This document shows, in pieces, positions 1 to 64,000 of a stretch of DNA of 64,000 nt. Both the position numbers and the translations under genes were made by a program. The DNA is taken from assembly GCF_018283645.1 (NCBI RefSeq), contig NZ_JAGSXH010000009.1, positions 1 to 64,000 on the forward strand, in the 5' to 3' direction. The notes beneath the pieces were generated by a model. That model was not told where the DNA came from and made no database searches. It worked only from the letters and a program-made list of their open reading frames with translations. Positions within the stretch are counted from its first letter, which is position 1; every line of letters begins with the position of its first letter. Origin of the DNA: Actinocrinis puniceicyclus. GTDB lineage: Bacteria > Actinomycetota > Actinomycetes > Streptomycetales > Catenulisporaceae.

Positions 1-206
1 ATCGGCGGGTTGGCCTTGACGTTGTTCGGCACGTACAGGTACATCTGCAGGCCGGTCGGGTTGTTGCCGAAGCTCGTGATCTGGGTCAGCGACGCGGCGG
101 CGGCCGGGGGCGCGGCCTGCAGGCTCAAGCCCGCCGCCGCGCCGACCGCGAGGACGGCTCCGAGCAGCCGGGATTTCAGGGACCGGGATCTGAACATGGA
201 CCTCAT
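1..206 (-). CDS. Secreted PHB-depolymerase-like (CE1) esterase, N-terminal part only
   Basis: Only the first 68 codons are inside the window; the gene runs off the left edge. The start is ATG at 206, with a second ATG at 197. Residues 1 to about 38 form a signal peptide: basic N-region (MRSMFRSRSLKSR), hydrophobic core, and an Ala-rich cleavage region. The mature start SLTQITSFGNNPTGLQMYLY followed by VPNNVKANPP matches, by recognition, the opening of extracellular polyhydroxybutyrate-depolymerase or feruloyl/acetylxylan esterase family proteins, which are Ser hydrolases acting outside the cell. The catalytic residues lie outside the window, so the substrate cannot be judged. A LacI-type operator-like sequence just upstream fits a carbohydrate-induced secreted enzyme. 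Confidence 0.65.
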   Translation of the reverse strand, partial: MRSMFRSRSLKSRLLGAVLAVGAAAGLSLQAAPPAAAASLTQITSFGNNPTGLQMYLYVPNNVKANPP

Positions 207-224
207 CGTCCGAAAGTCGAGTGC

Positions 225-238
225 TGTTAGCGTTAACA
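225..238. promoter_or_regulatory. LacI-family operator-like palindrome
   Basis: TGTTAGCGTTAACA is a near-perfect 14-bp palindrome with one mismatched pair. It lies 19 bp upstream of the start of the divergent secreted esterase. LacI-family sugar regulators of actinobacteria commonly bind sites of the TGTTAGCGCTAACA type. The position suits a repressor over the esterase promoter. The regulator itself is not in the window. Confidence 0.5.
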
Positions 239-242
239 CAGT

Positions 243-270
243 GCCGGCGCCGAAATCCTTCGGTGCCGGC
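243..270. other. Hairpin with 12-bp arms
   Basis: GCCGGCGCCGAA (243-254) and TTCGGTGCCGGC (259-270) pair at 11 of 12 positions around a 4-nt loop. It lies upstream of the esterase promoter region and could end transcription entering from the right or bind a protein. There is no T-tract. Confidence 0.4.
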
Positions 271-784
271 GCATGTGGTGATGGGATGTTTGCGCTGTCC
301 ACCGCGACGGGTCAAGAGTCTGCTGGTGCTGGCGTTCGGCGTGTTCCGCACCCTCGGGGCTACCTGCCGTTCGTCGTCCGGCCGGGGCGGCGGACCTACC
401 GGATGCGACGAAAGTTGCACATTGACGCCCGGATGGGTCTCGTGCGGGCATCGTCGGTGTGCCGGCTCGATCGAGCGGCTTGCCGGCCGCTTCGGGATCG
501 GGCGGGCGGCCAGGTCGGCTCGTCCGGATGATGCGCCTACCGCCGGGCGTCCCCGGCACGCTCATCGTGACGGACGGTTCGTGTGATCGAGCCGAGACCA
601 CCAGGGTCGTGATCGTTGCATGATGCAACGTTGTATGGAAGGGTGACGTGCGCGGAAGGCCGGGACCTCGGACGGCCACGATCGAGTTCGATGGGCGGGG
701 AGGTAGAGGCGTGGAAGCGCCCGGCGGCATCGGCGGGGGACCCTGCGCGGCCGCGATCGCAGCGGCGGGCAGGGGCGTGCGGTG
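271..784. other. Long non-coding stretch between esterase and mscS-like gene
   Basis: I see no convincing gene here. Open frames exist on both strands but have shadow-like Arg/Pro/Ala-rich translations and no ribosome binding site. The stretch holds the perfect palindrome at 614-630, described separately, and presumably the promoter of the mechanosensitive channel gene. Confidence 0.5.
614..630. promoter_or_regulatory. Palindrome A of the TTGCAT-N-ATGCAA set
   Basis: CGTTGCATGATGCAACG is a perfect palindrome with 8-bp arms around a central G. The core TTGCATNATGCAA recurs near 1895 and exactly at 3338-3350. This copy lies about 155 bp upstream of the mscS-like start. It is probably an operator for a shared dimeric regulator that is not in the window. 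Confidence 0.55.
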
Positions 785-1858
785 ATGGGGCCGATGCACG
801 CGCATGACTGGATCGTCGTGGGCGTCGAGATCGCGAGCGGTCTGGCGGCCGCGGCACTTGCGAGGGTGCTGCTGCGTCATACCGCCGCGCGTGTCGCTCG
901 CACCGCTTGGCGTGGCGATGACGTACTGGTGGCCCTGGTGCGGGTGTTCCTTCCCTGGGCGTTGCTGCTCGGCGGAGTGTGGGCGGCGGCGTTGACCCTG
1001 CCGCTGTCCGATCGGTGGCGTGCCGACGCCGACCGGGTGCTGTCTGCCGCGATGGTGCTGGCCGCGACGTTCGCGGTGGCCCGTGGGGCCGGACTCGCGG
1101 TGCGCTCCGGGGCGTTGGCCCGCTCGGGCGTCTCCGGGTCGGCCAGCATCTTCGTGCACATCGCCCGGGCCGCGGTGCTCGCGGTCGGGTGCCTGATCGC
1201 GCTCGAGAGCCTGGGGGTGTCGATCACCCCGCTGCTGACCGCCCTCGGTGTCGGCGGCCTGGCGGTCGCCCTGGCTCTGCAGGACACGCTGACCAATCTG
1301 TTCGCCGGAATCCACATCCTGGCCTCGCGCAAGGTGCAGCCGGGCGATTTCATCCAGCTCGACGGCGGTCAGCAGGGCTACGTGGTGGATACGAACTGGC
1401 GCAACACGGTCATCCGGCAACTGCCGGACAACCTGGTGATCGTGCCCAACGCGGTGCTGGCGGCCTCCGTGCTGACCAACTACCACCGCCCGGTACACGA
1501 AATGTCGGTGCTCGTGCAGGTCGGTGTCTCCTACGACAGCGATCTGGAACACGTCGAGCGCGTCACGTGTGAAGTCGGCCGCGAGGTGATGCGGCAGGTG
1601 GACGGCGCGGTAGCCGAGCATGAGCCGTTCATCCGGTATCACACCTTCGGTGAGTCCAGCATCGACTTCTCGGTGATCCTGCGCGCGAGCGAAGTCACGT
1701 CCCAGTACATGATCGTGCACGAATTCATCAAGCGCCTGCATCGCCGCTACCGGGCTGAGGGCATCGAGATCCCGTTCCCGATCCGCACTCTGGTCCCAGC
1801 AGCCGGGGGCTCGCTTCTCGGCGAGCCGCCGACGCCGCGCGACGGCCATCTGTCCTGA
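785..1858 (+). CDS. MscS-family mechanosensitive ion channel
   Basis: The protein (about 357 aa) has hydrophobic segments over the first 180 residues. These end in the pore-lining helix region LLTALGVGGLAVALALQDTL, with the Gly/Ala-rich packing typical of MscS TM3. The beta domain follows (QPGDFIQLDG, then NWRNTVIRQLPDNLVIVPNA), then a cytoplasmic alpha/beta domain. MscS channels open under membrane tension to release solutes during hypo-osmotic shock; some homologues are small-ion channels in signalling. ATG 785 is chosen; GTG 782 and ATG 794 are alternatives, and none has a strong Shine-Dalgarno. Palindrome A upstream suggests co-regulation with the two following loci. Confidence 0.88.
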   Translation: MGPMHAHDWIVVGVEIASGLAAAALARVLLRHTAARVARTAWRGDDVLVALVRVFLPWALLLGGVWAAALTLPLSDRWRADADRVLSAAMVLAATFAVARGAGLAVRSGALARSGVSGSASIFVHIARAAVLAVGCLIALESLGVSITPLLTALGVGGLAVALALQDTLTNLFAGIHILASRKVQPGDFIQLDGGQQGYVVDTNWRNTVIRQLPDNLVIVPNAVLAASVLTNYHRPVHEMSVLVQVGVSYDSDLEHVERVTCEVGREVMRQVDGAVAEHEPFIRYHTFGESSIDFSVILRASEVTSQYMIVHEFIKRLHRRYRAEGIEIPFPIRTLVPAAGGSLLGEPPTPRDGHLS

Positions 1859-1887
1859 CAGGGCGGGCATGGCCGCCCCAGAATGCT

Positions 1888-1902
1888 ATTGCATTGTGCA
1901 AT
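1888..1902. promoter_or_regulatory. Palindrome B of the TTGCAT-N-ATGCAA set
   Basis: ATTGCATTGTGCAAT has perfect ATTGCA/TGCAAT arms around TTG. It lies between the mscS-like stop and the start of the small acidic protein gene, about 62 bp upstream of that start. It matches palindrome C in its CTATTGCA flank. Confidence 0.5.
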
Positions 1903-1964
1903 GATAGGAACGTGGCCGGCCACGCCACCACCCGGCACGCTCGGATCAGCGCCGCTTGAGAGGC

Positions 1965-2192
1965 ATGGATGTGGAGCATGAGCGCACCAACACGCCGCAG
2001 GCGGACGAAGCGGGCGAAGCGGGCGGCTCGGCCGAGGATGTGGATCCACAGGAGTTGCTGAACGACTCCCGCCGGGCGATTGCGTCCGTGCGCCGCCAGG
2101 CCGTGCGTTTGCTGGAGAACGAGCGAGGCTTCACCGGCCAAGGCCACGGCGCCGACGGCGAACCTTCCACCGACCAAGAGCCGGGTGAATGA
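1965..2192 (+). CDS. Small acidic hypothetical protein (75 aa)
   Basis: No family is recognised. The protein is hydrophilic and acidic at both ends (DEAGEAGGSAEDVDPQELL near the N-terminus, DGEPSTDQEPGE at the C-terminus). The middle is basic and amphipathic (LLNDSRRAIASVRRQAVRLL), so it is probably a partly disordered soluble protein. The ATG at 1965 is preceded by GAGAGG at suitable spacing; a TTG at 1956 is the alternative. It stands alone between an MscS-like channel and a convergent SpoIIE phosphatase. The upstream palindrome links it to both. Confidence 0.5.
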   Translation: MDVEHERTNTPQADEAGEAGGSAEDVDPQELLNDSRRAIASVRRQAVRLLENERGFTGQGHGADGEPSTDQEPGE

Positions 2193-2223
2193 CCGGCCGG
2201 TTGCAGTCGCGCCGCGCGCGGGG

Positions 2224-3303
2224 TCACATCTCGGCTTCGGCGCCGGGCTCGTCCCGGTAGCGCAGCAGCAGCATGGCCGCGTCGTCTCCCAGCGGTCCGG
2301 CGCAGTGTTCGACGACGTCCTGGCGCAGCGCTTCGAGCGCGGCCTCGGGATCGTGCTCTTTGAGCCGGAAAGCGCGCTGCGTCAGCGGATAGAACTCACC
2401 GCGGCGGTTGCGGGCCTCGGTGACCCCGTCCGTGTAGAGCAGCATCTGGTCGCCCGGCCGCAACTGCACCTGGTGCGGGCTGGGTCCGTTGGGGCCGAGG
2501 GCGGCGAGCCCGAGCGGCGGCGCCGGTTCGGGCGGCTCGGCAAGCTGCACGGTGCCGTCCGCGCGCATCAGCAGTGGCGGCGGATGCCCGTAGTTCAGCA
2601 GCGTGACCGTGTGTCGCCGATCCACTTCAGCCAGCACCGCGGTGACGAATTCCTCGCCCTCCAGGCGGCGGTTGAGCGCGCGTTCCAATCGTGCCCCGAC
2701 GTGTTGCAGGGTGGGGCTGTCGGGCGCCGCTTCGCGGAAGGCTCCGAGTACGAGCGCCGCCGTCTCCACCGCCTCCAGCCCCTTGCCCTGCACGTCGCCC
2801 ACGATCGCCCGGGTCACCTGTGGACCGTTGACCACCTCGTAAAGATCCCCGCCGATACGGGCCTCAGCCACCGCGGAGGTGTAGGAGACCGCGACGCGCA
2901 TGTGACCGGCCAGGCGCGGCACCGGGCGCAGCAGCACTCGCTGCGCCGCCTCGGCCACTGAGCGCACACCCGCGAGTTCGCGTTCGACGCCGCGCCGCAA
3001 CCGCGCAGCCAGCGACGCGGCCACCGTCGCCCCCGCCACCGTGGCCAGCGCCACCGCGGCGCGGCGGGTGAGAAACAGCCCGTCATAGGCCGACGCCGCC
3101 GAGCACAGTGCGAACGCGAACACGCCGACCAGTACTGCGCGGCGCGCCGAGCCGCTGACCGATGCGAACGCCGGACCGAGCGCGAACAAGGCGAGCAGAC
3201 CCACGTCCGGACCGGCTAACACGTCCCCGGCGGCCACCAGCAGCATCGCCGCGAACGGCAGCCCCGCCAGCAGGCGGCGGCGTACGTGGACGGCTATCGA
3301 CAC
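2224..3303 (-). CDS. Membrane-anchored SpoIIE/RsbU-type PP2C serine phosphatase
   Basis: About 359 aa. The N-terminal 110 residues hold several membrane helices. A short linker follows, then a complete PP2C-like SpoIIE domain with metal-binding Asp motifs GGDLYEV, GDVQGKG and the C-terminal LGDDAAMLLLR. Such phosphatases dephosphorylate anti-sigma-factor antagonists (STAS proteins) in partner-switching stress signalling. No STAS or anti-sigma gene is adjacent. The start is GTG 3303, preceded by a good GGGAGGAAG Shine-Dalgarno. Palindrome C lies 35-47 bp upstream, within the likely promoter, so this phosphatase probably belongs to the same small regulon as the channel and the small acidic protein. 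Confidence 0.88.
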   Translation of the reverse strand: MSIAVHVRRRLLAGLPFAAMLLVAAGDVLAGPDVGLLALFALGPAFASVSGSARRAVLVGVFAFALCSAASAYDGLFLTRRAAVALATVAGATVAASLAARLRRGVERELAGVRSVAEAAQRVLLRPVPRLAGHMRVAVSYTSAVAEARIGGDLYEVVNGPQVTRAIVGDVQGKGLEAVETAALVLGAFREAAPDSPTLQHVGARLERALNRRLEGEEFVTAVLAEVDRRHTVTLLNYGHPPPLLMRADGTVQLAEPPEPAPPLGLAALGPNGPSPHQVQLRPGDQMLLYTDGVTEARNRRGEFYPLTQRAFRLKEHDPEAALEALRQDVVEHCAGPLGDDAAMLLLRYRDEPGAEAEM

Positions 3304-3337
3304 GACTTCCTCCCGCCGCGGACCGAATGAGCCACTA

Positions 3338-3350
3338 TTGCATGATGCAA
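3338..3350. promoter_or_regulatory. Palindrome C of the TTGCAT-N-ATGCAA set
   Basis: TTGCATGATGCAA is a perfect 13-bp palindrome identical to the core of palindrome A. It sits 35 bp upstream of the GTG start of the SpoIIE-type phosphatase, in position to block or activate its promoter. Confidence 0.6.
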
Positions 3351-3493
3351 GAGTATTACGCAGCCATCCTGGCCGACGAGGACGATTCCGCGCGGTCAAT
3401 CGCCTGGTTGCGGCGGCAGCGGCGAGGCGGCGGCAGCGGTTCGAGACTCATCGAGGCCCGGCGCGGTGCCGGATCCGGCTGCGACCGTCGCGC

Positions 3494-3522
3494 GGCCTGG
3501 CCTGGCCTGGCCTGGCCTGGCC
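3494..3522. repeat. Pentanucleotide tandem repeat (GGCCT)
   Basis: Five full GGCCT units plus GGCC, just beyond the 3' end of the response-regulator gene. It is a simple sequence repeat prone to slippage; no function is evident. Confidence 0.8.
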
Positions 3523-3544
3523 AGCCGGACAAGCGTGCGCACGC

Positions 3545-4210
3545 TTAACCGGCCAGGCCACCGCGGTAGGCGAAGACGACGAGTTGGGCGCGGTCACGGG
3601 CGCAGACCTTGACCATGGCGCGATTCACGTGGGTCTTGACGGTGGCGGGGCTGAGCACGAGGCGCGCGGCGATCTCGTCGTTGGACAGGCCGGTCGCGAC
3701 CAGCGCGACGATCTGGCGTTCGCGGTCCGTGAGTGCGTCGAGGCCCCGCCGCGTCGGTTCGTCTGCCGGCCCCGCCGTCGGCGTGGTGAGGAAGCGGCTG
3801 ATCAGGGTTCTGGTCGCGGCGGCGGAGAGCAGGGCGTCGCCGCGGTGCACGATACGGATCGCCGCGAGCAACTCCTCGGCCTCGGCGCTCTTGCCGAGGA
3901 AGCCGCTGGCCCCGGCGCGTAGCGCCTCGAACACGTACTCGTCGATCTCGAAAGTCGTCAGGATCAGTACCCGTACCGCGGCCGAGTCTTCGTCGCCGGT
4001 GATCAGCCGGGTGGCGCTCAGACCGTCGAGCAGCGGCATGCGGATGTCCATCAGGACCACGTCCGCGCGGGCGGCTTTGGCCAGGCGTACGGCCTCTCGT
4101 CCGTCGCCGGCCTCGCCGACCACCTCCAGATCCGCCGCCGATTCGATCAGGGCCTTGAAGCCGGTGCGGATCAACGGCTGGTCGTCGGCGATCACCACCC
4201 GGATCGTCAT
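3545..4210 (-). CDS. NarL/LuxR-family response regulator
   Basis: 221 aa. The receiver domain starts MTIRVVIADDQPLIR with acidic pocket D9/D10, phospho-acceptor D55 (VVLMDIRMP) and conserved K107 (FLGKSAEA). A LuxR-type helix-turn-helix follows at about 155-215 (LTDRERQIVALVATGLSNDE, then VKTHVNRAMVKV). It is the cognate regulator of the histidine kinase encoded upstream: the ATG overlaps the kinase stop by 4 bp, so the pair is translationally coupled. The divergent ABC exporter genes are the likely targets, and two dyads in that intergenic region are candidate binding sites. Confidence 0.93.
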   Translation of the reverse strand: MTIRVVIADDQPLIRTGFKALIESAADLEVVGEAGDGREAVRLAKAARADVVLMDIRMPLLDGLSATRLITGDEDSAAVRVLILTTFEIDEYVFEALRAGASGFLGKSAEAEELLAAIRIVHRGDALLSAAATRTLISRFLTTPTAGPADEPTRRGLDALTDRERQIVALVATGLSNDEIAARLVLSPATVKTHVNRAMVKVCARDRAQLVVFAYRGGLAG

Positions 4211-5433
4211 GGGGCGCGCTCCGGGCCGGACCGCAGCGGAAGGTAGGGCAGCGCCGCGGTGACCCGGAAGGCGTCGCCGGGCCGGGGGCCTGCGGTGAAG
4301 CGCCCGCCGAGGGCGAGAACGCGCTCGCGCATGCCGACGATGCCGTGCCGACCGGTTGGGACATGGCCGGAGAGCGGGGCGCGCCCATCCGTGGCGCCCG
4401 CGCCGCCCAAATCGTCGATTGTGATGCGCAGTTCGTTTCGATCGTAGACCAGGCCCAGGCGCGCGCGCCGTGCGCTGGAGTGCTTGTGGACGTTGGTGAG
4501 TGACTCCTGGATCACCCGGTACGCGGTGAGGTCCGCCGCAGGTGTCAAGGCGGTGGCGGCTCCGTCGATGCGGGTGTCGACCTCGACGCCGGAGGCGCGC
4601 AGCGAGGCGAGCAGATCCTCGAGCGCGTCGAGCCCGGGTGCGGGGATCGTGGTCGGGGCGACCGGATCGCCCGGCTGTCGCAGCAGGCTGATTGTGTCTC
4701 TCAGCTCGTGCAGCGCTTTGCGGCCGGCCGACTTCACGTGCCCCAGGGCCTCGTGCGCGGTCGCGGCGCCGGGGTCGATCGAACGCTGCGCGACGGCCGA
4801 CTGCACGCTGATGATCGCGAGATGGTGCCCAACACTGTCGTGCAGGTCGCGCGCGATGCGCAGCCGTTCCTCGGCCACTCGGCGCCGTGCGTCCCGCTCG
4901 CGCTCGCGCTCCGCCCGGTCGGCCCGCCGCTCTACCTCGGCGAGGTATGCGCGGCGGTTGCGGGAGGAGTCGCCGGCCGCGATCGCCAATGCCCCCAGCG
5001 CGGTGAACGCCAGGTTCTGCGGGCCGAGTAGCTGCGGCTCGTGTAACGCGTGGACGAGCACGAGAGCGGCCAGCGCGACGCCGCAGACGATCAGACTCGT
5101 CTTGCGTTCGACGAGGTCTGCGACGGTGTAGAGGGCGATCGCCGGGGCGAGCAGGATCAGCATGCTGCCGGATCCGCCGGATTGGGCGAGGAACGCCTCC
5201 GCGGCCGCCGCGCTGACTACGAGGACGGTCAGCGGCCGGTGGCGCCGCGCGGCCAGCACTGCGCAGCCGGCCGCCGCTATCGCGAACGTTTCGGGACCGC
5301 CCCGCGCGGTGGTCTGTGGGCGCCCGGCGAAGGTGGTCAGGGCGATGGCGGCGAACACTGCCAGCGCGATCGTCGCGTCCGCGAGATGTGGATGCCTCCG
5401 CACGGCGCCGCGCAGGTGGCCGGTGATGCTCAT
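4207..5433 (-). CDS. NarL-type sensor histidine kinase (HisKA_3)
   Basis: 408 aa from ATG 5433. Roughly five hydrophobic segments fill residues 15-155, with little extracytoplasmic sequence, as in intramembrane-sensing kinases. A coiled coil rich in Arg/Glu follows (about 160-190), then the HisKA_3 dimerisation helix with phospho-acceptor H198 in RIARDLHDSVGHHLAI. The C-terminal HATPase domain has the N-box in YRVIQESLTNVHKHSS and a G-box near GRHGIVGMRERVLALGG. It probably senses membrane or cell-envelope stress and phosphorylates the downstream regulator. The open frame extends further upstream, but that part is Arg/Pro-rich non-coding-like sequence. Confidence 0.92.
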   Translation of the reverse strand: MSITGHLRGAVRRHPHLADATIALAVFAAIALTTFAGRPQTTARGGPETFAIAAAGCAVLAARRHRPLTVLVVSAAAAEAFLAQSGGSGSMLILLAPAIALYTVADLVERKTSLIVCGVALAALVLVHALHEPQLLGPQNLAFTALGALAIAAGDSSRNRRAYLAEVERRADRAERERERDARRRVAEERLRIARDLHDSVGHHLAIISVQSAVAQRSIDPGAATAHEALGHVKSAGRKALHELRDTISLLRQPGDPVAPTTIPAPGLDALEDLLASLRASGVEVDTRIDGAATALTPAADLTAYRVIQESLTNVHKHSSARRARLGLVYDRNELRITIDDLGGAGATDGRAPLSGHVPTGRHGIVGMRERVLALGGRFTAGPRPGDAFRVTAALPYLPLRSGPERAP

Positions 5434-5490
5434 GCGTTTCACCTTAAGCGCGCATACCGGCTGTGCCGTCATCGCAGTGCGGCAGGCACG

Positions 5491-5538
5491 CCTACCGCGT
5501 GCACGGTAGGCCGACGCGCACATACCGCGGCTGCGGTA
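5491..5538. promoter_or_regulatory. Two related dyads between kinase and ABC exporter
   Basis: CCTACCG-N6-CGGTAGG (5491-5510) and TACCGC-GGCT-GCGGTA (5523-5538) share TACCG/CGGTA arms. Their centres are 30 bp apart, about three helical turns. They lie between the divergent kinase and ABC-transporter genes and are good candidates for response-regulator binding sites controlling the exporter. Confidence 0.45.
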
Positions 5539-5654
5539 CGTCCGATTGCCGTGCGCGGGTGACGACGATCGGTCCGAAGCTCGCGAGGGTGATCCCGGCG
5601 CCCGGAGCCGGGCGCGAGAAGAGAACAAGACAGCCGAGGCGAGGAGAACCCAGG

Positions 5655-6410
5655 ATGAGCGGTGCAATCGCCGTGACCGGTATGACCAAGAGGTACAAGG
5701 CGGTGACCGCGGTCGACGATCTGAGCTTCGTGGTGGAGCCCGGGGTGGTGACCGGATTCCTCGGCCCCAACGGGGCCGGCAAGACCACCACCCTGCGGGT
5801 GATCCTCGGTCTGGTGGCCCCGAGTGCGGGGCGGGCGCTGATCGAGGGGCGCCGCTATGCCGAGTTGGCCCATCCACGGCGCGTGGTCGGTGCGGTACTG
5901 GAGACCGGCGGCTTCCACTCCGGGCGCCGCGGCCGGGACCACCTGCGTATTCTCGCCCGCAGCGGCGGGATCGCAGGCTCCCGCGTCGACGAGGTGCTTG
6001 AGCGCGTCGGCCTGACCGAGAGCGCGCACCGTCGCGTGGGCGGCTACTCCCTGGGCATGCGCCAGCGCCTCGGGCTGGCCGGCGCGCTGCTGGGCGACCC
6101 TGGTGTGCTCGTTCTCGACGAACCCGCCAACGGTCTGGACCCGGCCGGTATGGCGCAACTGCGCGATCTGCTGCGCGGCCTGGCCGGCGAGGGCCGCACC
6201 GTCCTGGTGTCCAGCCATGTGCTGAGCGAGGTGGCGCAGACCGTGGACCGCGTGGTGATCGTCTCCGGTGGCGCGCTGCGCTACGCGGGCACGCTGAAAG
6301 AACTCACCGGCGCGCGGGGAGAGACGCTCGAAGCCGCGTTCCTGCGCCTGACCTCAAACCCGACGACCACGCCACGGGCCGGCGCCGCGACGGCCCGGAC
6401 CCGCGGCTGA
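5655..6410 (+). CDS. ABC-2 exporter ATP-binding protein
   Basis: 251 aa. All nucleotide-binding motifs are present: Walker A GPNGAGKTT, ABC signature YSLGMRQRLGLAGALL, Walker B VLVLDEPANGLDP, and switch His in VLVSSHVLSEV. The subfamily resembles the BcrA/DrrA-type exporters of antibiotics or lipids. Start ATG 5655 follows GGAGAACCCAGG. The permease gene begins 18 bp downstream, so the two form one transcription unit, probably switched on by the divergent two-component system. The family is often used for resistance to envelope-active peptides; the substrate here is unknown. Confidence 0.93.
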   Translation: MSGAIAVTGMTKRYKAVTAVDDLSFVVEPGVVTGFLGPNGAGKTTTLRVILGLVAPSAGRALIEGRRYAELAHPRRVVGAVLETGGFHSGRRGRDHLRILARSGGIAGSRVDEVLERVGLTESAHRRVGGYSLGMRQRLGLAGALLGDPGVLVLDEPANGLDPAGMAQLRDLLRGLAGEGRTVLVSSHVLSEVAQTVDRVVIVSGGALRYAGTLKELTGARGETLEAAFLRLTSNPTTTPRAGAATARTRG

Positions 6411-6427
6411 CACGAGGATCCGAGAAT

Positions 6428-7168
6428 ATGAATACCCTGATCTACACCGAGGTGCTCAAGCTGCGCACGGTGCGCGGCCCTTGGCTGTTGTTGGCCGCCG
6501 CTGCGCTACTGGTGATCGCCGGGATCAGCGGCGCGGTCAACTCGACCAAGGATCCGATCGACCAGAACCTGCAGGCAGTTGCCCTCGCGCACGTCGGTCT
6601 GGGCTCCGTGTTCACCCTCGTCTTCGGAATCCTCGCGGTGGCCGGCGAATACCGGCACAGGACGATCACCGACACCTATCTGAGCACTCCTTCCCGCAGC
6701 CGCGTCGTCGCCGCCAAGCTCGTCGTTTATGCCGTGTTCGGCGTGTTCTGCGGCGCGGTGAGCACGCTCGTGGGGCTCGTCGTCGCGGCGGCGTGGTGGT
6801 CGCAGAAGGGCGCGTCGTTCGCCTGGGGGAGCGCGGGGATGTGGGCGACGATCGGCGGTGGGATCGTATGGAACGCGGCCTTCGCCGCCATCGGCGTGGG
6901 CGTGGGTGCTCTCATCCGGAGCCTGGTCGGCGCGATCACCGTCGCGCTGGCGTGGATCGTGCTGGTGGAGGGCATCGTCGGCCAGTTGGTCGGCGCTCTG
7001 GCCCGATGGCTGCCGTTCAATGCCGGCCAAGCGCTCGGCGTCGCGGCCAAGCCGATGATGTCCCAAGACCTGTTGCCGCGTTGGGGCGGCGGCGTCGTTC
7101 TGGCTGTGTATACGTCTGTCTTCGCCGTCGTGGCACTGACCACGAGCATCCGGCGCGACGTTTCCTGA
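6428..7168 (+). CDS. ABC-2 type permease
   Basis: 246 aa with six predicted membrane helices: the first at about 20-37, then pairs near 55-75, 100-125, 135-160, 165-195, and a last one at 222-240. It has the usual opening of this family (MNTLIYTEVLKLRTVRGPWL). It is the membrane partner of the ATPase just upstream; two half-permeases would assemble with two ATPases. The context (divergent NarL-type two-component system) suggests inducible export or detoxification. It is followed by a terminator-like hairpin shared with the convergent dehydrogenase gene. Confidence 0.88.
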   Translation: MNTLIYTEVLKLRTVRGPWLLLAAAALLVIAGISGAVNSTKDPIDQNLQAVALAHVGLGSVFTLVFGILAVAGEYRHRTITDTYLSTPSRSRVVAAKLVVYAVFGVFCGAVSTLVGLVVAAAWWSQKGASFAWGSAGMWATIGGGIVWNAAFAAIGVGVGALIRSLVGAITVALAWIVLVEGIVGQLVGALARWLPFNAGQALGVAAKPMMSQDLLPRWGGGVVLAVYTSVFAVVALTTSIRRDVS

Positions 7169-7203
7169 CCCGGGCGTGTGCGGGCCGGCCCCGGAGGGTC
7201 AGG
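7164..7203. terminator. Bidirectional terminator-like hairpin
   Basis: CCTGACCC (7164-7171) pairs perfectly with GGGTCAGG (7196-7203), and an inner GGGC/GCCC stem extends it. It spans the stop codons of the convergent permease and dehydrogenase genes. Confidence 0.45.
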
Positions 7204-8233
7204 GTTGGATGAGGACCTTGAGGGCCTCCCGGTCGGCCATGGCCCGGTAGCCGTCGGGTACCTGGTCGAGGGCCACGGTGCGGTCGAAGACGCGGCCGGG
7301 CTGGATCGTCCCGTCGAGGATGTCGGGAAGCAGTTCCTCGATATACGCGCGCGCCGGGGCGGCGCCGCCGGTCAGGGTGATGTTGCGGAAGAAGCCGGGG
7401 AAACCGAAGGATATCTTCTCGTACTGCGGCGCGCCGACCCGGCTGATCGTGCCGCCCGCGCGCACGACGGCGAACGCGGTGTCGAGTGCCTGCTCCAGCC
7501 CGACGCACTCGAGCACCGCGTGGGTGCCGTCGCCGCGCGTCAGCTCCCTGACCTTCTCCGCGCCCTCTTCGCCGCGCTCGGTGACCACGTCGGTGGCGCC
7601 GAACTCGCGGCCCAGGTCGGTGCGGTCCTTGTGCCGGCCCATCAGGATGATGCGCCGCGCGCCCAGCCGCTTGGCCGAGAGCACCGCCGACAGGCCCACC
7701 GCGCCGTCGCCGATCACGGTGACGGTGGTGCGGTCGCTCACCCCGGCGGTCCTGGCGCAGTGGTAGCCGGTGGGAAACACATCCGAGAGGGTCAGCAGCG
7801 AGGGCAGCAGCGCGTGGTCCTCGCCTGCGGGAAGCTTGACCAGGGTGCCTTCTGCCTGCGGAACGCGCACGGCCTCGCCCTGTCCGCCGTCGACGCCGCC
7901 CTGCGCCCACAGACCGCCGTGCCGGCAGGAGGTCTGCAGACCTTCCCGGCAGAAGTCGCAGGTGCCGTCGGACCAGACGAACGGTGCGACGACCACGTCG
8001 CCGCGTTTGAAGCCGGCCACCTCGGCGCCGACCTCCTCGACGACGCCGAGGAACTCGTGGCCGATCCGGTCGCCGTCCGGCGTGGTGGGCTTTGACGCAT
8101 ACGGCCACAGGTCGCTGCCGCAGATGCAGGCGCGCAGCACGCGCACCAGCGCGTCGGTCGGCTTCTGGAGCGAGGGATCGGGCACTTCGCCGATGCGTAT
8201 ATCGCCGGCGCCGTAGATCAGAGTGGCTCGCAT
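7199..8233 (-). CDS. Zinc-dependent medium-chain alcohol dehydrogenase
   Basis: 344 aa. The GroES-like catalytic domain has the catalytic zinc motif (C in ACICGSDLW, then GHEFLGVVEEVG). The structural zinc lobe keeps three Cys (CDFCREGLQTSC), the first being replaced by Asp, as in other members of this subgroup. The Rossmann fold follows (VIGDGAVGLSAVLSAKRLGA). It should oxidise an alcohol or reduce an aldehyde with NAD(P). The substrate cannot be deduced. No partner gene is adjacent on the same strand. Confidence 0.9.
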   Translation of the reverse strand: MRATLIYGAGDIRIGEVPDPSLQKPTDALVRVLRACICGSDLWPYASKPTTPDGDRIGHEFLGVVEEVGAEVAGFKRGDVVVAPFVWSDGTCDFCREGLQTSCRHGGLWAQGGVDGGQGEAVRVPQAEGTLVKLPAGEDHALLPSLLTLSDVFPTGYHCARTAGVSDRTTVTVIGDGAVGLSAVLSAKRLGARRIILMGRHKDRTDLGREFGATDVVTERGEEGAEKVRELTRGDGTHAVLECVGLEQALDTAFAVVRAGGTISRVGAPQYEKISFGFPGFFRNITLTGGAAPARAYIEELLPDILDGTIQPGRVFDRTVALDQVPDGYRAMADREALKVLIQP

Positions 8234-8493
8234 GAGCGGATTCTGCCTTCCGAGGTGAGTGAAACGGATCGGGAAGCCGGGGTTCGCGGCGCCGCTGCCG
8301 GGCGGTGGCGGCGCCGCGGGTCGGGTGGAGCCCGGTGGATGCCGGCACGGTCGCGGAGGTCAGCAGACGAGCGCGCCATCCGTGCAGACCCGCCGGTACC
8401 CGCGATCGCGATCAGGTACACGGCGACCGCGAATACTTCACCGATCCGGTCCGCCGCACCTCTTCGCCGGCGCGGCGGACCGTTCCGCGTCAT

Positions 8494-8817
8494 CTACATC
8501 GGCAGCAGTTCGAAGATCTCCACCGCGTGCTTCCCGTCACCGTCGGCCAGAACGGGAAGGCCGGCGGTGAGTCCCTTCGCCGCGGCGAGGTCGCCGGCCT
8601 CGACGATCGTGTAGCCGATCAGGTCGACGGCCCGGGCCTCGGTGCCGTCGTCGCGAACTGACACGCTCGACCCGAACGGCCTGCCGACGTCGACGAGCGC
8701 CTCGCCGGTCTTCTCCATCCAGGCGCCGAAAGCGGCCATCCGCTCGGCGCGCTGCTCCGGCGTGAAGTCGGACATCGCGGCGGCCGGGCCGCGGTAGAGG
8801 AAGATGAACCTCGCCAT
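8494..8817 (-). CDS. YCII-related (DGPF-fold) protein
   Basis: 107 aa, the usual length for YCII/DGPF-domain proteins: ferredoxin-like fold, often encoded near ECF sigma factors, biochemical role mostly unknown. The start ATG 8817 gives MARFIFLYRGPAAAM; the end has the conserved HAVEIFELLPM strand. No sigma factor is adjacent here. Confidence 0.8.
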   Translation of the reverse strand: MARFIFLYRGPAAAMSDFTPEQRAERMAAFGAWMEKTGEALVDVGRPFGSSVSVRDDGTEARAVDLIGYTIVEAGDLAAAKGLTAGLPVLADGDGKHAVEIFELLPM

Positions 8818-8980
8818 GTCGCTCGTCCTTTCGAGGATCTTCGTGCTCGATGCACGCTGTCACTCCATACGACGAACGGCGATGCGGGGCACGGACACCC
8901 GCCCGCAACGATCTCCACGATCTCCACGGCCCGCCCGCTCGGTCGGCGCCGGGCCGGTTCGGCTGACCACACGGGACGGT

Positions 8981-9019
8981 GCCGACCGCTTGTGCCGACC
9001 GCTTGCGCCGACCGCTTGC
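8981..9019. repeat. Three 13-bp tandem repeats
   Basis: Three head-to-tail copies of GCCGACCGCTTGY lie between the YCII gene and the 3' end of the epimerase-like gene. No role is apparent beyond a possible slippage site. Confidence 0.8.
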
Positions 9020-9030
9020 GCCGGATCCGC

Positions 9031-9942
9031 TCAGCCCTGCGCGAAGTAGTGCCCGTGCTCGAGGTCCTCGATGAGGCCCGGGTGCTCCGGTTCCCACCCG
9101 AGCAGCTTGCGCGTCACCTCGCTGGAAGTCGGATTGTCCACTCCGACCAACCCGCCGAGGAAGGCGAAGCGTTCCGCCGCGTCCTGCGCGGCGATGCTGG
9201 TCACGGGAAGTGCGGCTTTGCGCCCGATCGAGGCCGCGATGTCGCGGAAGGCGATGCCCTCCTCCGCGACCACGTGCAGCCGGCTGCCCGCCGGGGCGTT
9301 CTCCAGGGCGAGCCGGTAAGCCCGCGCCGCGTCCAGGGTGTGCACTGAAGGCCACCGGTTGGCCCCGTCGCCCACATACGCCGAAGCGCCGGTCCGGCGG
9401 GCGATGTCGATCAGGATGTGCGCGAAGCCGTGGTGGTCGAGAGAACTGTGCACGATCGGAGGGAGCCGGACGGCGCAGGAGCGCACGCCGCGTTCGGCGA
9501 GGGCGATCACGAAGTTCTCCGCGTCGACCCGCGGACCGCCGGGCGCGAAGTCGGTCTCCGTGCCCGGCCGTCCGGTGACGCCGGCGAGGCTGAGCATGAG
9601 CGTGCCGGAGGTCGTGATCAGCGGCTTTCCCGTCCCGTCGAGCGCCGAGGCGAATGCCCGGACGGCGGCGAGATCGGCCGCGACCGCGGCGGCGAAGTCG
9701 CCGGTCGCCAAATGTTCGTGCTTGAAGGCGAGGTGGATGACGCCGTCGGCCGCGGCCGCGGCCTCGCGCAGCCCGTCGAGGTCGTCCAGGTCGCCGCGCC
9801 GGACCTCGGCGCCGGCGGCGGCGATCTTCGCGGCCGAGTCGTCGGAACGCGCCAGCCCTTCGACCTGGTGGCCGGCCTGCAGCAGCTCGGGCACGAGGGC
9901 CGAGCCGATGTGCCCGGACGCTCCGGTAACGAGTACACGCAT
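9031..9942 (-). CDS. NAD(P)-binding extended SDR / epimerase-like protein
   Basis: 303 aa. The N-terminal nucleotide-binding motif is VTGASGHIGSALVPELL. The family's conserved DGVIHLAFKHEHLATGDFAA follows, and a substrate-binding region with VGDGANRWPSVHTLDAARAY lies near 195. The usual SDR YxxxK pair is not obvious, so it resembles the atypical reductase-like SDRs. Its gene is divergent from a TetR regulator with a perfect 18-bp inverted repeat between them, so it is very likely the regulator's target. The substrate is unknown. Confidence 0.85.
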   Translation of the reverse strand: MRVLVTGASGHIGSALVPELLQAGHQVEGLARSDDSAAKIAAAGAEVRRGDLDDLDGLREAAAAADGVIHLAFKHEHLATGDFAAAVAADLAAVRAFASALDGTGKPLITTSGTLMLSLAGVTGRPGTETDFAPGGPRVDAENFVIALAERGVRSCAVRLPPIVHSSLDHHGFAHILIDIARRTGASAYVGDGANRWPSVHTLDAARAYRLALENAPAGSRLHVVAEEGIAFRDIAASIGRKAALPVTSIAAQDAAERFAFLGGLVGVDNPTSSEVTRKLLGWEPEHPGLIEDLEHGHYFAQG

Positions 9943-9965
9943 GGGGGGATCCTCCCGGAAGAACT

Positions 9966-10016
9966 GATGTCACTTGGTGTCATGACGATAGCATACTGAT
10001 GACACCAAGTGACATC
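9966..10016. promoter_or_regulatory. Perfect 18-bp inverted repeat, TetR double operator
   Basis: GATGTCACTTGGTGTCAT (9966-9983) and its exact reverse complement (9999-10016) flank a 15-bp spacer. Each arm is itself a near-palindrome (TGTCAC-TTG-GTGTCA), so the region probably contains two operators, one per divergent promoter, with centres about 33 bp apart. It lies 17 bp from the TetR start and 24 bp from the epimerase-like start. Confidence 0.65.
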
Positions 10017-10032
10017 GGCTAGTCTTGGCGCC

Positions 10033-10599
10033 ATGGGTCGATGGCAGCCGGACGCGCGAGTGCGGCTGCAGGAGGCGGCGATGGCCCTTTACGGCGAGCG
10101 CGGGTACGAGCAGACGACCGTCGCGCAGATCGCCGAGCGCGCGGGACTGACGAAGCGAACGTTCTTCCGGTATTTCGCGGACAAGCGCGAGGTGCTGTTC
10201 TGGGGCGCGGAACTGCTTGAGCGGCAGATGGTGGGTGCGATCGAGGCGACACCCGAGTCCGCGTCGGCTCTCGGCATGATCGGCGCCGCGTTGGAGGCCG
10301 CCGCCGCCCGTTTCGAAGAGTTCCGCGAGTTCGCCGTACCGCGCCACCGGATCATCGCGGCCAGCCGCGAGCTGCAGGAACGCGAGCTGATCAAGGGCGT
10401 GTCGATGATCGCCGCGATGACCAGCGCACTGCGCGCACGCGGACTCGGCGACACCACCGCGGACCTCGCCGCCCACTTGTGCGTCACCGTCATGCAGGTC
10501 GCCTTCAGGCAATGGGTCGACGACCCGGAACCAAGAGCGTTCCAGCAGGTCGCCGACGAGGTTCTGGCGCAGTTGCGGGAGCTCGCCTGCGCCGGGTGA
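10033..10599 (+). CDS. TetR-family transcriptional regulator
   Basis: 188 aa from ATG 10033. The N-terminal helix-turn-helix is typical (TTVAQIAERAGLTKRTFFRY, then FADKREVLF). The C-terminal domain is all-helical and would bind an unknown ligand. The double operator immediately upstream suggests autoregulation and repression of the divergent NAD-binding protein gene. Confidence 0.92.
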   Translation: MGRWQPDARVRLQEAAMALYGERGYEQTTVAQIAERAGLTKRTFFRYFADKREVLFWGAELLERQMVGAIEATPESASALGMIGAALEAAAARFEEFREFAVPRHRIIAASRELQERELIKGVSMIAAMTSALRARGLGDTTADLAAHLCVTVMQVAFRQWVDDPEPRAFQQVADEVLAQLRELACAG

Positions 10600-10702
10600 T
10601 CGAATCCGCGACCCGGCCCCCTCCGCGTCACCGTCTCACCATGTCAGGGATTTGAGTTGTGCCTTCCCGGCGCTGTCCGAGGTGTCTGAGAGGCTTGCCC
10701 GT

Positions 10703-11284
10703 ATGACGACGGCTGCCGAACCCGACCCGACCTCCGCGCGCAACCGGGAGCGACTGGTCGAGATCATCGCGGCCGGCGCGGTGCCCAAATGGCTGATGTT
10801 CTGGGGCCATCAGCCGCAGGCGGACGGCAGTGTCGGCAAGGGCTGCCTCAGCCAGTGGTGGCCGAGCCGTTTCGCCGTGGACGGGGTCGATTACGCCTCC
10901 GCGGAACACTGGATGATGGCGGCCAAAGCGCGCCTTTTCGGCGATCTCGACGCGCTGTCGCGGATCCTGGCCGCGGGCACCCCGGCCGAGGCGAAGAAGC
11001 TCGGTCGGCTGGTGCGGGGCTTCGACGAGCAGGTATGGGCGGCGCACCGGTTCGACCTGGTGGTGGCCGGAAGCGTGGCCAAGTTCGGGCAGGACGCCGA
11101 ACTGCGCGGCTTCCTGCTCGGCACGGCGCGACGCGTGCTGGTGGAGGCCAGCGCGCGCGACCGGATCTGGGGCATCGGGCTGGCCGCCGCGGACGAGCGC
11201 GCCGCCGACCCGGCCCGCTGGCGCGGGCTGAACCTGCTCGGATTCGCGCTCATGGAGGCGCGCGAACAGCTCTCTCAGGCGTAG
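10703..11284 (+). CDS. NADAR-family (YbiA-like) protein
   Basis: 193 aa from ATG 10703. NADAR-family features visible are the FWGHQP start, SQWWPSRF, the YASAEHWMMAAKARLFGD helix, the LVRGFDEQVW core, and the LLGTARRVLVEASARDRIWGIG signature containing catalytic-type residues. Members hydrolyse N-glycosidic bonds in riboflavin-pathway intermediates or remove ADP-ribose from guanine. The 3' end overlaps the convergent MFS gene by 10 bp. No toxin gene is adjacent, so a housekeeping or detoxification role is more likely than an antitoxin role. Confidence 0.88.
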   Translation: MTTAAEPDPTSARNRERLVEIIAAGAVPKWLMFWGHQPQADGSVGKGCLSQWWPSRFAVDGVDYASAEHWMMAAKARLFGDLDALSRILAAGTPAEAKKLGRLVRGFDEQVWAAHRFDLVVAGSVAKFGQDAELRGFLLGTARRVLVEASARDRIWGIGLAAADERAADPARWRGLNLLGFALMEAREQLSQA

Positions 11285-12546
11285 TCGAGTCCTGCCGACG
11301 ATGCTTCCCGCGGCGCGGGCGCGTGCCTGGCCAGCCGCCACCAGATCAGCAGCAGCAGCACGGTCAGCGCGATGCAGAACGGGATCAGGGTCATGATTCC
11401 GGCGGCCTGGGCGATCGTGCCGGCCAGCCAGGGCAGCGCGGAGCCGCCGACCACGGACACGCCGTTGATGAAGCCGATCGCGGTGGGTACCAGGCGCGGC
11501 TCGGCCAGGCGCGGCGTGATCGCCATCGTGGTCGGGAAGAGCGGTCCGAGGAAGAACCCGAGCAGCGCGAACCCCGCGGCCGCCGCCACGGCCGCGGAAG
11601 CGGCCCAGACCAGAACGCAGGCCGCCAGGATGCCCGCCAGGCACCCGAAGCTCACGGCGACATCGCTCAGCCCGGCCCTGGACGCCACGGGACTGATCAC
11701 GAACCGGCCCGCCGTCAGGCCGAGCCAGTAGCCGCTGAGGGCATACCCGGCGATCAACGGCGACTGTGTGCGCCCGTCCACCAGGAAACTGAATCCCCAG
11801 TTGCCGATGCTGACCTCAAGGCCGACGTAGACCGCGAGGAACAGCGCGCCGAGAAGTACAGCGCGCTCCCGCAGCGCCGCCGCCAGCAAGCCGCGGCCGT
11901 GCTGCGCCGGGTCAGCCGCCGAGGCACTCGCCGCAGCCGTCGGCGGCTGCACCCCCGGCCCGGGCGCCACGGCCACTGCGGGTCCACCGCCCGGTCGAAC
12001 CGCCGACGGAAACACCAGGAGGACACCGACCAGCAACGGCACGTTGAGCAACGCGATCACGAGGTACACGCTCGGCCACGACCACGAGCGCAGCATCCAG
12101 GTCGCCAGCAACGGCCCGAGCAGCGCGCCGACACCGAAGAAGGCGTGCAGGCGGTTCACCCGCTGAGCCGACCGAGGCAACCGCGCGAGATGTGTGTTGA
12201 GGACGGACTCGACCACGCCGCCTCCGTAGCCGAGGAGGAGTTGCACGATGACGAGCCCTGCGAACGTCGGGTGCGTCGCGACGTACAGGTCCGAAAGCAC
12301 GAACACGGCAGTGCCTGTGGCGAGCGCGTTGCGGGTGCCGATGCGGTGCATGAGCGCGCCGACGGTCGACCCGGCCAGCATGAACCCCGCGGAGAACACG
12401 AAGAACGTGATGCCGATCCGCGTGCGATCCACCCCGTAGTCGGCGATCTGCGCGGGCAGCAACACGCCGCCGGCGCCGGCGCCGACGCCGACAAGAACGA
12501 AAGCCCAATAGGAAGCGGCGACCGACGATCGGTTGTGGTCGCTCAC
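11275..12546 (-). CDS. MFS transporter
   Basis: 423 aa with about twelve membrane helices and the major-facilitator layout. A central cytoplasmic loop (about 200-245) is rich in Ala, Pro and Gly. It opens with a hydrophilic stretch and a first helix near residues 12-30. The family signature between TM2 and TM3 is weak (GALMHRIGTRNALATG). It is probably a drug/proton or metabolite antiporter; the substrate is unknown. The next gene on this strand, lnt, lies 60 bp upstream, so they may share transcription. Confidence 0.85.
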   Translation of the reverse strand: MSDHNRSSVAASYWAFVLVGVGAGAGGVLLPAQIADYGVDRTRIGITFFVFSAGFMLAGSTVGALMHRIGTRNALATGTAVFVLSDLYVATHPTFAGLVIVQLLLGYGGGVVESVLNTHLARLPRSAQRVNRLHAFFGVGALLGPLLATWMLRSWSWPSVYLVIALLNVPLLVGVLLVFPSAVRPGGGPAVAVAPGPGVQPPTAAASASAADPAQHGRGLLAAALRERAVLLGALFLAVYVGLEVSIGNWGFSFLVDGRTQSPLIAGYALSGYWLGLTAGRFVISPVASRAGLSDVAVSFGCLAGILAACVLVWAASAAVAAAAGFALLGFFLGPLFPTTMAITPRLAEPRLVPTAIGFINGVSVVGGSALPWLAGTIAQAAGIMTLIPFCIALTVLLLLIWWRLARHAPAPREASSAGLDYA

Positions 12547-12606
12547 GGTTGCCTCGCCCCTCCCCGGAGATTTCCGCGGGCCTGCGACCGCGGCCGGGCC
12601 GGGCCA

Positions 12607-14136
12607 TCATAGAGCGCGAGACGACGCCCGGATCGGCAGGGAGCAGATCGCGGCGACCACGCCGAGCAGCGGGATGAACAACAGGGTATTGCCAAACCGG
12701 TCGTACGGGGTTTCGCGGGCGGCCAGCGGCACCGCGACGGTCAGGGTTCCGCGCGCCGTCGAGGGCAGCACGCCGAGCCGGCGACCGGCGGCGTCGTAGG
12801 CCGCCGAATCGCCGGTCAGCGCGGCCTGGACGACCGGGCGGCCCGTTTCCGCGGCCCGCAGCGCGAGCAGCGAAGCCTGCTGGTCCTGAACGTAGCTGCC
12901 CTGGAACGTCGAGGTCGAGGACTGATAGACCACGAGCCGGGCGCCCCGGACGGCGAGCGTGCGGGCCATGTCCGGGAATGAGGACTCGAAGCAGGTCAGC
13001 GGGCCGATCGGCAGGCCGGCCGCGGTGCGCAGCACGACCGGGCCGGTACCGGCGGTGCGATTGACCGCGGCGGCTTTGGAGACCAGGTGCAGCCAGCCGA
13101 GCGCCGAGCGCAGCGGCACGTACTCGCCGAACGGCACCAGCCTGGTCTTGATGTATTGGCCCGTGATGCCGCGCCGGTCGAGCAGCACCGACACCTTCGC
13201 GATCGAGCCGTCGCGCCGGGTCGCGTCGACGTCGACCAGCAGCGGCGCCCCGATCGCGCCCGAGAGCGCGGCCAGTCGCGCCCGCAGGTCCGGGCGGCTG
13301 CTCAGGTCGTAGGGGACGCTGCTCTCGCCCCAGACGACCAGGTCGGTCCCGGCGGACCGCGGTGGCGCGGCCGGCTGCCGGGTCAGGGCGATACCGGCGG
13401 CCAGTCGCCGCGCCGGGTCCGCATCGAGGCCGGGCTGTACCAGTGTGACGCGCGCGCTCGTAGTGCCGGTGGGCTGGTGCAGGGCGAACCAGCACGGCCC
13501 GGCGGCCGACACGACGAACACCGCGGCGCCCGCGGCGGCCCGCGTGGCCCGGCGGCCGGTCAACAGCAGCAGCACCGCGGTGTTGACGGCCACCACGGCC
13601 GCGCCGACCAGCCACACCGCGCCGAGCGCGGCCAGCCCGAGGACCGCGGGGTGCCGCCACTGGCTGGCGCCGAGCGGATTCCACGCGCCGCCGAGCACCG
13701 GCCAGGACCGCGCGGCCTCGACCAGCGTCCATCCGGCGGGCACCGCGACCAGCGCTCGCAGCGCACCGGGGAGCGTGTCGGCCTGCGAGAGGAGCCGGCG
13801 CGTCAACACCGCCCAGGGAGCCCAGAGCAGGCCGACGAGAGCGACCGCGACCGGGAAGAACGCCGTGAGGTCCGGCGCGAGCCAGTACTCGCAGGCCAGC
13901 AGGTAGCCGGCGCCGCCGAGCCAGCCGGCGACGGCGGCCTGCCGCCAGTCGCGCGCGCCGCGCAGCAGCGCCAGCCACGGCACCAGCACGACCCAGGCCA
14001 GCCAGTCCAGGCCGATCCTCGGGAAGACGAGCACCGCCGCCGCGCCCGCGAACAGCGCGGCCACCCGGGGCCGCCACCGCGCGAGTCTCTCCCCAGCAGC
14101 CGCCACGCACCCATCGTGACAGCCCGGACGCGTCAC
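12607..14136 (-). CDS. lnt: Apolipoprotein N-acyltransferase
   Basis: About 509 aa. An N-terminal multi-helix membrane part (about residues 20-210) is followed by an extracytoplasmic nitrilase-like domain. The catalytic triad can be seen: Glu in VVWGESSVPYD, Lys in GQYIKTRLVPFGEY, and Cys in GPLTCFESSFPD. Lnt transfers an acyl chain to the N-terminal Cys of lipoproteins in the membrane. Several lipoproteins in this window would be substrates. GTG 14136 is the longest start; GTG 14106 (giving VAAAGERLARWRPR) is equally possible because neither has a clear Shine-Dalgarno. Confidence 0.85.
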   Translation of the reverse strand: MTRPGCHDGCVAAAGERLARWRPRVAALFAGAAAVLVFPRIGLDWLAWVVLVPWLALLRGARDWRQAAVAGWLGGAGYLLACEYWLAPDLTAFFPVAVALVGLLWAPWAVLTRRLLSQADTLPGALRALVAVPAGWTLVEAARSWPVLGGAWNPLGASQWRHPAVLGLAALGAVWLVGAAVVAVNTAVLLLLTGRRATRAAAGAAVFVVSAAGPCWFALHQPTGTTSARVTLVQPGLDADPARRLAAGIALTRQPAAPPRSAGTDLVVWGESSVPYDLSSRPDLRARLAALSGAIGAPLLVDVDATRRDGSIAKVSVLLDRRGITGQYIKTRLVPFGEYVPLRSALGWLHLVSKAAAVNRTAGTGPVVLRTAAGLPIGPLTCFESSFPDMARTLAVRGARLVVYQSSTSTFQGSYVQDQQASLLALRAAETGRPVVQAALTGDSAAYDAAGRRLGVLPSTARGTLTVAVPLAARETPYDRFGNTLLFIPLLGVVAAICSLPIRASSRAL

Positions 14137-14406
14137 GTCAGCGCGCGGGGTTCACCGGCTCGTGGGCGAGCGGGAATGCGCGCCACGGTTCCCGCCCGGT
14201 CGGCGCGGCGGGGATCGTCGTGGCGTACGGTCGGCGGACTCACAGGATAGTCCCAGGTCCGAATGATGCCGCGAGCGATAAAGTACGGATGTGGCACGAA
14301 CCGGGCGGGGCGACGGGGGACCACGTCCTCTCAAGCGAAGGACGGCCTGGACTGGCTGGCCTGGGTCGTGCCGGCGCTGCCGCGCGTCAAGGAGGTGACC
14401 GCGATC

Positions 14407-14826
14407 ATGAGTGTTGAGCCCAGGTCCGACCACGATGTTCACCGCGGCGGGGACGGGACCGGGAGCGTGCGGGCGTCCGATGCCGAGCGGGAAGCGGCGC
14501 TGCGCGCACTGGCCACGCACTTCGCCGACGGCCGGCTGGAGCGCGCCGAGTTCGACGAGCGCGCGGATGCGGCACTTGCGGCCCGTACCCGGGAGCAGTT
14601 GCGCGCGCTTTTCACCGACCTGCCCACCCAAGCACCGGCGAGTGAGCCGCGCCGCGCGCCGGACCTGGCCGCGCGCGGTGTGGCGCTGCCCGCAGGCCCG
14701 CTTCTCTTCCTCGTGCCTGTCCTGTTCGTCTTCGCGGTCGTGGCGGCGATGCACGGTGCGCCGCCGGTCCCCCTCGCACTGTTAGCGTTCGTCCTGATGC
14801 GCCGTCACCGGCGCTTGAACCGCTGA
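14407..14826 (+). CDS. DUF1707 small membrane protein
   Basis: 139 aa. The DUF1707 motif is clear: RASDAEREAALRALATHFAD, then GRLERAEFDERADAALAARTREQLRALFTDLP. Two membrane helices follow near residues 92-130, and the tail is short and basic. The domain resembles SHOCT regions that assist oligomerisation, and it is common in actinobacterial membrane proteins of unknown role. The start ATG 14407 follows AAGGAGGTGACC, an almost perfect anti-16S match, at somewhat long spacing. The next membrane protein gene begins 16 bp downstream. Confidence 0.82.
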   Translation: MSVEPRSDHDVHRGGDGTGSVRASDAEREAALRALATHFADGRLERAEFDERADAALAARTREQLRALFTDLPTQAPASEPRRAPDLAARGVALPAGPLLFLVPVLFVFAVVAAMHGAPPVPLALLAFVLMRRHRRLNR

Positions 14827-14842
14827 ATCGAGAGGCACGACC

Positions 14843-15343
14843 ATGGATCTGACTCCGCAGGTGACGACCGGTAGCGCAACGGCCGCGCCGGCGCTGCAGA
14901 CCCCTGTACCGGCTTCGACAGCGAGGCTGCGCCGAGCGAGTCTCGGTGCGCTGTTCGCGCTGCTCGTGGAGTACGGGCTCGGTATGGGCGTCAACCTGTT
15001 CGTAAACGTCCCCGACGCCGACAAGGGCAAGGGGACCGGCGCGGCGTTCGGCAAGGCCATGTCCAACGGCCCGGCGGCGCTCGCGGCGCACGCGGGTATC
15101 GGCATCCTGCTGATCCTGAACGTCATCGTCGTGTTCGTACTCGCGCTGCGTTCCCGGCAGCGCGCCGCGACCGTCAGCTCGCTCGTGGCGCTGCTTTGCG
15201 TTCTCGGCGCGGCGTTCTCGGGCGCGGCCTTCGTCGACAAGGGCGCGAACGGCTCCTCGATGACGATGGCGGTGCTCACGGGCGTCGCAATGGCCTGCTA
15301 TGCAGTCAACCTGTTCGTTCTCGGGTCCGACCGGAAGGTCTGA
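14843..15343 (+). CDS. Four-helix membrane protein, unknown function
   Basis: 166 aa. Four hydrophobic segments are visible: about 32-55 (ALFALLVEYGLGMGVNLFVN), 75-100, 108-130 and 137-160. A short loop with DADKGKGTGAAFGKAM lies between the first two. No family is recognised. It is preceded by GAGAGGCACGACC and lies 16 bp after the DUF1707 gene, so they probably form one operon. Confidence 0.72.
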   Translation: MDLTPQVTTGSATAAPALQTPVPASTARLRRASLGALFALLVEYGLGMGVNLFVNVPDADKGKGTGAAFGKAMSNGPAALAAHAGIGILLILNVIVVFVLALRSRQRAATVSSLVALLCVLGAAFSGAAFVDKGANGSSMTMAVLTGVAMACYAVNLFVLGSDRKV

Positions 15344-15429
15344 GAGGGCGACGGCATGCGTCGGCCCGCGTGCGGTTGATCCGCGCGCGGGCCGGGTCGT
15401 TGCTGTTCGCCGGATGTCCGGCGGGTCCG

Positions 15430-15591
15430 TCAGCGGCTGAGTCCGTCGACGGCGCGACGGGCGCGCCCGTCGGCCCAGGCCGCGATGCGGGACCAGCGGT
15501 TGGCCGCGGCCAACCGCCGGGAGAGCCCGTGCTCGCGGGCGGAGCGCACCAGGTCGGCGTTGTGCACGTCGGCCGGTTCGGTCGGGTTCAT
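15430..15591 (-). CDS. Small basic protein (53 aa) divergent from CGNR regulator
   Basis: A short gene with a strong Shine-Dalgarno (GGAGGGAAC) before ATG 15591. The product begins MNPTEPADVHNADLVRSARE and continues as an Arg/Ala-rich amphipathic helix ending RARRAVDGLSR. The layout (short acidic head, then a basic helix) resembles small hypothetical proteins of Streptomyces-like genomes, but no function is known to me. It shares its intergenic region with the CGNR regulator, so the regulator may control it. Confidence 0.55.
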   Translation of the reverse strand: MNPTEPADVHNADLVRSAREHGLSRRLAAANRWSRIAAWADGRARRAVDGLSR

Positions 15592-15690
15592 GCTCTTCGT
15601 TCCCTCCACCGGATCCGTCACCGGATCCACTTCGACGTCTGATCGTCCGTCGCGCTCGCCCCCGGACTCGACAAGTGGTCGACGACCGAT

Positions 15691-15720
15691 GTTACCGTCA
15701 TAATCGCCTTTGACAGTAAC
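15691..15720. promoter_or_regulatory. Inverted repeat between small protein and CGNR genes
   Basis: GTTACCGTCA (15691-15700) and TGACAGTAAC (15711-15720) are inverted copies with 9 of 10 positions matching, 10 bp apart. They lie 19 bp upstream of the CGNR regulator start. This is a plausible autoregulatory operator. Confidence 0.5.
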
Positions 15721-15738
15721 GACGATACGCGACAGGAG

Positions 15739-16374
15739 ATGACTGGTCAAGTGGATTTCGGCAGTCACACGGTGGACGTGGTGGACCTGGCGGTGTCGCT
15801 GGTCAACGCCGTCGTCCCGGGCCGGTCCCGCGGCCGCGTCTTCGCCGCCGCGAACGACATCGCAGAGCTCAGACAGCGGGTGCGGTCCGTATCCGGTCTC
15901 GCCCCGGACGGTCAGGAGCTCACGGACGCCGAGGCACGCGGCATGGCGCGTGTCGCGCAGGAACTGCGCGCCGTGTTCGAGGCCGCGGGCGAGGGCAAGG
16001 TGGACGAGGCCGCGCGGTTGCTCAATGCGATGGCCGTGCATTACGACGCGCGGCCCATGCTGCTCCGGCACGACGACGGTCCCTGGCACCTGCACTTTCA
16101 CGGCCCGCGCGCGGGACTTGTGGAGAGCGCCGGCGGTTCGCTGGCGGTCGCGCTCGCGTACGTACTCGGCAGCGACTACGCGGACCGGATCGGGATCTGC
16201 TCCGCGCCGAGTTGCGATCGCGTTTACGTCGACGTCTCGCGTAACGGCACCAAGCGCTTCTGTTCCACGGCATGTCAGAACCGGGTCAAGGCGGCGAACT
16301 TCCGCGCCCGCCAGGCCGCGACGGCCGCGCGGCCCGAGTGCGACAGGGAACGAATCGGCGATATCGAGGGCTGA
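15739..16374 (+). CDS. CGNR zinc-finger / ABATE-domain regulator
   Basis: 211 aa. The N-terminal ABATE-type domain (FGSHTVDVVDLAVSLVNAVV onward) would bind a ligand. The C-terminal CGNR zinc finger is complete: CSAPSCDRVYVDVSRNGTKR, then FCSTACQNRVKAANFRAR, four Cys with the basic DNA-contact tail. Family members are transcription regulators with stress-related targets. It is preceded by a GACAGGAG Shine-Dalgarno and an inverted repeat that may be its own operator. The divergent 53-aa gene is the nearest candidate target. Confidence 0.88.
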   Translation: MTGQVDFGSHTVDVVDLAVSLVNAVVPGRSRGRVFAAANDIAELRQRVRSVSGLAPDGQELTDAEARGMARVAQELRAVFEAAGEGKVDEAARLLNAMAVHYDARPMLLRHDDGPWHLHFHGPRAGLVESAGGSLAVALAYVLGSDYADRIGICSAPSCDRVYVDVSRNGTKRFCSTACQNRVKAANFRARQAATAARPECDRERIGDIEG

Positions 16375-16428
16375 TCAGCGCGGGGCGGTGCGCGGCGGTG
16401 CGCGGCGGCGGGATCCCGGTGACGAGGC

Positions 16429-17448
16429 CTACACGACGCGCCGCACGGCGTCGATCGGCAGCATGTTCCAGGGCCCGTACTGGATCGGCTGCCCGGTCGT
16501 CGGTGCGTGCACGACCAGGCCGCCGCCGACGTAGATCGCCATGTGTTCGTTGCCGTTGTAGAAGATCAGGTCTCCGGGCTGAAGGTCCGCCGGGCTCGGC
16601 GCGACCGCGTAGCCGTCGAGGACTTGGTCGTAGGTGGTGCGGCCCAGTTGCACCCCCGCGGCCTTCCACGCCGCCTGGGTCAGGCCCGAGCAGTCGTAGC
16701 CGGGGTCGCCGGTGCCGCCCCACTGGTAGTAGATGCCGATCTTCGACTTGGCGAACGCCACCGCGACGCCCGCGCGCCCGGAGACCTGCGGCAGCGCGGC
16801 GATCCGGGCGGCGGTGATGCTCCAGTCGACGTTGACCGGGCTGATCTGCTGCTGCTGGGCGAAGGTGAGGCCGGCCAGCAGCGCCTGGGCCCGCCGGTTC
16901 TTCGCCACGATCTGCGCCCGCAGCGCCGCGGCCCGGTTCTCGGCCTGCTGGAGTTGCGCGAGCCGGTCGGCGGCCTGCTTCTTCAGCGTGGTCAGCTGCG
17001 CCTGCTCGGCCTTGAGCGACTTGAGGGTCATCGCCTCGTTCTGGCCCAGTTGCCTGGCCGCCAGCGCCCGCTGCAGATATTGATCCGGGTTCTGCGACAG
17101 CATCAGCGTGAGGGTCGGGTCGACCGAACCGGAGCGGTACTGCGCGGCCGCCAGCGGGCCGAGAGCGCCGCGCAGCGTGTTCATCGACTGCTGCGTCGCG
17201 ACCGACCGGCTCTGGATCAGGTCGATCTGCCGGTGCAGCGCGGCCGTCTGCTCGGCCGCGGCGTCGTACTGGTTGGTCGCCGCCTCGGACTGCTGCTCCA
17301 GCGTCTTGACCTGGGCCTGGACCTCGGCGACCGAGGCGGCGTGTCCGGCGGTCGCGGACAACCCGACACCGGTGGCCGCCGCCGCTCCGGTCGCGGTGAG
17401 GGTGACCGCGGCGCGGATCGGAAGCTTCGTGCGTCTGTGCGAGACCAT
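16429..17448 (-). CDS. Secreted NlpC/P60 peptidoglycan endopeptidase with coiled coil
   Basis: About 339 aa from ATG 17448 (GGAG upstream); ATG 17463 is the alternative. A signal peptide ends near GHAASV. A long coiled coil follows (about 35-190: EVQAQVKTLEQQSEAATNQY, KSLKAEQAQLTTLKKQAADR), then the NlpC/P60 domain with catalytic Cys in GYDCSGLTQAAW, His in EHMAIYVGGG, and a polar third residue near VVHAP. It should cut D-Glu-mesoDAP or LL-DAP bonds in peptidoglycan stems, like the RipA/RpfB-partner hydrolases used in daughter-cell separation. The coiled coil probably restrains or positions the enzyme. I looked for a ydaO-type c-di-AMP riboswitch upstream and did not find one. Confidence 0.9.
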   Translation of the reverse strand: MVSHRRTKLPIRAAVTLTATGAAAATGVGLSATAGHAASVAEVQAQVKTLEQQSEAATNQYDAAAEQTAALHRQIDLIQSRSVATQQSMNTLRGALGPLAAAQYRSGSVDPTLTLMLSQNPDQYLQRALAARQLGQNEAMTLKSLKAEQAQLTTLKKQAADRLAQLQQAENRAAALRAQIVAKNRRAQALLAGLTFAQQQQISPVNVDWSITAARIAALPQVSGRAGVAVAFAKSKIGIYYQWGGTGDPGYDCSGLTQAAWKAAGVQLGRTTYDQVLDGYAVAPSPADLQPGDLIFYNGNEHMAIYVGGGLVVHAPTTGQPIQYGPWNMLPIDAVRRVV

Positions 17449-17740
17449 GCGGCGCGTCTCCATCCACGGTGGGGCCGACGCGTGGGCGGCGTCGGCATCG
17501 TGTGCCGACACCGCGCCCGGTCAAAGGGGCTGCGGACCAGGCGCAGGCCGGCTCGAATCCGTGCCACGAACATCCCGGCGTTTCGGTTCACCGTGGGCCT
17601 CAATCGCCCTGACGCGGAAAAGGGTGCGCCCCGCGCTGTCGTCACCGGCCCCTGCCTGCCTCCACTACTGTCGGTAGCGCGTAATAACGTGGTTGATGCA
17701 CCGACAGGCGACAGAACCAGCGAACGGGGACTGACCGACC

Positions 17741-18481
17741 ATGCCGCAGCCAGACGAGCACGGCCGTGAGGACGACAGCCGTGATTACAGCCGTGATTAC
17801 AGCCGTGACGAAAACAGCCGTAACGACGACGGCCGTGACGTCACGGTCCGCGGCGGGTCAGAGCACGGCGGGTCAGAGCACGACGACCCGCCCGAGGCCC
17901 TGCGAATCTTCCTGGCCGGAGCCACCGGCGTGATCGGTGTCAGGCTGTTGCCGCTCCTCCTCCGGGCCGGCCACGCGGTGGCCGCGATGACCCGGTCCGC
18001 GGCGAAGGCCGACTCGCTGGCCGCGATGGGAGCGCAGCCCGTGGTGTGTGACGTTTTCGACGCGGAGGCGCTGCGCGAGGCGGTCGTCGCGTTCCGGCCG
18101 GATGCCGTGCTGCACCAGTTGACCGACCTTCCGGACAAGGCCGAACAGGTCCCCGAGTTCGCCGCCCGCAACGCGCGCATCCGCACCGAGGGCACGCGGA
18201 ACCTGCTCGCCGCCGCGCAGGAGGCCGGCGCGCGACATTTCCTCGCGCAGAGCATCGACTGGATCCCGGCCGGCGGCGGCGCGGTACTCGAGGAGCACGA
18301 GCAGCGGGTACTGAAGGTCGGCGGCGTCGTGGTCCGCTACGGGCAGTTCTACGGCCCGGACACGTTCTACGAGCACGAGGTCCCGTCCCGCCCGCGGATC
18401 CATGTCGATGCCGCCGCACGCGAGACCGTGCCGTTGATCACGGCTGCCTCCGGCGTCTTCGTCCTGGCCGAAGCGCAGTAG
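17741..18481 (+). CDS. NAD-dependent epimerase-like protein with repetitive N-terminus
   Basis: 246 aa. Residues 8-50 are hydrophilic and repetitive (SRDYSRDYSRDENSRNDDGR), encoded by two exact copies and one variant of a 12-bp repeat at 17777-17812. A Rossmann fold follows with IFLAGATGVIGVRLLPLLL. The substrate part is short, ending with RIHVDAAARETVPLITAASG and FVLAEAQ, which is shorter than typical 290-320 residue epimerases. It is probably an NAD(P)-binding reductase. The N-terminal repeats may be an artefact of start choice, but no internal ATG gives a better start before the Rossmann motif. Confidence 0.72.
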   Translation: MPQPDEHGREDDSRDYSRDYSRDENSRNDDGRDVTVRGGSEHGGSEHDDPPEALRIFLAGATGVIGVRLLPLLLRAGHAVAAMTRSAAKADSLAAMGAQPVVCDVFDAEALREAVVAFRPDAVLHQLTDLPDKAEQVPEFAARNARIRTEGTRNLLAAAQEAGARHFLAQSIDWIPAGGGAVLEEHEQRVLKVGGVVVRYGQFYGPDTFYEHEVPSRPRIHVDAAARETVPLITAASGVFVLAEAQ

Positions 18482-18807
18482 GAACGCGGCGGAAGACCGT
18501 TCAAGTGTTCGATCCACAGTGTGGAAAAGTCCTGTGGATAACCAGTCCCCTCGGGTGAAGTGCGGTACCTGGGCGCTCTGTCGTCGAACGTTTGCTCTCT
18601 GGTCCGCCGCCGGACGGCGCCCGTTCGCCCGGCTTGCGCCACGGCTTCGCGAACAGTGGGATAAGGATGAAGAAATCCTCAAGAACGTTTCCCGCGGGGG
18701 CGTTGCCAGCGCACTGATCCGGGCGCACCGTGTCGGAGGCGGCATCCGTCACCGGCCGCCACGGACACCGGAAACCGTCGCGTACCCGCCACCCCGGAGG
18801 AGATCCC
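18482..18807. other. Intergenic stretch containing DnaA-box-like cluster
   Basis: No gene is seen. The notable content is at 18512-18541: TGTGGATAA (18533-18541) is an exact reverse complement of the classical DnaA box TTATCCACA, and TGTGGAAAA (18520-18528) is a close variant. TCCACA-G-TGTGGA (18513-18525) adds an opposed half-site. The rest should hold the promoter of the phosphoesterase. Confidence 0.55.
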
Positions 18808-20445
18808 GTGCCCCCGTCCGCGTCCATGTCACCGACTCGACTCAGGACCGCCATCGCGGCCCTGGCCCCGATGGCCGCACTCGCGGTACCGATCGCGGTG
18901 AGCGCTCCGGCGCGCGCCGCGGCCGGCCTGCCGAAGCCCGACCACCTCGTCGTGGTGATCGAGGAGAACCACTCCTTCTCGGACGTCATCGGCAGCTCGT
19001 CGGCGCCCTACATCAATTCGCTTGCGTCCCAGGGCGCCGACTTCACCCAGTCCTTCGCGATCACCCACCCTAGCGAGCCCAACTACCTCGCCCTGTTCGC
19101 CGGGACCACCGAGGGATTGACCTCGGACAGCTGCCCGCATACCTACTCCGACCCGAACCTCGGCAGCGAACTGCTCGCCGCCGGCCTGACGTTCACCGGC
19201 TACGAGGAGTCAATGCCGTCCGACGGCTATACCGGCTGCACGTCCGGTGAGTACGCGCGCAAGCACAACCCCTGGGTGAACTTCACCAACGCGCCCGCGT
19301 CCGGCAACCGCACCTTCGCGGCCTTCCCGACCGATTTCAGCACGCTGCCCACGGTCTCGATCGTCGTGCCGAACCTGCTCGACGACATGCACGACGGCAC
19401 GGTCGCGCAGGGAGACACCTGGTTGCACGACAACGTCGACGCCTACGCGCAGTGGGCCAAGACACACAACAGCGACCTGATCGTCACCTGGGACGAGGAC
19501 GACAACAGCAGCAACAACCAGATCCCGACGATCGCGGTCGGCGCGAACGTGAAGCCCGGTACATACGGCGAGACGATCAACCACTACGACGTACTTCGTA
19601 CCATCGAAGACTTCTACAACCTCGGCCACGCGGGTTCCAGCGCGTCCGCGACCCCGATCACGGACGCATTCACCGGGGCCACGACGCAGAACACGGTCAC
19701 GGTGACGAACCCGGGCGGCCAGTCGGCGACGGTCGGTACCGCGGCGAGCCTTCAGATACAGGCCACTGACTCGGCATCGGGGCAGACGCTGACCTACAGC
19801 GCGTCGGGTCTGCCGGCAGGTCTGTCGATCGGCTCGTCCAGCGGCCTGATCGGTGGCACGCCGACGGCCGCGGGCACCTACTCGGTCACCGTGACGGCGA
19901 AGGACTCCACCGGCGCGTCCGGCTCGGCGTCGTTCACCTGGACGATCGCCTCCTCGGGAGGAGGCGTGTGCACGGCGGCGCAGCTGCTGGGCAACCCGGG
20001 CTTCGAGACCGGATCGGCGGCGCCCTGGTCGGCCTCCCCGGGCGTGGTCAACAACAGCTCCGGCGAGCCGCCGCACAGCGGTTCGTGGGACGCGTGGCTG
20101 GACGGCTACGGCAGCACGCACACCGACACCTTGTCGCAGCCGGTGACGCTGCCGTCCGGCTGCTCGACCTACAGCTTCGGGTTCTACCTGCACGTCGACA
20201 CCGCGGAGACCACGACGAGCACCGCGTACGACAAGCTGGCCGTGCAGGTGCTCAGTTCCTCGGGCACGGTGCTGGCGACGCTGGCGACATACTCGAACCT
20301 GAACCACAACACCGGTTACAGCGCGCACAGCTTCAACCTGTCCGCCTACGCCGGACGGAGCGTCACGCTGAAGTTCACCGGCACCGAGGACGGCTCGCTG
20401 CAGACCTCGTTCGTGCTCGACGACACCTCGCTCAACGTCAGCTGA
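18808..20445 (+). CDS. Secreted phosphoesterase (acid-phosphatase/phospholipase-C-like) with C-terminal binding domains
   Basis: 545 aa from GTG 18808, which has an ideal CCGGAGGAG Shine-Dalgarno. A signal peptide ends near ARAAA. The phosphoesterase domain (about 40-300) shows [43 protein letters not shown] and the later [19 protein letters not shown]; His/Asp/Glu clusters bind metals in this family. Residues about 310-400 look like an immunoglobulin-like putative-Ig domain ([20 protein letters not shown]). The last 140 residues form a beta-sandwich of carbohydrate-binding type ([15 protein letters not shown] to [12 protein letters not shown]). It probably releases phosphate from extracellular organic phosphate while bound to a polymer. 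A strong hairpin follows the gene. Confidence 0.85.
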
Positions 20446-20512
20446 CCCGCCGAACCGGCCACCCGGCCACCCGCAGACCCTCAGTGCGCTGAGCGCGGCG
20501 GCTCCCGGAAGC

Positions 20513-20553
20513 ATCGGCGCTTGCGGGAGCCGCGGGTTCCCGCAAGCGCCGAT
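20513..20553. terminator. 16-bp perfect hairpin after phosphoesterase gene
   Basis: ATCGGCGCTTGCGGGA (20513-20528) and its exact reverse complement (20538-20553) enclose a 9-nt loop. It lies 68 bp downstream of the phosphoesterase stop. It is probably a factor-independent terminator lacking a T-tract. Its right arm is the first unit of a tandem repeat. Confidence 0.5.
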
Positions 20554-20589
20554 CACCCGCAAGCGCCGATCACCCGCAAGCGCCGATCA
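20539..20589. repeat. Three perfect 17-bp tandem repeats
   Basis: Three exact copies of CCCGCAAGCGCCGATCA run head to tail up to 28 bp before the glycosyltransferase start. The first copy also forms the right arm of the hairpin at 20513-20553, so the hairpin can pair with any of three right arms. Confidence 0.9.
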
Positions 20590-20616
20590 ACGGGCTGTCC
20601 GTGCAAGTCTTGGGCT

Positions 20617-21810
20617 GTGACTGCGCTTGCGTTCGCCGCGGCGGCCCTGCTGTCGCTGGCCACATGGCTTTACCTGCTGCTGTTCCACGGCCGGTTCTGG
20701 CTCGCGGACCAGCGGCTGCCGCTCGCCGAGTCCCGCCCGCCCGCCGCGGGCTCATGGCCCGCGGTCGTGGCGATCGTGCCCGCGCGAAACGAGGCCGAGG
20801 TACTGCCATCGACGCTGCCGACCCTGCTCGGTCAGGACTATCCCGGGCCGATGTCCATCGTGCTCGTCGACGACGCGAGCGACGACGCCACTGGGCAGGT
20901 CGCCGAGAAACTGGCCGCCGCGCAGCCCGGCCTGCCCTTCGAGCTCGTGCACGGTGACGGCCCTGCGCCCGGCTGGGCGGGCAAGGTCGCGGCGATGCGC
21001 CGCGGCCTGGAGTCCGCGGGCCGAGCCGAATACGTGCTCTTCACCGACGCCGACATCGCGCACCCGGCCGACAGCGTGCGGCGCCTCGTCGAACTCGGGG
21101 AGGCCGACGGGCTCGACCTCGTTTCGCTGATGGTGCTGCTACGCACCGAATCCGCAGCCGAACGCGCCATCGTGCCCGCGTTCGTGTACAGCTTTGCGCA
21201 GCTCTACCCGTTTCCCCGCGTGAATCGTCCGCACAGCCGCACGGCCGCCGCCGCAGGCGGCTGCATGCTGGTGCGTCGCAGTACGTTGGACCGCGCCGGC
21301 GGACTTGATCAGATCCGCGCGGCGCGGATCGACGATGTCGCCCTGGGTACCCTGATCAAGCGCGGCGCGGCCGGCGGCCGCATCTGGCTCGGGCTGACCG
21401 CGCGGGTCCGCAGCGTGCGCCCGTACCCGAAACTCGCCGACCTCTGGGACATGATCGCGCGCAGCGCGTACACCCAGCTGCGCTATTCGCCGCTGCTGCT
21501 CTTCGGCACACTGCTGGGGTTGCTGTTGATGTACGCGGTGCCTCCCGTGGTCGGCCTGATCTTCGCCGCGGTCGCGCTCGGCGGCGGCGGCGGGAACTGG
21601 AGCCTCGTCACAGCCGTGGCGGCCCTGGCAGCCTGGGCGGCGCTGTCCGTCAGTTATCTCCCGACGCTGCGGCTCTACGGCCTGCGATCTTGGCGCGCAC
21701 CGGCCCTGCCGCTGGTGATGATGCTGTACGGGGCGATGACCTTCGACTCCGCGCTGCGGCACCACCGCGGCAGCGGCGGACGCTGGAAGGGCAGAGTCGA
21801 GGAGCGCTAG
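20617..21810 (+). CDS. Membrane glycosyltransferase, HpnB-like (GT2)
   Basis: 397 aa from GTG 20617 (VTALAFAAAALLSLATWLYL). After one N-terminal helix comes a GT2 domain: VVAIVPARNEAEVLPSTLPT, nucleotide-sugar motif VLVDDASDD, metal-binding DxD in VLFTDADIAHP, and acceptor motif RAARIDDVALG. Three or four C-terminal membrane helices follow (about 305-375). It resembles the hopene-associated glycosyltransferase HpnB, which glycosylates hopanoid or other lipid acceptors at the membrane. No hopanoid genes are in the window, so the acceptor is open. The start lacks a clear Shine-Dalgarno and lies just after a 17-bp tandem repeat; an upstream start within the repeat region is possible. Confidence 0.8.
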   Translation: MTALAFAAAALLSLATWLYLLLFHGRFWLADQRLPLAESRPPAAGSWPAVVAIVPARNEAEVLPSTLPTLLGQDYPGPMSIVLVDDASDDATGQVAEKLAAAQPGLPFELVHGDGPAPGWAGKVAAMRRGLESAGRAEYVLFTDADIAHPADSVRRLVELGEADGLDLVSLMVLLRTESAAERAIVPAFVYSFAQLYPFPRVNRPHSRTAAAAGGCMLVRRSTLDRAGGLDQIRAARIDDVALGTLIKRGAAGGRIWLGLTARVRSVRPYPKLADLWDMIARSAYTQLRYSPLLLFGTLLGLLLMYAVPPVVGLIFAAVALGGGGGNWSLVTAVAALAAWAALSVSYLPTLRLYGLRSWRAPALPLVMMLYGAMTFDSALRHHRGSGGRWKGRVEER

Positions 21811-21837
21811 TTTCACGAGCAGTGCGAGGAGCTCCGC

Positions 21838-22407
21838 ATGGATCATCAGGACGTGGACGCGGCCGTGGCACAGATGCTACGGGCACTGAGCCCCCATGCC
21901 GCCGAGGACTGGACGGTGCCGGCAGGTCCCCTGGAATGGAGCTGCTGGCAAACCGCGGCGCACGTCGGGCACGACCTACTGGCCTACGCGGGGCAACTGG
22001 CAGCACGGCCCGACACCGCCTACCTGCCCTTCGACCTGAACGTGCGCCCCGCTGCCTCGCCCGCTCAGGTGCTGCAGGTCGTGGCCGCCTGCGCCGGGCT
22101 GCTCAGCAGCGCGCTGGCCACAGCCGGCCCCGCCCTGCGCGCCTGGCACTGGGGCCCGTGCGATCCAGAGGGGTTCGCGGCGATGGGCGTCGCCGAGACC
22201 TTGCTGCACACCCACGACATCACCCGGGGACTGGCCGTGGACTGGATGCCCTCGGCGCCACAGAGCGCAGCCGTACTCGACCGGCTGTTTCCCGACGCCC
22301 CGCACGGAGAACCCGTCCGGGTACTTCTCTGGTGCACCGGCCGCGGGGAACTTGAGGGCCTTCCACGTCGCACATCATGGACGTGGAAAGCAGCACGACC
22401 GGACTGA
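21838..22407 (+). CDS. Maleylpyruvate-isomerase-like / DinB-superfamily protein
   Basis: 189 aa. The DinB-like four-helix fold shows metal-ligand-type His residues: one in WSCWQTAAHVGHDLLAYAGQ and one in GVAETLLHTHDITRGL. These match the mycothiol-dependent maleylpyruvate isomerase family common in actinobacteria. Such proteins use mycothiol as thiol cofactor, or have unknown thiol-transfer roles. mshD in this window shows that the host makes mycothiol. It begins 27 bp after the glycosyltransferase, so it may be co-transcribed. Confidence 0.78.
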   Translation: MDHQDVDAAVAQMLRALSPHAAEDWTVPAGPLEWSCWQTAAHVGHDLLAYAGQLAARPDTAYLPFDLNVRPAASPAQVLQVVAACAGLLSSALATAGPALRAWHWGPCDPEGFAAMGVAETLLHTHDITRGLAVDWMPSAPQSAAVLDRLFPDAPHGEPVRVLLWCTGRGELEGLPRRTSWTWKAARPD

Positions 22408-22423
22408 GCATGCTCACCCGGTC
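22397..22423. terminator. Hairpin at 3' end of DinB-like gene
   Basis: GACCGG...CCGGTC and TGAGC-AT-GCTCA form a nested stem overlapping the stop codon (22405-22407). It lies between convergent genes and probably ends the DinB-like transcript. Confidence 0.45.
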
Positions 22424-22499
22424 AGCCCACCCGGCCAGGGCGTTAGGCGCTGATTCGCATGACCTGATCCCGATCAGACCCTGAGCCGGCCTCTGGCCG

Positions 22500-24125
22500 T
22501 CAGGCGGCCCCGATGCCCTGCGGCAGGTTGAAGACGTGCTCGGGGTCGTACTTCTCCCGCACCTGGAGCAGCCGCGGGTAGTTCGCCCCGTAGTAGGCCT
22601 GCTGCCAGTTCGCCAGCTCCGGATCGAGATAGTTCTGGTACGCCTGGCCGCTCGCGTACGGGGCCATCGACTGGTGGAAGCCGCGCAGCCAGTCCTGCTG
22701 GGCGCCGGTCTGCGCGGGCGTGGCCGCGTCGGACCAGGTGGTGGTGAACTGGGCCACGAACAACCCGTCGCGGTGCGCGAAAGCGGTCGCGTCCGGGGCG
22801 ACCCGGTTCACCGCGCCGCCGAGCGCGTCGAACGCGACGCCGCCCTGGCCGCCGCCGCCGAGACGCTGGCGCCGCTCGACCGCGGCCACGATCGCGGACA
22901 CCGCCGGCCCGGAGAGCGCGCGGGTGAAGATGTGCGACTTCGCGAACTCCGACTCGCGCCGCAGCGTTCCCGCCGGATTCTGCCACGGCAGATGGCACTG
23001 TGCCGTGCTCAGCTGCGCGCAGCCGGCCTCGATCATCATCGCGTGCGGGTGGGAGCTGACGAAGGGCTGCCCCTGCGGCGCCGAGCCGACCTTGTCGACG
23101 AGTTGACCGATCAGCGCCTGCGCGCCATTGAGCGTGCCGAGATAAGTCCCGCCGACCTGGATCGTCGGCGTCGGTCCGGCACCGCCGCCGGGGCTGCTGA
23201 GCGCGTGCAGATTGGACCACAGCTCGTCCGGGGCGTCCGGCGCCCAGCCCTGCCAGGCGGTGATCACCCGGCTCGCCTGCGACCACGGCCAGTTCAGGAA
23301 GAACAGCACCATCTGCAGCGCGGGATGAGTAGCGAACGTGAACGCGGTGGCCACGCCGAAGTTTCCACCACCCCCGCCGCGACAGGCCCAGAACAGGTCC
23401 GCGTCCCGCTCGGCGTCGCACTCGCGCACCGTGCCGTCCGGCGTGACCAACTGCACCGATGTCAGATTGTCGCTCAAGGTGCCGTATGCGCGGGTAACGA
23501 CGCCGATGCCGCCGCCGAGCGCGAGTCCCGCGACGCCGACGGTCGGGCAGGAGCCTCCGGGCACCGTGACACCGTGTGCATCGAGACCCGCGTAAAGATC
23601 GACGAGGCGGGTTCCCGCACCGACGCGTGCGGTACCGGAACCGACGTCGGTGAGGGTGTTGAGGCGCGTGACGTCGATGACCAGCCCGGGTCCGCTCGAA
23701 TAGCCGGCGTAGCTGTGCCCGCCCGAGCGCGCCGTGACGCTCACCGCGAAGCGCCGGGCAAACGCCAGGCACTCGGCGACGTCGCCGGTGTTCTCGCAGT
23801 ACGCGATCCCGGCCGGGCGCAGCGCGTCGAAGCGCGGATCGAACAGCAGCCGCGCGGTCCCGTAATCCGCATCACCCGGACGCACCAACTTGCCGGCCAG
23901 CCCGCGCCCGAGCGCCGACCAGTCCGCCGCCGCCGCGGATGCCCGCGCGGAAGCGGCGGCGTTCGGCGTAGTCGCCGTCCCTGTGCCGGACGCCCCGGCC
24001 GTTCCCGCGCCGGATGCGCCCGCCGGCGCGCCGCCCCCGCCGCGACCGCAGGCCGCGACCGAGCCCGCGGTCAGGCCGCCGACTGCGAAAGCCGAGGTCG
24101 TGCGAAAGAAACCACGTCGGTCCAC
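22500..24125 (-). CDS. Tat-exported berberine-bridge-type FAD oxidase
   Basis: 541 aa from GTG 24125. The N-terminus has a twin-arginine signal (VDRRGFFRTTSAFAVGG) and then a lipobox-like VAAC, so the folded flavoprotein is probably exported and lipidated. A Gly/Ala/Thr-rich linker precedes the FAD-binding-4 domain. Bicovalent flavin attachment sites are present: His in RSGGHSYAGYSSG and Cys in GGSCPTVGVAGLALGGG. The C-terminal BBE motif is YYGANYPRLLQVREKYDPEH. The family oxidises sugars, alcohols or alkaloid-like natural products, reducing O2 to H2O2. ATG codons further upstream in the frame (24221, 24281) would put an atypically long leader before the Tat motif. Confidence 0.88.
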   Translation of the reverse strand: MDRRGFFRTTSAFAVGGLTAGSVAACGRGGGGAPAGASGAGTAGASGTGTATTPNAAASARASAAAADWSALGRGLAGKLVRPGDADYGTARLLFDPRFDALRPAGIAYCENTGDVAECLAFARRFAVSVTARSGGHSYAGYSSGPGLVIDVTRLNTLTDVGSGTARVGAGTRLVDLYAGLDAHGVTVPGGSCPTVGVAGLALGGGIGVVTRAYGTLSDNLTSVQLVTPDGTVRECDAERDADLFWACRGGGGGNFGVATAFTFATHPALQMVLFFLNWPWSQASRVITAWQGWAPDAPDELWSNLHALSSPGGGAGPTPTIQVGGTYLGTLNGAQALIGQLVDKVGSAPQGQPFVSSHPHAMMIEAGCAQLSTAQCHLPWQNPAGTLRRESEFAKSHIFTRALSGPAVSAIVAAVERRQRLGGGGQGGVAFDALGGAVNRVAPDATAFAHRDGLFVAQFTTTWSDAATPAQTGAQQDWLRGFHQSMAPYASGQAYQNYLDPELANWQQAYYGANYPRLLQVREKYDPEHVFNLPQGIGAA

Positions 24126-24489
24126 CGGATCAGGATGACAGCGGGGATCGACTCGTGACGACCTCGGGCCCGCGCGTGTCGAACGGGGACGCGCCTGCGA
24201 CAAAGCCGTCGCAAAGATCATGCCGAGCGACCCTCCGTGACAATCTTCAGGCGGCGCGCCGGTCGCGGCGGTCACACGCAAGGACCGGAGCCGATGCGAG
24301 GGAACGCGACAGGGGGTTGGCTAGTGGGTAGCGGGTCGCGAGCGCGCCGACCGACATGCCCTCGACCCTCGGGCCATGGACCGTACGGGAGAACCACCCT
24401 TACTCACAGACGAAGCTTTCCGGGCATTTCCCTAACGGCGGGTGCTGACTATCGTGACGACTTGGGCAAAAGCTGCAATTGGGGGAAAA
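24126..24489. other. Intergenic region upstream of flavin oxidase and enolase-like gene
   Basis: This 364-bp divergent promoter region carries no convincing gene. One dyad is visible, TGCGAC-N6-GTCGCA (24196-24213), 71 bp before the oxidase start. It could serve either promoter. Confidence 0.4.
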
Positions 24490-25680
24490 ATGGCAGTACG
24501 TATCAAAAGCGTGCACGCTGTGGAGATCATCGACTCCAACGGGCGTCCCGCGCTTGACGTGCGCTTGAGCCTGGTCGGAGGAGCGGCCGGACAGGCGTGC
24601 GTGCCGTTCGGGGCCTGCTGTCCGGTCGAGCAGGCGACAGCGCTGGAGAGCGCGGCGCTCGAACTGGTCGGCGCGTCCTTCGAGGGGCTGGCCGACATCG
24701 ACGGAGCGCTGCGCAAGCTCGCCGAGGACGGGATCCGGCCGCGGCCCAGCCAGCACGTGCTGCGCGGCGTGTCCATCGCCGCGGCCAGGGCGATGGCCAA
24801 CCGGCAGGAGCAGCCGCTGTGGCGGTTCCTGGCGCTGCCCGGAGCCGGGCAAAGGCTGCCGGTGCCGCAGTTCACCGTCGTCAACGGCGGCCACCGGGCG
24901 GGGACCGAACTGGACTTCGAGCAGTTCATGATCGCCCCGGTGGGAGCGCCCAGCATGCGCGCCGCGGTGCACACGGGTGTTGAGCTGCTCGGCAGGCTGC
25001 GCGCGGTGCTGGCCGGTTACTCGCTCGATACCCGGGTGGGCGCGGACGGCGGCTTCGCACCGCAGATCGCCTGGCCGGAGCGCGTTCTCGAGCTGATCAC
25101 GCAGACCATATCGGACGCCGGATACGCCCTCGGCCCGGACGGGGTGACGCTGGCGCTGCGGGTCGCGGCCTCCGGTTTCCGGTACGGCGACGGCTACCAG
25201 GTGGGCGGCGAGTGGCACAGTACCGCGGAGATGATCGACCGCTACGAACAGATGGTCGACGTCTTCCCGCTTTCGAGCATCGAGGACGCCTTGGCGCAGG
25301 ACGACTGGGACGGCTGGGCCGAACTCACCCGCCGCCTCGGCGACCGGGTGCAGCTCGTCGGCGGCGACGTGTTCGCGACCGACCCGGAGTTGATCGCCAC
25401 CGCCGTCGCCCGGCGGGTCGCCAACGCCGCGGTGATCAAGACCGCGCACTTCAGCACGATCACCGAGGCGCTGGAAGCGATGCGCGCCTGCCGGGACGCC
25501 GGCTACGCGCAGGTGGTGGCGCACCGGGGGGAGACCAGTGACGCCTTCGCGGCGGACCTGGCGGTGGCGGCCGGCTGCGGCCGACTGCGAGCCGGGGCAC
25601 CCACCCAGGGCGAACGAGTCGCGAACTACAACCGGCTCATCGAGATCGAGGCCGACGACTGCCTGGCGTATCGAGGCTGA
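24490..25680 (+). CDS. Enolase-like protein with degenerate active site
   Basis: 396 aa, shorter than the usual 425-430. The enolase fold is clear from end to end: LPVPQFTVVNGGHRAGTELD, FEQFMIAPVGAPSMRAAVHTG, GADGGFAP, FPLSSIEDALAQDDWDGW, GERVANYNRLIEIE. Key residues differ from true enolase. The DEGG catalytic pair is A186-D187. The first Mg ligand Asp (in the LDVAASEF motif) is R224. The Mg ligand in GDDLF is G292. The substrate Lys before TGAP is R367. The SGAS Mg-loop reads PFGACC. E265, catalytic K317 and H345-R346 are kept. It is probably not a 2-phosphoglycerate dehydratase; a moonlighting, regulatory or altered-substrate role is inference. ATG 24490 is preceded by GGGGGAAAA. Confidence 0.85.
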   Translation: MAVRIKSVHAVEIIDSNGRPALDVRLSLVGGAAGQACVPFGACCPVEQATALESAALELVGASFEGLADIDGALRKLAEDGIRPRPSQHVLRGVSIAAARAMANRQEQPLWRFLALPGAGQRLPVPQFTVVNGGHRAGTELDFEQFMIAPVGAPSMRAAVHTGVELLGRLRAVLAGYSLDTRVGADGGFAPQIAWPERVLELITQTISDAGYALGPDGVTLALRVAASGFRYGDGYQVGGEWHSTAEMIDRYEQMVDVFPLSSIEDALAQDDWDGWAELTRRLGDRVQLVGGDVFATDPELIATAVARRVANAAVIKTAHFSTITEALEAMRACRDAGYAQVVAHRGETSDAFAADLAVAAGCGRLRAGAPTQGERVANYNRLIEIEADDCLAYRG

Positions 25681-25826
25681 CGCTGACGGCAGTGCCGGCC
25701 GCGGCGCGAGCCGCGGCGCGAGCCGGCCGCGGTGCTGCCCCGGCTCGCTGCAAGTGCTCCTGCCGGCGACGGCACCAGAGCTCGTGCCGGCGCTCGTGCC
25801 CGGGACCGGGGTCGGCGGCCGGGCTC

Positions 25827-26441
25827 TCACGGGATCGTGCGCGGCAGCCTGCCGTCAAGGATCAGTTCGACGAGTTGCTCGACCATCACCGCGTCGACCG
25901 GCAGCTTGCGCACCAGGCTGCGGTAGAAGATCGCGCCGATGAACAGGTCGATGACCGTCTCGATGTCGACGTCTGGCGGCAGCGTCCCGACCGCGGCGGC
26001 CTGGTGCAGGACCTCTCGGGCGGCGTCCCGGCGCGGTCTCAGGAACTGCCGCAGCTGCTCGGCGCCGGTCGCGTCCCGTGACACCTCCGCGGCCAGCGCG
26101 GGCACCGTCGAGCCGACCTGGCCGACGGCGTACGTCTGGACCGCGGACTGAATGGCGGCACGCAGGTCCGTGCGCGGGTCTCCGGTGTGCTCCGGCAGCT
26201 CGACCGGCAGGCCGCGCTCCATCGCCTCTATCACCAGGGCGCTCTTGGAGTTCCACCAGCGGTAGATCGTGGCCTTGCCCACGCCGGCCCGCGAGGCGAC
26301 CCGCTCGATGCTCAGGTCCTGGTAACCGACCTCGCCCAGCAACTGCACCGTGGCGTCGAGGATCGCCTGGTGGGTGCGCGGGTTGCGGGCCCGGCCGGTC
26401 GACGGCGCCGGCGGGTCCGCGGCAACGGTTTCGTTGGACAT
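25827..26441 (-). CDS. TetR-family regulator next to the peptide cassette
   Basis: 204 aa. After a 20-residue tail comes a TetR helix-turn-helix (LSIERVASRAGVGKATIYRW, then WNSKSALVIEAME), and a C-terminal helical domain of the TetR_C type with DIETVIDLFIGAIFYRSLV. It is transcribed away from the three peptide genes. The 242-bp intergenic region contains two palindromes: one before its own start (26502-26514) and one abutting the -35 box of the peptide promoter (26597-26610). It is therefore the probable repressor of the peptide operon and of itself. The inducing ligand is unknown. Confidence 0.9.
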   Translation of the reverse strand: MSNETVAADPPAPSTGRARNPRTHQAILDATVQLLGEVGYQDLSIERVASRAGVGKATIYRWWNSKSALVIEAMERGLPVELPEHTGDPRTDLRAAIQSAVQTYAVGQVGSTVPALAAEVSRDATGAEQLRQFLRPRRDAAREVLHQAAAVGTLPPDVDIETVIDLFIGAIFYRSLVRKLPVDAVMVEQLVELILDGRLPRTIP

Positions 26442-26501
26442 CAGTTCTCAACACTCTGTGACGTGGCTGCTCGGAAGGGCGGTGACGCTCAGGCGGAGCC
26501 T

Positions 26502-26514
26502 AGACGTACCGTCT
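26502..26514. promoter_or_regulatory. Palindrome near tetR promoter
   Basis: AGACG-TAC-CGTCT has perfect 5-bp arms, 61 bp upstream of the TetR start. It may be the autoregulatory copy of the operator at 26597-26610, with which it shares the central ACG-TA-CGT character. Confidence 0.4.
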
Positions 26515-26596
26515 CGTAGTTTCGTATGGAACACCAGAGTACTGGACGGTCGCCGCGAGCGGACCGGGTGACATGGTAAAAATGCCTGAGAAAAAA

Positions 26597-26610
26597 ACGA
26601 TACGTATCGT
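26597..26610. promoter_or_regulatory. Perfect 14-bp palindromic operator of the peptide operon
   Basis: ACGATACGTATCGT is a perfect palindrome ending one base before the TTGACA hexamer of the peptide promoter. It has the size and symmetry of TetR-family operators, and the divergent gene encodes a TetR protein. Confidence 0.65.
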
Positions 26611-26611
26611 C

Positions 26612-26640
26612 TTGACAAGCTTGCCTGGTCGTGGAGTAAT
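26612..26640 (+). promoter_or_regulatory. Sigma-70-type promoter of the peptide operon
   Basis: A consensus -35 box TTGACA (26612-26617) is followed after exactly 17 bp by AGTAAT (26635-26640), which matches TATAAT at four positions including the final TAAT run's key bases. The flanks are AT-rich compared with the rest of the window. Transcription would start about 37 bp before the first peptide ATG, leaving a short leader with a near-perfect Shine-Dalgarno. Confidence 0.6.
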
Positions 26641-26683
26641 GACTCTTGTGAGTCCAACGGTTCCCGTTAAGGAGGTGACTTTC

Positions 26684-26863
26684 ATGGAACTCAAGGAACT
26701 GCGTGAGCAGCCGGTCGAGCTGCTGCCCGGCCGCGAGGCGCTCAACCACTTCAAGTTCGTGTGGGCGAACGTCGAGGCCTACAACAAGGCGATGGCCGTG
26801 AACATGTTCTCCGACCACTCCAGCGCCACCGCAGTAGCGCTCCAGTCCATCTCCATCGGGTGA
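26684..26863 (+). CDS. Candidate precursor peptide 1 (59 aa)
   Basis: The gene has an exceptionally strong AAGGAGGTGA Shine-Dalgarno (26669-26678), 5 nt before ATG 26684, indicating heavy translation. The peptide begins MELKELREQPVELLPGREAL and ends ATAVALQSISIG. It aligns with the next two peptides at LREQ-VEL-P-REAL (leader-like), AYNKAMAVN (middle), SSATA and QSISIG (C-terminus). It has an extra three-residue stretch after the leader (NHFKFVWANVEAYN). There is no signal peptide and no Cys. The pattern of conserved leader and variable C-terminal part, in tandem genes before an RRE-M50 protein, fits a RiPP-type or processed signalling precursor. Its product and activity are unknown. Confidence 0.75.
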   Translation: MELKELREQPVELLPGREALNHFKFVWANVEAYNKAMAVNMFSDHSSATAVALQSISIG

Positions 26864-26916
26864 CCTGCGGTACTGACCGCGACACTCCCGTCCATCGAAG
26901 CCTGAAAAGGAAAAGC

Positions 26917-27087
26917 ATGAACTTCACCGAACTGCGCGAGCAGAGCGTCGAACTGGTCCCCGCCCGCGAGGCGCTCAGCGTCACCATGGCCTGGGTCGAC
27001 GCCTACAACAAGGCGCTCGCGGTCAACCTGTACTCCGACTACTCCGACGCGACCGCGCTGGCCGGTCAGTCCATCACCATCAGCTGA
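26917..27087 (+). CDS. Candidate precursor peptide 2 (56 aa)
   Basis: Begins MNFTELREQSVELVPAREAL, then SVTMAWVDAYNKALAVNLYS, and ends QSITIS. It is most similar to peptide 3 in both sequence and upstream region: the stretch GCCTGAAAAGGAAAAGC directly before the ATG is identical in both genes and includes the AAAAGGA ribosome binding site. It has no Cys. The hydrophobic WVDAYNKALAVN segment could form an amphipathic helix, and the C-terminal beta-branched QSITIS is conserved across all three peptides. Family and product are not recognised. Confidence 0.75.
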   Translation: MNFTELREQSVELVPAREALSVTMAWVDAYNKALAVNLYSDYSDATALAGQSITIS

Positions 27088-27140
27088 CCCGCGGTAACCA
27101 CCGCGGCGCTTCAGCCCATCGACGCCTGAAAAGGAAAAGC

Positions 27141-27311
27141 ATGAACGTCATCGAACTGCGCGAGCAGACCGTTGAGCTCGTCCCCGCCCGCGAGGCGCTC
27201 AGCGTCACCGTGGCCTGGGTCGACGCCTACAACAAGGCGCTGGCGGCCAACCTCGGTAGCTACTGCTCCAGCGCGACCGCGGCCGCGGGCCAGACCATTT
27301 CAATCGGCTAG
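27141..27311 (+). CDS. Candidate precursor peptide 3 (56 aa)
   Basis: Begins MNVIELREQTVELVPAREAL, then SVTVAWVDAYNKALAANLGS, and ends QTISIG. The gene starts exactly 224 bp after peptide gene 2, and the leader regions are nearly identical, so these two arose by tandem duplication. The variable segment GSYCSSATAAAG carries the only Cys of the three peptides. The stop is followed after 10 bp by a 17-bp perfect hairpin that should reduce read-through into the protease gene. Confidence 0.75.
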   Translation: MNVIELREQTVELVPAREALSVTVAWVDAYNKALAANLGSYCSSATAAAGQTISIG

Positions 27312-27321
27312 GCGGTTCAGC

Positions 27322-27359
27322 CGGTGGCGGGGAGCCGGACGCCCGGCTCCCCGCCACCG
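27322..27359 (+). terminator. 17-bp perfect hairpin (attenuator) between peptides and protease
   Basis: CGGTGGCGGGGAGCCGG (27322-27338) and its exact reverse complement (27343-27359) enclose the loop ACGC. It sits between the last peptide stop and the protease start with no T-tract. Such internal hairpins commonly keep precursor mRNA far above processing-gene mRNA in peptide operons and can also stabilise the upstream message. Confidence 0.65.
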
Positions 27360-27384
27360 AGCCGCCCGAGTGCTTGGACCAGTG

Positions 27385-28821
27385 ATGACCGTCGTCGAGC
27401 CCCAGACGCACAATACGACCGGGAACAAGCCGGCGGAACGCGCCGAGACCGTGCCCTATGCCCCGCAGGGGGCCGCACCTGAAACCGAATCCACAGCCGC
27501 CACCGCGGCGCGCGTTCCGCAGCCTGCCGCCGGCACCGAGTTGTTCGGCGAGTATCAGGGCTCCGGCTACGCGGAGCCGCGCTATCTCGTGCGGCGCGCC
27601 GACGGCCAGGTCATCCAGCTCACCGCCCTGCTCAACCTGACGCTGCGCGCGATCGACGGCACCGCTGATCAGAGCACGATCGCGCAGCGGGTGACCGCCG
27701 GCTTCGGCCGCGAGGTCACCGCGGAGAACGTCGCCTACCTCATCGAACACAAGCTCCAGCCGGCCGGCCTCGTCCTGCCCGAGGACGGGGCGGCGACCCC
27801 CCTGCCGCGCACCGACCTGCTGCTCGCGCTGCGCGGACGCTGTACGCTCGTGCGCCCACCCATGGTCCGCTTCCTCGCACGAATGCTGGCCTGGATACAC
27901 CGGCCGCTCATCGTCGCCGCGGTGCTGCTCGGTGTCGTCGTCCTCGACGTATGGCTCTTCGCCGTGCACGGCGCGGCCGGTCCGCTGGTCTCCGTCCTCA
28001 CCAGGCCGACGCTGATGCTCGCCGTGCTCGGCCTCGGCATCGGGTCCATGGTCTTCCACGAGTTCGGACACGCCTCCGCCTGCCACTACTCCGGCGCGCG
28101 ACCAGGACGCATCGGCTGCGGCATCTTCCTGGTCTGGCCCTCGATGTACACGGACGTCACCGACGTGTACCGGGTCGGCCGGGCCGGACGGCTGCGCACC
28201 GACCTCGGCGGCGTCTACTTCAACACAGTCTTCATCCTCGCCCTCGCCGGCTGCTACGCGCTGACCGGCCAGCCCGTGTACCTGGCCGCGATCCTCTTCG
28301 TGCACTTCGAGATCATCGACCAGTTGCTGCCGATCCTGCGCTTCGACGGCTACTTCCTCCTTGCGGACATCGTCGGTGTGCCGGACCTGTTCGGCCGGGT
28401 GGGCCCGATCCTGCGCGACCTGCTGCCCACCCGGCTGCGCCCTCGGAGCAGCGCCGCGCAGCTTCCCACCGCCCTGCGGCGCGGCGCGCGCGTGGGTGCC
28501 ACGACCTGGGTGCTGGTGACGCTGCCGCTGCTCGGCGGCGAAATGGTGTGGATGTTCTGGCACCTGCCGTCCCTCATCCGCACGACGGCGCACTCGATCT
28601 CAGTTTTCGCCCTGGCCGTCTTCCACGACTGCGTCCATCACCTGTGGGCGCAGGCGGGGGTCGACGCCCTGGCGATCGCCCTGCTGGCCATCCCGGTGAT
28701 CGGGCTGAGCTGGCTGTCCTGGCGGATCCTGACCCGGCTGCTGCGCCTGGCCGCCCGCCGGATGTCGCCGCCGCTCGCGCTCGCGCTCGCCGCGGCCCGA
28801 GGCGGCCGGCACCGCCGCTGA
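27385..28821 (+). CDS. RRE-like (PqqD-type) domain fused to M50 site-2-type membrane zinc protease
   Basis: 478 aa from ATG 27385. Residues 1-60 are disordered. Residues about 62-132 resemble PqqD/RRE winged-helix domains that bind leader peptides (RRADGQVIQLTALLNLTLRA, DGTADQSTIAQRVTAGFGRE, VAYLIEHKLQPAGLV). A membrane domain follows, with helices near 172-195 and 208-224 and the zinc motif HEFGH at 225-229. The third metal-ligand region is RFDGYFLLADIVG (Asp 321). Further helices follow near 275-310, 385-405 and 440-460. It belongs to the peptide zinc metalloprotease group (YydH-like), which cleaves peptides in or near the membrane. The fusion would recognise and cut the three upstream peptides. 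Its own Shine-Dalgarno is weak. Confidence 0.85.
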   Translation: MTVVEPQTHNTTGNKPAERAETVPYAPQGAAPETESTAATAARVPQPAAGTELFGEYQGSGYAEPRYLVRRADGQVIQLTALLNLTLRAIDGTADQSTIAQRVTAGFGREVTAENVAYLIEHKLQPAGLVLPEDGAATPLPRTDLLLALRGRCTLVRPPMVRFLARMLAWIHRPLIVAAVLLGVVVLDVWLFAVHGAAGPLVSVLTRPTLMLAVLGLGIGSMVFHEFGHASACHYSGARPGRIGCGIFLVWPSMYTDVTDVYRVGRAGRLRTDLGGVYFNTVFILALAGCYALTGQPVYLAAILFVHFEIIDQLLPILRFDGYFLLADIVGVPDLFGRVGPILRDLLPTRLRPRSSAAQLPTALRRGARVGATTWVLVTLPLLGGEMVWMFWHLPSLIRTTAHSISVFALAVFHDCVHHLWAQAGVDALAIALLAIPVIGLSWLSWRILTRLLRLAARRMSPPLALALAAARGGRHRR

Positions 28822-28917
28822 ACACGGCGCCGGCCACCACCCGCAAGCAGCAACCGAAGACGACTGCCGAGTTCATTTCGCTGACGGCCGAATGACCGCC
28901 AACAGAAGGGAACCACC

Positions 28918-29499
28918 GTGAAATTTCATCCTAAGAGGGCCGCGGCGGTGTTCGCCGCGGTGATCATGGGAGTCAGTGCCCTGGTCACCGGGGGGACCGC
29001 CCAGGCGTCCTCCGCCTCGAACTACGCGTCCAGCCACGCCTCGTACTGGAACCACCACTCGTTCGACGTGGCGTTCCAGGTCCGGCAGATGTTCAGCTCG
29101 TCGGTGAACGCCACCAACGAGGCCGACGCCAACTCGAGGAACTGCACCGGCTGCCACAGCGTCGCGATCGCGTTCCAGATCGTGGCCGACGGCAAGGTGC
29201 CCACCCACGTCTCCGCGCACAACTTCGGTTCCGCGGTGAACGTGAACTGCAGCGACTGCCAGACGCTCGGCATCGCCTACCAGTTCATCGTGGCCAAGCC
29301 GACCGTGCTCAGCTGGTCCGACCAGGCCAAGCTGTGGCGCATCGACGCGCAACTTTGGTCGCTGTACTGGTCCAACGCGCCCGCCAGCCAGATCGCCGGG
29401 CAGGTTTCCGCGCTGGCCGGACAGGTGGCCTACATCCTGGCCCACGCGGGACACGGCTACTGGCCGCTGGTGCACCACTACATCACCTGGCGGCACTGA
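28918..29499 (+). CDS. Exported protein with two NCxxC motifs
   Basis: 193 aa from GTG 28918, preceded by AGAAGGGAACC. The signal peptide is residues 1-30 (MKFHPKRAAAVFAAVIMGVS, cleavage after AQA). The mature part has two imperfect internal repeats: NCTGCHSVAIAFQIVA (C76, C79) and NCSDCQTLGIAYQFIV (C111, C114), each a CxxC followed by a hydrophobic segment ending in Gln. The C-terminal 60 residues are Trp- and His-rich (SWSDQAKLWRIDAQLWSLYW, GYWPLVHHYITWRH). The CxxC pairs may form disulfides or bind metal. I recall similar exported NCxxC proteins next to M50 genes in other actinobacteria, with no assigned function. Its position makes it a partner of the peptide system: target, carrier, immunity factor or redox helper. 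Confidence 0.7.
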   Translation: MKFHPKRAAAVFAAVIMGVSALVTGGTAQASSASNYASSHASYWNHHSFDVAFQVRQMFSSSVNATNEADANSRNCTGCHSVAIAFQIVADGKVPTHVSAHNFGSAVNVNCSDCQTLGIAYQFIVAKPTVLSWSDQAKLWRIDAQLWSLYWSNAPASQIAGQVSALAGQVAYILAHAGHGYWPLVHHYITWRH

Positions 29500-29563
29500 C
29501 CGCCCGAGTACGGATCCTGATTCGCAGCGACCCGCTGCGCGCGCCTCACCGCGCGGGTCCGGC

Positions 29564-30559
29564 TCAACCGCCGCGGACGGCCGAACGGCCGTCCGCGGCG
29601 CGGTTGTATCTGTCGGCCAGCACCCGCAACCGCTCGGCCAGTTGCGGCGCTTCGCGCACATCGAACTCGAAGTCCCGGCCGAGCGCGCCGAGCCACACGG
29701 CCAGCATGTCCGCGTCGTTGTTGCCGAGCACGACCGCGCAGGTCTCCTCGTCGACGGCCTCCACCGGGCCGAGCGACGGCGGAAGCCGCTCCACGATCTG
29801 CGCGGCCGGGGCGTGCACCGTGATCCGCACGCGGTAGCTCCAGCCGGCGGTCGAGACACCGCGCGCGACGTATCCGGCCAGATCCTCGGCCGGCAGTTCG
29901 CGCGGCGCGAAGCGCGGGCCGGTGGGGACGCACGGCTCGACCCGGTCCACCCGATACGTGCGCCAGGCCGAACGCTGCACGTCCCAGGCCACCAGATACC
30001 AGCGGCGACCCCAGTTGACCAGGCGGTACGGCTCGACATCCCGGCGGCTGGCCGCGCCGTCGTGGGCACGGTAGTCGAAGCGCAGCCGCTCGTGGTCCCG
30101 GCAGGCGGCCGTGATGGCGGTCAGTACGTCGGCAGATACGCGGGCGCCCGCGCGGTCCGGCGCCGCGGGCACCGCGACGGTGTAGGTCTGCAGAGTGTTG
30201 ATACGACGGCGCAGCCGCTGCGGCAGCACCTGCTCCAGTTTCGCGAGGGCCCGCAGCGCCGACTCCTCGATCCCGGCCACCGAGCCCACGGTCGCCGTGC
30301 GCAGGCCGACCGCGACGGCCACGGCCTCCTCGTCGTCGAGGAGCAGCGGAGGCACGGCCGCCCCGGCGGCGAGCCGGTAGCCGCCCACCGCTCCCCGCGT
30401 CGCGTGCACCGGATAGCCCAGGTCGCGCAGCCGCCCTACGTCGTTGCGCACCGTGCGCGTGGTGACACCGAGTCGTTCGGCCAGCTCACACCCGGTCCAA
30501 TCGCGCGGGGTCTGCAAGAGCGAGAGCAGACGCAGCAGTCGCGCAGAGGTCTCCAACAC
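29564..30559 (-). CDS. HTH_11/WYL-domain transcriptional regulator
   Basis: 331 aa. The N-terminal winged helix (RLLRLLSLLQTPRDWTGCEL, then AERLGVTTRTVRNDVGRLRD) is followed by the WYL ligand-sensing domain (DYRAHDGAASRRDVEPYRLV, WGRRWYLVAWDVQRSAWRTY) and the WCX extension (about 235-320). WYL proteins often sense nucleotides or nucleic acid and control stress or resistance genes. The gene is divergent from an MFS exporter, with a perfect dyad in between. The exporter is therefore the probable target. Confidence 0.9.
   Translation of the reverse strand: MLETSARLLRLLSLLQTPRDWTGCELAERLGVTTRTVRNDVGRLRDLGYPVHATRGAVGGYRLAAGAAVPPLLLDDEEAVAVAVGLRTATVGSVAGIEESALRALAKLEQVLPQRLRRRINTLQTYTVAVPAAPDRAGARVSADVLTAITAACRDHERLRFDYRAHDGAASRRDVEPYRLVNWGRRWYLVAWDVQRSAWRTYRVDRVEPCVPTGPRFAPRELPAEDLAGYVARGVSTAGWSYRVRITVHAPAAQIVERLPPSLGPVEAVDEETCAVVLGNNDADMLAVWLGALGRDFEFDVREAPQLAERLRVLADRYNRAADGRSAVRGG
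29569..29600. terminator. 15-bp perfect hairpin at convergent 3' ends
   Basis: CGCCGCGGACGGCCG (29569-29583) and its exact reverse complement (29586-29600) are separated by AA. The hairpin lies within the last codons of the WYL regulator gene and 70 bp after the exported NCxxC gene. It probably ends transcription from both directions. Confidence 0.6.
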
Positions 30560-30580
30560 GCCTCACATTCTGCCCGCTCA

Positions 30581-30601
30581 TTAGGAATCAAGTGTTCCTA
30601 A
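30581..30601. promoter_or_regulatory. Dyad between WYL regulator and MFS exporter
   Basis: TTAGGAA-N7-TTCCTAA has perfect 7-bp arms. It lies 22 bp from both start codons (30559 and 30623), overlapping both promoters. It is a likely operator of the WYL regulator. Confidence 0.55.
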
Positions 30602-30622
30602 TTCCGCGCCAAGCTGGGCCTC

Positions 30623-32206
30623 ATGGAAAACACAGCGATGACAGGCAGAGCGGTCTCCACGGGCACGGCGGTCTCCACGGGCACGGCGAACTCGACGGGC
30701 CGCGCCCCCGGGCCTCGGCCCGAAACCGCGCACCGCTGGCTCGGGTTCTTCGCGGTACTCACCGCGATGATCATGAATCTGCTGGACTCGACCATCGTCA
30801 ACGTGGCCGCGCCGTCGATCCGAGCCGACCTGGGGGCCTCCTACGCGGACATCCAGTGGATGGCGGCCGGCTACACCCTCGCACTCGCCGCGGGCCTGCT
30901 GACCGGCGGCCGCCTCGGCGACCTGTTCGGCCGCCGCGCCATGCTGCTGTTCGGCGTCGCCGGCTTCACCGCGTCCTCGCTCGCGTGCGCCGCCGTCCCG
31001 AACCCGCAGCTGCTCATCGCGGCGCGGGTCGCGCAGGGCCTGTTCGGCGCGGTGATGATCCCGCAGTGCTTCGGCCTGCTGCGTGACCTGTTCCCGCCGC
31101 AGGAGCTCGGAAAGGCATTCGGCGCGCTCGGCCCCGTCATCGGCCTGTCCACCATCCTCGGCCCGATCGCGGCCGGCACGCTGATCGACGCGAACCTGTT
31201 CGGCTCGGGCTGGCGCCTGGTCTTCGCCATCAACCTGCCGCTGGCGCTGTTCGCCCTGATCGGCGGACTGAAGGCGCTGCCCCGCAGGTCGCGCGCGGGC
31301 AGGACGATCCGGCTCGACGGCGTCGGCGCGCTGCTGGCCGGGCTTGCGATGTTCCTGCTGGTATATCCGCTGGTCCAGGGCCGCGAGCTGGGCTGGCCCG
31401 GCTGGCTCGGCATCCTCGGCGCGGGCGCGGTCGCGCTGCTGGCCCTGTTCGCCGCGCACCAGGTGCGCCGCGCCCGCCGCGGCGCGGACACCCTGGTCGA
31501 GTTCAGCGTGCTGACCAAGCGCTCCTACGCGAGCGGCACGCTGTTCACCCTGGTCTTCTTCGGCGCGATCGTCGGCTTCTCACTGGTCACCGGCCTGCTG
31601 CTGCAGCTCGGCCTCGGGTACGGGCCGGCGCACGCCGCACTGACCATGGTCTGGTGGGCGGTCGGCGCGTTCATCGGCTCCGGCTTCGGCGCGACGATGA
31701 TGTACAGAATGGGCCGGCGGATCCTGCATCTGGGCCTGGCCGTCATGGCGGTCAGCCTGGTCGGGCTGTACCTGGTGTTCGCGCACTCGCACACCGGCCT
31801 GAGCGCCTGGAGCGCGGCGGCGGTACTCGGCGGCTACGGCCTCGGGATGGGCATGATCTTCGTCCCGCTGTTCGACATCATCATGGGCGAGGTCAGCGAC
31901 CGGGAAGTCGGTTCGGCCTCGGCGATCCTCGAGTCCCTCCAGCAGTTCGGCGCGTCGGTGGGCGTCGCCGGCCTGGGCACCGTGTTCTTCGGTGCGATCG
32001 GCGCGCATGCGGACACGGCCGCCTTCCTGCGCGCGGCCGAGCGCGCCACGCTGATCACGATCGCGCTGGTCGCCGTGGCCTTCGCGCTCGGATTCCGGCT
32101 GCCCCGCCACGCGCGGCGCGCCGGCCACGGCCCGGCCGACGATGCCGGGGATTCCCTGGCCGCGGGTGCCAAGGCACTCATCGAACGGGAATCCGTGACC
32201 GTCTGA
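30623..32206 (+). CDS. DHA2-type MFS drug exporter
   Basis: 527 aa with about fourteen membrane helices, the size and layout of EmrB/QacA proteins. The antiporter motif near TM1 is seen in LTAMIMNLLDSTIVNVAAPS; GGRLGDLFGRRAMLL is the TM2-3 loop. The N-terminus carries short repeats (AVSTGTAVSTGTANSTG), possibly because the true start is downstream at the ATG just before NLLDST or at a codon nearer ETAHRW; ATG 30623 is used. It exports a drug or metabolite with proton influx. It is regulated by the divergent WYL protein, and its 3' end overlaps the convergent DUF6629-like gene by 29 bp. Confidence 0.88.
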   Translation: MENTAMTGRAVSTGTAVSTGTANSTGRAPGPRPETAHRWLGFFAVLTAMIMNLLDSTIVNVAAPSIRADLGASYADIQWMAAGYTLALAAGLLTGGRLGDLFGRRAMLLFGVAGFTASSLACAAVPNPQLLIAARVAQGLFGAVMIPQCFGLLRDLFPPQELGKAFGALGPVIGLSTILGPIAAGTLIDANLFGSGWRLVFAINLPLALFALIGGLKALPRRSRAGRTIRLDGVGALLAGLAMFLLVYPLVQGRELGWPGWLGILGAGAVALLALFAAHQVRRARRGADTLVEFSVLTKRSYASGTLFTLVFFGAIVGFSLVTGLLLQLGLGYGPAHAALTMVWWAVGAFIGSGFGATMMYRMGRRILHLGLAVMAVSLVGLYLVFAHSHTGLSAWSAAAVLGGYGLGMGMIFVPLFDIIMGEVSDREVGSASAILESLQQFGASVGVAGLGTVFFGAIGAHADTAAFLRAAERATLITIALVAVAFALGFRLPRHARRAGHGPADDAGDSLAAGAKALIERESVTV

Positions 32207-32867
32207 GCGTATCCGGCGCGAGACGCCTCTTGCGCGGCCGCCGCAGCCAGTGCAGAAGCAGCGCACTGACTACGGCGGCCAAGGCGCACCACGTCGAGGC
32301 GAACGCGGCCCGCCACAGGGTGAAGCAGACCGCTGCGCCGACCGCGGTCACCAGCCCCAGCGCGCGGATCTCCGGCTGATCGCTGACCAGCAGCGAGCCG
32401 ACCGTCGCGACGAGATACCCGGCCACGACCAACACGACCAACGGAATCGGCCCGATCCCGTACCGCATCGTGTGCCCGACCGGCGCGGCCGTCACAGGAC
32501 CCGAGGCCAACACATGACCGAGCACCGCCGAGCTCGCCAGGCCGATCGCGGCGAAGGGCAGCAGGCGCAGCCGACTCCACTGCGGCGCCGCGCTCAGGAC
32601 GGCGAGCGGGATGAACGCGGGAAGCAAGGGGAACGCGATCACGGCCCAGAGCGTCACCGCCGCGCCGCCGACCACGTGCGCCACGCCGCTGCCCGCGTCC
32701 TGCGCCTCGCGCCACACCGCAGACTCGATCAACTGGTGCGCACCGAGGAGCAGCGGCACCGCCGCGAGCGGCAAATCCCGGGCGCGCCGGACACACGCGA
32801 GCGAGACGGCCCCGACTGCTGCGATCACGCAGCCCGCGGCCAGGTCCGCGGTCGCACTCCAGCACAT
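32178..32867 (-). CDS. DUF6629-like integral membrane protein
   Basis: 229 aa from ATG 32867, preceded by GGAGCAACG. The opening MCWSATADLAAGCVIAAVGA is characteristic of a conserved actinobacterial membrane family (DUF6629, by recollection). Seven hydrophobic segments are visible. Conserved polar residues occur in helices (LLGAHQLIESAVWRE). No function is known. The tail is basic. It is separated from the upstream oxidoreductase gene by 28 bp on the same strand and is probably co-transcribed with it. Confidence 0.75.
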   Translation of the reverse strand: MCWSATADLAAGCVIAAVGAVSLACVRRARDLPLAAVPLLLGAHQLIESAVWREAQDAGSGVAHVVGGAAVTLWAVIAFPLLPAFIPLAVLSAAPQWSRLRLLPFAAIGLASSAVLGHVLASGPVTAAPVGHTMRYGIGPIPLVVLVVAGYLVATVGSLLVSDQPEIRALGLVTAVGAAVCFTLWRAAFASTWCALAAVVSALLLHWLRRPRKRRLAPDTLRRSRIPVR

Positions 32868-32895
32868 GCGGCGTTGCTCCCTAGTGTCCCGCGCT

Positions 32896-34410
32896 TCAGC
32901 CGCGGAACGTCTCCAAGAGCCGCAACCAGATCTCACTCATCGTCGGGTACGAAGGCACGGCATGCCACAACCGGTCGATCGGCACCTCGCCCGCCACCGC
33001 GACCGTCGCCGAGTGCAACAACTCACCCACCCCCGAACCGACGAACGTCACTCCGAGCAGGACGCCGCGGTCCAGGTCGACGACCATGCGCGCCTTGCCG
33101 CGATAGTCGTCCGCGAAGAGCGCCGCACCCGCCACCTGCCCGAGTTCGTAGTCGACGACGCGCGCGTTGAGTCCAGCGTCGCGCGCCTCCTTCGCCGTCA
33201 TGCCCACCGCCGCGACCTCAGGCTCCGTAAACACCACCTGCGGCACAGCCGACACGTCCGCGGTGGCGACGTGCGAGCCCCACGGTCGCGTGTCCAGGGA
33301 CTCGCCCCGCGCCAACGCGCCGATCGCCGCACCCGCCATGCGCGCCTGATACTTGCCCTGATGCGTCAGCAGCGCGCGCCGGTTCACATCGCCGACTGCG
33401 AACAGCCAGTCGCCGTCCACCCCCTGGACTCGGCAGCTGTCATCCACCTTGAGCCAGGTCCCCGGCTCCAGGCCGACCGTCTCCAAGCCGAGCTCGCGGG
33501 TGCGCGGCACGCGCCCGACGGCGAGCAGGACCTCATCGGCCTCGATCTGCCGACCTGCGTCGAGCAGCACGCTGACCGGCCCGTCCGGCGCGGGCCGATC
33601 GAGTCCGGTCACCGTCACGCCGGTGCGCACCGTCACACCCGCGTCGCTCAAGGCGGCGGCGACGAGCTCGCCCGCGAAGGGCTCCATCCGCGGCAGCGGC
33701 GCGGTCTCGCGCACCAGCAGCGTCACCTCCGAGCCGAGCGCGCGCCAAGCGGTGGCCATCTCCACGCCGACCACGCCGCCGCCCACCACCGCGAGTCGTC
33801 CGGGCACCGCGTGCGCGCTCGTCGCTTCGCGACTTGTCCACGGTCGAGCCTGGGCCACGCCGGGCAGGTCGGGTACCAGCGCGTCGCTGCCGGTGCACAC
33901 CGCCACCGCGTGTCGTGCGGCCAGCCGGCGCGACCCGCCGTCCGGAGTCTCCACGTGCACCCGGCGCACTCCGGCCAGCCGGCCGCGACCGCGGATCAGC
34001 ACCGCCCCGATCGAGTCCAACCAGCCGACCTGGCCGTCGTCCTTCCAGTGCGAGGCGAACCCGTCGCGCCGGGCCAGGACCGCGGACGCGTCCAAGCGGC
34101 CGGCCACCGCCTCGCGGGAGCCCGCCACGGCGCGGGCCTCGGCGAGCGCGGCGACCGGGCGCAGCAGCGCCTTGCTCGGCATGCAGGCCCAGTACGAGCA
34201 TTCACCGCCGACCAGTTCGCTCTCCACGACGGCAGTGCTCAATCCGGCTGCGCGGGTTCGGTCGGCGACGTTCTCCCCGACCGGGCCCGCGCCGATCACG
34301 ATCACGTCGAAGACGTCCGCGGGGTCGATGTCGTTTGCGATGTCGGTCTCTGGAACAGCGTTGTATTCAGGCACGGGCCAATCCTCCGCCCGGCGTACCG
34401 TATGTTCCAC
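32896..34410 (-). CDS. Pyridine-nucleotide disulfide oxidoreductase (flavoprotein)
   Basis: 504 aa from GTG 34410. The FAD-binding GxGxxG is IVIGAGPVGENVADRTRAAG, and the redox-active Cys pair is GGECSYWACMPSKALL (CxxxxC). The NAD(P) domain has AVVGGGVVGVEMATAWRALG, the FAD-contacting region is DWLFAVGDVNRRALLTHQGK, and a dimerisation domain follows. The usual HPTxSE catalytic His near the C-terminus is Tyr (SYPTMSEIWLRLLE). It is therefore a relative of dihydrolipoamide dehydrogenase and mercuric reductase rather than one of them; it lacks a metal-binding domain. Its electron acceptor is unknown. Confidence 0.88.
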   Translation of the reverse strand: MEHTVRRAEDWPVPEYNAVPETDIANDIDPADVFDVIVIGAGPVGENVADRTRAAGLSTAVVESELVGGECSYWACMPSKALLRPVAALAEARAVAGSREAVAGRLDASAVLARRDGFASHWKDDGQVGWLDSIGAVLIRGRGRLAGVRRVHVETPDGGSRRLAARHAVAVCTGSDALVPDLPGVAQARPWTSREATSAHAVPGRLAVVGGGVVGVEMATAWRALGSEVTLLVRETAPLPRMEPFAGELVAAALSDAGVTVRTGVTVTGLDRPAPDGPVSVLLDAGRQIEADEVLLAVGRVPRTRELGLETVGLEPGTWLKVDDSCRVQGVDGDWLFAVGDVNRRALLTHQGKYQARMAGAAIGALARGESLDTRPWGSHVATADVSAVPQVVFTEPEVAAVGMTAKEARDAGLNARVVDYELGQVAGAALFADDYRGKARMVVDLDRGVLLGVTFVGSGVGELLHSATVAVAGEVPIDRLWHAVPSYPTMSEIWLRLLETFRG

Positions 34411-34470
34411 TCAACCGACGCCGACGCGCCGCCCCGCATGGCAGGCCGGCGAGCGGGGAAGGGCAGCGGC

Positions 34471-35820
34471 GTGGCGAAGACGCGCGCGGCCGGTTCGGCA
34501 GCGCGTCGCATGGTGGTGGCCCTGCTGCTGCTCGGCGGCGTGCTGACTGTGAGCGGCTGCGGGACGCGACTGCCCGCCAGTGCGTTCAGCCAGGCCCCGG
34601 CCGCACCGCAGAACGTGTTCGTGGACGGCGTGTCCGCGACGCAGATCAAGGTCGGCATGATCGACTCGATCACGAGCCCGGTCGGCGCGGACGCCTTCTC
34701 CGGTCCCGGATACGGAGCGCGCGCCTTCTTCAACGCACTCAACGCCGCGGGGGGAGTCGACGGCCGCAAGATCGTCGTCGACCAGTGCGACGACAGCGGC
34801 AGCGGGCTGGGCAACAAACAGTGCGTGAACAAGCTGATCGACCAGGATCGCGTGTTCGCCTTCGCGGGAAACTCGATCTTCGATTACGCGGGCGCCGCGT
34901 ATGTCAGTTCCCACGACGTGCCGGACATCGGCGGCCAGCCGATCGACAACGCGTATAACCAGTACCCGCATCTGTACGGGATCTACGGGTCTAGCGATCC
35001 GCGTCAGGGCACTGTCGGCTGGAACGGCCGCCTGTACGGCGGCACGGAGGTATACGAATACTTCAAGCAGCAACTCGGCGCGCACGTCGCGGCGGTCGTC
35101 GCGTACAACCAGCCCGACTCGGTCCGGTTCGCCCAGTACACCGCGGACGGCCTGCGCGCCGTCGGATACGCCGTGGTCAGCGAGCAGATCGACTTCGCCC
35201 TGCCCAACTTCGCGGCGATCGCCTCCGACATGAAGGGGCGCGGGGTGCAGGTCGTCTTCGACGCGATCGACACCAGCGGCAACGCGCGGCTCTGCGCCGC
35301 GATCGACCAGGTCGGCCTCGGCCTCGTCGCGAAGGTCACCACCGTGCAAAGCTGGGACCAGACCGTCCCGGCCACGTATTCGGCCGCCCCGCGCTGTCGC
35401 AACGTGCTGTACGCGACCGCATCCGACCGCAACTACCAGGACACGAAGTACCCGGCCGTGGCCGCATTCCGGGTCGCGATGCAGAAGTACTTCCCGGACC
35501 GCCGGGACAGGCTTTCCATGTGGGAGCTGGAAGGCTGGATCTCGGCACAGTGGCTCACCGACGCGGTCGCCTCCTGCGGAGCAGCCGTCTCACGCGGTTG
35601 CGTTGAGCGGTTCATGAACCGCCCCGAGACGTACGACGCACACGGGCTGATCATCCCCACCGACTTCGTCGTCTCCCGGCCGGGACCGACCCAGAACGGA
35701 TGTCTCAACGTCGCCCGATGGCAGGACTCTGCGTATGGCGGCAAAGGCGGCTGGGTAACGCAGGTGCCGGATATGGACACCAACTGCTTCGTCGGGCCGG
35801 TGATCTCCTACAAGCCGTGA
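34471..35820 (+). CDS. Lipoprotein substrate-binding protein, LivK-type
   Basis: 449 aa from GTG 34471. A basic N-terminus (VAKTRAAGSAARR) and hydrophobic core lead to the lipobox VSGC. The mature part is a type I periplasmic-binding fold: IKVGMIDSITSPVGADAFSG, RAFFNALNAAGGVDGRKIVV, AFAGNSIFDYAGAAYVSSHD, then a C-terminal lobe with extra Cys residues. It would capture a small ligand (amino acid or peptide-like) for an ABC importer. The fused LivHM permease and LivF-like ATPase genes lie convergent at its 3' end, overlapping by 13 bp, so they are the obvious partners even though not co-transcribed. ATG 34438 and ATG 34402 are alternative starts. Confidence 0.82.
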   Translation: MAKTRAAGSAARRMVVALLLLGGVLTVSGCGTRLPASAFSQAPAAPQNVFVDGVSATQIKVGMIDSITSPVGADAFSGPGYGARAFFNALNAAGGVDGRKIVVDQCDDSGSGLGNKQCVNKLIDQDRVFAFAGNSIFDYAGAAYVSSHDVPDIGGQPIDNAYNQYPHLYGIYGSSDPRQGTVGWNGRLYGGTEVYEYFKQQLGAHVAAVVAYNQPDSVRFAQYTADGLRAVGYAVVSEQIDFALPNFAAIASDMKGRGVQVVFDAIDTSGNARLCAAIDQVGLGLVAKVTTVQSWDQTVPATYSAAPRCRNVLYATASDRNYQDTKYPAVAAFRVAMQKYFPDRRDRLSMWELEGWISAQWLTDAVASCGAAVSRGCVERFMNRPETYDAHGLIIPTDFVVSRPGPTQNGCLNVARWQDSAYGGKGGWVTQVPDMDTNCFVGPVISYKP

Positions 35821-36545
35821 TCGGCGGCCGTGTCGCGGGCGACCTCGGTAGGTTCACCCGCGAAGACGATCCTCCCGCGTTCCAGCCGCCACACGAAATC
35901 GGCGACCTTCGTCGCGCGATGCGTCACCGGATCCGCGACAAGTACCGCGCGATCCGGTGCGACTGCCGCAGCCAACGCTGCATAAACGCGATCGGACAAC
36001 GCTGGCGCGATGCCCTGAACCGGCTCATCGACGAGCAGCACGCGCCACCTGCCACCCAGCGCGCAGGCGACAGCCAGCAGTTGCCGCTGGCCGCCGGAAA
36101 GTGTCGCGGCCCGCTGCCGCAGATGGGGCTTGAGCTCTGGAAACAGATCGAGCACCGCGCCCGCGTCGTCGCGACCCGGCTCGCCGCCGACGCGAAGGTT
36201 CTCGGCGACGGTCAGGTTAGCGAAGACGTTGGCCCCCGATGGCACGAGGCGCAGTCCGGACGCGGCGCGGCGGGTCGCCGACCACGACGTCGCGTCGGCG
36301 AGCGGCACCGCGCGGCGCGCCGGCGGACCCGTCGCGGGCGCGGGCGCCAGTTCCAGCCGGCCGCCGGCGGTTGTTCCCGTGCTCGCCGCCCCAGCGCACC
36401 AGCCCAGCAGGGTGGACTTGCCCGCGCCGTTCGGACCCACCAGCGCGGTCATCGCCCCGAACGGGACCGCGAGCCCGACGCCGTGCAGCACCTCGACCCC
36501 GCCGTAGCGCAAGCGCACGTCCGAGCAGCGCAACGCCACGGTCAT
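35808..36545 (-). CDS. Branched-chain-amino-acid-type ABC ATPase (LivF-like)
   Basis: 245 aa. Walker A is VGPNGAGKSTLLGWC, the ABC signature is LSGGQRQLLAVACALGG, and Walker B is VLLVDEPVQGIAP. The switch His is missing: the segment is AVLVADPVTHRATKVADFVW. There is an Ala/Pro-rich insertion after Walker A (about 58-85). The stop overlaps the convergent binding-protein gene, and the start overlaps the permease stop by 4 bp. LivF-like ATPases normally pair with LivG; no LivG gene is seen, so this subunit may act as a homodimer. Confidence 0.85.
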   Translation of the reverse strand: MTVALRCSDVRLRYGGVEVLHGVGLAVPFGAMTALVGPNGAGKSTLLGWCAGAASTGTTAGGRLELAPAPATGPPARRAVPLADATSWSATRRAASGLRLVPSGANVFANLTVAENLRVGGEPGRDDAGAVLDLFPELKPHLRQRAATLSGGQRQLLAVACALGGRWRVLLVDEPVQGIAPALSDRVYAALAAAVAPDRAVLVADPVTHRATKVADFVWRLERGRIVFAGEPTEVARDTAADHGL

Positions 36546-38341
36546 GACAGGGCCCTGGTCCCGGTGCGCGCGGTGGTCGGCCCGGAGGCGGGTTCGCCGC
36601 GCAGCCACGGCACGCCGAGCGCCGCGAGCCCGACGATGATCGCGGAGGCTCCGGGGATCGCCGCGTCGGCCGCCACCATCCCGGCCGCCGCGAGGATCAG
36701 CGACGGAGCGCTCGAAAGCCCCACGGCCGTCGCCGCGGCCAGCCAGATCAGCCCGCGCAGCGGATCGAAGTCGCTCGCGCCGAACACGCCGGCCGCGTAA
36801 ACCCACCACGCCCCGCCGAACGCCGCCACCGCGGCCGCGACCGTGAAAACCAGCACCCTGACCCGTTCCACGTCGCCGCCGAGCATGCGCGCCGCCGGCT
36901 CGCTGTCCCTGATCGCGGTCAGCCGCCGGCCGATCCGGCCCCGGTCCACCGGCAGCAGCGCCAGCACGACGAGCGCGAGAGCGACCGCCTCGGCCAGCAG
37001 GAATGCGCGGTCGCCGGCGAGGAACCCGGGGCGGCGCGCGAGCGGCGGGGTGAACAGGGGCTGCTCGAAGACGAAACGGCTCGCGGCCGTCGCCAGGGCG
37101 AGCGTGGTCAGCGCGAGGTGCAACGGCCGCTTGCGCGCGACCGGCAGCGCGAACAGCAGCCCGAGCGCCGCCCCGGCCGCGGGCGCGGCGAGCAGCCCGA
37201 ACCGCGGGCTCCACGCCGCGGCCAGCGCGCCGACGCCGGCGAAGGCGGTCTGCCCGAGCGAGACCAGACCCACCGAGCTCAGCGCCCGAAACGAGAGCAG
37301 CACGATCGCCAGCGCGGGCACCTGCTGCGCTGTGCCCAGGTCCTCCGGTCGCAGTAGGGCAGCGGCGACACCTAGTGCGGCGACCGGCCACCAGCCGCCC
37401 ACGTGTTCGGCGAGCGTGCCTTTGCGCGGCACCAGCGACGCGCGCTCGCGTGTCTCCTGGAACGCCGGCGCCAACCAGACCGCGACCAGCAGCACCGCCA
37501 CGAACAGGTTCGAGCGCACCGCCGCGAGCACCTCCCCCGGCCGGCCGCCCAGCTGTACCCCGATCAGCTCGGCCTGCGCGATTCCGGTCGCCAAGGCCAC
37601 CGCGATCGCCACCGGCTGGTTCACCAGCCGAGCGGCCACCACGACCCCGAGGGTCTCGAAGAGCACCAGCGTGAAGGTGACCGGATCCAGCCGCAGCTGG
37701 GCGGCCAGCAGCATCCCGGCCGCCGCGGCCAGCGCGCAGCCCAGTGCCCAGCCCAGCCGGCCGAGCCGGCGCGCCGGCAGCCCCGACAGCTCGGCCAGGC
37801 CGCGATCGTCCACCACCGCCCGGATCGCCACGCCGAAGGTGCGGCCCCGCGCCGACAGGTGCAGGCCCGTGGCGACCGCCGCCAGGAGCCCCAGCTGCAC
37901 CAGCACCGCGACCGGCACGAGCAGCCCGCCGAGGCGTACCGATCCGGCCGGCAGCAGCGAGGGCACATCCGTGTGCGCGGACGGCCCCCAGAACGCCGTC
38001 GCGATCCCGACCAGCAGCACGGTGACGCCGAAGCCCGCGGTCAGTTCGGCGGCGACCCCGGCGGCGTGGTTCTGCAACGGCCGGAAGACCGCCGCGTCGA
38101 GAAGCAGCCCCAGCAGCGGCGCCGCGACCAACACGATCAGCGCCGCGGCCAGCTCGGCCGGCAGTCCCCATTCCCGCACCGCCACCCGCAGCAGGAAGGC
38201 TCCGATCATCCCGATGGCGCCGAAGGCGACGTTCAGCACCCCGGTCACGCGGTACGTGGCGATCACCCCGAGTCCGGAGAGCCCGGCCACCGCGCCGATG
38301 CCGAGCCCGGCGACCGCGAGCTGGCCCGCACCCGCGCTCAT
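36542..38341 (-). CDS. Fused LivH-LivM ABC permease
   Basis: About 599 aa from ATG 38341 (GTG 38350 is the alternative). The first half (about 1-290) resembles LivH, with GVLNVAFGAIGMIGAFLLRV and a second conserved helix block at VFRPLQNHAAGVAAELTAGF. The second half (about 325-590) resembles LivM, with RALSSVGLVSLGQTAFAGVG and DRGRIGRRLTAIRDSEPAAR. Each half has about eight to ten membrane helices. One polypeptide would supply the whole translocation path, served by the LivF-like ATPase encoded directly downstream. Confidence 0.85.
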   Translation of the reverse strand: MSAGAGQLAVAGLGIGAVAGLSGLGVIATYRVTGVLNVAFGAIGMIGAFLLRVAVREWGLPAELAAALIVLVAAPLLGLLLDAAVFRPLQNHAAGVAAELTAGFGVTVLLVGIATAFWGPSAHTDVPSLLPAGSVRLGGLLVPVAVLVQLGLLAAVATGLHLSARGRTFGVAIRAVVDDRGLAELSGLPARRLGRLGWALGCALAAAAGMLLAAQLRLDPVTFTLVLFETLGVVVAARLVNQPVAIAVALATGIAQAELIGVQLGGRPGEVLAAVRSNLFVAVLLVAVWLAPAFQETRERASLVPRKGTLAEHVGGWWPVAALGVAAALLRPEDLGTAQQVPALAIVLLSFRALSSVGLVSLGQTAFAGVGALAAAWSPRFGLLAAPAAGAALGLLFALPVARKRPLHLALTTLALATAASRFVFEQPLFTPPLARRPGFLAGDRAFLLAEAVALALVVLALLPVDRGRIGRRLTAIRDSEPAARMLGGDVERVRVLVFTVAAAVAAFGGAWWVYAAGVFGASDFDPLRGLIWLAAATAVGLSSAPSLILAAAGMVAADAAIPGASAIIVGLAALGVPWLRGEPASGPTTARTGTRALS

Positions 38342-38473
38342 CGCGGCCACCCGGCCCGGCGGACGTCGGCGGGCGTTCGCCCCGGCCGCGCTCTCGGAAC
38401 TCGTCCGGGGCCGCGGGCGGTCGCGGGGCCCGGCCGGACGCCTTTCATGGGTTTCACGGCGCGCACCGCCCGG

Positions 38474-38896
38474 CTACGGGGCTGTGACCAGGTCGGGTTC
38501 GCAGATCGGGCAGGCGCGCCGCGGCGCCGGGCCGCTCCGGACGCCGGTCACCTCGAAGGCATCCGGCTTGCCGTCCAGCAGCGGGCAGTCGCCGCGGTGC
38601 AGATAACTGCCGTCCGGCAGCGCCCACAGCCCGTCGCGCCGCGCCTGCGTCGGCGCCGTGGCCTGCGCCGGCCGATCCCGCCCCGCCGCGCCGCGTCGCC
38701 GCGCCCCCACCAGCACCGCTCCGGCGACGATCAGCGCGGCGCCCGGGATGGTGGCCGAGGCGAGGTAGGGCAGCTGCTGCGCTTCGGTGGGCTGCCCGGA
38801 GATCTGATACCAGCCGACCACGTCCATCCCGGCGCCCACGGCAGCCACCACCCAGCCGAGTTCGACTCCGGGACCAAAGCGGACAACCACCGGCAC
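38474..38896 (-). CDS. Small two-helix membrane protein with Cys/His C-terminal motif
   Basis: 140 aa. Two membrane helices (about 12-30 and 45-65) are followed by a basic linker and a C-terminal motif LHRGDCPLLDGKPDAF...ACPICEPD. The His and three Cys could bind zinc, as in small Ada-like or McrA-like knuckles. No function is known to me. It lies alone between the permease gene and a divergent lipoprotein gene. Confidence 0.65.
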   Translation of the reverse strand: MPVVVRFGPGVELGWVVAAVGAGMDVVGWYQISGQPTEAQQLPYLASATIPGAALIVAGAVLVGARRRGAAGRDRPAQATAPTQARRDGLWALPDGSYLHRGDCPLLDGKPDAFEVTGVRSGPAPRRACPICEPDLVTAP

Positions 38897-38967
38897 CCCT
38901 CAACAAAGTCACCCAACCGCGCCATGATGGTATGGCAGAACCGTGTCGTGCGGGAGAGGCGGTAATC

Positions 38968-39471
38968 ATGAGGCTCCTCAGCCGTATCCTCATCCCCCTG
39001 ACGGGAGTGGCGCTGCTGGCCGGATGTGGCGGTTCCGGCGGTACCGCCCCGAGCTCCGCGTCTTCTCCGGGCGTGAGCGTTTCCTCCGCGGGAGCGCAGA
39101 GCTCCGACGCCGCGGCGGTGACCCGGGTTTGGCAGTCCTTCTTCTCCAAGGACACGCCGATAGGCCAGAAGGAGAAGCTGCTGCAGAACGGCACCACCAC
39201 CATGAAACCGGCCCTTCAGGCGTTCGCCGCCGACCCACGGGTCGGCCAGGCGAGTGCGACCGTGCAGAAGGTGACCTTCCCCGACGCGAGTGACGCGGAC
39301 GTGACCTATTCGATCTCGCTCAACGGCACGGTGATGATGGGCGGTATGGCCGGCAAGGCGGTCAAGCAGAACGGCGGGTGGCTGGTTTCGGACAGCACTC
39401 TGTGCGGCCTGTTGCAGCTGGCCGCGGCGCAGCCGGGAGGCAGCTCCGGAGTGATCCCGGGATGTTCATAG
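38968..39471 (+). CDS. MTB12/CFP-2-like lipoprotein
   Basis: 167 aa from ATG 38968, preceded by GGGAGAGGCGG. The signal peptide MRLLSRILIPLTGVALLAGC ends in a lipobox. After a Ser/Ala-rich linker comes the low-molecular-weight-antigen MTB12-like domain: VTRVWQSFFSKDTPIGQKEK, then LLQNGTTTMKPALQAFAADP. The family is an NTF2-like fold exported in mycobacteria and relatives, of unknown function. Two Cys near the C-terminus (C-GLLQLAAAQPGG... -C) may pair. Confidence 0.78.
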   Translation: MRLLSRILIPLTGVALLAGCGGSGGTAPSSASSPGVSVSSAGAQSSDAAAVTRVWQSFFSKDTPIGQKEKLLQNGTTTMKPALQAFAADPRVGQASATVQKVTFPDASDADVTYSISLNGTVMMGGMAGKAVKQNGGWLVSDSTLCGLLQLAAAQPGGSSGVIPGCS

Positions 39472-39815
39472 CACTGTTCACAGTTCGCACGTAGCTGAAC
39501 CGATCCGCGCGTCCAGCGACGGCACCGCGAACCGCCCTTTCGGCCTCATCCGTTCGGGTGACCGACCGGGAACCGTCGCCAGCCTGGCCGAACGAGGCCG
39601 GAGCCGCTCCCGCTTGTCCCTCGATCGAATGGTTGATCGTGGAAGACCCACGCGCCGCGTTGCCCAGTCCGGCAGACTTGCCACACCTGCTGTTCCGGGT
39701 GGGGCGAGTTGTCCGGCTCCGAATGCGCGGCTTGCGCGCCGCCGACCGGACGCTGACGAGACGGGCGTACGGTCGGGTGGTGGGCGGCGGGTACTTGGAG
39801 AGGACGCCACTACCC
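39472..39815. other. Stretch between lipoprotein and phosphatase genes
   Basis: The open frame of the downstream phosphatase continues upstream to GTG 39558, but the translation here is Arg-rich and unlike its family. I treat it as the promoter or leader region. No dyad or repeat of note is visible. Confidence 0.4.
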
Positions 39816-41849
39816 GTGTCTTGGAAGCCCGATGCGCCGTTCCCGGCGTTGTCCGAGTCCGTCGTGCCGCGCCAGGCGGCTCCGGCTCCCCGCATCGTGC
39901 CGGATGGCAGGGCGCTCGACGATTGGGCGCCGAATGCCGCAGCACTGAATGAGACCGCACTGGATGACACAGCGCCCGATTACCCAGCGCCCGACTACCC
40001 AGCGCTGACCGACGACTCCTGCCGCGACGACACCTCCGTGAGTGGCTCGATGCTGAAGAACACAGCCCTGCGCGATCCGGGTTTCGACGAGTTCGGCGAC
40101 GGATCGGCCGATGCCCGGCGGTACCCCGCCGGCGACGGCCACCCGATCGGCGAGCGGGTCGGCGCCCTGCTGGCGGCCGCCCTGGGCGCGGCTCCCAGGG
40201 CGATCGCGCTGGTGCGGGACCACGAGCATCGGGTCGACTTCGTCAACCGCGCCTTCCGGGAGGCGTTCGGGCTGCGCGCCGAGGCCGGCGGACCACTGGC
40301 GCGCCTGGTCCCGCAGTTCGCTCAGCTCGGCCTGCTCGACGCGCTCGACCACGTCTTCGCCACGGGCACGGTGTTCATCGCACCAGAAGTGCGCGTCAAC
40401 GGATACGGCCCGGCCAAACGCCCCGCGGTCCTGCGTGTGACCTGTTCGCCGGTGCATCAACCCGAGGGTGGTCCGGTCACAGGCGCGCTGGTCGACATCA
40501 TCGACTGCACCGATCAGGTGGTGGCCGTCGACCGTCTGCGCGCTGGAGAGCGCCGTCACCGGTACGCCGCCGTCGCGTTGCAGCGGTCGCTGTTGCCGCA
40601 ACGTCTTTCGCAACCGGACGACCTGCGAATCGCAGGTGTCTACCTGCCCGGCGCCGCGGACAACGCACCCGAGTATGCGACGGACATCTGGCGGCGCGTT
40701 AACTCGCCGGGCGAGTACCAGGTCGGGGGCGACTGGTACGACGTGATCCCGCTGGGTGCCGGGCGGACCGCGTTCGTCATAGGAGACGTGATGGGCCGCG
40801 GCGTGCACGCCGCGGCGGTGATGGGCCAGTTGCGGGCGGCGGTGCGCGCGTATGCGGCGGCGAATCTGCCGCCCGGCGAGCTGCTGCTGCACCTGGACCG
40901 GCACGCGGCCGAGTTGGAAGGCGTCGCCTATGCCGAGAGCTCGGCGAGCGCGGGGGTCTGCGACTTCGGCGCGCTGGCCACCGCCGTGTACGCGGTCTAC
41001 GACCCGGACGAATGCGTGCTCACGTACGCGAACGCCGGCCACCCCGCGCCTCTGCTGCGCCTGCCGGAGGGCATGGTCGTGGACCTGGACGCCGCCGGCG
41101 GTCCGCCGCTCGGCACCGGGGAGTGGACCTGGCAGGAGGCGTGCGTCACCGTGCCGCCGGGCTCGTACCTGACGCTGTTCACCGACGGTCTCGTCGAGCG
41201 GCGCGGCGTGGACCTCGACGACCAGCTCACCCGGCTGCGCAAGATCCTCGCCGGGGCGCCTCAGCTGCCGGCGCCGCGTTCGGCCGAGCGGCACGCGCCG
41301 CGCCGGATCGGGCCGGTGGACCTGGTGCGCGACGAACTGCTGGCCGGGATGGATCTGCCCGCCGACCACGACGACGACGTGGCGCTGCTGGTCGTGCACG
41401 TGCCGCGGTGGCAGGGGGAGCGCGCCGGGTTGTTCCGCTCGGCCGGGATCGACCTGGTCGGCGGCACCGAGATCGCTGCGCACGCCCGCGCCTTCGCCTC
41501 CGGGGTGCTGCGCGGCTGGCACATCGGCGAGGAACTGTGCGACACGGGCGTGCTCGCCGTCAGCGAACTGGTGGCCAACGCCGCCACCCACGGAAGGCCG
41601 CCGGTAAGACTTCGGCTGCGGCGCACGGACCGCAGGCTCATCGTCGACGTCTACGACGGCGACGACCATCTGCCGCGGCGGCGGCTGGCGAACGACACCG
41701 ACGAGAGCGGCCGGGGCATCGGTATCGTCGCCACCCTCGCCTCGTCGTGGGGGGCGCGGCTCCTGGGTACCGGCAAGTCAGTGTGGTGCGAGTTCGCTCT
41801 CCCGGCACCGCGCGAGTCAGCGCGGCGAGATCAGCCTCCGAGCACATGA
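39816..41849 (+). CDS. PAS-SpoIIE-HATPase multidomain phosphatase
   Basis: About 677 aa from GTG 39816, which has GGAGAGG 12 bp upstream; GTG 39558 is the longest alternative. A repetitive acidic leader (APDYPAPDYPAL) is followed by a PAS-like sensor domain (about 130-240: APRAIALVRDHEHRVDFVNR). Next is the SpoIIE PP2C phosphatase (about 250-535) with metal motifs GGDWYDVIPL, IGDVMGRG and HDDDVALLVVHV. The C-terminal HATPase_c2 kinase domain has VLAVSELVANAATHGRPP and DESGRGIGIVATLASS. It combines phosphatase and anti-sigma-type kinase activities in one protein, as in Streptomyces osmotic and developmental partner-switching proteins. Its STAS partner is not adjacent. Confidence 0.87.
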   Translation: MSWKPDAPFPALSESVVPRQAAPAPRIVPDGRALDDWAPNAAALNETALDDTAPDYPAPDYPALTDDSCRDDTSVSGSMLKNTALRDPGFDEFGDGSADARRYPAGDGHPIGERVGALLAAALGAAPRAIALVRDHEHRVDFVNRAFREAFGLRAEAGGPLARLVPQFAQLGLLDALDHVFATGTVFIAPEVRVNGYGPAKRPAVLRVTCSPVHQPEGGPVTGALVDIIDCTDQVVAVDRLRAGERRHRYAAVALQRSLLPQRLSQPDDLRIAGVYLPGAADNAPEYATDIWRRVNSPGEYQVGGDWYDVIPLGAGRTAFVIGDVMGRGVHAAAVMGQLRAAVRAYAAANLPPGELLLHLDRHAAELEGVAYAESSASAGVCDFGALATAVYAVYDPDECVLTYANAGHPAPLLRLPEGMVVDLDAAGGPPLGTGEWTWQEACVTVPPGSYLTLFTDGLVERRGVDLDDQLTRLRKILAGAPQLPAPRSAERHAPRRIGPVDLVRDELLAGMDLPADHDDDVALLVVHVPRWQGERAGLFRSAGIDLVGGTEIAAHARAFASGVLRGWHIGEELCDTGVLAVSELVANAATHGRPPVRLRLRRTDRRLIVDVYDGDDHLPRRRLANDTDESGRGIGIVATLASSWGARLLGTGKSVWCEFALPAPRESARRDQPPST

Positions 41850-41876
41850 TCCACGTGAAACACCGCCCAGACCGGT

Positions 41877-41895
41877 GGCTGACGACGCGTCAGCC
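41877..41895. terminator. Hairpin between convergent phosphatase and PiT genes
   Basis: GGCTGACG-ACG-CGTCAGCC has perfect 8-bp arms and lies between the phosphatase stop (41849) and the PiT stop (41899). It is probably a bidirectional terminator. Confidence 0.5.
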
Positions 41896-41898
41896 CGA

Positions 41899-42912
41899 TC
41901 AGACGAAGATCGGATGCACGACGTAGTAAACCGCCGCCGCGCAGACCGCGGCCGCCGGAATCGTCATGCACCACGCGTAGACGATGTTCTTCGCCACGCC
42001 CCAGCGCACGGCGTTCCTCCCCCTGGTCGCCCCGGCGCCCATGATCGAGCCGGTGATGATGTGGGTGGTGGAAACCGGCGCCGGGTAGATGAACGCGGTG
42101 AAGTACAGCACGAGGGACGCCACGGTCTCCGCGGCGAACCCGCGCGGCGGGTCCAGTTCGATGATCCGCCGGCCGAGGGTGCGCATGATCCGCCACCCGC
42201 CCGCGTAGGTGCCAAGCGAGATCGACAGAGCCGTGGTGAGCAACGCCCACCACGGAACGGGGCTCTTGTTGGTCGCGTGGCCGCCGGCGATCAGCGCCAG
42301 CATCACCACACCCATGGTCTTCTGCGCGTCCTGAATGCCGTGACCGAGCGCCATGCCGGCCGCCGAGACGGTCTGCGACATCCGGAAGCCCCGGGTCACC
42401 GGGCCCGGCCGGCGCCGCCGGAAGCCCCACAGGATCGCGACCATCAAGGCGAAGGCCAGGACGAACCCGACCATCGGGGAGACCAGCATCGGCAGCACGA
42501 CCTTGCTCCACACCCCGCCCCAGTGCACGGTCAGCCCCGCCGCCAGTCCGGCGCCCACCATGCCGCCGATCAGCGCGTGCGAACTGGACGAGGGCAGCCC
42601 GAAGTACCAGGTGATCAGGTTCCACAGGATCGCCCCGGCGAGCAGCGCGAAGACCACCACCAGGCCGCCGGCGCCCTTCGGCGGGGTGGCGATGATGCCG
42701 TTGACGATGGACTTGGTCACCCCGCCGCCCAATTTGAGGCCGACGTAGGCGCCGACCAGGTTCATGACGCCCGCCATGACCAGCGCGGCGCGCGGGGTCA
42801 GCGCCCGGGTGGACACCGAGGTGGCGATCGCGTTGGCCGAGTCGTGGAAACCGTTGGTGTAGGCGAAACCCAGAGCGACCATGACGACCGTGATCAGGCC
42901 GAGCGTCTGCAC
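41899..42912 (-). CDS. PiT-family inorganic phosphate transporter
   Basis: 337 aa. The two PiT signature repeats are visible: GFAYTNGFHDSANAIATSVS near the N-terminus, and AMALGHGIQDAQKTMGVVML in the second half. About ten membrane helices are present. It imports metal-phosphate with protons. The DUF47 gene lies 4 bp upstream on the same strand, the standard pairing. Other phosphate genes (ppk, CHAD) are 12-16 kb away in the same region. Confidence 0.92.
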   Translation of the reverse strand: MQTLGLITVVMVALGFAYTNGFHDSANAIATSVSTRALTPRAALVMAGVMNLVGAYVGLKLGGGVTKSIVNGIIATPPKGAGGLVVVFALLAGAILWNLITWYFGLPSSSSHALIGGMVGAGLAAGLTVHWGGVWSKVVLPMLVSPMVGFVLAFALMVAILWGFRRRRPGPVTRGFRMSQTVSAAGMALGHGIQDAQKTMGVVMLALIAGGHATNKSPVPWWALLTTALSISLGTYAGGWRIMRTLGRRIIELDPPRGFAAETVASLVLYFTAFIYPAPVSTTHIITGSIMGAGATRGRNAVRWGVAKNIVYAWCMTIPAAAVCAAAVYYVVHPIFV

Positions 42913-42916
42913 GGTC

Positions 42917-43537
42917 TCAGGACTCCTTGACGATGATCGTCTCGATCGCGTTGGCCACGTGCTCGAAGTTGTCCGCCGCGGTCTCCAGGTTCTCGACGAT
43001 CTCCCGCAGTTTCATCACGGTTATCGCGTCGTACTCGCCGGAGAACAGGTGCGCCAGCAACTTGCGGTACACCTGGTCGGCCTGGTTCTCCAGCCGGTTG
43101 ATCTCGATCCAGTATTCGGTCAGGTTCTTCATCGAGCGCAGCCGGGGCATCGCCTCGGCCGTGAGGTCCGCCGCCCGCACGAGTACGTCCACCTGGTCGG
43201 TGACGCCCGGGGGCAGTGCCTCGACCTGATAGAGCGTGGCCAGGTCGACCGCCGCCTCCATGGCGTCCATCACGTCGTCGAGCCGGCCGGCGAGTTGGTA
43301 GATGTCCTCCCGGTCGAAAGGCGTGATGAACGAGGAGTTCAACTGCCGGTAGATCGCGTGGGTAACCTCATCGCCGGCGTGCTCGGCATCGCGCATCCGC
43401 TCGGCGATGCCGGTGCGGTCGGCTTTGTCGCTGCCGAGTAACTCGGTGAGCAGACCTGCCCCCACGACCAGGTTGTCCGCCGCTTTGGCGAACAGGTCGT
43501 AGAAGGTCGTCTCTTGTGGAGTCAGACGCAGGCGCAC
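42917..43537 (-). CDS. DUF47 / PhoU-like PiT accessory protein
   Basis: 206 aa. This all-helical PhoU-like protein begins MRLRLTPQETTFYDLFAKAA and carries metal-binding-type acidic helices (MRDAEHAGDEVTHAIYRQLN, FDREDIYQLAGRLDDVMDAM). It is the usual partner of PiT transporters and is thought to modulate uptake. It is first in the two-gene operon. Confidence 0.92.
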   Translation of the reverse strand: MRLRLTPQETTFYDLFAKAADNLVVGAGLLTELLGSDKADRTGIAERMRDAEHAGDEVTHAIYRQLNSSFITPFDREDIYQLAGRLDDVMDAMEAAVDLATLYQVEALPPGVTDQVDVLVRAADLTAEAMPRLRSMKNLTEYWIEINRLENQADQVYRKLLAHLFSGEYDAITVMKLREIVENLETAADNFEHVANAIETIIVKES

Positions 43538-43959
43538 TGGGTACTCCGGGCAGGTCGGGACGGGCTGGCTTCCCGCCCCGGGGGAGGAACTGGAGCGGTG
43601 GTTCGGGAACTGCTCGGTTCCGTGACCACAAGGATGCTAGACGCTCCGCGACCCGAGCGCGCCGTGTGCGCCCATATGCGCGCCCCTCGTTCCGTCGGCC
43701 GTGGCCCGACGAATTCGCTGCGTGATCAGGGGGCCGATTCGGCCTGGCGATCCCTTGTACGCAGTGACCCCTTGTATACAGTGACCCGTACACGCGGTGA
43801 CCCTTGGACCCTGGCCCCGGTGACCCCTGGATTCATGACCCGTGAACCATGCGCCGTGCGCTCTGACCCGTGCGCTCTGCCCGTGCACCGTGACCTGTGC
43901 ATCGTGGCCCTCGTATCACTGTCTGTGTGCGGCACCGCGGACCCTGCGGGGTGGTGGCC
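43538..43959. other. Intergenic stretch with degenerate repeats
   Basis: No gene is visible. About 43743-43915 is a run of related units of the type CCCTTGTAYRCAGTGACC, decaying to CCGTGCGCTCTGACC, with unusual density of GTGACCC. It lies upstream of the DUF47/PiT operon and downstream of the small gene at 43960. Confidence 0.5.
43743..43915. repeat. Degenerate short tandem repeats (CAGTGACCC-type)
   Basis: Successive imperfect 15-20 bp units contain GTGACC preceded by CTTGTA or CGTACAC-like bases. Three are close (CTTGTACGCAGTGACC, CTTGTATACAGTGACC, CGTACACGCGGTGACC) and later ones are diverged. The run could be a protein-binding array or a decayed repeat. Confidence 0.5.
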
Positions 43960-44205
43960 TCAGCGGGATCGGGCCGGCTCTCCTGGGCGCAGGCCCAGTA
44001 CGGCGTCGATGTCCGCGCTGGAAAGCGGTTTGTCGCTGCGTTGCGCGGCGATGATCAGTTCCGCGTAGAGCTCGATCTCGTCCAGCGCCACCCGGTCGTG
44101 GGAGAAGGTGGCGCGCAGCGGCCGACCGTGGCCGTGGCTGTGCGCCGATTCACGGCGCGGCGCCGGATCGTGCAGGGTGGCGGGGCTGTGCTTGACCGTA
44201 CGCAA
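43960..44205 (-). CDS. Small protein (81 aa), TTG start with perfect Shine-Dalgarno
   Basis: The sequence AAGGAGGTGACCGGA lies directly before TTG 44205, so translation probably starts at TTG rather than at the GTG inside the Shine-Dalgarno. The N-terminal half is His- and Arg-rich (RRESAHSHGHGRPLRATFSH). The C-terminal half is a conserved-looking helical segment (EIELYAELIIAAQRSDKPLS, then SADIDAVLGLRPG) that I recognise as common in actinobacterial small hypothetical proteins. No function is known. Confidence 0.65.
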   Translation of the reverse strand: MRTVKHSPATLHDPAPRRESAHSHGHGRPLRATFSHDRVALDEIELYAELIIAAQRSDKPLSSADIDAVLGLRPGEPARSR

Positions 44206-44394
44206 TCCGGTCACCTCCTTACCGTCATGGTCCTGGCGATCGCCCTGATGCTTGATTTCCTCGCCCGCGGTCTTTCGCTGGCCCTTGCCAGCTTAGAGAC
44301 CGGGCATAACGGCGACCATGGCCCGTCCGGGCCATCCGCCGACCCGGGCGTCTAGTTCGGTAAGGCCGTTCGCCCGTCCGAGAGGGTCAGGCGC

Positions 44395-45252
44395 TCAACG
44401 TTTGCTCTTCGACGGCGACGGCGACGGCGTCACCGCCGAAGGGGCGACCGAAGCGGCGGGTGGAGTGTCCACCGTCACCGGCTGATCGAGGTCGAACAGA
44501 TCGGTCGTCGCGGCGATCTGCACCGCGCCGCCCTGCGGCGCCTGAGCCGGGAACGCGAAGCGGGCGACGACGCGCCGCACCTCGCCTTGGGCGTCGATGT
44601 AGACGTCGAAGGGCACGATCCTGGTCGAGAACGTCCGGGATGCCGCCAGCAACTCGTCTTTGATCGGGCTTTGCGCCTGGTCCGCCGATACGGTCAAGTC
44701 CAGGGTTCCGCTGTAGTGCGCCACAGCGGTCCCACGCACAGTGTCCTGTCCCGCGTAACGCACGGCACCGCTGCTCACTCCGCGCAACAGCGCGAAGTCG
44801 AACACCGGGCTGGTGTATCCGGCGCTGATCAAGTCGCCGTCAGGGAGCTTGGTGGCGTCGACCCGCTTCCACTTCGTCTTCGTCCCGGACGAGCGAAGGT
44901 AGAGCTGCGTCGGTGTGATGATCTCGTCGAGCGGGGTCGTGCTCTGCGGGGTCCGCACCACGATCGAGCCGACCTTGCGGTCCAGGTCGAACTCGCCGAG
45001 ACCGGTGAACTGGCGACTCGCACCGCCGATCGTCATGTCGACCCCCGTGGCGACCTTCGCGGTGTGGATCTGCGCCGCCTCCCAGGCCGCGTCGCGCACC
45101 GCCGCCGCCGGATCCGAGGCGACGCCGACCGCGGGGGAGGAACAGCCGGCCGCGGCAGCCGTCACCGCGCCGGCGCACAGCGCCAGCAGACCCGGGCGAA
45201 ATGCTCTCGAGCGACCCGGTCCGCGCGCCGCCGCCGCGTTCACTCTCGCCAT
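44395..45252 (-). CDS. LppX/LprAFG-like lipoprotein
   Basis: 285 aa. The signal peptide is basic then hydrophobic, with lipobox AAAAGC at about residue 37. The mature domain begins ASDPAAAVRDAAWEAAQIHT and continues with beta-rich segments (GVDMTIGGASRQFTGLGEFD, TPTQLYLRSSGTKTKWKRVD), ending in a Ser/Pro/Lys tail. The shape suits lipoproteins that carry lipids or act at the cell envelope. It is encoded between the small protein gene and a divergent reductase, next to the secretion-like operon, but has no clear tie to it. Confidence 0.72.
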   Translation of the reverse strand: MARVNAAAARGPGRSRAFRPGLLALCAGAVTAAAAGCSSPAVGVASDPAAAVRDAAWEAAQIHTAKVATGVDMTIGGASRQFTGLGEFDLDRKVGSIVVRTPQSTTPLDEIITPTQLYLRSSGTKTKWKRVDATKLPDGDLISAGYTSPVFDFALLRGVSSGAVRYAGQDTVRGTAVAHYSGTLDLTVSADQAQSPIKDELLAASRTFSTRIVPFDVYIDAQGEVRRVVARFAFPAQAPQGGAVQIAATTDLFDLDQPVTVDTPPAASVAPSAVTPSPSPSKSKR

Positions 45253-45280
45253 CTCGGGTACTCACTCATCGTTTAGACCG

Positions 45281-45295
45281 AACGGTTGATCCGTT
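45281..45295. promoter_or_regulatory. Short dyad between lipoprotein and reductase genes
   Basis: AACGG-TTGAT-CCGTT has perfect 5-bp arms in the 119-bp divergent promoter region. It may be an operator; support is weak. Confidence 0.3.
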
Positions 45296-45371
45296 TCGCG
45301 AATTCGTCCTCCCCAACGACCCGGATGGAGGATGGTTACGGCAGAACCATGACGGAGGAGAGTGCTGACGG

Positions 45372-46277
45372 ATGCGAGTGTTCGTTGCGGGCGCGACCGG
45401 GGTGCTGGGCACAGCGGCGGTGCGGCGGCTCGTGGCCGGCGGTCACGAGGTCACCGGCATCGCCCGCAGCCCGGAGAAACGCAGGGTCCTGCGCTCACTC
45501 GGCGCCGACGCGGCTGACGCAGGCATCTTCGACACCGCGGCCGTACGCAAGGCCGTCGAAGGGCACGATGTCGTGTGCAATCTGGCGACCCGCATCCCCA
45601 TCGGGACGGCGATGATGCGCGGCTCCTCGTGGCGCGAGAACGACCACGTGCGCGCCGACGGCAGCGCGATCCTGGCCAAGGTGGCAGCCGAATGCGGGGT
45701 CCTGAGACTCGTCCAAGAGGCCGTGGCGTTCGTGTACGCCGACGCGGGAGAGGACTGGATCACGGAACAGTCACCGCTGGCGCTCGTTCAAGCCACCCGG
45801 TCCTCGGTGACCGCGACCGAGAACGCGATGAGCTTCGCGGACCAGTACCGGTTCGCGGTCGTGCTGCGTTTCGGCGCCTTCTACGGTGACGACGCGAACA
45901 CCCGCTGGCAACTCGACCGGGTACGCAAGGGTAAGCCGGTGCTGCTCGGCGACCCGGACGGCTTCGTCTCAGCGATCACGGTCGAGGACGCGGCGGGTGC
46001 GGTGGTCGCGGCACTGGCCGCGCCGACGGGTATCTACAATGTGGCCGGCGAGCCGGTGCGGCGCGCCGAGTGGGCGCGCGCGTTGGCGACCGCGGCCGGA
46101 ACCGACGGCTCGGCGAGGTACGTGTCCGGCCTGGCTTGTAAGTTCCTCGGCGCCGGCGCCGAGGTCGCCGCCCGCTCGCTGCGCGTTTCCTCGGACGCGT
46201 TCCATGCCGCGACCGGCTGGCGTGCCCGTACCGACCTGGCGGAGGGTTTCGCTCCGGCCGTGAAGGTCATGCGCTGA
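45372..46277 (+). CDS. NAD-dependent epimerase/reductase-like protein
   Basis: 301 aa. The Rossmann motif is FVAGATGVLGTAAVRRLVAG. A family-typical HDVVCNLATRIPIGTAMMRG follows, and a substrate domain ends SSDAFHAATGWRARTDLAEG. The classical YxxxK is replaced by EENAMSF/DQYRFAV-type residues, so it is an atypical extended SDR. It is a paralogue in style, though not closely, of the genes at 9031 and 17741. The start ATG follows GGAGGAGAGTGC. Confidence 0.83.
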   Translation: MRVFVAGATGVLGTAAVRRLVAGGHEVTGIARSPEKRRVLRSLGADAADAGIFDTAAVRKAVEGHDVVCNLATRIPIGTAMMRGSSWRENDHVRADGSAILAKVAAECGVLRLVQEAVAFVYADAGEDWITEQSPLALVQATRSSVTATENAMSFADQYRFAVVLRFGAFYGDDANTRWQLDRVRKGKPVLLGDPDGFVSAITVEDAAGAVVAALAAPTGIYNVAGEPVRRAEWARALATAAGTDGSARYVSGLACKFLGAGAEVAARSLRVSSDAFHAATGWRARTDLAEGFAPAVKVMR

Positions 46278-46295
46278 GTTGCACACGACCGTCCG

Positions 46296-47324
46296 TCAGG
46301 ACGTGCTGCCGGCCGGGCTCGTCGTGTCCTGACCCACCGGCCACTGCGGCACCTGGGCGTACGGGCGTGCCGCGCCGATGTAGCCGCCGAAGCCGTCGAT
46401 CGAGTCGAAGCGGATCGTCGCGCCCGTGTGCGGGGCATCGATCATCGCGCCGCCCCCCACGTAGATGCCCACGTGATGGATCGTCGTCGGGTCGCTCAGG
46501 TTGGACGCGAAGAAGACCAGGTCACCGGGCTGCAACTGACTGCGTGGCACATGCGGGCCGGCATACCACTGGTCTGCCGCGACACGTGGGATCTTCACAC
46601 CGACGCTCGCGTACGCCGCCTGCGTCAGACCGGAGCAGTCGAACTCGCCGTGCTCTGCCACGGTGCCGGTGCCGCCCCACAGGTAGGGCGTGCCGAGCCG
46701 ATCGTAGGCGAACGCGATGGCGCGGACAGCGACGTCGCTCGCGGCGACCGTGCCGCTCGGGGCGCTGAACGCCTTCTCGAGAACTTTGATGTTCTTCACA
46801 TAGTTCTGGGTCTCGGCGATCGCGGGGACTCCGGCCGCGGCTATCACCGCGCCCGGGCCCGCGTTGTACGCCGCGAGCATGTTGTCGATCTGGTCCCCGG
46901 GCATCTTCGCGACCTGTTGAGCCAGCGCGCAGTCGTAGCGGGCCGCCGCGGGGATGGCGTCGGCCGGGTTGAAGATGTCCCGCTTGCCGTCACCGTCCCG
47001 CGGCGAGGACCAGTTCGGCCAGGTCCCCGGCATGAACTGGGCGATACCTTCCGCGCCGGCGGGCGAGACCGCCCTGGGGTCGAACGCGCTCTCCTGGTAG
47101 AGCTGCGCGGCCAGCAACGGCGCGCTGAGCTGGGAACAGGTCGTCCCGGCGGCCTCGATCAGGGAGGCGTACTCGGTCGGAACCGTGCCGGTCGCCAGGG
47201 AGGCGCGCGCCGCCTGGAGTTGTGAGCCGGTGATCCCTACCGCCACCACCGCGACCGCGCCGACGATGACGAAGGGAACCAGCAAAGTGCCCGTCAGAAT
47301 CCAGATCCACCGGCGTCCCGGCAT
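46296..47324 (-). CDS. Lytic transglycosylase + NlpC/P60 peptidoglycan hydrolase
   Basis: 342 aa. One N-terminal helix anchors or exports the protein (MPGRRWIWILTGTLLVPFVI). An SLT-type transglycosylase domain follows, with catalytic Glu in YQESAFDPRAVSPAGAEGIA and the GQFMPGTW-like segment. The C-terminal NlpC/P60 domain has Cys in FDCSGLTQAAYASVGV and His in IHHVGIYVGGG. It would cut both glycan strands and peptide stems. Adjacent and divergent to a type IV secretion-like operon, it has the role expected of VirB1: opening the wall for the machine. Confidence 0.92.
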   Translation of the reverse strand: MPGRRWIWILTGTLLVPFVIVGAVAVVAVGITGSQLQAARASLATGTVPTEYASLIEAAGTTCSQLSAPLLAAQLYQESAFDPRAVSPAGAEGIAQFMPGTWPNWSSPRDGDGKRDIFNPADAIPAAARYDCALAQQVAKMPGDQIDNMLAAYNAGPGAVIAAAGVPAIAETQNYVKNIKVLEKAFSAPSGTVAASDVAVRAIAFAYDRLGTPYLWGGTGTVAEHGEFDCSGLTQAAYASVGVKIPRVAADQWYAGPHVPRSQLQPGDLVFFASNLSDPTTIHHVGIYVGGGAMIDAPHTGATIRFDSIDGFGGYIGAARPYAQVPQWPVGQDTTSPAGSTS

Positions 47325-47534
47325 CGCGGCCTCCTCCCCTCGCGCAAGCGCCCTGGTCAGTCAGCTTGGCGCGTTCACAGTCCGGCCACGGCGGCGAGCC
47401 CTATGATAGAGGCGGTGGTGACGAGGCGTCAGTCTTCGCACTTCAGAATCGAGCGCTCCTGTTCGACTGCGCAAAACACCCTCATACTGGCAACACTGGA
47501 CGACAACGACCAACCCGAGGACCGGGGGTGCAGC

Positions 47535-47891
47535 GTGCTGACTCTCCTTACGACACTGCCCGCCCACGCCGAGTGGCACACACTGCTACCTGCGGCCAGC
47601 GGTGGGAATATCAATACGATCATCGGAGGGATCGCGCCGGACTGGGGCCCCTTCGGGAAGGTCGGCCAGCAGGCACGGGTGATGATCGAGGTCATCATGG
47701 CGGCGGCGATCCTGCTCTGCCTCGGCATCGCCATCTGGGGCGCGGCCAAGCAACGCATCGGCGCTACCGCTCTGCGCGATTCGTTCAGCGCCGAGCAGGG
47801 CAAGGGTCTGATCGTGGCCGGGCTCACAGGCGTGTTCATCATCGGTTCGCTCGGCACCCTGTTCACCATCGTCTACGGCATGGCGATCTGA
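47535..47891 (+). CDS. Small two-helix membrane protein, VirB2/TrbC-like
   Basis: 118 aa from GTG 47535. A hydrophobic N-terminus (VLTLLTTLPAHAEW) is followed by two clear membrane helices: MIEVIMAAAILLCLGIAIWG and GLIVAGLTGVFIIGSLGTLF. They are joined by a short polar loop (AAKQRIGATALRDSFSAEQG). Size and topology resemble conjugative pilin subunits, and it is first in the operon. The assignment is inference from position and topology. Confidence 0.6.
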   Translation: MLTLLTTLPAHAEWHTLLPAASGGNINTIIGGIAPDWGPFGKVGQQARVMIEVIMAAAILLCLGIAIWGAAKQRIGATALRDSFSAEQGKGLIVAGLTGVFIIGSLGTLFTIVYGMAI

Positions 47892-48097
47892 GTCGTGGAC
47901 GAAGCGGCGGCGCGACGCCCGTCGGCGCGCGCGATGGTGTACACGCGGACCGGCGCGGGCCGCGCAAGCTGTAGCCAGGCGGAAAGCGGGGCAGGGGCCC
48001 AACGGCTGACGCGCGCAGAGTCTCTGGCGTGTAACGCGGCTCAACCGGTCCCGGGACCGGTGAGACTGGTTTCCATATCCACGAGGAGTGAGGCCTG

Positions 48098-48979
48098 ATG
48101 GCCCGCCCCTGGAGCCGAGCCGAACGAGGGTCATACGCGTTGGACACTGCGCAGAGCACGCCCGAAGCGCGCACGCGCGTCAAGTTGCCACCCGACCCGT
48201 ACCGAGACGACGAGCCGAGACCGGGCCGCGCCCGCCGACCGCTGATCCTGCTCGTGGCGCTGGCCGCCCTCGTCACCGTGATCACCATCGTGAACCGCAG
48301 CACCCACCAATCCGGCGGCCCGGCTGCCGCGGGCCAGTCCGCGCCCTCCGCCGGCTCGTCCGACACGAACGCCGCGGCGGGCGCGACCGGCCCGGTGGCC
48401 ACGCCGTTCCAGAACAGCGGCCTGCCCGCGAACACGGCCGACGGCGTGCCGATCGGGTATCCGCACACGGCGAAAGGCGCCGAGTCGGCGGCCGCCAACT
48501 ACGTCGTCGCCTACTCGTCCTCGGAGATGGTGACTCCGAGCGCGCGGCACCGGCTCATCGACGCGATCGCCGACCCGGCCATAGCCTCCAGCCTGCAAAG
48601 CCAACTCGACACCGCCTACACCCAGGTGGCCAGCAGCCTCGGGCTCTCTGCGGACGGCGTCGCGCCGGCCGGGCAGACCTTCGTCCAGCGCAGCGCCCCG
48701 GTCGGGGTCACGCTGGTCAACAGCAGCGGCCAGAGCGCGACCGTCTCGGTGTGGGCCGTCACGATCGCCGGCCTGGCCGGGGCGGGCTCGACCCATCCCG
48801 TCGCGGAGGACTGGTCCACGATCACCGTGACCCTGCACTGGACCGGAGGGGACTGGAAGTGGGTCTCCTTCTCCGCCGCGGACGGCCCGGTGCCGGCCGG
48901 CGGACAGCAGACCGTGTCCGGAAGCAAGGACCTGCAGAAGGCCGTCTCTCAGTTCGGGGGGTTGCGCTATGCCCGGTGA
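48098..48979 (+). CDS. VirB8/TcpC-like secretion component
   Basis: 293 aa from ATG 48098 (GAGGAGTGAGG upstream). A cytoplasmic head of about 45 residues precedes one membrane helix (RRPLILLVALAALVTVITIV), an Ala/Ser/Gly linker, and an extracytoplasmic domain (about 105-285) with NTF2-like alternation (ESAAANYVVAYSSSEMV, STITVTLHWTGGDWKWVSFS). This bitopic layout is that of VirB8 and TcpC scaffold proteins of type IV machines. It overlaps the next gene by 11 bp. Confidence 0.68.
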   Translation: MARPWSRAERGSYALDTAQSTPEARTRVKLPPDPYRDDEPRPGRARRPLILLVALAALVTVITIVNRSTHQSGGPAAAGQSAPSAGSSDTNAAAGATGPVATPFQNSGLPANTADGVPIGYPHTAKGAESAAANYVVAYSSSEMVTPSARHRLIDAIADPAIASSLQSQLDTAYTQVASSLGLSADGVAPAGQTFVQRSAPVGVTLVNSSGQSATVSVWAVTIAGLAGAGSTHPVAEDWSTITVTLHWTGGDWKWVSFSAADGPVPAGGQQTVSGSKDLQKAVSQFGGLRYAR

Positions 48980-50303
48980 CACGCTGATCCGCGCCGCCGG
49001 CGACGCCTGCGCGTTGCTGCCCGGTTCGCTCAATCACGCCTGCGAGAACACGCGCAAGCTGGTAGGCGACTCAGGCAGCGGCGCCGGGCCCAACGGCAGC
49101 GCCGGCGGCGGCGCCTCGACCGCGTCGCTGCTGTCCGATCCGGTCGGGGCGATCGCGCACGACTGCGCCCAGGCGGCCTCTTCGGTCATCAAGGCCGTGT
49201 CCTCCGTGGTCGACGGGGCGACCACGGTGGACTTCACCAACTCCGGTTTCCTGACCCAGTACGCGATCGTGTTCGCCGCCTCCGCGATCCTGACCGTGGT
49301 GCTCTGGCTGCTCGCGGTGATCAAGCGGGCGGTGCGCGGCGAGTCCATCGTGACCGCGCTGTCCGAGGCCACCGGCTTCCTGTGGCTCGCGGTCGGCGCT
49401 TCCGCGTTCACGCCGGTGATCCTCTACGGAATGGTGCGTGTGACCGACTCGGTGACCAGCGCCATCGGCTCGGGCACGGCGAGGGATACGAACAACTTCC
49501 TCACCTCGTTCGCGAACACGATCGACCCACCGAACGGGCAGAGCGCGAACCTCGGCGGCGGCCCGATCCTGCTGATCTTCGTCTCGCTGATCGCCATGAT
49601 CGCCGCGGCGGTGCTGTGGGTCGAGTTGCTGATCCGGGCCGCGATGCTGTACGTCGGCGCGGCGCTCGCGGCGACCGTCTACGCGGGCCTGGTGGACAAG
49701 TCGCTCTGGCACCACATCAGGCGCTGGGCCGGCATGATGATCGCGGTGGACCTGGCGAAACCGGTGGTCGTCATCGTGCTGGGGCTGGCCACCGCCATCT
49801 CCGGAGGCAACACCGGGCAGGGCTCCTTCGGCTCGGTGCTCTCCGGCCTGGCCATCATGCTGCTGTCGATCTTCGCCTCCGGCCTGATCTTCCGCTTCGT
49901 GCCGAGCTTCGGCGACGACATGCTGGCCATCAACGGCGCCCGCTCCGCCGACGCGCCGGCCGAGGCCGCCGCGGGCTCGATGGACGGGCCGGCCTCGCGG
50001 ATGAGGCAGGGCATCGCGGCTCACGCCGGCCGCAGCGGCAGCCCGATCGGAGCCAACCCCATGGCCGGACCGGCGGTCGCCGCGCTGGGCATGTCGGCGG
50101 GCCTTGCGGCCCACGGGGCACGCACCGCCGTGCGGCTGACGACCACGCGTAACCCAGGCAACGGCGGACAGCCTTCGGTGCCGCCGCCCATGCAGCCGCC
50201 CGCCGCTCTCCCGCGCGAGGGAGTGCCCGGACGCGCTGCCGATGCGGTTCGCGGGGCGCAGGGGCGCGGCGCGCCTGACGCCGGACGCGGAGGAACGGCG
50301 TGA
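48969..50303 (+). CDS. TrbL/VirB6-like polytopic membrane protein
   Basis: 444 aa. A soluble N-terminal part with two Cys (about 10-30) and a Gly/Ser stretch is followed by six or so membrane helices (about 95-330: YAIVFAASAILTVVLWLLAV, LWLAVGASAFTPVILYGMVR, GPILLIFVSLIAMIAAAVLW, LLIRAAMLYVGAALAATVYA). The C-terminal tail is disordered and Pro/Ala/Gly-rich. TrbL/VirB6 proteins form the inner-membrane channel in type IV secretion. The stop overlaps the next start by 4 bp. Confidence 0.75.
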   Translation: MPGDTLIRAAGDACALLPGSLNHACENTRKLVGDSGSGAGPNGSAGGGASTASLLSDPVGAIAHDCAQAASSVIKAVSSVVDGATTVDFTNSGFLTQYAIVFAASAILTVVLWLLAVIKRAVRGESIVTALSEATGFLWLAVGASAFTPVILYGMVRVTDSVTSAIGSGTARDTNNFLTSFANTIDPPNGQSANLGGGPILLIFVSLIAMIAAAVLWVELLIRAAMLYVGAALAATVYAGLVDKSLWHHIRRWAGMMIAVDLAKPVVVIVLGLATAISGGNTGQGSFGSVLSGLAIMLLSIFASGLIFRFVPSFGDDMLAINGARSADAPAEAAAGSMDGPASRMRQGIAAHAGRSGSPIGANPMAGPAVAALGMSAGLAAHGARTAVRLTTTRNPGNGGQPSVPPPMQPPAALPREGVPGRAADAVRGAQGRGAPDAGRGGTA

Positions 50304-51823
50304 CGGCAGAGGGTTACGAGCGCCGCCGCTCGTTCCTGATCGGCAAGGCCAAGCCGAACGCGATCGTCGGGCGCAACCGGGAGACCGGCGAACTGGCCGT
50401 GTTGGTGGTCGCGTGCGCACTGGCGATGATCGCGGCCTTCGTACTCCCCACCCTCTTCCTCAAGATTCTGATGATCATCGGACTGCCGGCGGCCGGCGCG
50501 GCGGTGATCTTCCTGCCGTACCGCAAGCGCACGCTGTACCGATGGTTCGAGATCGACCGCAGTTATCGGCGGCTGTTGCGCTCGGGCCAGGCCCGCTACG
50601 CCTCGGCCGCCGTGGAGGCCGGTACCCGGCTCGGCGGCCGCCCGCTGCCGGTGGCCGGCCCGCCCGGGATCGGCCGCGTGCGCTGGCTGACCGCCAACTT
50701 CGGGCCGGACAAACTCGCGGTCCTGATGCACCTGGACCGCGGCACGGTCACCTGCACGCTGGAGATCGAAGGGCCGGGCGTCGGCTCCCGGGACGCCGAG
50801 GACCAGGAGGCCCTCGTCGACCGGTTCGGCACCCTGCTGCGGCACGTGGCCAACGGAGACGGCTTCGTGACCCGGCTTCAGATGCTCGCCCGCACCCTGC
50901 CTGCCGACCCCGACGCGCACGCCAAGGACGTGCTCCGGCGCGGTGATCCCGAGGCGGCGCAATGGCTGCGGGATTCTTACGACCATCTGGCGTCGATGGT
51001 GTCGACCTCCAGCGAGCAGCACCGTGCGTATCTGACCGCTTCGATGCCTTACACGCGTGAACTGGCCACCGAAGCGCGGGTCATGGCCGGAGGCGCGGAC
51101 GCGGACCACGGTCTATGCGTCATCATGGTGCGTGAACTGACCGACATCTGCGCACGGCTCGCGGACGCCGATATCAAGGTCCGCCGACCGTTGGACGTGG
51201 CCGCACTGGCCTCGCTCATCCACTCCATGTACGACCCCGAACACCCGATCGACCACTTCGAGGCGATGGCGGAGCGCGACGCCTGGCCGGCCGAGTTCGA
51301 CGGCTCCGGGCCGCTGTTCCTGCGAGCCAAGACCCGCGAGTCGGCCACCGGCGAGCCGTGGTGCCACGCCACCGCGTGGATCCGCGAGTGGCCGCTCACC
51401 CCGGTCTCGGTGAACTTCCTCGCCCCGCTGCTGGTGCACACCCCGGACGTGATCCGTACCGTCGCCGTCACCATGGACCTGGAACCGACCGAGGTGGCGA
51501 TCGAGCGGATGCTGACCGAGAAGGTGAACGTGGACGCCGAGGACCGCCGCCAGGCCAAGCTCGGCCGGATCGACGACCCGCGTGAACGGGCCCACTCCTC
51601 CCGGGTCGACCTGCGCGGCGAGGACCTGGCGGCGGGCGCCGCTGGCGTCAACCTGGTCGGCTACATCACCGTCTCCTCGCGTTCGCCGGAGGCGCTGTCC
51701 CGGGACAAGCGCACCATCCGCGCGTCCGCGGGCAAGTCCTTCCTGAAGCTGGAATGGTGCGATCGGGAACACCACCGCGCCTTTGTCAACACCCTGCCAT
51801 TCGCGACCGGCGTGCGGAGGTAG
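50300..51823 (+). CDS. SCO6880-family protein (PrgI-like membrane part, VirB4-N-like domain)
   Basis: 507 aa. Two membrane helices near residues 32-70 (LAVLVVACALAMIAAFVLPT) are followed by a large soluble domain. That domain resembles the N-terminal, non-ATPase part of VirB4, which is encoded here as a separate gene. The family is known to me as SCO6880 in actinobacteria and accompanies stand-alone VirB4-like ATPases. No Walker motif is present. It probably docks the ATPase to the membrane complex. Confidence 0.78.
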   Translation: MTAEGYERRRSFLIGKAKPNAIVGRNRETGELAVLVVACALAMIAAFVLPTLFLKILMIIGLPAAGAAVIFLPYRKRTLYRWFEIDRSYRRLLRSGQARYASAAVEAGTRLGGRPLPVAGPPGIGRVRWLTANFGPDKLAVLMHLDRGTVTCTLEIEGPGVGSRDAEDQEALVDRFGTLLRHVANGDGFVTRLQMLARTLPADPDAHAKDVLRRGDPEAAQWLRDSYDHLASMVSTSSEQHRAYLTASMPYTRELATEARVMAGGADADHGLCVIMVRELTDICARLADADIKVRRPLDVAALASLIHSMYDPEHPIDHFEAMAERDAWPAEFDGSGPLFLRAKTRESATGEPWCHATAWIREWPLTPVSVNFLAPLLVHTPDVIRTVAVTMDLEPTEVAIERMLTEKVNVDAEDRRQAKLGRIDDPRERAHSSRVDLRGEDLAAGAAGVNLVGYITVSSRSPEALSRDKRTIRASAGKSFLKLEWCDREHHRAFVNTLPFATGVRR

Positions 51824-51826
51824 CCG

Positions 51827-53389
51827 ATGGCCCGCGGAAGCCTGACCGACCTGCTCGCCGACGCCTTCACCACGGTGCTCTTCGGCAAGAAGGACACCAC
51901 CCGGCTGCCGGTGCGCACCTCGACCAACCAGGCCGAGGCGATCTACCTGCCGACCGCCGCGCCCGGCCTCGGCGACTCCGGAGTGATCATCGGACGCGAG
52001 GTGTACAGCGGCAAGGGCTACATCTACGACCCGTTCCAGCTCTACGGCCAGCAGTTGCCAGCCCCCCACTGGCTGGTGCTCGGCGAGTCCGGCAACGGCA
52101 AGTCCTCGCTGGAGAAGACGTACGTGCTGCGCCAGCTGCGGTTCAAGGACCGTCAGGTGGTCGTGCTCGACGCGCAGGGCGAGGACGGGGTCGGCGAGTG
52201 GAACCGGATAGCCGAGGCGGTGGGCGTCACCCCGATCCGGCTCGATCCGCATCACCGCGGCGGCGCGGGCATCCGGCTCAACCCGCTCGACCCGGCGATC
52301 ACGCTCACCGGCCAGCTCGCCCTGCTGCGCACGATCATCGAGGTCGCGCTCGGGCATCCGCTCGACGAGAGGTCCGGTTACGCGCTCAAGGCCGCACACG
52401 CGACGGTACGCGCTGACTCGCTGCGCGCCGGTGTGCAGCCGATCCTGCACCACGTCGTCGAGGCGTTGCGCGAGCCGAAGCCGGCCGCGGCCGAGGAGAT
52501 GAACGTAGGGATCGACGAGGTGCGCGACTGGGGCCTGGACGTGGCTCTGGTGCTCGACCGGCTCGTGGACGGCGACCTGGCCGGCATGTTCGACGGCCCG
52601 ACCACGGCGGGGATCGACCTGGACTCGCCGCTGATCGTCTTCGACCTGTCCACGATCGACCGCAACTCGATCGCGATGCCGATCCTGATGGCGATCGTGG
52701 GGGTCTGGCTGGAGCACACCTGGATCAAGCCGGACCGCAAGAAGCGCATCTTCCTGGTGGAGGAGGCGTGGCACATCATCAACTCCCCCTCGGTGGCGCA
52801 GCTGTTCCAGCGGCTGCTGAAGTTCGGCCGCCGGCTCGGCCTCTCCTTCGTCGCGGTCGTGCACCACCTGTCCGACGTGGTCGACGGGGCGGCGGCCAAG
52901 GAGGCCGCGGCGATCCTGAAGATGGCCTCGACCCGCACCATCTACATGCAGAAGTCCGACGAGGCGCGCGCCACCGGACGAGTGCTCGGCCTGCCCCGGT
53001 GGGCGGTGGAGATCATCCCGACGCTCTCGCCCGGCATCGCGGTCTGGGACGTGAACGGCGATGTGCAGGTGGTCAAGCACATCGTCACGGAGATCGAGCG
53101 ACCGCTGGTCTACACGGACCGCGCGATGACCGAGTCCTCGGACGAGGAGGAGGCCGGGGCGGACGCGCTGGACGACCTGCCGCCGGCGTTCGCGAACGCC
53201 GAGTCCGAGTCCGAGCCGGATCGGCCGCAACTTCCGCCGGGCGCCCGCGCGAACGCCAGGGCGCTGCCGCCGGGAACCGGAAAGCACTCCGGCCGGCCGG
53301 AGGCCGAGGACCCGGACCTGACCGCGATCGCCGCGGCGGTCTTCGGGCCGCGAGCGAGCAATCCGAGCCATACCCGCCGCGGGGCCTGA
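51827..53389 (+). CDS. VirB4-like secretion ATPase
   Basis: 520 aa. The Walker A motif is GESGNGKSS at 86-94. Walker B-like sequence is KKRIFLVEEAWHIINSPSVA, followed by the family's LLKFGRRLGLSFVAVVHHLS and STRTIYMQKSDEARAT segments. The C-terminal 60 residues are acidic, Pro-rich and probably disordered. The gene begins 3 bp after the SCO6880-like stop. VirB4 ATPases power substrate and pilus-subunit movement in type IV systems. No VirD4-type coupling protein or relaxase gene is in the window. Confidence 0.87.
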   Translation: MARGSLTDLLADAFTTVLFGKKDTTRLPVRTSTNQAEAIYLPTAAPGLGDSGVIIGREVYSGKGYIYDPFQLYGQQLPAPHWLVLGESGNGKSSLEKTYVLRQLRFKDRQVVVLDAQGEDGVGEWNRIAEAVGVTPIRLDPHHRGGAGIRLNPLDPAITLTGQLALLRTIIEVALGHPLDERSGYALKAAHATVRADSLRAGVQPILHHVVEALREPKPAAAEEMNVGIDEVRDWGLDVALVLDRLVDGDLAGMFDGPTTAGIDLDSPLIVFDLSTIDRNSIAMPILMAIVGVWLEHTWIKPDRKKRIFLVEEAWHIINSPSVAQLFQRLLKFGRRLGLSFVAVVHHLSDVVDGAAAKEAAAILKMASTRTIYMQKSDEARATGRVLGLPRWAVEIIPTLSPGIAVWDVNGDVQVVKHIVTEIERPLVYTDRAMTESSDEEEAGADALDDLPPAFANAESESEPDRPQLPPGARANARALPPGTGKHSGRPEAEDPDLTAIAAAVFGPRASNPSHTRRGA

Positions 53390-53412
53390 GCCGAGCGCCC
53401 GCCGGTCAGGCC
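53383..53412. terminator. Bidirectional terminator-like hairpin spanning both stop codons
   Basis: GGCCTGA (53383-53389) pairs with TCAGGCC (53406-53412). The two stop codons of the convergent VirB4-like and 65-aa genes lie in the arms. The 16-nt loop is GC-rich. Confidence 0.5.
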
Positions 53413-53603
53413 GAGGCGGCGCGCTGCTCACACGGCCAGGTGCGGCCGCACAGGCAGTAGTCGGGGCCGTTGGCGATCGCGACCAGGCCGTGTACGTCGC
53501 GCGAGACCGCCGCCGCGGCGAGGCAGGCGCCCGAGCCCATCTCGTCCACGGCGCGAAGCGCCGGGATCCAGCGTGTGCCGTCGTACAGGACTGTGCCGTT
53601 CAT
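53406..53603 (-). CDS. Small Cys-containing protein (65 aa)
   Basis: Starts at ATG 53603 with a good CCAGGAGAG Shine-Dalgarno. The sequence MNGTVLYDGTRWIPALRAVD, then a hydrophobic helix ACLAAAAVSRDVHGLVAIAN, ends in YCLCGRTWPCEQ. The CxC...C cluster may bind a metal. I recall nearly identical small proteins at the equivalent place in Streptomyces genomes, without known function. Confidence 0.68.
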   Translation of the reverse strand: MNGTVLYDGTRWIPALRAVDEMGSGACLAAAAVSRDVHGLVAIANGPDYCLCGRTWPCEQRAASA

Positions 53604-53776
53604 GCGCTCTCCTGGAAGCCAAGGCGATGCGACTTGACGGGGCGTCACGTGACCCGTCGTCCTGACACGTGCAACGAGCGGCCCGTGCTCCCGTTACGGC
53701 GTCCGAGGTTGATCGTCGGGCCTGGACGGCGTTTGGTCCGGTTCTGGGTGAACGCCACGGTCGGTGTGGTGCGGGC

Positions 53777-54784
53777 TCACAGCCGCAGCCGGTCCACCGC
53801 GATCAGGCCCGGCGTGCTTCGAGACCCCGGAGCCGGCGGCGCGACGTGCAGTACCCAGGCACAGCCCGGCTTGAGCTTTCCGCCGCCGTGGCCGGGCCCG
53901 AGCAGCCGCTCGGCACGCCGCGTGGACCACGGCCGTCCGTTCACCGTGGGCGTCCGCCCGGACCGCTCGAGCGCCGCGACGAGCATCGCGTCGAGCACTT
54001 CCCGATGTGAGCAGAGCACAGTGGGCTGCACTTCGGCGATCAGGGCGTGTATCCAGCGGGCGATCGCGTCGGGCTCAGCCGCGTGCGCCGGTTCGGAAAG
54101 CGCCGGGTCGATATCCATGGACACCTGCTGCGTGCGCGCATAGGGGCGCACCGTGTCCACGCATCGAACGGCAGGTGATGAGACGACCCGCAGCGGTCCG
54201 TAGCTGGGCAACAGCCCGGCCATCGTCTCGGCCTGTGTGTGACCGACCGCGGCCAGCGGGCGGACCAGGTCATCGAAGTAGTCGGCGGAGCGCTTCTGTG
54301 CCGTACCGTGTCGCAGCAGCACGATCGGCACGGTAACGGCCGGCTTGGCGAGAAAGGCGGTGAGGACCGCCGCGTCGAGCGGCCTGCTCAGCCGGGCCAG
54401 AGCCGCGGCCGGGGCCAGCCACTCCAACTGGTCCACCTCGTGGTTGGGCGAGAAGCGGCCCCAACGTTCGTCGTCCGGTACGGCACGGCCGACCCAGTAA
54501 CGCACGCGCTTGCTGCCGCCGCCGACGAGGCGATAACTCACTGCGGGCAGTCTGCGTCCAAGCTGTATGCGCTGCCCGGTCTCCTCGAAGACCTCACGCA
54601 CTGCCGTCTGCAACGCGTGCTCGCCGGGGTCCACCTTCCCCTTCGGCAGAGACCAGTCGTCGTAGCGCGGACGGTGGATCAGCGCCACCTCGGGTCCGTC
54701 CGGCCCCGGCCGCCACAGCACGGCTCCGGCGGCCTGTATCGGCTTGTCCACAGTCGTTGCGGAATGGATACGGGTCAGCGCCAT
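53777..54784 (-). CDS. Nudix hydrolase fused to histidine phosphatase (MutT1-like)
   Basis: 335 aa from ATG 54784. The N-terminal Nudix box is GKVDPGEHALQTAVREVFEE followed by TGQ, a full match to GX5EX7REUXEEXGU. The C-terminal half is a histidine phosphatase with RHG (VPIVLLRHGTAQK) and a second catalytic His in TVLCSHREVLDAM. Mycobacterial MutT1 has this architecture and hydrolyses oxidised nucleotides and diadenosine polyphosphates to mono- or diphosphates. It is next to CHAD and polyphosphate kinase genes on the same strand. Confidence 0.9.
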   Translation of the reverse strand: MALTRIHSATTVDKPIQAAGAVLWRPGPDGPEVALIHRPRYDDWSLPKGKVDPGEHALQTAVREVFEETGQRIQLGRRLPAVSYRLVGGGSKRVRYWVGRAVPDDERWGRFSPNHEVDQLEWLAPAAALARLSRPLDAAVLTAFLAKPAVTVPIVLLRHGTAQKRSADYFDDLVRPLAAVGHTQAETMAGLLPSYGPLRVVSSPAVRCVDTVRPYARTQQVSMDIDPALSEPAHAAEPDAIARWIHALIAEVQPTVLCSHREVLDAMLVAALERSGRTPTVNGRPWSTRRAERLLGPGHGGGKLKPGCAWVLHVAPPAPGSRSTPGLIAVDRLRL

Positions 54785-54877
54785 GACCGCACTATCGTAA
54801 CCAATCAAGGTGTCGCCAAACTGAACGCCGCATTGCCGGTCGGCGCCGTGCCGCCGGGCGGCAGCGCGCCGGCCGCG

Positions 54878-55864
54878 TCAGCTTTCGAGCCAGGTGCGCA
54901 GGCCCGGATCGGCGGCTCGGCGCCACAGCGGCGGGAAGGCGAGCCGGGAGCGCAGGATCCCGGCCCGGGCCTCGCCGAGCAGGCGGCCGAGCACGAAACC
55001 CGTGGGCGCCGCGATCCGCGGCGTACCGGCGGCGCGCAACAACACCGCGGACGCGACGCTGGCGTCCTGCTGTGCGCCGAGCTCCTCGGTGATCACCGCC
55101 ATCGCATCCGCGAGCGCGGCGGCTTGTGCTCCAGCGACCGGTGCGCACACTTCCGCCGCGTAACGACAGCGTTTGGCAGCTATACGGAGCCGGTGCCACT
55201 GCTCGTCGGCAGGATCGTTGACGAGCATGTCCTTCGCGTTCTGCTGACGCGGATCGGGAAGCGCGGCGACTCGGCGTTCTATGACGCTGAAGGTGTTGGC
55301 GACGAGCGGATAGAGCACCTCGGGCGCCGGAGAGTGTGCCTGTTGCTGCACCGTCATCGCCTCGGGAGCGAGCGCCAGTTGATCCGCCAGCGCGTGGAAC
55401 CGCGGCCCGGCGAGCTCCGCGAGCGTCGCCTCGTGCGCGATCGCGTACTCACGGTGCAGCATCCGGTCCAGCAGTGTCCGTGCTCTCGCCGCGCCCGACG
55501 ATTCGTCAGCCATCTTGTCGAGCGCGTTCAGCAACTGGGCCCGAACCACCTCGATGTCGCGCTCGGGCGAGACGACCTGGGTGAACTCCCCGATGCGGGC
55601 GGCCAACCCGTCGGCCCATTCCGCGTCCAGCAGCGGTCGATAGGTCCGCAGCAGCGACCGCGAACGGCGGCAGGCCACCCTGATGCGGTGCGACGCCTCC
55701 GGCTTGCCGTCGCGCAGGCGTGGCAGCTGGGTCAGGAACGCGTTGCTCTGCGCCGCGAGATAGCCGCGCAGGACCTCGAACGCCGTCGGGACCGCACCGC
55801 CCGCCCGAGCCTCGCCCGCGGAGCGCTGCGCGCCGACCCGCTGTCCCGCATCCGTCTCTGTCAC
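54878..55864 (-). CDS. CHAD-domain polyphosphate-associated protein
   Basis: 328 aa. The CHAD helical domain is rich in conserved His and Arg: PEASHRIRVACRRSRSLLRT, VVSPERDIEVVRAQLLNALD, EQWHRLRIAAKRCRYAAEV. CHAD proteins bind polyphosphate granules. The gene begins at GTG 55864, overlapping the stop of a short His-rich reading frame (ATGTGA), and follows ppk on the same strand. It probably works with PPK. Confidence 0.9.
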   Translation of the reverse strand: MTETDAGQRVGAQRSAGEARAGGAVPTAFEVLRGYLAAQSNAFLTQLPRLRDGKPEASHRIRVACRRSRSLLRTYRPLLDAEWADGLAARIGEFTQVVSPERDIEVVRAQLLNALDKMADESSGAARARTLLDRMLHREYAIAHEATLAELAGPRFHALADQLALAPEAMTVQQQAHSPAPEVLYPLVANTFSVIERRVAALPDPRQQNAKDMLVNDPADEQWHRLRIAAKRCRYAAEVCAPVAGAQAAALADAMAVITEELGAQQDASVASAVLLRAAGTPRIAAPTGFVLGRLLGEARAGILRSRLAFPPLWRRAADPGLRTWLES

Positions 55865-55923
55865 ATGGACCCCCGCTGCTCAGCCGCGTTGTTATGCGTA
55901 TGCATGTGCATGTGCACGTACAT
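55861..55923 (-). CDS. Possible His-rich leader peptide (20 aa) before the CHAD gene
   Basis: ATG 55923 opens a 20-codon frame, MYVHMHMHTHNNAAEQRGSM, whose TGA overlaps the GTG start of the CHAD gene. Five of the first ten residues are His or lie beside His. It may couple translation or sense charged tRNA-His. There is no clear Shine-Dalgarno, and the coding looks partly a by-product of the alternating DNA below it. Confidence 0.25.
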   Translation of the reverse strand: MYVHMHMHTHNNAAEQRGSM

Positions 55924-55926
55924 GTG
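55893..55926. repeat. 34-bp alternating pyrimidine-purine tract
   Basis: Every base from 55893 to 55926 alternates pyrimidine and purine (repeated TGCATG/TGTGCA units). Such tracts favour Z-DNA under negative supercoiling. It lies between the end of ppk and the CHAD start. Confidence 0.7.
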
Positions 55927-55960
55927 GGTGTACGCGTTCGCGCCTTCTGACGGGCACCGG

Positions 55961-58093
<2,133 letters not shown>

Positions 58094-58225
58094 GATCCAA
58101 ACTCTCGCACGTAAAGGTGAACTGCGGGTATCTAACGGAGGGACGCCGGGCGACCGAAGCGGGGCGGCGACGTCCTGTTACCGCACTGGCGCAGGGTCGG
58201 TAGCCGTGGCGAGTTGCCGCCGGTG

Positions 58226-59218
58226 CTACTTGGCCGATCCGCGCCGTTCGTACAGGGTGTCGACGGCTCGATTGCGAAAGCCCAGGGACTGGTACAACCG
58301 TACGGCCGGTAGGTTGTCGCCATCTACATACAAGATGACGGAATCCAGGCCGGTTTGCGCCAAATGCTGTAATCCGGCCACGGCCAGGAACCTGCCGAGC
58401 CCGCGGCGCCCGGCATCCGGGTCCACGCCGAGCACGTAGATCTCGCCGACCGGACCCGGGCCGTATGCTCCGGCCGGGTGCACCTTGGTCCAGTGGAAGC
58501 CGATCAGGTCGTGTGCCGTGCGGGCCAGGAAGAAGCCGGCCGGGTCGAACCAGGGCTCGGCCTCCCGTTCGGTCAGCTCCTGCGCAGTCCATGAGCCCTG
58601 CTCGGGATGATGCGCGAAGGCGCGGGCGTTGAGTGCGAGCCAACTCTCCTCGTCCTCGCCCGGCCTGAACGTGCCGAGTTCGACGCCGTCTGGCGGCGGC
58701 GCGGCGAAATCAGGCGCCGCCGCCGCTGCGGCGAGGTCGAGTTCCATCAGGCGCAACTCGCGCACCGCCGCGAAACCCAGCCGCTCGGCGAACCGTTGCG
58801 TGCCCGGAAGGCTGCCGTGCGCCCACACCCGCAGCGCTCCGGCCGTCTCCGCGAGCGCGGCCTCCAGCAGGGCCCTTCCGTGGCCGCGGCGCCGCCAGCG
58901 CGGCGTGACGCACAGTTCGGCGGTGCAGTCCTGCTCCGCGTCCGGCGGGCTCAGATAGAGATAGCCCGCGACGGCGTTGTCGGCGCGCTGCGTGAAGTGC
59001 AGCGCCCCCGGCTTGCCGTGGACCAGCGCGAGCCGGCCGTCCTCGGAGATCGGTGCGACGCCGTCGGCCTCGGTGACCGCGTCGACCAGGCTTACCACCG
59101 CGGTGCGATCCGTGTCGTCGAGGCGCTCCGGCACCGCGTTCGGTCCGCCGAACTGCGCGGCGCTCGACTGGTTTCCGGCTTGCGGGGATGCGTTCCGTCG
59201 CGTCGGGTCTTCAGGCAC
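58226..59218 (-). CDS. mshD: Mycothiol synthase
   Basis: 330 aa with two GNAT acetyltransferase domains. Diagnostic motifs are LCVTPRWRRRGHGRALLEAA, WLALNARAFAHHPEQGSWTA, AEPWFDPAGFFLART, GFHWTKVHPAG and GEIYVLGVDPDAGRRGLGRF. MshD acetylates Cys-GlcN-inositol to make mycothiol, the low-molecular thiol of actinobacteria. It lies between glnR and ppk on the same strand, an arrangement I recognise from Streptomyces. Confidence 0.94.
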   Translation of the reverse strand: MPEDPTRRNASPQAGNQSSAAQFGGPNAVPERLDDTDRTAVVSLVDAVTEADGVAPISEDGRLALVHGKPGALHFTQRADNAVAGYLYLSPPDAEQDCTAELCVTPRWRRRGHGRALLEAALAETAGALRVWAHGSLPGTQRFAERLGFAAVRELRLMELDLAAAAAAPDFAAPPPDGVELGTFRPGEDEESWLALNARAFAHHPEQGSWTAQELTEREAEPWFDPAGFFLARTAHDLIGFHWTKVHPAGAYGPGPVGEIYVLGVDPDAGRRGLGRFLAVAGLQHLAQTGLDSVILYVDGDNLPAVRLYQSLGFRNRAVDTLYERRGSAK

Positions 59219-59243
59219 AGCGCCAGGCTATGCGCGCAGAGGT

Positions 59244-59951
59244 TCAGACGCGTACAGCATCACGGTCCGCGCGCTTCTCCGGGTTGACGAACCTGTAGCC
59301 GACGTTGCGAACAGTACCGATCAACTGTTCGTGTTCAGCGCCGAGCTTCGCGCGCAGCCGCCGCACGTGGACGTCCACGGTGCGCGTACCGCCGAAGTAG
59401 TCGTAGCCCCAGACCTCCTGCAGCAGTTGCGCCCGGGTAAAAACCCGGCCAGGGTGCTGCGCGAGGTACTTGAGCAGTTCGAATTCCTTGAACGTCAGAT
59501 CGAGCACCCGGTTGCGCAGCCGTGCGGTGTACGTCGCCTCGTCGATGGTCAGGTCGCCGTTGCGGATCTCCAGAGGCAGATCCTCCGAGCCAGTCGCGGC
59601 GGCCAGGCGACCCACCGCCAGCCGGATGCGGGCCTCGACCTCGGCAGGCCCAGCGGTGTCCAGGAGCACGTCGTCCACGCCCCATTCCGCGGTCACCGCG
59701 GCGAGGCCGCCCTCGGTGGTGATCAGCAGCATCGGGCAGTCGAGGCCGGTGGTGCGCAGAACCCGGCACAGCGAGCGGGTGGCGGGCAGTTCGCGGCGGC
59801 CGTCCACCATCAGCACATCCGCCGGGGCGGTGTCCATCAGGGCGGATGCTTCCGCGGGGCCGACGCGGACGTTGTGAAGGAGCAGACCGAGCGCGGGGAG
59901 TACTTCTGCCGAAGGAGCGAGAGCATTGGTCAACAGGAGAAGGGTGGCCAT
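59244..59951 (-). CDS. glnR: Nitrogen-response regulator GlnR
   Basis: 235 aa. The atypical receiver domain begins [20 protein letters not shown] and has [11 protein letters not shown] with a conserved Asp. It works as an unphosphorylated dimer in known GlnR. The OmpR-type winged helix is complete ([51 protein letters not shown]). GlnR controls nitrogen assimilation genes (ammonium transport, glutamine synthetase). No kinase is adjacent, as expected for this orphan regulator. Compared with Streptomyces GlnR, the C-terminal tail is short. Confidence 0.93.
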
Positions 59952-60345
59952 GGGGTGGTGCTCCTTCCGCCGTGCTGTACAGGTGCCGGATGGTCGGGTG
60001 TCGATCGCGCCGGCCGAGACCGCAGCGTTCTCACCGCCGAGCCGGCGCCCACACGCAGAGACTCGTGAGGCGTATGTAACGTGCTCGTAAAAAACACGAA
60101 GGATCCAGTGGCCTCATCGCCCGGATCCTCTGGTCGCAGGATAGCGGACATAGACGGGGCATGTCTGCGGGGTGACGGACATTTCTCGCTTCGTTGTCGG
60201 GTAAGCGCCGATACAGAGAAAGCAATCTGTTGACTCGCCGGGCTGAACGAGTCCCGCGCGCAATCGTCCGCGTGTGACGATGCGCACCGCGCGGGTACCG
60301 TTGCTCTGGCGCACGCCAAGCCGACCTAGGGAGGGAGCGAAGCCG
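59952..60345. other. Intergenic region between glnR and MoaD-like gene
   Basis: This 394-bp divergent promoter region has no convincing gene. At 60076-60091, GTAAC-N6-GTAAA resembles a GlnR box half (gTnAC-n6-GaAAC), so glnR may regulate itself. GGATCC...GGATCC (60103-60124) forms a loose dyad. Confidence 0.4.
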
Positions 60346-60618
60346 GTGCGAGCAACAGGCACGGCGACCTTGCGGTACTGGGCCGCTGCACGGGAGGCCG
60401 CGGGCACCTCCGAGGAGCAGACACACGCCGCCACGCTAGGCGCGGCGCTCTCTGGCGCGGTCGCCGAGCGCGGCGCCGACGGCGCACGGCTGGCCCGGGT
60501 CCTTCGGCGCTGTTCGTTCCTGGTCGACGGGCAGCAGGTCGGCAAGCGCGATCCTGAGACAGTGCCTCTCGACGCGGGAACCGTCGTGGAGGTCCTTCCA
60601 CCGTTCGCGGGCGGATGA
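60346..60618 (+). CDS. MoaD/ThiS-family small sulfur-carrier protein
   Basis: 90 aa from GTG 60346 with GGGAGGGAGC upstream. A ubiquitin-like fold starts GTATLRYWAAAREAAGTSEE and ends in the essential diglycine VVEVLPPFAGG. Such proteins are adenylated and carry thiocarboxylate sulfur for molybdopterin, thiamine or other cofactors. No MoaE, ThiG or partner is adjacent. The position next to glnR is shared with Streptomyces. Confidence 0.85.
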   Translation: MRATGTATLRYWAAAREAAGTSEEQTHAATLGAALSGAVAERGADGARLARVLRRCSFLVDGQQVGKRDPETVPLDAGTVVEVLPPFAGG

Positions 60619-60627
60619 CCAGCCGCG

Positions 60628-61911
60628 ATGACTTACGGACATGAAGACGAGGGCTCGCCGGGGCCCGAGCCCCCGGCGGGCCGCGGCCGGCGCCGTAAAC
60701 CCGAACCGGAGCCCGAGCGCGCTGCTCCAGAGTCCGCTGCCTACGACGCGCAGTGGGAGCAGTCCGGCCTCGGCTGGGACCCACAGGCGTGGAACGAAGC
60801 GCAGCGTGACCAATATGCGGCGACGCAAAGCGGGTACGCCCTCGACGAGTTCGCGCCAGATCCCTACCCAGCCGACTCGTACGACTCGTACCGCTCTGAT
60901 CCAAACGACCAGTACCGGGGTCATCCGCACATTCCGAGCCAATACGAACCCGCTCGGCACACAGAAGCGCCGCCCGACGCCGATCGGGAACCGCCCGTCG
61001 AGCACGCGCCGGGACCGCATGGCCGCAGCGGATATCCGCGGGATGAATACGAGTTCACACACGAGCTGACCGACGAGTTCGAAGAAGAGTTCGACGATGC
61101 TCCCGCGCGTGCCCGCACCCCGGCTGCCGAGCCTGCGACCGAACCGCCGCGTACTCTTCCCGCCGCTGTCGCCTCGGGTCCCGGCCAAGGGGCGTTCGGA
61201 GCGGCGGGCCTGGCCGTGGTGACCGGGGTCGGCGCGCTCGTGGCAACCCCGGTCCTCGCCGTGGTGGTGGGCCTCGGCCAGGTCGGACTCGCGGTCGGCT
61301 GGCTGCGCACGTCCGGCTACCAGAGCGCGCGTCGCACGCTCGGGTCGGTCGTGGCGATCGGGCTGGCGTGTGTCGCGCTCGCCTACCGCCTGGCCCCGGA
61401 CCGAGCGCCGACGGCGATGATCGGCGCGCTCGGTGTCGGCTTCGTGTTCCTCGCCGCCGATCAGCTGTTCCGCAGGAACATCGGGCCCGGCCGGCATCGC
61501 AGCGAAGCACTCGCCGCCGCCGTGACCGCGGCGGCGTTCACCGTGCTGCCCGCCGGATACCTCGTGGCGCAGCGCCAGGATCCGGCGCTCGCCGGGGCCT
61601 GTGCGCTGGCGGCCGCGGTCGCGGTGCTCTGCGCGGCCCTGGTCGGCGCGGGCACCGGGCCGGCCGGCGTCGCGGCCGGCGTCATAGCCGGCGCCGCGCT
61701 CGGTGCGCTGTCCGCGGCCACGCTGGGCGCGGCGGCCGGGACGGCGGGTGGCGCGCTCGGCGGAACCCTGTCAGGGCTCTTCGCCATCGCGGGGGCGCGG
61801 GCCGCGGACCGGGTCGGCGCGGAGGGCGGCGACGTGCGCATCAGCGCGCAGGTGCTTCCGGTCGCGCTTTCCGCGATCGGCGCCGTGATCGCCGCTCAAG
61901 TCGTCCGCTGA
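60628..61911 (+). CDS. Membrane protein with long disordered N-terminus
   Basis: 427 aa. Residues 1-185 are hydrophilic, acidic and rich in Pro, Tyr, Asp and Arg (PAGRGRRRKPEPEPERAAPE, YPADSYDSYRSDPNDQYRG). Residues 195-427 hold about eight hydrophobic segments with many Ala and Gly (VVTGVGALVATPVLAVVVGL, ALGALSAATLGAAAGTAGGA). No family is recognised. It starts 9 bp after the MoaD-like stop and is probably co-transcribed with it. Confidence 0.72.
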   Translation: MTYGHEDEGSPGPEPPAGRGRRRKPEPEPERAAPESAAYDAQWEQSGLGWDPQAWNEAQRDQYAATQSGYALDEFAPDPYPADSYDSYRSDPNDQYRGHPHIPSQYEPARHTEAPPDADREPPVEHAPGPHGRSGYPRDEYEFTHELTDEFEEEFDDAPARARTPAAEPATEPPRTLPAAVASGPGQGAFGAAGLAVVTGVGALVATPVLAVVVGLGQVGLAVGWLRTSGYQSARRTLGSVVAIGLACVALAYRLAPDRAPTAMIGALGVGFVFLAADQLFRRNIGPGRHRSEALAAAVTAAAFTVLPAGYLVAQRQDPALAGACALAAAVAVLCAALVGAGTGPAGVAAGVIAGAALGALSAATLGAAAGTAGGALGGTLSGLFAIAGARAADRVGAEGGDVRISAQVLPVALSAIGAVIAAQVVR

Positions 61912-62038
61912 GCCGCGGGCACGTGTAGTCCGTGCATACCGGGGAACCTCGTAGCAGCCTTGTCCCCTCTTCTCTTGCGGAGCACCGCTTCTGTGACCGT
62001 CCGCTCAGGCAGAGCACTGAGCGGCTACCCTCGAAAGG

Positions 62039-62833
62039 GTGACCGTGCCGACCCCGGAATCCTCGGACCGCTATTACGGCGACTACTACGAGGACGCGCC
62101 CCCGGTCTCCGCGCTGAGCCGGCCGCCACGCCGCCGGCACCGCGGCCGCGGCTGGCTCATCGCCCTGCTCGTCCTGGTCGCGCTGCTGATCGGCGCGGAC
62201 CGGATCGCCGCCGCCGTCACGGAAAGCCAGCTGGCCGCGAAGATCCAGTCGAGCCAGAACCTGAGCCGGAAGCCCTCGGTCTCCATCGACGGCTTCCCGT
62301 TCCTGACGCAGGTCATCTCGCGGCACTTCGGCAACGCCACGGTGGACATCGACAACCTCGACGAGCGCGGCGTGCCCATTGCGCACATCCACGCCGACCT
62401 GAACGGGGTCCATGTCTCGTCGGGATACAACAGCGCGACCGTGGACACGCTCACCGGTACCGCCACGCTCAGCTACGCCCAGCTCTCGACCACGTTGAGC
62501 AAGGACGCGGGCATCGGGCAGATCACGCTCAGCCAGGGCGCCGGCAACCAGGTCAAGGCCGCCTACAATCTCGCCGGCATCGGCATCAGCGCCGACGTCG
62601 CCGTGAGTGTGCTCAGCGGCAACCGGCTCGAATTCAAGACGACGCACGTCCAATCGCCGCTGTCCGGACTGGGCCTGAAAACGCCGGCGAACTTCGACGT
62701 GAAGGTCCCGCTCGGCAATCTCCCCTTCGGCATGCAGCTGCAGGATCTGCGCGTCACCCCGACGGGCGTGGACATCTCGGCGACCGGCCACAACGTGCTG
62801 CTCACCGGGAGTTCGGTCGGCACAACCGGCTGA
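62039..62833 (+). CDS. LmeA-family / DUF2993 phospholipid-binding membrane protein
   Basis: 264 aa from GTG 62039 (GTG 62045 also possible). A basic cytoplasmic head and one membrane helix (WLIALLVLVALLIGADRIAA) precede an extracytoplasmic domain of LmeA/DUF2993 type: SQNLSRKPSVSIDGFPFLTQ, then GNATVDIDNLDERGVPIAHI. Family members bind phospholipids and influence envelope lipid assembly. Two hairpins follow. Confidence 0.83.
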   Translation: MTVPTPESSDRYYGDYYEDAPPVSALSRPPRRRHRGRGWLIALLVLVALLIGADRIAAAVTESQLAAKIQSSQNLSRKPSVSIDGFPFLTQVISRHFGNATVDIDNLDERGVPIAHIHADLNGVHVSSGYNSATVDTLTGTATLSYAQLSTTLSKDAGIGQITLSQGAGNQVKAAYNLAGIGISADVAVSVLSGNRLEFKTTHVQSPLSGLGLKTPANFDVKVPLGNLPFGMQLQDLRVTPTGVDISATGHNVLLTGSSVGTTG

Positions 62834-62860
62834 GCCGCGCCGCGCCGCACTCGCCGCACT

Positions 62861-62897
62861 CGCTCGCCGCTTCAGCGAGCGCCGCGCGCAGCGCGGC
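62861..62897. terminator. Two adjacent hairpins between convergent genes
   Basis: CGCTCGC-N7-GCGAGCG (62861-62881) and GCCGCGC-GCA-GCGCGGC (62881-62897) each have perfect 7-bp arms. They lie between the LmeA-like stop and the cupredoxin stop. Confidence 0.45.
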
Positions 62898-62905
62898 CTA
62901 CGTGG

Positions 62906-63331
62906 TCACTTGACGATGAGCGTGCCGTGCTTCATCGAGGGGTGGATCGCGCAGTGGTACGCGTAGGAGCCGGGCGCGGTCGGCGCGGTGAAGGTCACCG
63001 TCCCGCCGGCCGGGACGCTCGCGTCGAAGCCGCCGGCCGAGTCCGCGGTCACCGTGTGCATGACCGAGTCCTTGTTGGTGACGGTGACCTGTGCGCCCGG
63101 TGCCGCGGTCAGCGGTCCGCTGAACGCGAAGTCGGCGATGGTGATCGTGTCGGCGGCCGAGGCCGGGGCGCTGCCGCCGCCCGCCGGCATCCCGGACATC
63201 GAGGAGGAAGCCGCCGCGGACGGCGTCGAGGCCGCCGCGCCGCCGGATCCGGAGGAACTGGAACATGCCGCCGCCCCCGCGAGGGCCAAGACCGTGGCGG
63301 CGGCACCGAGGATGCGCGAGGATCTGTTCAT
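62906..63331 (-). CDS. Cupredoxin-domain lipoprotein (plastocyanin/amicyanin-like)
   Basis: 141 aa from ATG 63331. The signal peptide ends in lipobox GAAAC. A Ser/Gly/Ala linker is followed by a beta-sandwich cupredoxin domain. All type 1 copper ligands are visible: His in SVMHTVTAD, then Cys, His and Met in YAYHCAIHPSMKHGTLIV. It would carry electrons or copper outside the membrane. It is divergent from the ECF sigma factor gene 71 bp away. Confidence 0.9.
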   Translation of the reverse strand: MNRSSRILGAAATVLALAGAAACSSSSGSGGAAASTPSAAASSSMSGMPAGGGSAPASAADTITIADFAFSGPLTAAPGAQVTVTNKDSVMHTVTADSAGGFDASVPAGGTVTFTAPTAPGSYAYHCAIHPSMKHGTLIVK

Positions 63332-63401
63332 GTTCTGGACACGGACGCACTCCCGTGCCGGTTCAGCTGAACGCAAAGGACGGGCCGAACGTGATAACGG
63401 T

Positions 63402-63929
63402 ATGGCGGCAAGCTCCGAAGTCCTCGACGAGGCGGCGCTGCGTCTGCTGTACGCGGAACACTCCGGTCCGGTCCTGGCGTATCTGCTGAAGCTGACCCGG
63501 GACCGGGCGCGAGCCGAGGACCTGCTCCAGGAGACGATGCTTCGCGCCTGGCGCCGGCCGGCCGCCTTCGAGCCGGGCCGCGGCTCGGTGCGTGCCTGGC
63601 TGTGCACGGTGGCGCACAATCTCGTGGTCGACGACGCCCGCTCGCGCGCGGCCCGTCCGACCGAGACGGAGCTCACCGAGTACACCGATCGGGCCGACGA
63701 GGGTGTGGACCCGTACGATGCGGCGCTGCGCGCCTGGGAGTTCGCCGACGCGCTGGCCGCGCTCAGCGCCGAGCACCGGGCCGTCGTCATCGAGGTCTAC
63801 TACCGGCGTGCGACGGTCGCGGAGGCCGCGCGCGCCTTGGGCATCCCGCCCGGAACCGTGAAGTCGCGCACGTTCTACGCGCTGCGCGCCCTGCGTCTCG
63901 CCTGTCAGGAAAGGGGGATCACGCCGTGA
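63402..63929 (+). CDS. ECF-family RNA polymerase sigma factor
   Basis: 175 aa from ATG 63402. Region 2 contains LKLTRDRARAEDLLQETMLR and RAWRRPAAFEPGRGSVRAWL; region 4 is VVIEVYYRRATVAEAARALG then IPPGTVKSRTFYALRALR. It resembles the SigK/SigL-type ECF factors. The stop overlaps the start of an anti-sigma gene (GTGA), so the two are co-translated. The divergent copper lipoprotein is a candidate target. Confidence 0.92.
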   Translation: MAASSEVLDEAALRLLYAEHSGPVLAYLLKLTRDRARAEDLLQETMLRAWRRPAAFEPGRGSVRAWLCTVAHNLVVDDARSRAARPTETELTEYTDRADEGVDPYDAALRAWEFADALAALSAEHRAVVIEVYYRRATVAEAARALGIPPGTVKSRTFYALRALRLACQERGITP

Positions 63930-64000
63930 ACGATCGGCTGCCCCCGTGCAACGCTCCCAGCGACCCGTGGCTGCGTGAGGCGATAGGAGCGTACCTGCTC
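63926..64000 (+). CDS. Anti-sigma factor, N-terminal part only
   Basis: GTG 63926 overlaps the sigma-factor stop. The 25 visible codons give MNDRLPPCNAPSDPWLREAI and GAYLL, consistent with the start of a zinc-finger anti-sigma factor (the REAxGAYxL motif is common). The gene is cut by the right edge. Confidence 0.6.
   Translation, partial: MNDRLPPCNAPSDPWLREAIGAYLL

Follow-up and report, generated by a model that had tools for sequence, protein, structure and literature searches.

The closest described systems to the locus examined here are the daptide clusters, in which ~2.3 precursors each, with the leader motif ELExMEAP, lie beside a protease composed of a RiPP recognition element (RRE) and a site-2 protease (S2P) domain (RRE-S2P; PMC10036551), and EpeP, a related M50 protease believed both to cleave its peptide and to export it (PMC10885120). 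Within a 64,000-nucleotide stretch of Actinocrinis puniceicyclus DNA (the window), a preliminary description had noted three tandem peptide genes, an M50 protease, an exported CxxC protein and a divergent TetR gene, and each of these is indeed present where it had been placed. As in daptide clusters, the protease is accompanied by several short precursors that share a leader motif; it is homologous to DapP/MpaP (NF041824, daptide_HExxH; 91 bits, below the membership cut-off of 300) and likewise has an N-terminal RRE fused to a site-2 protease. However, whereas daptides share the leader ELExMEAP and an invariant C-terminal Thr, the family leader here reads E-L-x(n)-L-P-x-[RK] and the C-terminal residues of the window peptides are G, S and G. 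Moreover, whereas daptide clusters carry dapBCDM and dapT1T2, there are no DapB/C/D/M enzymes and no linked ABC transporter here. The lack of daptide-type enzymes, first noted in the window, extends to the relatives, since no oxidative decarboxylase, aminotransferase or methyltransferase family recurs within 5 kb of their protease. The protease also resembles the peptide-maturing M50-type membrane proteases EpeP/YydH/LiaK (NF058609; 44 bits over the catalytic core only, below the cut-off of 225), but no radical-SAM epimerase adjoins it.

The three peptide genes, the protease gene and the gene for the exported CxxC protein (NCC) all lie on the forward strand. The ORF of precursor peptide 1 (59 aa, 26684-26863) is preceded by a full ribosome-binding site, AAGGAGGTGA, at 26669-26678, and those of peptides 2 (56 aa, 26917-27087) and 3 (56 aa, 27141-27311) have the upstream stretch GCCTGAAAAGGAAAAGC in common. 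Peptides 2 and 3 differ with a dN of 0.16 and a dS of 0.33. The segments said to be common to all three peptides were confirmed as ELREQxVEL-[LV]-P-x-REAL, AYNKA-x-A-x-N and Q-[ST]-I-[ST]-I, and each peptide contains a core repeat that follows a strict 21-residue pattern: NKAMAVNMFSDHSSATAVALQ in peptide 1 (residues 34-54, 26783-26845), NKALAVNLYSDYSDATALAGQ in peptide 2 (residues 31-51, 27007-27069) and NKALAANLGSYCSSATAAAGQ in peptide 3 (residues 31-51, 27231-27293). No Pfam or NCBIfam model matched the peptides or NCC; protease, peptides and NCC are annotated as 'hypothetical protein' in the annotated records examined, and we found no paper on this system in the literature. In the window, the genes flanking the protease encode the TetR protein, an enolase-like protein, an FAD/BBE oxidase, a WYL regulator and an MFS protein. 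Our survey of relatives recovered the same layout in more than 100 further loci, and the arrangement is therefore not a product of chance.

The protease (478 aa, 27385-28821) was defined by profile matches and an AlphaFold model (pLDDT 86.7), with its start at the ATG at 27385, the mechanical ORF from 27172 being too long. The N-terminus had been proposed to resemble an RRE. From sequence alone this signal is weak: the PqqD structure 3g2b scored E=0.24 and ranked under chance-looking matches, and PF05402 was detected in 2/16 family members (E=0.024). The identity of the domain was therefore settled by structure. In the model, residues 43-134 (27511-27786) are an RRE fold of three strands followed by three helices, whose best structural matches are RRE-leader complexes: 5v1v (TbiB1 with leader; VIA-align Z 8.7, 84 residues, 2.9 A) and 6jx3 (FusB1 with leader; Z 8.7), with further matches to 4v1v, 4bs9 and 5why. 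By analogy with these solved complexes, the RRE would bind the cognate leader. The S2P domain (residues 151-445, 27835-28719) aligns with 3b4r (Z 7.8, 168 residues) and carries the site-2/M50 signature, with an HExxH motif and a downstream Asp-Gly motif in a membrane domain. Within the zinc motif HEFGH (residues 225-229, 28057-28071) and the second motif, RFDGY (residues 319-323), H225, E226, H229, D321, G322 and Y323 are invariant in 60 sequences.

A scan of genome contigs revealed at least 541 encoded relatives of the protease, and the system also occurs in non-filamentous Arthrobacter and Acidimicrobiia. Of the sampled genomes of the phylum, 23/296 carry the protease; no relative was found in the phage collection. 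All 107 M50 relatives that we examined (nearly all from Actinomycetota) are tied to leader peptides, 102 by pattern, three by eye (L038, L046 and L058), one on another contig and one cut by a contig end. The pattern was scored for same-strand genes no more than 3.5 kb from the M50 gene, against a background of 13/327 genes; a stricter regular expression had missed 'LPDKEVA' forms (91/109, versus 102/107 for the relaxed pattern). At locus L039 the peptides and NCC lie together on a separate contig (L184), and at L122 the contig begins within the M50 gene. Thus, M50 homologues lacking the peptides, a finding that would have refuted the preliminary description, did not turn up among these loci; its other refuting condition, a protease without RRE similarity, is contradicted by the RRE fold of the model. 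The co-occurrence of protease, peptides and NCC that it had anticipated stands for the peptides at all 107 M50 loci, but NCC is not universal and accompanies cores of the beta-repeat type. Of the genomes with NCC, 14/16 also have the M50 protease (a near-subset; Fisher p=2.8e-16), and one of the two that lack it, G065, ends at a contig edge.

These surveys bear on the possibility that the locus encodes a RiPP-type antibacterial, i.e. a daptide-like bacteriocin of several peptides from which RRE-S2P removes the leader and whose cores kill competitors, with NCC as immunity or accessory protein. The homology with the daptide protease (91 bits), the several precursors that likewise sit beside RRE-S2P in daptide clusters and the several short paralogous peptides at each locus speak for such a function. 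Yet no tailoring enzyme, transporter or immunity-like gene is conserved across the loci, whereas daptides have dapBCDM and dapT1T2; any modification of the cores would probably be the work of an unlinked enzyme. Some cores are repeat proteins of 200-300 aa or low-complexity Gly-rich or His-rich chains, odd for bacteriocins, and NCC carries the core repeat (see below), which an immunity protein does not need. We consider an antibacterial role unlikely. An ABC exporter was also rejected as a conserved part, an ABC ATPase being encoded within 5 kb in 13/107 loci, 10 of them on the opposite strand.

NCC (193 aa, GTG start, 28918-29499) has a hydrophobic segment resembling an export signal at residues 8-24. 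The two NCxxC motifs ascribed to it are present in the window protein (RNCTGC and VNCSDC); in the family only the Cys pairs are conserved, not the preceding Asn. NCC is composed of the same 21-residue repeat as the window peptide cores, with both turn serines replaced by cysteines: repeat 1, NEADANSRNCTGCHSVAIAFQ (residues 67-87, 29116-29178; conserved N67, A69, A71, C76, C79, A83 and Q87), and repeat 2, NFGSAVNVNCSDCQTLGIAYQ (residues 102-122, 29221-29283; conserved N102, A106, N108, C111, C114, T116, A118, A120 and Q122). Several searches support this relationship. First, the strict repeat pattern matched 54/64 NCC proteins and 61 leader peptides, but 0/1,113 other genes and 0/1,300 shuffled NCC sequences. 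Second, a loose pattern matched 60/64 NCC and 101 leader proteins, 0/1,300 shuffles and 2/1,113 other genes, and both of the latter are leader peptides that either escaped the filter or are truncated at a contig end, leaving no unrelated gene among the 1,113. Third, an HMM built from the peptide cores alone returned NCC proteins as top matches beyond the peptides themselves and a leaderless basic relative. The NCC HMM searched against the peptides (best E 0.21) did scarcely better than shuffles, the reverse search and the spaced pattern being far clearer, and hhalign of NCC repeats against cores gave a probability of only 48%.

The conserved positions have the same spacing in NCC repeats and peptide cores and fall at i, i+2 and i+4, a periodicity compatible with strands that would turn one face inward. 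The NCC model (pLDDT 82.3) comprises six strands, each 11-13 residues long, together with two helices, the long strands forming a regular series with the Cys pairs at turns. Foldseek found no match in the PDB, and NCC was rejected as a known fold; the CsgA fibril 8enq aligns weakly (Z 2.9, rmsd 8.1 A). A cytochrome or heme CxxCH protein was likewise rejected, as the Pfam matches were weak and below cut-off (E 0.047 and 0.5); in the window NCC, His follows the first CxxC only and is not required by family conservation. NCC occurs either as a separate exported protein or as a C-terminal extension of the protease; the fused form is found in one clade (24 loci) and places core-like repeats beside the protease.

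The cores themselves are diverse. They fall into at least five dissimilar classes (beta-repeat, two-Cys, Gly-rich, His-rich and aliphatic), all served by one leader and one protease family, and each genome's cargo would be predictable from the leader motif. Beta cores were assigned by HMM, because a regular-expression definition misfiled two-repeat proteins. The two-Cys, Gly-rich, His-rich and aliphatic classes occur without NCC. By counts the link between core type and NCC is strong (53/3/5/33), but the M50 tree shows no more than 2-4 independent changes behind it, and the association may therefore stem from ancestry; an independent-contrast test of core type against NCC lacks power. Such diversity could mean that the leader and RRE-S2P provide general sorting, merely placing diverse cargo at or across the membrane, with NCC belonging to one cargo type; genome G222, in which peptides and NCC are located away from the protease, points the same way. 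In the A. puniceicyclus genome, however, a DNA pattern search found the leader in the three window genes only, with no dispersed cargo, and general sorting overlaps with the assembly explanation given below, differing mainly in emphasis. On its own we regard it as possible, if doubtful.

The TetR-family regulator (204 aa, 25827-26441, reverse strand; PF00440 E=1.6e-14, PF16859 E=5.4e-27) had been taken for a switch of the system. The divergent gene is present, but it is local to this genome's locus: TetR is absent from the recurring families that relatives have in common, and a regulator was rejected as a conserved part of the system. In Streptomyces relatives a divergent XRE-type gene takes its place (25 loci). 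Between the TetR and peptide 1 genes, a perfect 14-bp palindrome, ACGATACGTATCGT (26597-26610; the sole exact copy in the window), is a candidate operator immediately 5' of a TTGACA box (26612-26617), which is separated by a 17-base spacer from AGTAAT at 26635-26640. A consensus promoter scan reported none. TetR is probably the repressor of the operon in this genome, acting via the palindrome. S2P proteases free signal peptides in other bacteria, and together with the divergent regulator genes (TetR here, XRE-type in Streptomyces relatives) this would accord with secreted peptides sensed by neighbours, NCC or TetR taking part in the sensing. But no receptor or importer is conserved across the relatives' loci, the full-strength ribosome-binding site of the first gene suggests an abundant product, and the core sequences are strongly patterned and structure-like, with long two-repeat versions. 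We find a signalling role quite improbable.

The explanation that we favour, and whose correctness we judge evenly poised, is a system in which self-assembling surface peptides undergo leader-guided maturation and their cores assemble with NCC. The peptides would be made with the conserved N-terminal leader E-L-x(n)-L-P-x-[RK]-E, which the cytoplasmic RRE of the membrane protease may capture, and the S2P domain, with its invariant catalytic motifs, would then remove the leader at or in the membrane. The released core would form one beta-arch repeat (N-A-A-N strand, S-x-x-S turn, A-A-A-Q-I-I strand) and, as no linked exporter is conserved, might reach the outside via the protease itself or an unlinked exporter. 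Outside, the cores could stack with NCC, which shares their repeat, as a Cys-clamped nucleator, cap or anchor. The core classes without NCC count against this explanation, because assembly cannot then be the theme of the whole family, as do the 2-4 independent changes behind the core-NCC link, the CsgA match of Z 2.9 and the hhalign result. Of the antibiotic, signal and envelope-peptide roles entertained in the preliminary description, the evidence thus appears to lean to an envelope or self-assembling peptide, with antibiotic and signal less favoured.

Such assembly invites a comparison with curli CsgA/CsgB, limited to how they work: both have short strand-turn-strand repeats with inward Asn, Gln and Ala/Ser ladders and a second protein of the same repeat as possible nucleator. 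By contrast with curli, there is no sequence family match, a Cys pair sits at the turn and leaders would be processed by RRE-S2P; export also differs, a CsgG-like gene having been neither sought nor seen here. The chaplins and rodlins of Streptomyces are small, abundant, exported, self-assembling actinobacterial peptides as well. They have classical signal peptides, whereas the window peptides lack one and carry an RRE leader, and the present system extends to non-filamentous Arthrobacter and to Acidimicrobiia.

Our analysis suggests that this apparently undescribed operon provides a leader-guided route to self-assembling surface peptides in many soil actinobacteria. A bolder version, plausible to us though somewhat short of even, is a new surface-polymer machinery in which a leader-reading membrane protease matures beta-arch peptides and hands them over to stack outside onto an exported, disulfide-clamped NCC that shares their repeat. 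Actinobacteria would reuse the leader and protease for unrelated low-complexity cargo. If true, the RRE-S2P pair would be a general means of addressing and releasing small proteins, beyond the steps of antibiotic RiPP production, and actinobacteria would possess a polymer system separate from chaplins and curli.

The three short peptide genes of the operon (26684-26863, 26917-27087 and 27141-27311) are followed by the gene for a 478-residue membrane protease (27385-28821) and by that for an exported 193-residue CxxC protein (NCC, 28918-29499), with a TetR gene in divergent orientation (25827-26441), confirming the gene set of the preliminary description. Peptide gene 1 has an uninterrupted ribosome-binding site, AAGGAGGTGA, and peptide genes 2 and 3 have a 17-base upstream stretch in common. 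Neither the window peptides nor NCC matched any Pfam or NCBIfam model. Near the operon, 24442-25680 encodes an enolase-like protein (PF00113, E=1.4e-76, N-domain weaker), possibly an enolase paralogue. Elsewhere in the window, a gene run at 47535-53389 with membrane and ATPase-like features resembles, by eye only, a conjugation or type IV secretion-like block.

By NCBIfam score, the protease lies near the daptide (91 bits, cut-off 300) and epipeptide (44 bits, cut-off 225) protease families and is a member of neither. Across 60 aligned relatives, neither the HExxH zinc motif nor the second motif, DGY, varies. In the AlphaFold model (pLDDT 86.7), residues 151-445 are structurally similar to the archaeal site-2 protease (S2P) 3b4r (Z 7.8), and the N-terminal domain consists of three strands and three helices whose top structural matches are the RiPP recognition elements (RREs) of the lasso-peptide proteins TbiB1 and FusB1, solved with leader peptides (Z 8.7), followed by RREs of the LynD, TruD and CteB type. 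The RRE proposed earlier, of which the signal is weak by sequence alone, therefore holds on structural grounds.

Relatives of this RRE-S2P came from a genome search, in which 23 of the 296 genomes sampled from the phylum were positive, and from one scan of genome contigs, which gave at least 541 encoded relatives, of which 80 were kept; gene borders in these loci are approximate because genes were called by a custom script. The leader pattern E-L-x(n)-L-P-x-[RK] occurred within the first 75 residues of a same-strand gene no more than 3.5 kb from the protease in 102 of 107 loci, against a background of 13/327 among distant small genes. A leader peptide was spotted by eye in three further loci (L038 and L046, both on the other strand, and L058), L039 has none nearby, with three of them alongside NCC on a different contig (L184) of its genome (G222), and L122 starts within the protease gene. 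No locus among the 107 was thus shown to lack leader peptides, and M50 homologues consistently without them, which would have spoken against the proposed peptide system, were not found. Among 27 diverse precursors Pro15 is the sole invariant column, with Leu6, Leu14 and Arg17 each at least 90% conserved.

The same leader precedes unlike cores: beta-repeat (this window, Streptomyces, Acidimicrobiia and Thermoleophilia; Arthrobacter, Nocardioides and Mycobacterium have two-repeat versions, 200-300 aa long), two-Cys (Actinomadura, Amycolatopsis, some Streptomyces), Gly-rich (Pseudonocardiales), His-rich (L088, L090) and short aliphatic (L050, L058, L061). The His-rich chains (L088 -1, L090 -1; HHVPVHHAPEHH..., GGDHRGDRGG...), which possibly bind metal, sit inside a clade otherwise carrying beta cores and NCC.

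Beta cores show a conserved spacing of N, +2 S/A, +4 A, +6 N, +9 S, +12 S/A, +14 A, +16 S/A, +18 A and +20 Q, where selection of the set partly imposed N, S, A and Q and did not impose +4, +6 and +18. NCC conserves N67, C76 (+9), C79 (+12), A83 (+16) and Q87 (+20) in repeat 1, and N102, A106 (+4), N108 (+6), C111 (+9), C114 (+12), T116 (+14), A118 (+16), A120 (+18) and Q122 (+20) in repeat 2. This spacing is identical to that of the beta cores: NCC is built of the beta-core repeat, with turn serines replaced by cysteines. A strict form of the repeat pattern matched 54/64 NCC proteins and 61 leader proteins, with 0/1,113 other genes and 0/1,300 shuffled NCC sequences; a loose form matched 60/64, 101 and 2/1,113, respectively, both of the last being leader peptides missed by the filter. 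Beyond leader peptides, an HMM made from peptide cores alone retrieved a basic leaderless relative, then NCC proteins, and no other protein up to E=0.01. In the NCC model (pLDDT 82), six 11-13-residue strands form a regular row, the turns bear the Cys pairs, and two helices lie at the C-terminus; the model had no good match among solved structures, the E. coli CsgA fibril matching weakly (Z 2.9, rmsd 8.1).

The system comprises two modules, in which the leader accompanies the protease and the core accompanies NCC. Among 94 loci with enough flank, 53 had beta core and NCC, 33 neither, three the core only and five NCC only, all five of these encoding two-repeat beta proteins whose HMM scores were too low. 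NCC occupies two separate groups on the protease tree, with fusion to the protease in a single clade of 24; shifts in core type and in NCC coincide, but in just 2-4 independent changes, too few for a test. The protease was also present in 14 of 16 NCC genomes (p=2.8e-16, not corrected for ancestry), the exceptions being G065, with NCC at a contig edge, and G104, with a degraded-looking or shortened NCC and no protease in view.

Families recurrent near the protease are the protease itself, leader peptides, NCC, the leaderless core relative and a lipoprotein-like exported protein; no tailoring enzyme or transporter recurred across taxon groups. The leaderless relative is small and basic, has neither leader nor signal, and bears the core motif (NAVIAANV...SSxQRIVQR); encoded near peptide genes in several taxon groups (L040, L041, L043, L046, L095, L097, L104; also L042, L093, L184), it is perhaps a cytoplasmic partner preventing early assembly. 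The lipoprotein-like protein (~260 aa, no Pfam family) lies downstream of NCC in Acidimicrobiia and Thermoleophilia loci (L038, L042, L043, L092, L095, L109, L114). In Streptomyces loci (L067-L086 and others), the region upstream of the peptides encodes an XRE-type regulator, in divergent orientation, and a protein of 86 aa (VLFVHGGPATAVVRG...), each recurring in 25 loci. All listed genes around a relative borne on a Streptomyces plasmid are annotated 'hypothetical protein'. One phage contig (L147, IMG/VR UViG_3300036785_001048) carries an RRE-S2P and two leader peptides at 4530-6500, directly downstream of a major head protein (phrog_2522, E=8.5e-94); no second example was found in the viral or phage collections.

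A literature search, with most subscription journals outside its reach and its silence therefore short of proof of novelty, found no description of leader peptides paired with an exported same-repeat protein or of one leader reused for unlike cargo. The conserved leader, the RRE and S2P folds, the shared repeat, the fusion of NCC to the protease and an export-signal-like segment in NCC are the demonstrated elements of a probable mechanism in which the leader would be bound by the RRE and cleaved by the S2P, and the cores would pass outside and stack on NCC. EpeP offers a precedent for an M50 protease proposed to cleave and export its peptide (PMC10885120), and the daptide system for an RRE-S2P beside several precursors (PMC10036551), although its leader, enzymes and transporter differ from those of the window system. 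The part of the window system that processes the peptides represents a novel form of the daptide-type RRE-S2P.

Follow-up and report, generated by a model that had tools for sequence, protein, structure and literature searches.

A chromosomal cmd locus of Actinocrinis puniceicyclus and its probable origin from a domesticated conjugation-type machine

Introduction

Since 2009 the cmd genes of Streptomyces have been recorded as sporulation genes of unexplained mechanism. Together with the neighbouring gene tgdA they influence sporulation, the segregation of chromosomes, and actinorhodin, and a type IV-like DNA channel was proposed at that time by their discoverers. In S. coelicolor these genes comprise cmdABCDEF (SCO4126-4131) and tgdA (SCO4132), a hydrolase gene that faces away from the others. 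The cmd genes are transcribed as one unit that is induced in aerial growth and has a role in sporulation, and their null mutants sporulate poorly, form 8% and 6% anucleate spores (vs. 0.1%), and show uneven nucleoids, aberrant branching, and collapsed hyphae, phenotypes that were seen in three species and are complemented by the genes (PMC2782261). The cmdA null mutant has a wild-type look for sporulation, and residue K90 of CmdB, which is the Walker A lysine if the numbering is that of the L163 protein (counted by hand), is required (PMC2782261). No cargo, secreted product, or channel of Cmd is reported in the literature that we found.

Type IV systems that do without VirD4 include Ptl of Bordetella, VirB of Brucella, and ComB of Helicobacter, and they indicate that a VirB4-containing channel can be functional even where VirD4 is missing. 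All three span two membranes, serve to export protein or to take up DNA, and differ in gene order. Here we describe a locus in a stretch of 64,000 nucleotides of Actinocrinis puniceicyclus, a relative of Catenulispora (the stretch is called the window), in which an earlier note, made from the sequence alone, had seen a relaxase-free type IV secretion-like operon embedded in the core chromosome.

Results and Discussion

Gene content and neighbourhood of the locus

Our sequence comparisons identify six genes of the window as orthologues of S. coelicolor cmdB-F (SCO4127-4131) and of tgdA (SCO4132), the hydrolase gene next to them, in the same order and with the hydrolase gene again divergent. The features of the locus are as follows:

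46296..47324, minus strand: TgdA (SCO4132) orthologue with lytic transglycosylase (SLT) and NlpC/P60 domains and a single N-terminal TM segment; VirB1-like wall hydrolase
47403..47891, plus strand: CmdF orthologue, small, with two TM-like segments; resembles VirB2/pilins in size and position
48098..48979, plus strand: CmdE orthologue, VirB8-like by structure model; a single TM segment, with an NTF2-like domain on the outside
48969..50303, plus strand: CmdD orthologue, polytopic and putatively TrbL/VirB6-like; six TM-like segments
50300..51823, plus strand: CmdC orthologue of the SCO6880 family; predicted VirB3/PrgI-like membrane segment, then VirB4 N-terminal domain
51827..53389, plus strand: CmdB orthologue, VirB4 C-terminal ATPase; AAA_10, Walker A
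53390..53776, no strand: place of Streptomyces cmdA (P-loop-less VirD4 homologue); nothing similar found in the window

All six genes lie where the earlier note had placed them, and the junctions it gave (overlaps of 11 bp and 4 bp followed by a gap of 3 bp) were found to tie together the last four genes (48098-48979, 48969-50303, 50300-51823, and 51827-53389, plus strand); a 206-bp gap, absent from that note, separates the small gene (47403-47891) from 48098-48979. We keep the locus filed as cmdB-F despite the missing cmdA, because in S. coelicolor sporulation does not depend on cmdA. The order of divergent tgdA followed by cmdF, cmdE, cmdD, and cmdC is found at 57 of the 61 named loci that have enough room upstream, and this recurrence is more than chance. 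When the window is compared with the named loci, median identity is 83.8% for CmdF (66 loci), 83.6% for CmdB, 57.8% for TgdA (58 loci), 49% for CmdD, and 41% for CmdE; the last two values and the lack of cmdA set the window apart from S. coelicolor cmd. Against Streptomyces loci, among which the sequence of S. coelicolor itself is not included, identity is about 70% for CmdC and about 84% for CmdB.

The flanking genes that had been read as PiT, CHAD, ppk, mshD, glnR, and Nudix were matched as PHO4/PiT, CHAD, ppk, a two-domain GNAT protein (mshD-like), GlnR, and a MutT1-like Nudix protein, and DUF47 is also present in the flanks. These flanks are collinear in two genomes of the same family (G001 and G003); in a Catenulispora-type genome (G002) the operon is present and the usual flanks are missing. 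The similar block that the earlier note mentioned for Streptomyces does exist and adjoins the same neighbours, yet it is flipped locally with respect to the ppk side, and its published status as the cmd/tgdA operon had been missed.

Wall hydrolase and membrane proteins

The protein encoded by the divergent gene is a VirB1-like double hydrolase, as had been read from its sequence (Pfam SLT, E 2.3e-17; NLPC_P60, E 1.2e-25), and the same SLT and NlpC/P60 double domain occurs in the plasmid relatives of the locus. CmdF had no family match in sequence family searches (Pfam included), and it shares 43% and 39% identity with the small plasmid protein at the equivalent place; its true start is possibly internal (GTG, 47535), near which the conserved part begins.

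For CmdE, Pfam gave nothing usable and a profile of the family (A4) had no matches among solved structures; the VirB8-like character proposed for it in the earlier note is borne out by a structure model, not by sequence. Residues 111-260 were modelled with a mean pLDDT of 88-97 per block of ten, and the best matches in the structure comparison are DotI/VirB8/CagV/TrwG (first 25 rows, Z 12.8-10.4), while Foldseek alone ranked NTF2-like domains of ARC6 and CaMKII first and CagV/VirB8 fifteenth. Judged from this model, CmdE is a VirB8-type protein, an identification that is new here. CmdD gave only sub-threshold TrbL matches (TrbL_4, E 0.026; Pfam) and has a homologue in the plasmid protein at the equivalent position. 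CmdE is the only channel protein that was modelled with confidence.

A putatively split VirB4

Both halves of the ATPase had been named in the earlier note, one as SCO6880-like and the other as VirB4-like. CmdC matches SCO6880_fam (NF042935) with an E-value of 3.6e-58, and CmdB is of the VirB4 type (AAA_10, E 2.9e-13, Pfam; PDB 4AG5, E 5e-6), with an intact Walker A motif (GESGNGKS, residues 86-93) and the motif FLVEEAW at 309. The same note had proposed that VirB4 is split, with its N-terminal domain on a separate membrane protein, and the top five structural matches of CmdC are indeed all to R388 VirB4, over residues 8-393; these are five rows of one protein (Z 8.0-8.3), obtained with a poor model of CmdC (mean pLDDT 45.5). 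A PrgI match is present in 5 of 40 members of the CmdC family, and the only solved structures matched by a CmdC profile (A1) were those of two designed proteins. A search for full-length VirB4 (TIGR00929, E 1e-60) found it in none of the 149 genomes of a phylum sample, which thus offered no fused VirB4 for profile comparison with CmdC. CmdC models as the N-terminal domain of VirB4 behind a VirB3-like segment, an assignment also new here, and for this reason we regard VirB4 as probably split between CmdC and CmdB.

The Trw system of R388 shares with the locus, by structure comparison, the VirB8 fold and the VirB4 N-terminal domain (the latter through the low-confidence CmdC model), but its VirB4 is one chain, and no counterpart of its VirB7, VirB9, or VirB10 was seen in the window cluster. 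The lack of these three is expected in a single-membrane cell. Transfer clusters of actinobacterial plasmids (e.g. NZ_CP109145, NZ_CP108436, pMDJK44.2, and NZ_CP109316) have the same order from the small TM protein to VirB4 and a wall hydrolase alongside. They differ in that VirD4 follows VirB4 and several carry a MobF relaxase, and the best identities are only 41% (CmdC) and 49% (CmdB).

CmdA and the coupling protein

In the plasmid relatives the gene for the VirD4 coupling protein stands after that for VirB4, and Streptomyces has cmdA in that place. CmdA aligns with VirD4 over 313 columns of the nucleotide-binding domain (hhalign probability 100, E 6.2e-53), and 9 of 16 CmdA rows have a Pfam match to TraG-D_C; a CmdA profile (A2) gave only unrelated matches among solved structures, apparently via the membrane and proline/alanine-rich linker part. 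The Walker A lysine-Ser/Thr is present in 18/18 mobile VirD4 proteins vs. 0/15 aligned CmdA proteins (L112 was left out of this CmdA/VirD4 tree). From 74 CmdA ORFs we excluded 14 that scored 100 or less against a marker block, and in 60/60 of those scored GK[ST] is absent from the 70 residues upstream. Among seven of the excluded ORFs that were viewed, none has GK[ST], one (G015) has GPARSGKA, and one (L121) is of insufficient length for a call; no judgement was made on the remaining seven, which are short or out of frame. The GKA form comes from a single genome, G015, which belongs to a third family and to an early branch.

In the window, tblastn (E up to 0.05) found no cmdA remnant at 53301-54400, and a CmdA profile search yielded four matches at the level of chance, the best with E 0.39 and none of them in the window. 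The gene was also not found at 9 of the 52 named loci with room for it, all three Catenulispora among them; the contig of one further genome (G047) ends 58 bases past the CmdB match and offers no basis for a cmdA call. The statement in the earlier note that there is no coupling protein is therefore true of the window, but in Streptomyces the gene survives as cmdA without a P-loop. What appear to be different stages in the loss of VirD4 are shown by these sequences, viz. an intact lysine-Ser/Thr on plasmids, GKA in G015, P-loop-less CmdA in Streptomyces, and absence of the gene in the window.

Distribution and phylogeny

CmdB is present in 146 of the 147 sampled genomes of the order (in two pieces in G703 and G722, partial in G751), and a homologue was found in 41/41 near relatives. 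In a sample of the class, 45 of 393 genomes have a homologue and only one of them (G047) lies outside the order. Trees were made of CmdB (20 chromosomal and 19 mobile-type rows) and of CmdC (20 and 18, pSglau1 having no CmdC match), and in both the chromosomal copies fall on one side of a branch (support 99/98), with Streptomyces plasmid systems as the nearest relatives; the trees are midpoint-rooted and the mobile rows have long branches. The patchy distribution that the earlier note had named as a sign of recent transfer is not what these data show, and we reject a recent mobile element on the distribution, the tree, and the conserved neighbours. Neither a relaxase nor an integrase family was found among 38 window ORFs scanned with Pfam (further, mostly smaller ORFs lie outside the scan), which agrees with the earlier reading. 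Among viral contigs there were 47 pattern matches and no CmdC relative.

Origin and possible role of the locus

Taken together, orthology, residence, and domestication offer an explanation in which we have considerable confidence: the chromosome captured a conjugation-type (type IV) machine a single time, in the common ancestor of the order or earlier, and retained it for development and not for its own transfer. In such a machine TgdA would open the wall, CmdF, CmdD, and CmdE would form a membrane and wall-side channel, and CmdC and CmdB would act inside as a split VirB4 motor, spending ATP to assemble or drive the channel. We lean, with more reserve, towards the fuller statement that the machine was domesticated before the radiation of the Streptomyces order into a developmental device that runs on the split VirB4 alone and handles a cargo or an envelope task at septa. 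The developmental role is carried over from Streptomyces and is presumed for A. puniceicyclus. The earlier note's resident device thus stands as a resident, relaxase-free, type IV-like operon, for which secretion or cell-cell transfer is a hypothetical function.

Because an active coupling protein is missing, the most likely task of Cmd is protein export or envelope work at cross-walls or sporulation septa, with the segregation defects of the mutants following from this; we advance this tentatively, and such work in development seems likelier than the pumping of DNA. The discoverers suggested that chromosomes are moved through sporulation septa, as these close, by CmdB and perhaps also by FtsK or a different SpoIIIE-type motor that the cell supplies; this reading has in its favour the uneven nucleoids and anucleate spores of the mutants and the type IV-like channel proposed with them. 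An FtsK-type partner is possible, because a related cluster on the Streptomyces plasmid pSglau1 adjoins a gene with an FtsK/SpoIIIE domain and no VirD4-type gene was found after its VirB4. However, pSglau1 gave no CmdC homologue, the DNA-feeding ATPase of the cluster itself is decayed or gone, and the abnormal branching and the collapse of hyphae in the mutants suggest that the envelope is more widely affected, which leaves a DNA channel rather unlikely. CmdA could still help without ATP, and a coupling protein could act from elsewhere in the genome: the only VirD4-like (TrwB family) matches of this draft genome are on contigs C10 and C113, and its sole TrwC-family relaxase match is on C42, outside the window. 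These genes also favour a reading of the locus as an active conjugation or cell-cell transfer system, which we consider improbable, since the C10 coupling gene belongs to a cluster of its own (pilin-like, VirB8-like, TrbL-like, SCO6880, and VirB4), the neighbours of the chromosomal clade are retained through much of the order, and deletion of cmd in S. coelicolor left the transfer of an SLP2-derived plasmid unchanged (data not shown in that paper; PMC2782261).

That the locus is a decaying remnant, widespread by happenstance, is suggested by its lack of an integrase, a relaxase, and a working coupling protein, by the broken, partial, or absent CmdB in four of the 147 genomes, and by a survey of 11 Streptomyces strains in which one near-mid-chromosome element, shared by every strain, was classed as a defective ICE (PMC9513070). 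We think that this element is probably cmd. Like the locus, the defective ICEs of that survey retain VirB4 and miss an integrase, relaxase, or coupling protein, but conservation of the locus extends over an order, and mutants in the orthologous genes of Streptomyces have phenotypes. These phenotypes, which the genes complement and which were seen in three species, largely refute decay, against which the high conservation of CmdB and CmdF and the intact CmdB Walker A also speak, and we regard it as very improbable. A role in defence against phage or otherwise is scarcely credible and was rejected: the PADLOC matches of CmdB (best mad8, E 1.6e-10) are all to ATPase models, the other five proteins have none, and most defence systems do not show such near-universal presence within a single order.

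Significance of the assignments

What is new here is the recognition of CmdE as VirB8, the splitting of VirB4 into CmdC and CmdB, the residence and single chromosomal clade, and the apparent succession from VirD4 through CmdA to gene loss. If CmdE is VirB8, CmdC and CmdB are a split VirB4, and CmdA is a dead VirD4, this would explain why cmdA is dispensable and cmdB is not. The function of Cmd then becomes a set of direct questions, viz. whether it is a channel, what passes through it, and whether FtsK is needed. The locus is likewise a warning: a chromosomal machine that is conserved can be counted by mistake among defective mobile elements. The window provides a natural version without any coupling protein, which should be useful for complementation.

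Identity and layout of the cmd cluster

The cluster in the window is a known operon. In Streptomyces coelicolor, SCO4126-4131 have been described as cmdA-F, expressed as one transcript, in which CmdB is an ATPase located in the membrane and homologous to VirB4; likeness of SCO6878 to cmdB, SCO6880 to cmdC and SCO6881 to cmdD has also been stated (Xie et al., 2009, PMC2782261). The adjoining SCO4132 is tgdA, a putative secreted lytic transglycosylase gene with the same antibiotic phenotype as cmd (PMC6585502). On the basis of this published likeness and gene order, the window genes are provisionally mapped as cmdF, E, D, C, and B.

Genes of the cluster in the window (cmd genes mapped by gene order and the likeness given in PMC2782261)
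46296-47324, minus strand, wall hydrolase (TgdA), divergent to the other five genes
47403-47891, plus strand, cmdF, small first gene
48098-48979, plus strand, cmdE
48969-50303, plus strand, cmdD
50300-51823, plus strand, cmdC
51827-53389, plus strand, cmdB

An ORF check placed all six genes where the earlier note had put them and reproduced its cmdE-cmdD-cmdC-cmdB joints (overlaps of 11 and 4 bp, then a gap of 3 bp); cmdF and cmdE are separated by 206 bp. The G+C content over the cluster is 0.69-0.72 (2-kb steps), an unremarkable base composition. One flank carries PiT/DUF47 (PHO4, PhoU_div), a SCO4651-type lipoprotein, and an SDR gene, and the other a MutT1-like Nudix gene, CHAD, ppk, a GNAT pair, and GlnR.

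Genes with SpoIIE-type phosphatase domains are found at 39558-41849 and 2224-3399. Of 7 genomes compared, 6 have a relative of the former no more than about 20 kb from cmd, and the contig of the remaining genome is short; such genes are abundant in these bacteria and the proximity may therefore be due to chance. An additional NlpC/P60 protein is encoded at 16429-17511, distant from the cluster.

Distribution and synteny

Homologues of CmdC are present in all 41 near relatives, and a sample of 147 genomes of the order yielded CmdB matches (E up to 1e-60) in 146, all but G712; the match is in two pieces in G703 and G722 and partial in G751. The two-piece loci (L163 and L162, respectively) belong to Streptomyces-type genomes and may reflect either an assembly error or genuine damage to the gene. 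CmdC was found in 45 of 393 genomes of a class sample (E up to 1e-40), all from the order except G047, and in 12 of 296 genomes of a phylum sample, of which 3 belong to another class and share 32% identity. Taken together, these counts indicate that the orthologue belongs, with hardly any exceptions, to one order, with a single additional genome from elsewhere.

Upstream of CmdC, a stretch of 5.5 kb or more is available in 61 of 80 named loci, and the order hydrolase (minus strand), F, E, D, C recurs in 57 of the 61. The hydrolase is within 2 kb of cmdF in 40 of the 57; in the other 17 it is farther away, and the match may thus be a different hydrolase gene. Two genomes of the same family (G001 and G003) share the window's gene order in both flanks of cmd, and a Catenulispora-type genome (G002) has the operon without window-type flanks. 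The earlier suggestion of a similar block at an equivalent place in Streptomyces is right in substance, because G027, from the Streptomyces-type genus g4, keeps the cmd-PiT and Nudix-CHAD-ppk blocks as neighbours, although they are rearranged, being mutually inverted.

Protein assignments

CmdB matches VirB4 ATPases by family search and also matches a solved structure of the VirB4 C-terminal domain (4AG5, E 5e-6). The CmdC model is poor (mean pLDDT 45.5), and its top five structural hits all fall on residues 8-393 of R388 TrwK/VirB4, against model residues 112-504 (Z 8.0-8.3, rmsd 4.7-9.1; the next, unrelated chain has Z 5.7). Since PrgI (VirB3-like) Pfam matches also occur in 5 of 40 CmdC family members, CmdC is best read as a predicted VirB3 plus VirB4 N-terminal domain, which supports, within the limits of this model, the earlier proposal that VirB4 is split in two genes.

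The CmdE model, built from 43 sequences, is of high confidence over residues 111-260. Its first 25 VIA-align rows are DotI, IcmL-like, VirB8, CagV, TrwG, TraE, and TraM type IV proteins (Z 12.8 to 10.4, rmsd 2.4-3.7, 107-134 residues aligned), followed by the first other NTF2-like protein at Z 10.2, rows less than 1 Z apart counting as tied. By Foldseek alone, domains of ARC6 and CaMKII outrank the type IV proteins, and the VirB8-type assignment consequently leans on the VIA-align order and gene context. SCO4130, which is CmdE by our mapping, has been listed among membrane glycoproteins (PMC6593405), consistent with a domain outside the membrane. CmdD and CmdF are putatively assigned solely by TM pattern and gene place.

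The coupling protein

The gene following cmdB in Streptomyces (cmdA by position) is a VirD4 homologue in profile comparison (probability 100, E 6.2e-53, 313 columns). The Walker A lysine and Ser/Thr are present in 18 of 18 aligned VirD4 rows vs. 0 of 15 CmdA rows, where remnants such as REGRRT opposite REGKT are seen, and GK[ST] is absent from the 70 residues that precede the following conserved block in all 60 CmdA ORFs that could be scored (of 74 taken). Judged from these alignments, the P-loop of Streptomyces CmdA is lost; GPARSGKA is retained in G015, which represents a third family of the order. No statement that CmdA is a coupling-protein relic was found in the open-licence literature searched. 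Of 52 named loci that extend far enough past cmdB to show it, 9 lack cmdA there (three Catenulispora and six titled Kitasatospora or Streptomyces), and it is likewise missing in the window. In a profile search of 21 genomes, the 13 from the same family gave no match beside cmd, and 9 of them gave VirD4-like matches elsewhere.

The window's own genome, a draft of 430 contigs whose probable place near Catenulispora follows from 75% identity to named loci and from its family label, carries other transfer genes. Contig C10 (L156, 5000-12385) holds a second SCO6880-type cluster with an intact VirD4, an NlpC/P60 hydrolase, and an adjoining cytochrome P450 gene, and no relaxase was seen on it; the cluster may be resident or mobile. 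L170, L171, and L172 are loci noted together with it, and related VirD4-like genes occur in 9 of 13 genomes of the family. Contigs C113, C321, and C424 carry other pieces of VirD4 and SCO6880, and C42 encodes a TrwC-family relaxase. A coupling protein from these contigs may act on Cmd. The SCO6880-like gene on contig C415 (L158, 8816-9994) is diverged and stands alone, the 19 kb read there giving no match to any other transfer gene; similar short matches occur in G001, G003, and G005.

Relatives on plasmids

A tblastn search of 72,556 plasmid records identified relatives of CmdC in 100 and of CmdB in 195, none above 60% identity. Eleven annotated plasmid stretches were examined. In all ten with a CmdC gene, a TraM-recognition/TraG/VirD4-type gene lies 3' of VirB4, directly or past a few small genes, and six of the ten (L150, L151, L166-L169) also show a relaxase gene of MobF or TraA-like type. 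The eleventh, pSglau1 (L149, 6498-14160), has a related cluster in which an FtsK/SpoIIIE-domain gene takes the place of VirD4, and it gave no CmdC/SCO6880 match; its VirB4-type ATPase forms the start of a 717-residue protein.

In the CmdB and CmdC trees alike, 20 chromosomal copies lie on one side of a branch (support 99/98), apart from 19 and 18 mobile-type rows, respectively. Nearest to them are Streptomyces plasmid groups, the trees being rooted at midpoint only, with long mobile-row branches that leave the deeper order unsure. The three phylum-sample genomes from another actinobacterial class (L152, L153, and L154) have a divergent TgdA-like hydrolase in their cluster, and VirB4 is followed by a VirD4-like gene in L152 and L153; the L154 contig ends too early to judge. 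In both of these VirD4 proteins GPTQSQKT replaces the usual Walker A.

Origin and function

In the likeliest account, cmd derives from a plasmid transfer machine that was taken up a single time by the chromosome and then retained for a developmental role, with its DNA-feeding ATPase, the coupling protein, decaying because, as we propose, it was no longer used. This account is strongest for residence and descent and weaker for what the machine does.

We infer the function of Cmd by carry-over from Streptomyces, where cmd deletions lead to poor sporulation, branching, over-produced actinorhodin, and 8% and 6% anucleate spores vs. 0.1%, the cmdA null having a wild-type look for sporulation (PMC2782261). 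A type IV-like channel was put forward in the same paper as a question for later work. A DNA channel seems somewhat less likely than export or envelope work at septa, which we favour tentatively because the coupling protein is dead or absent while the wall hydrolase and VirB4 parts are kept. A survey of eleven Streptomyces strains reports a 'defective ICE' near mid-chromosome in every strain (PMC9513070); if this element is cmd, the present data would make it a core machine rather than a wreck.
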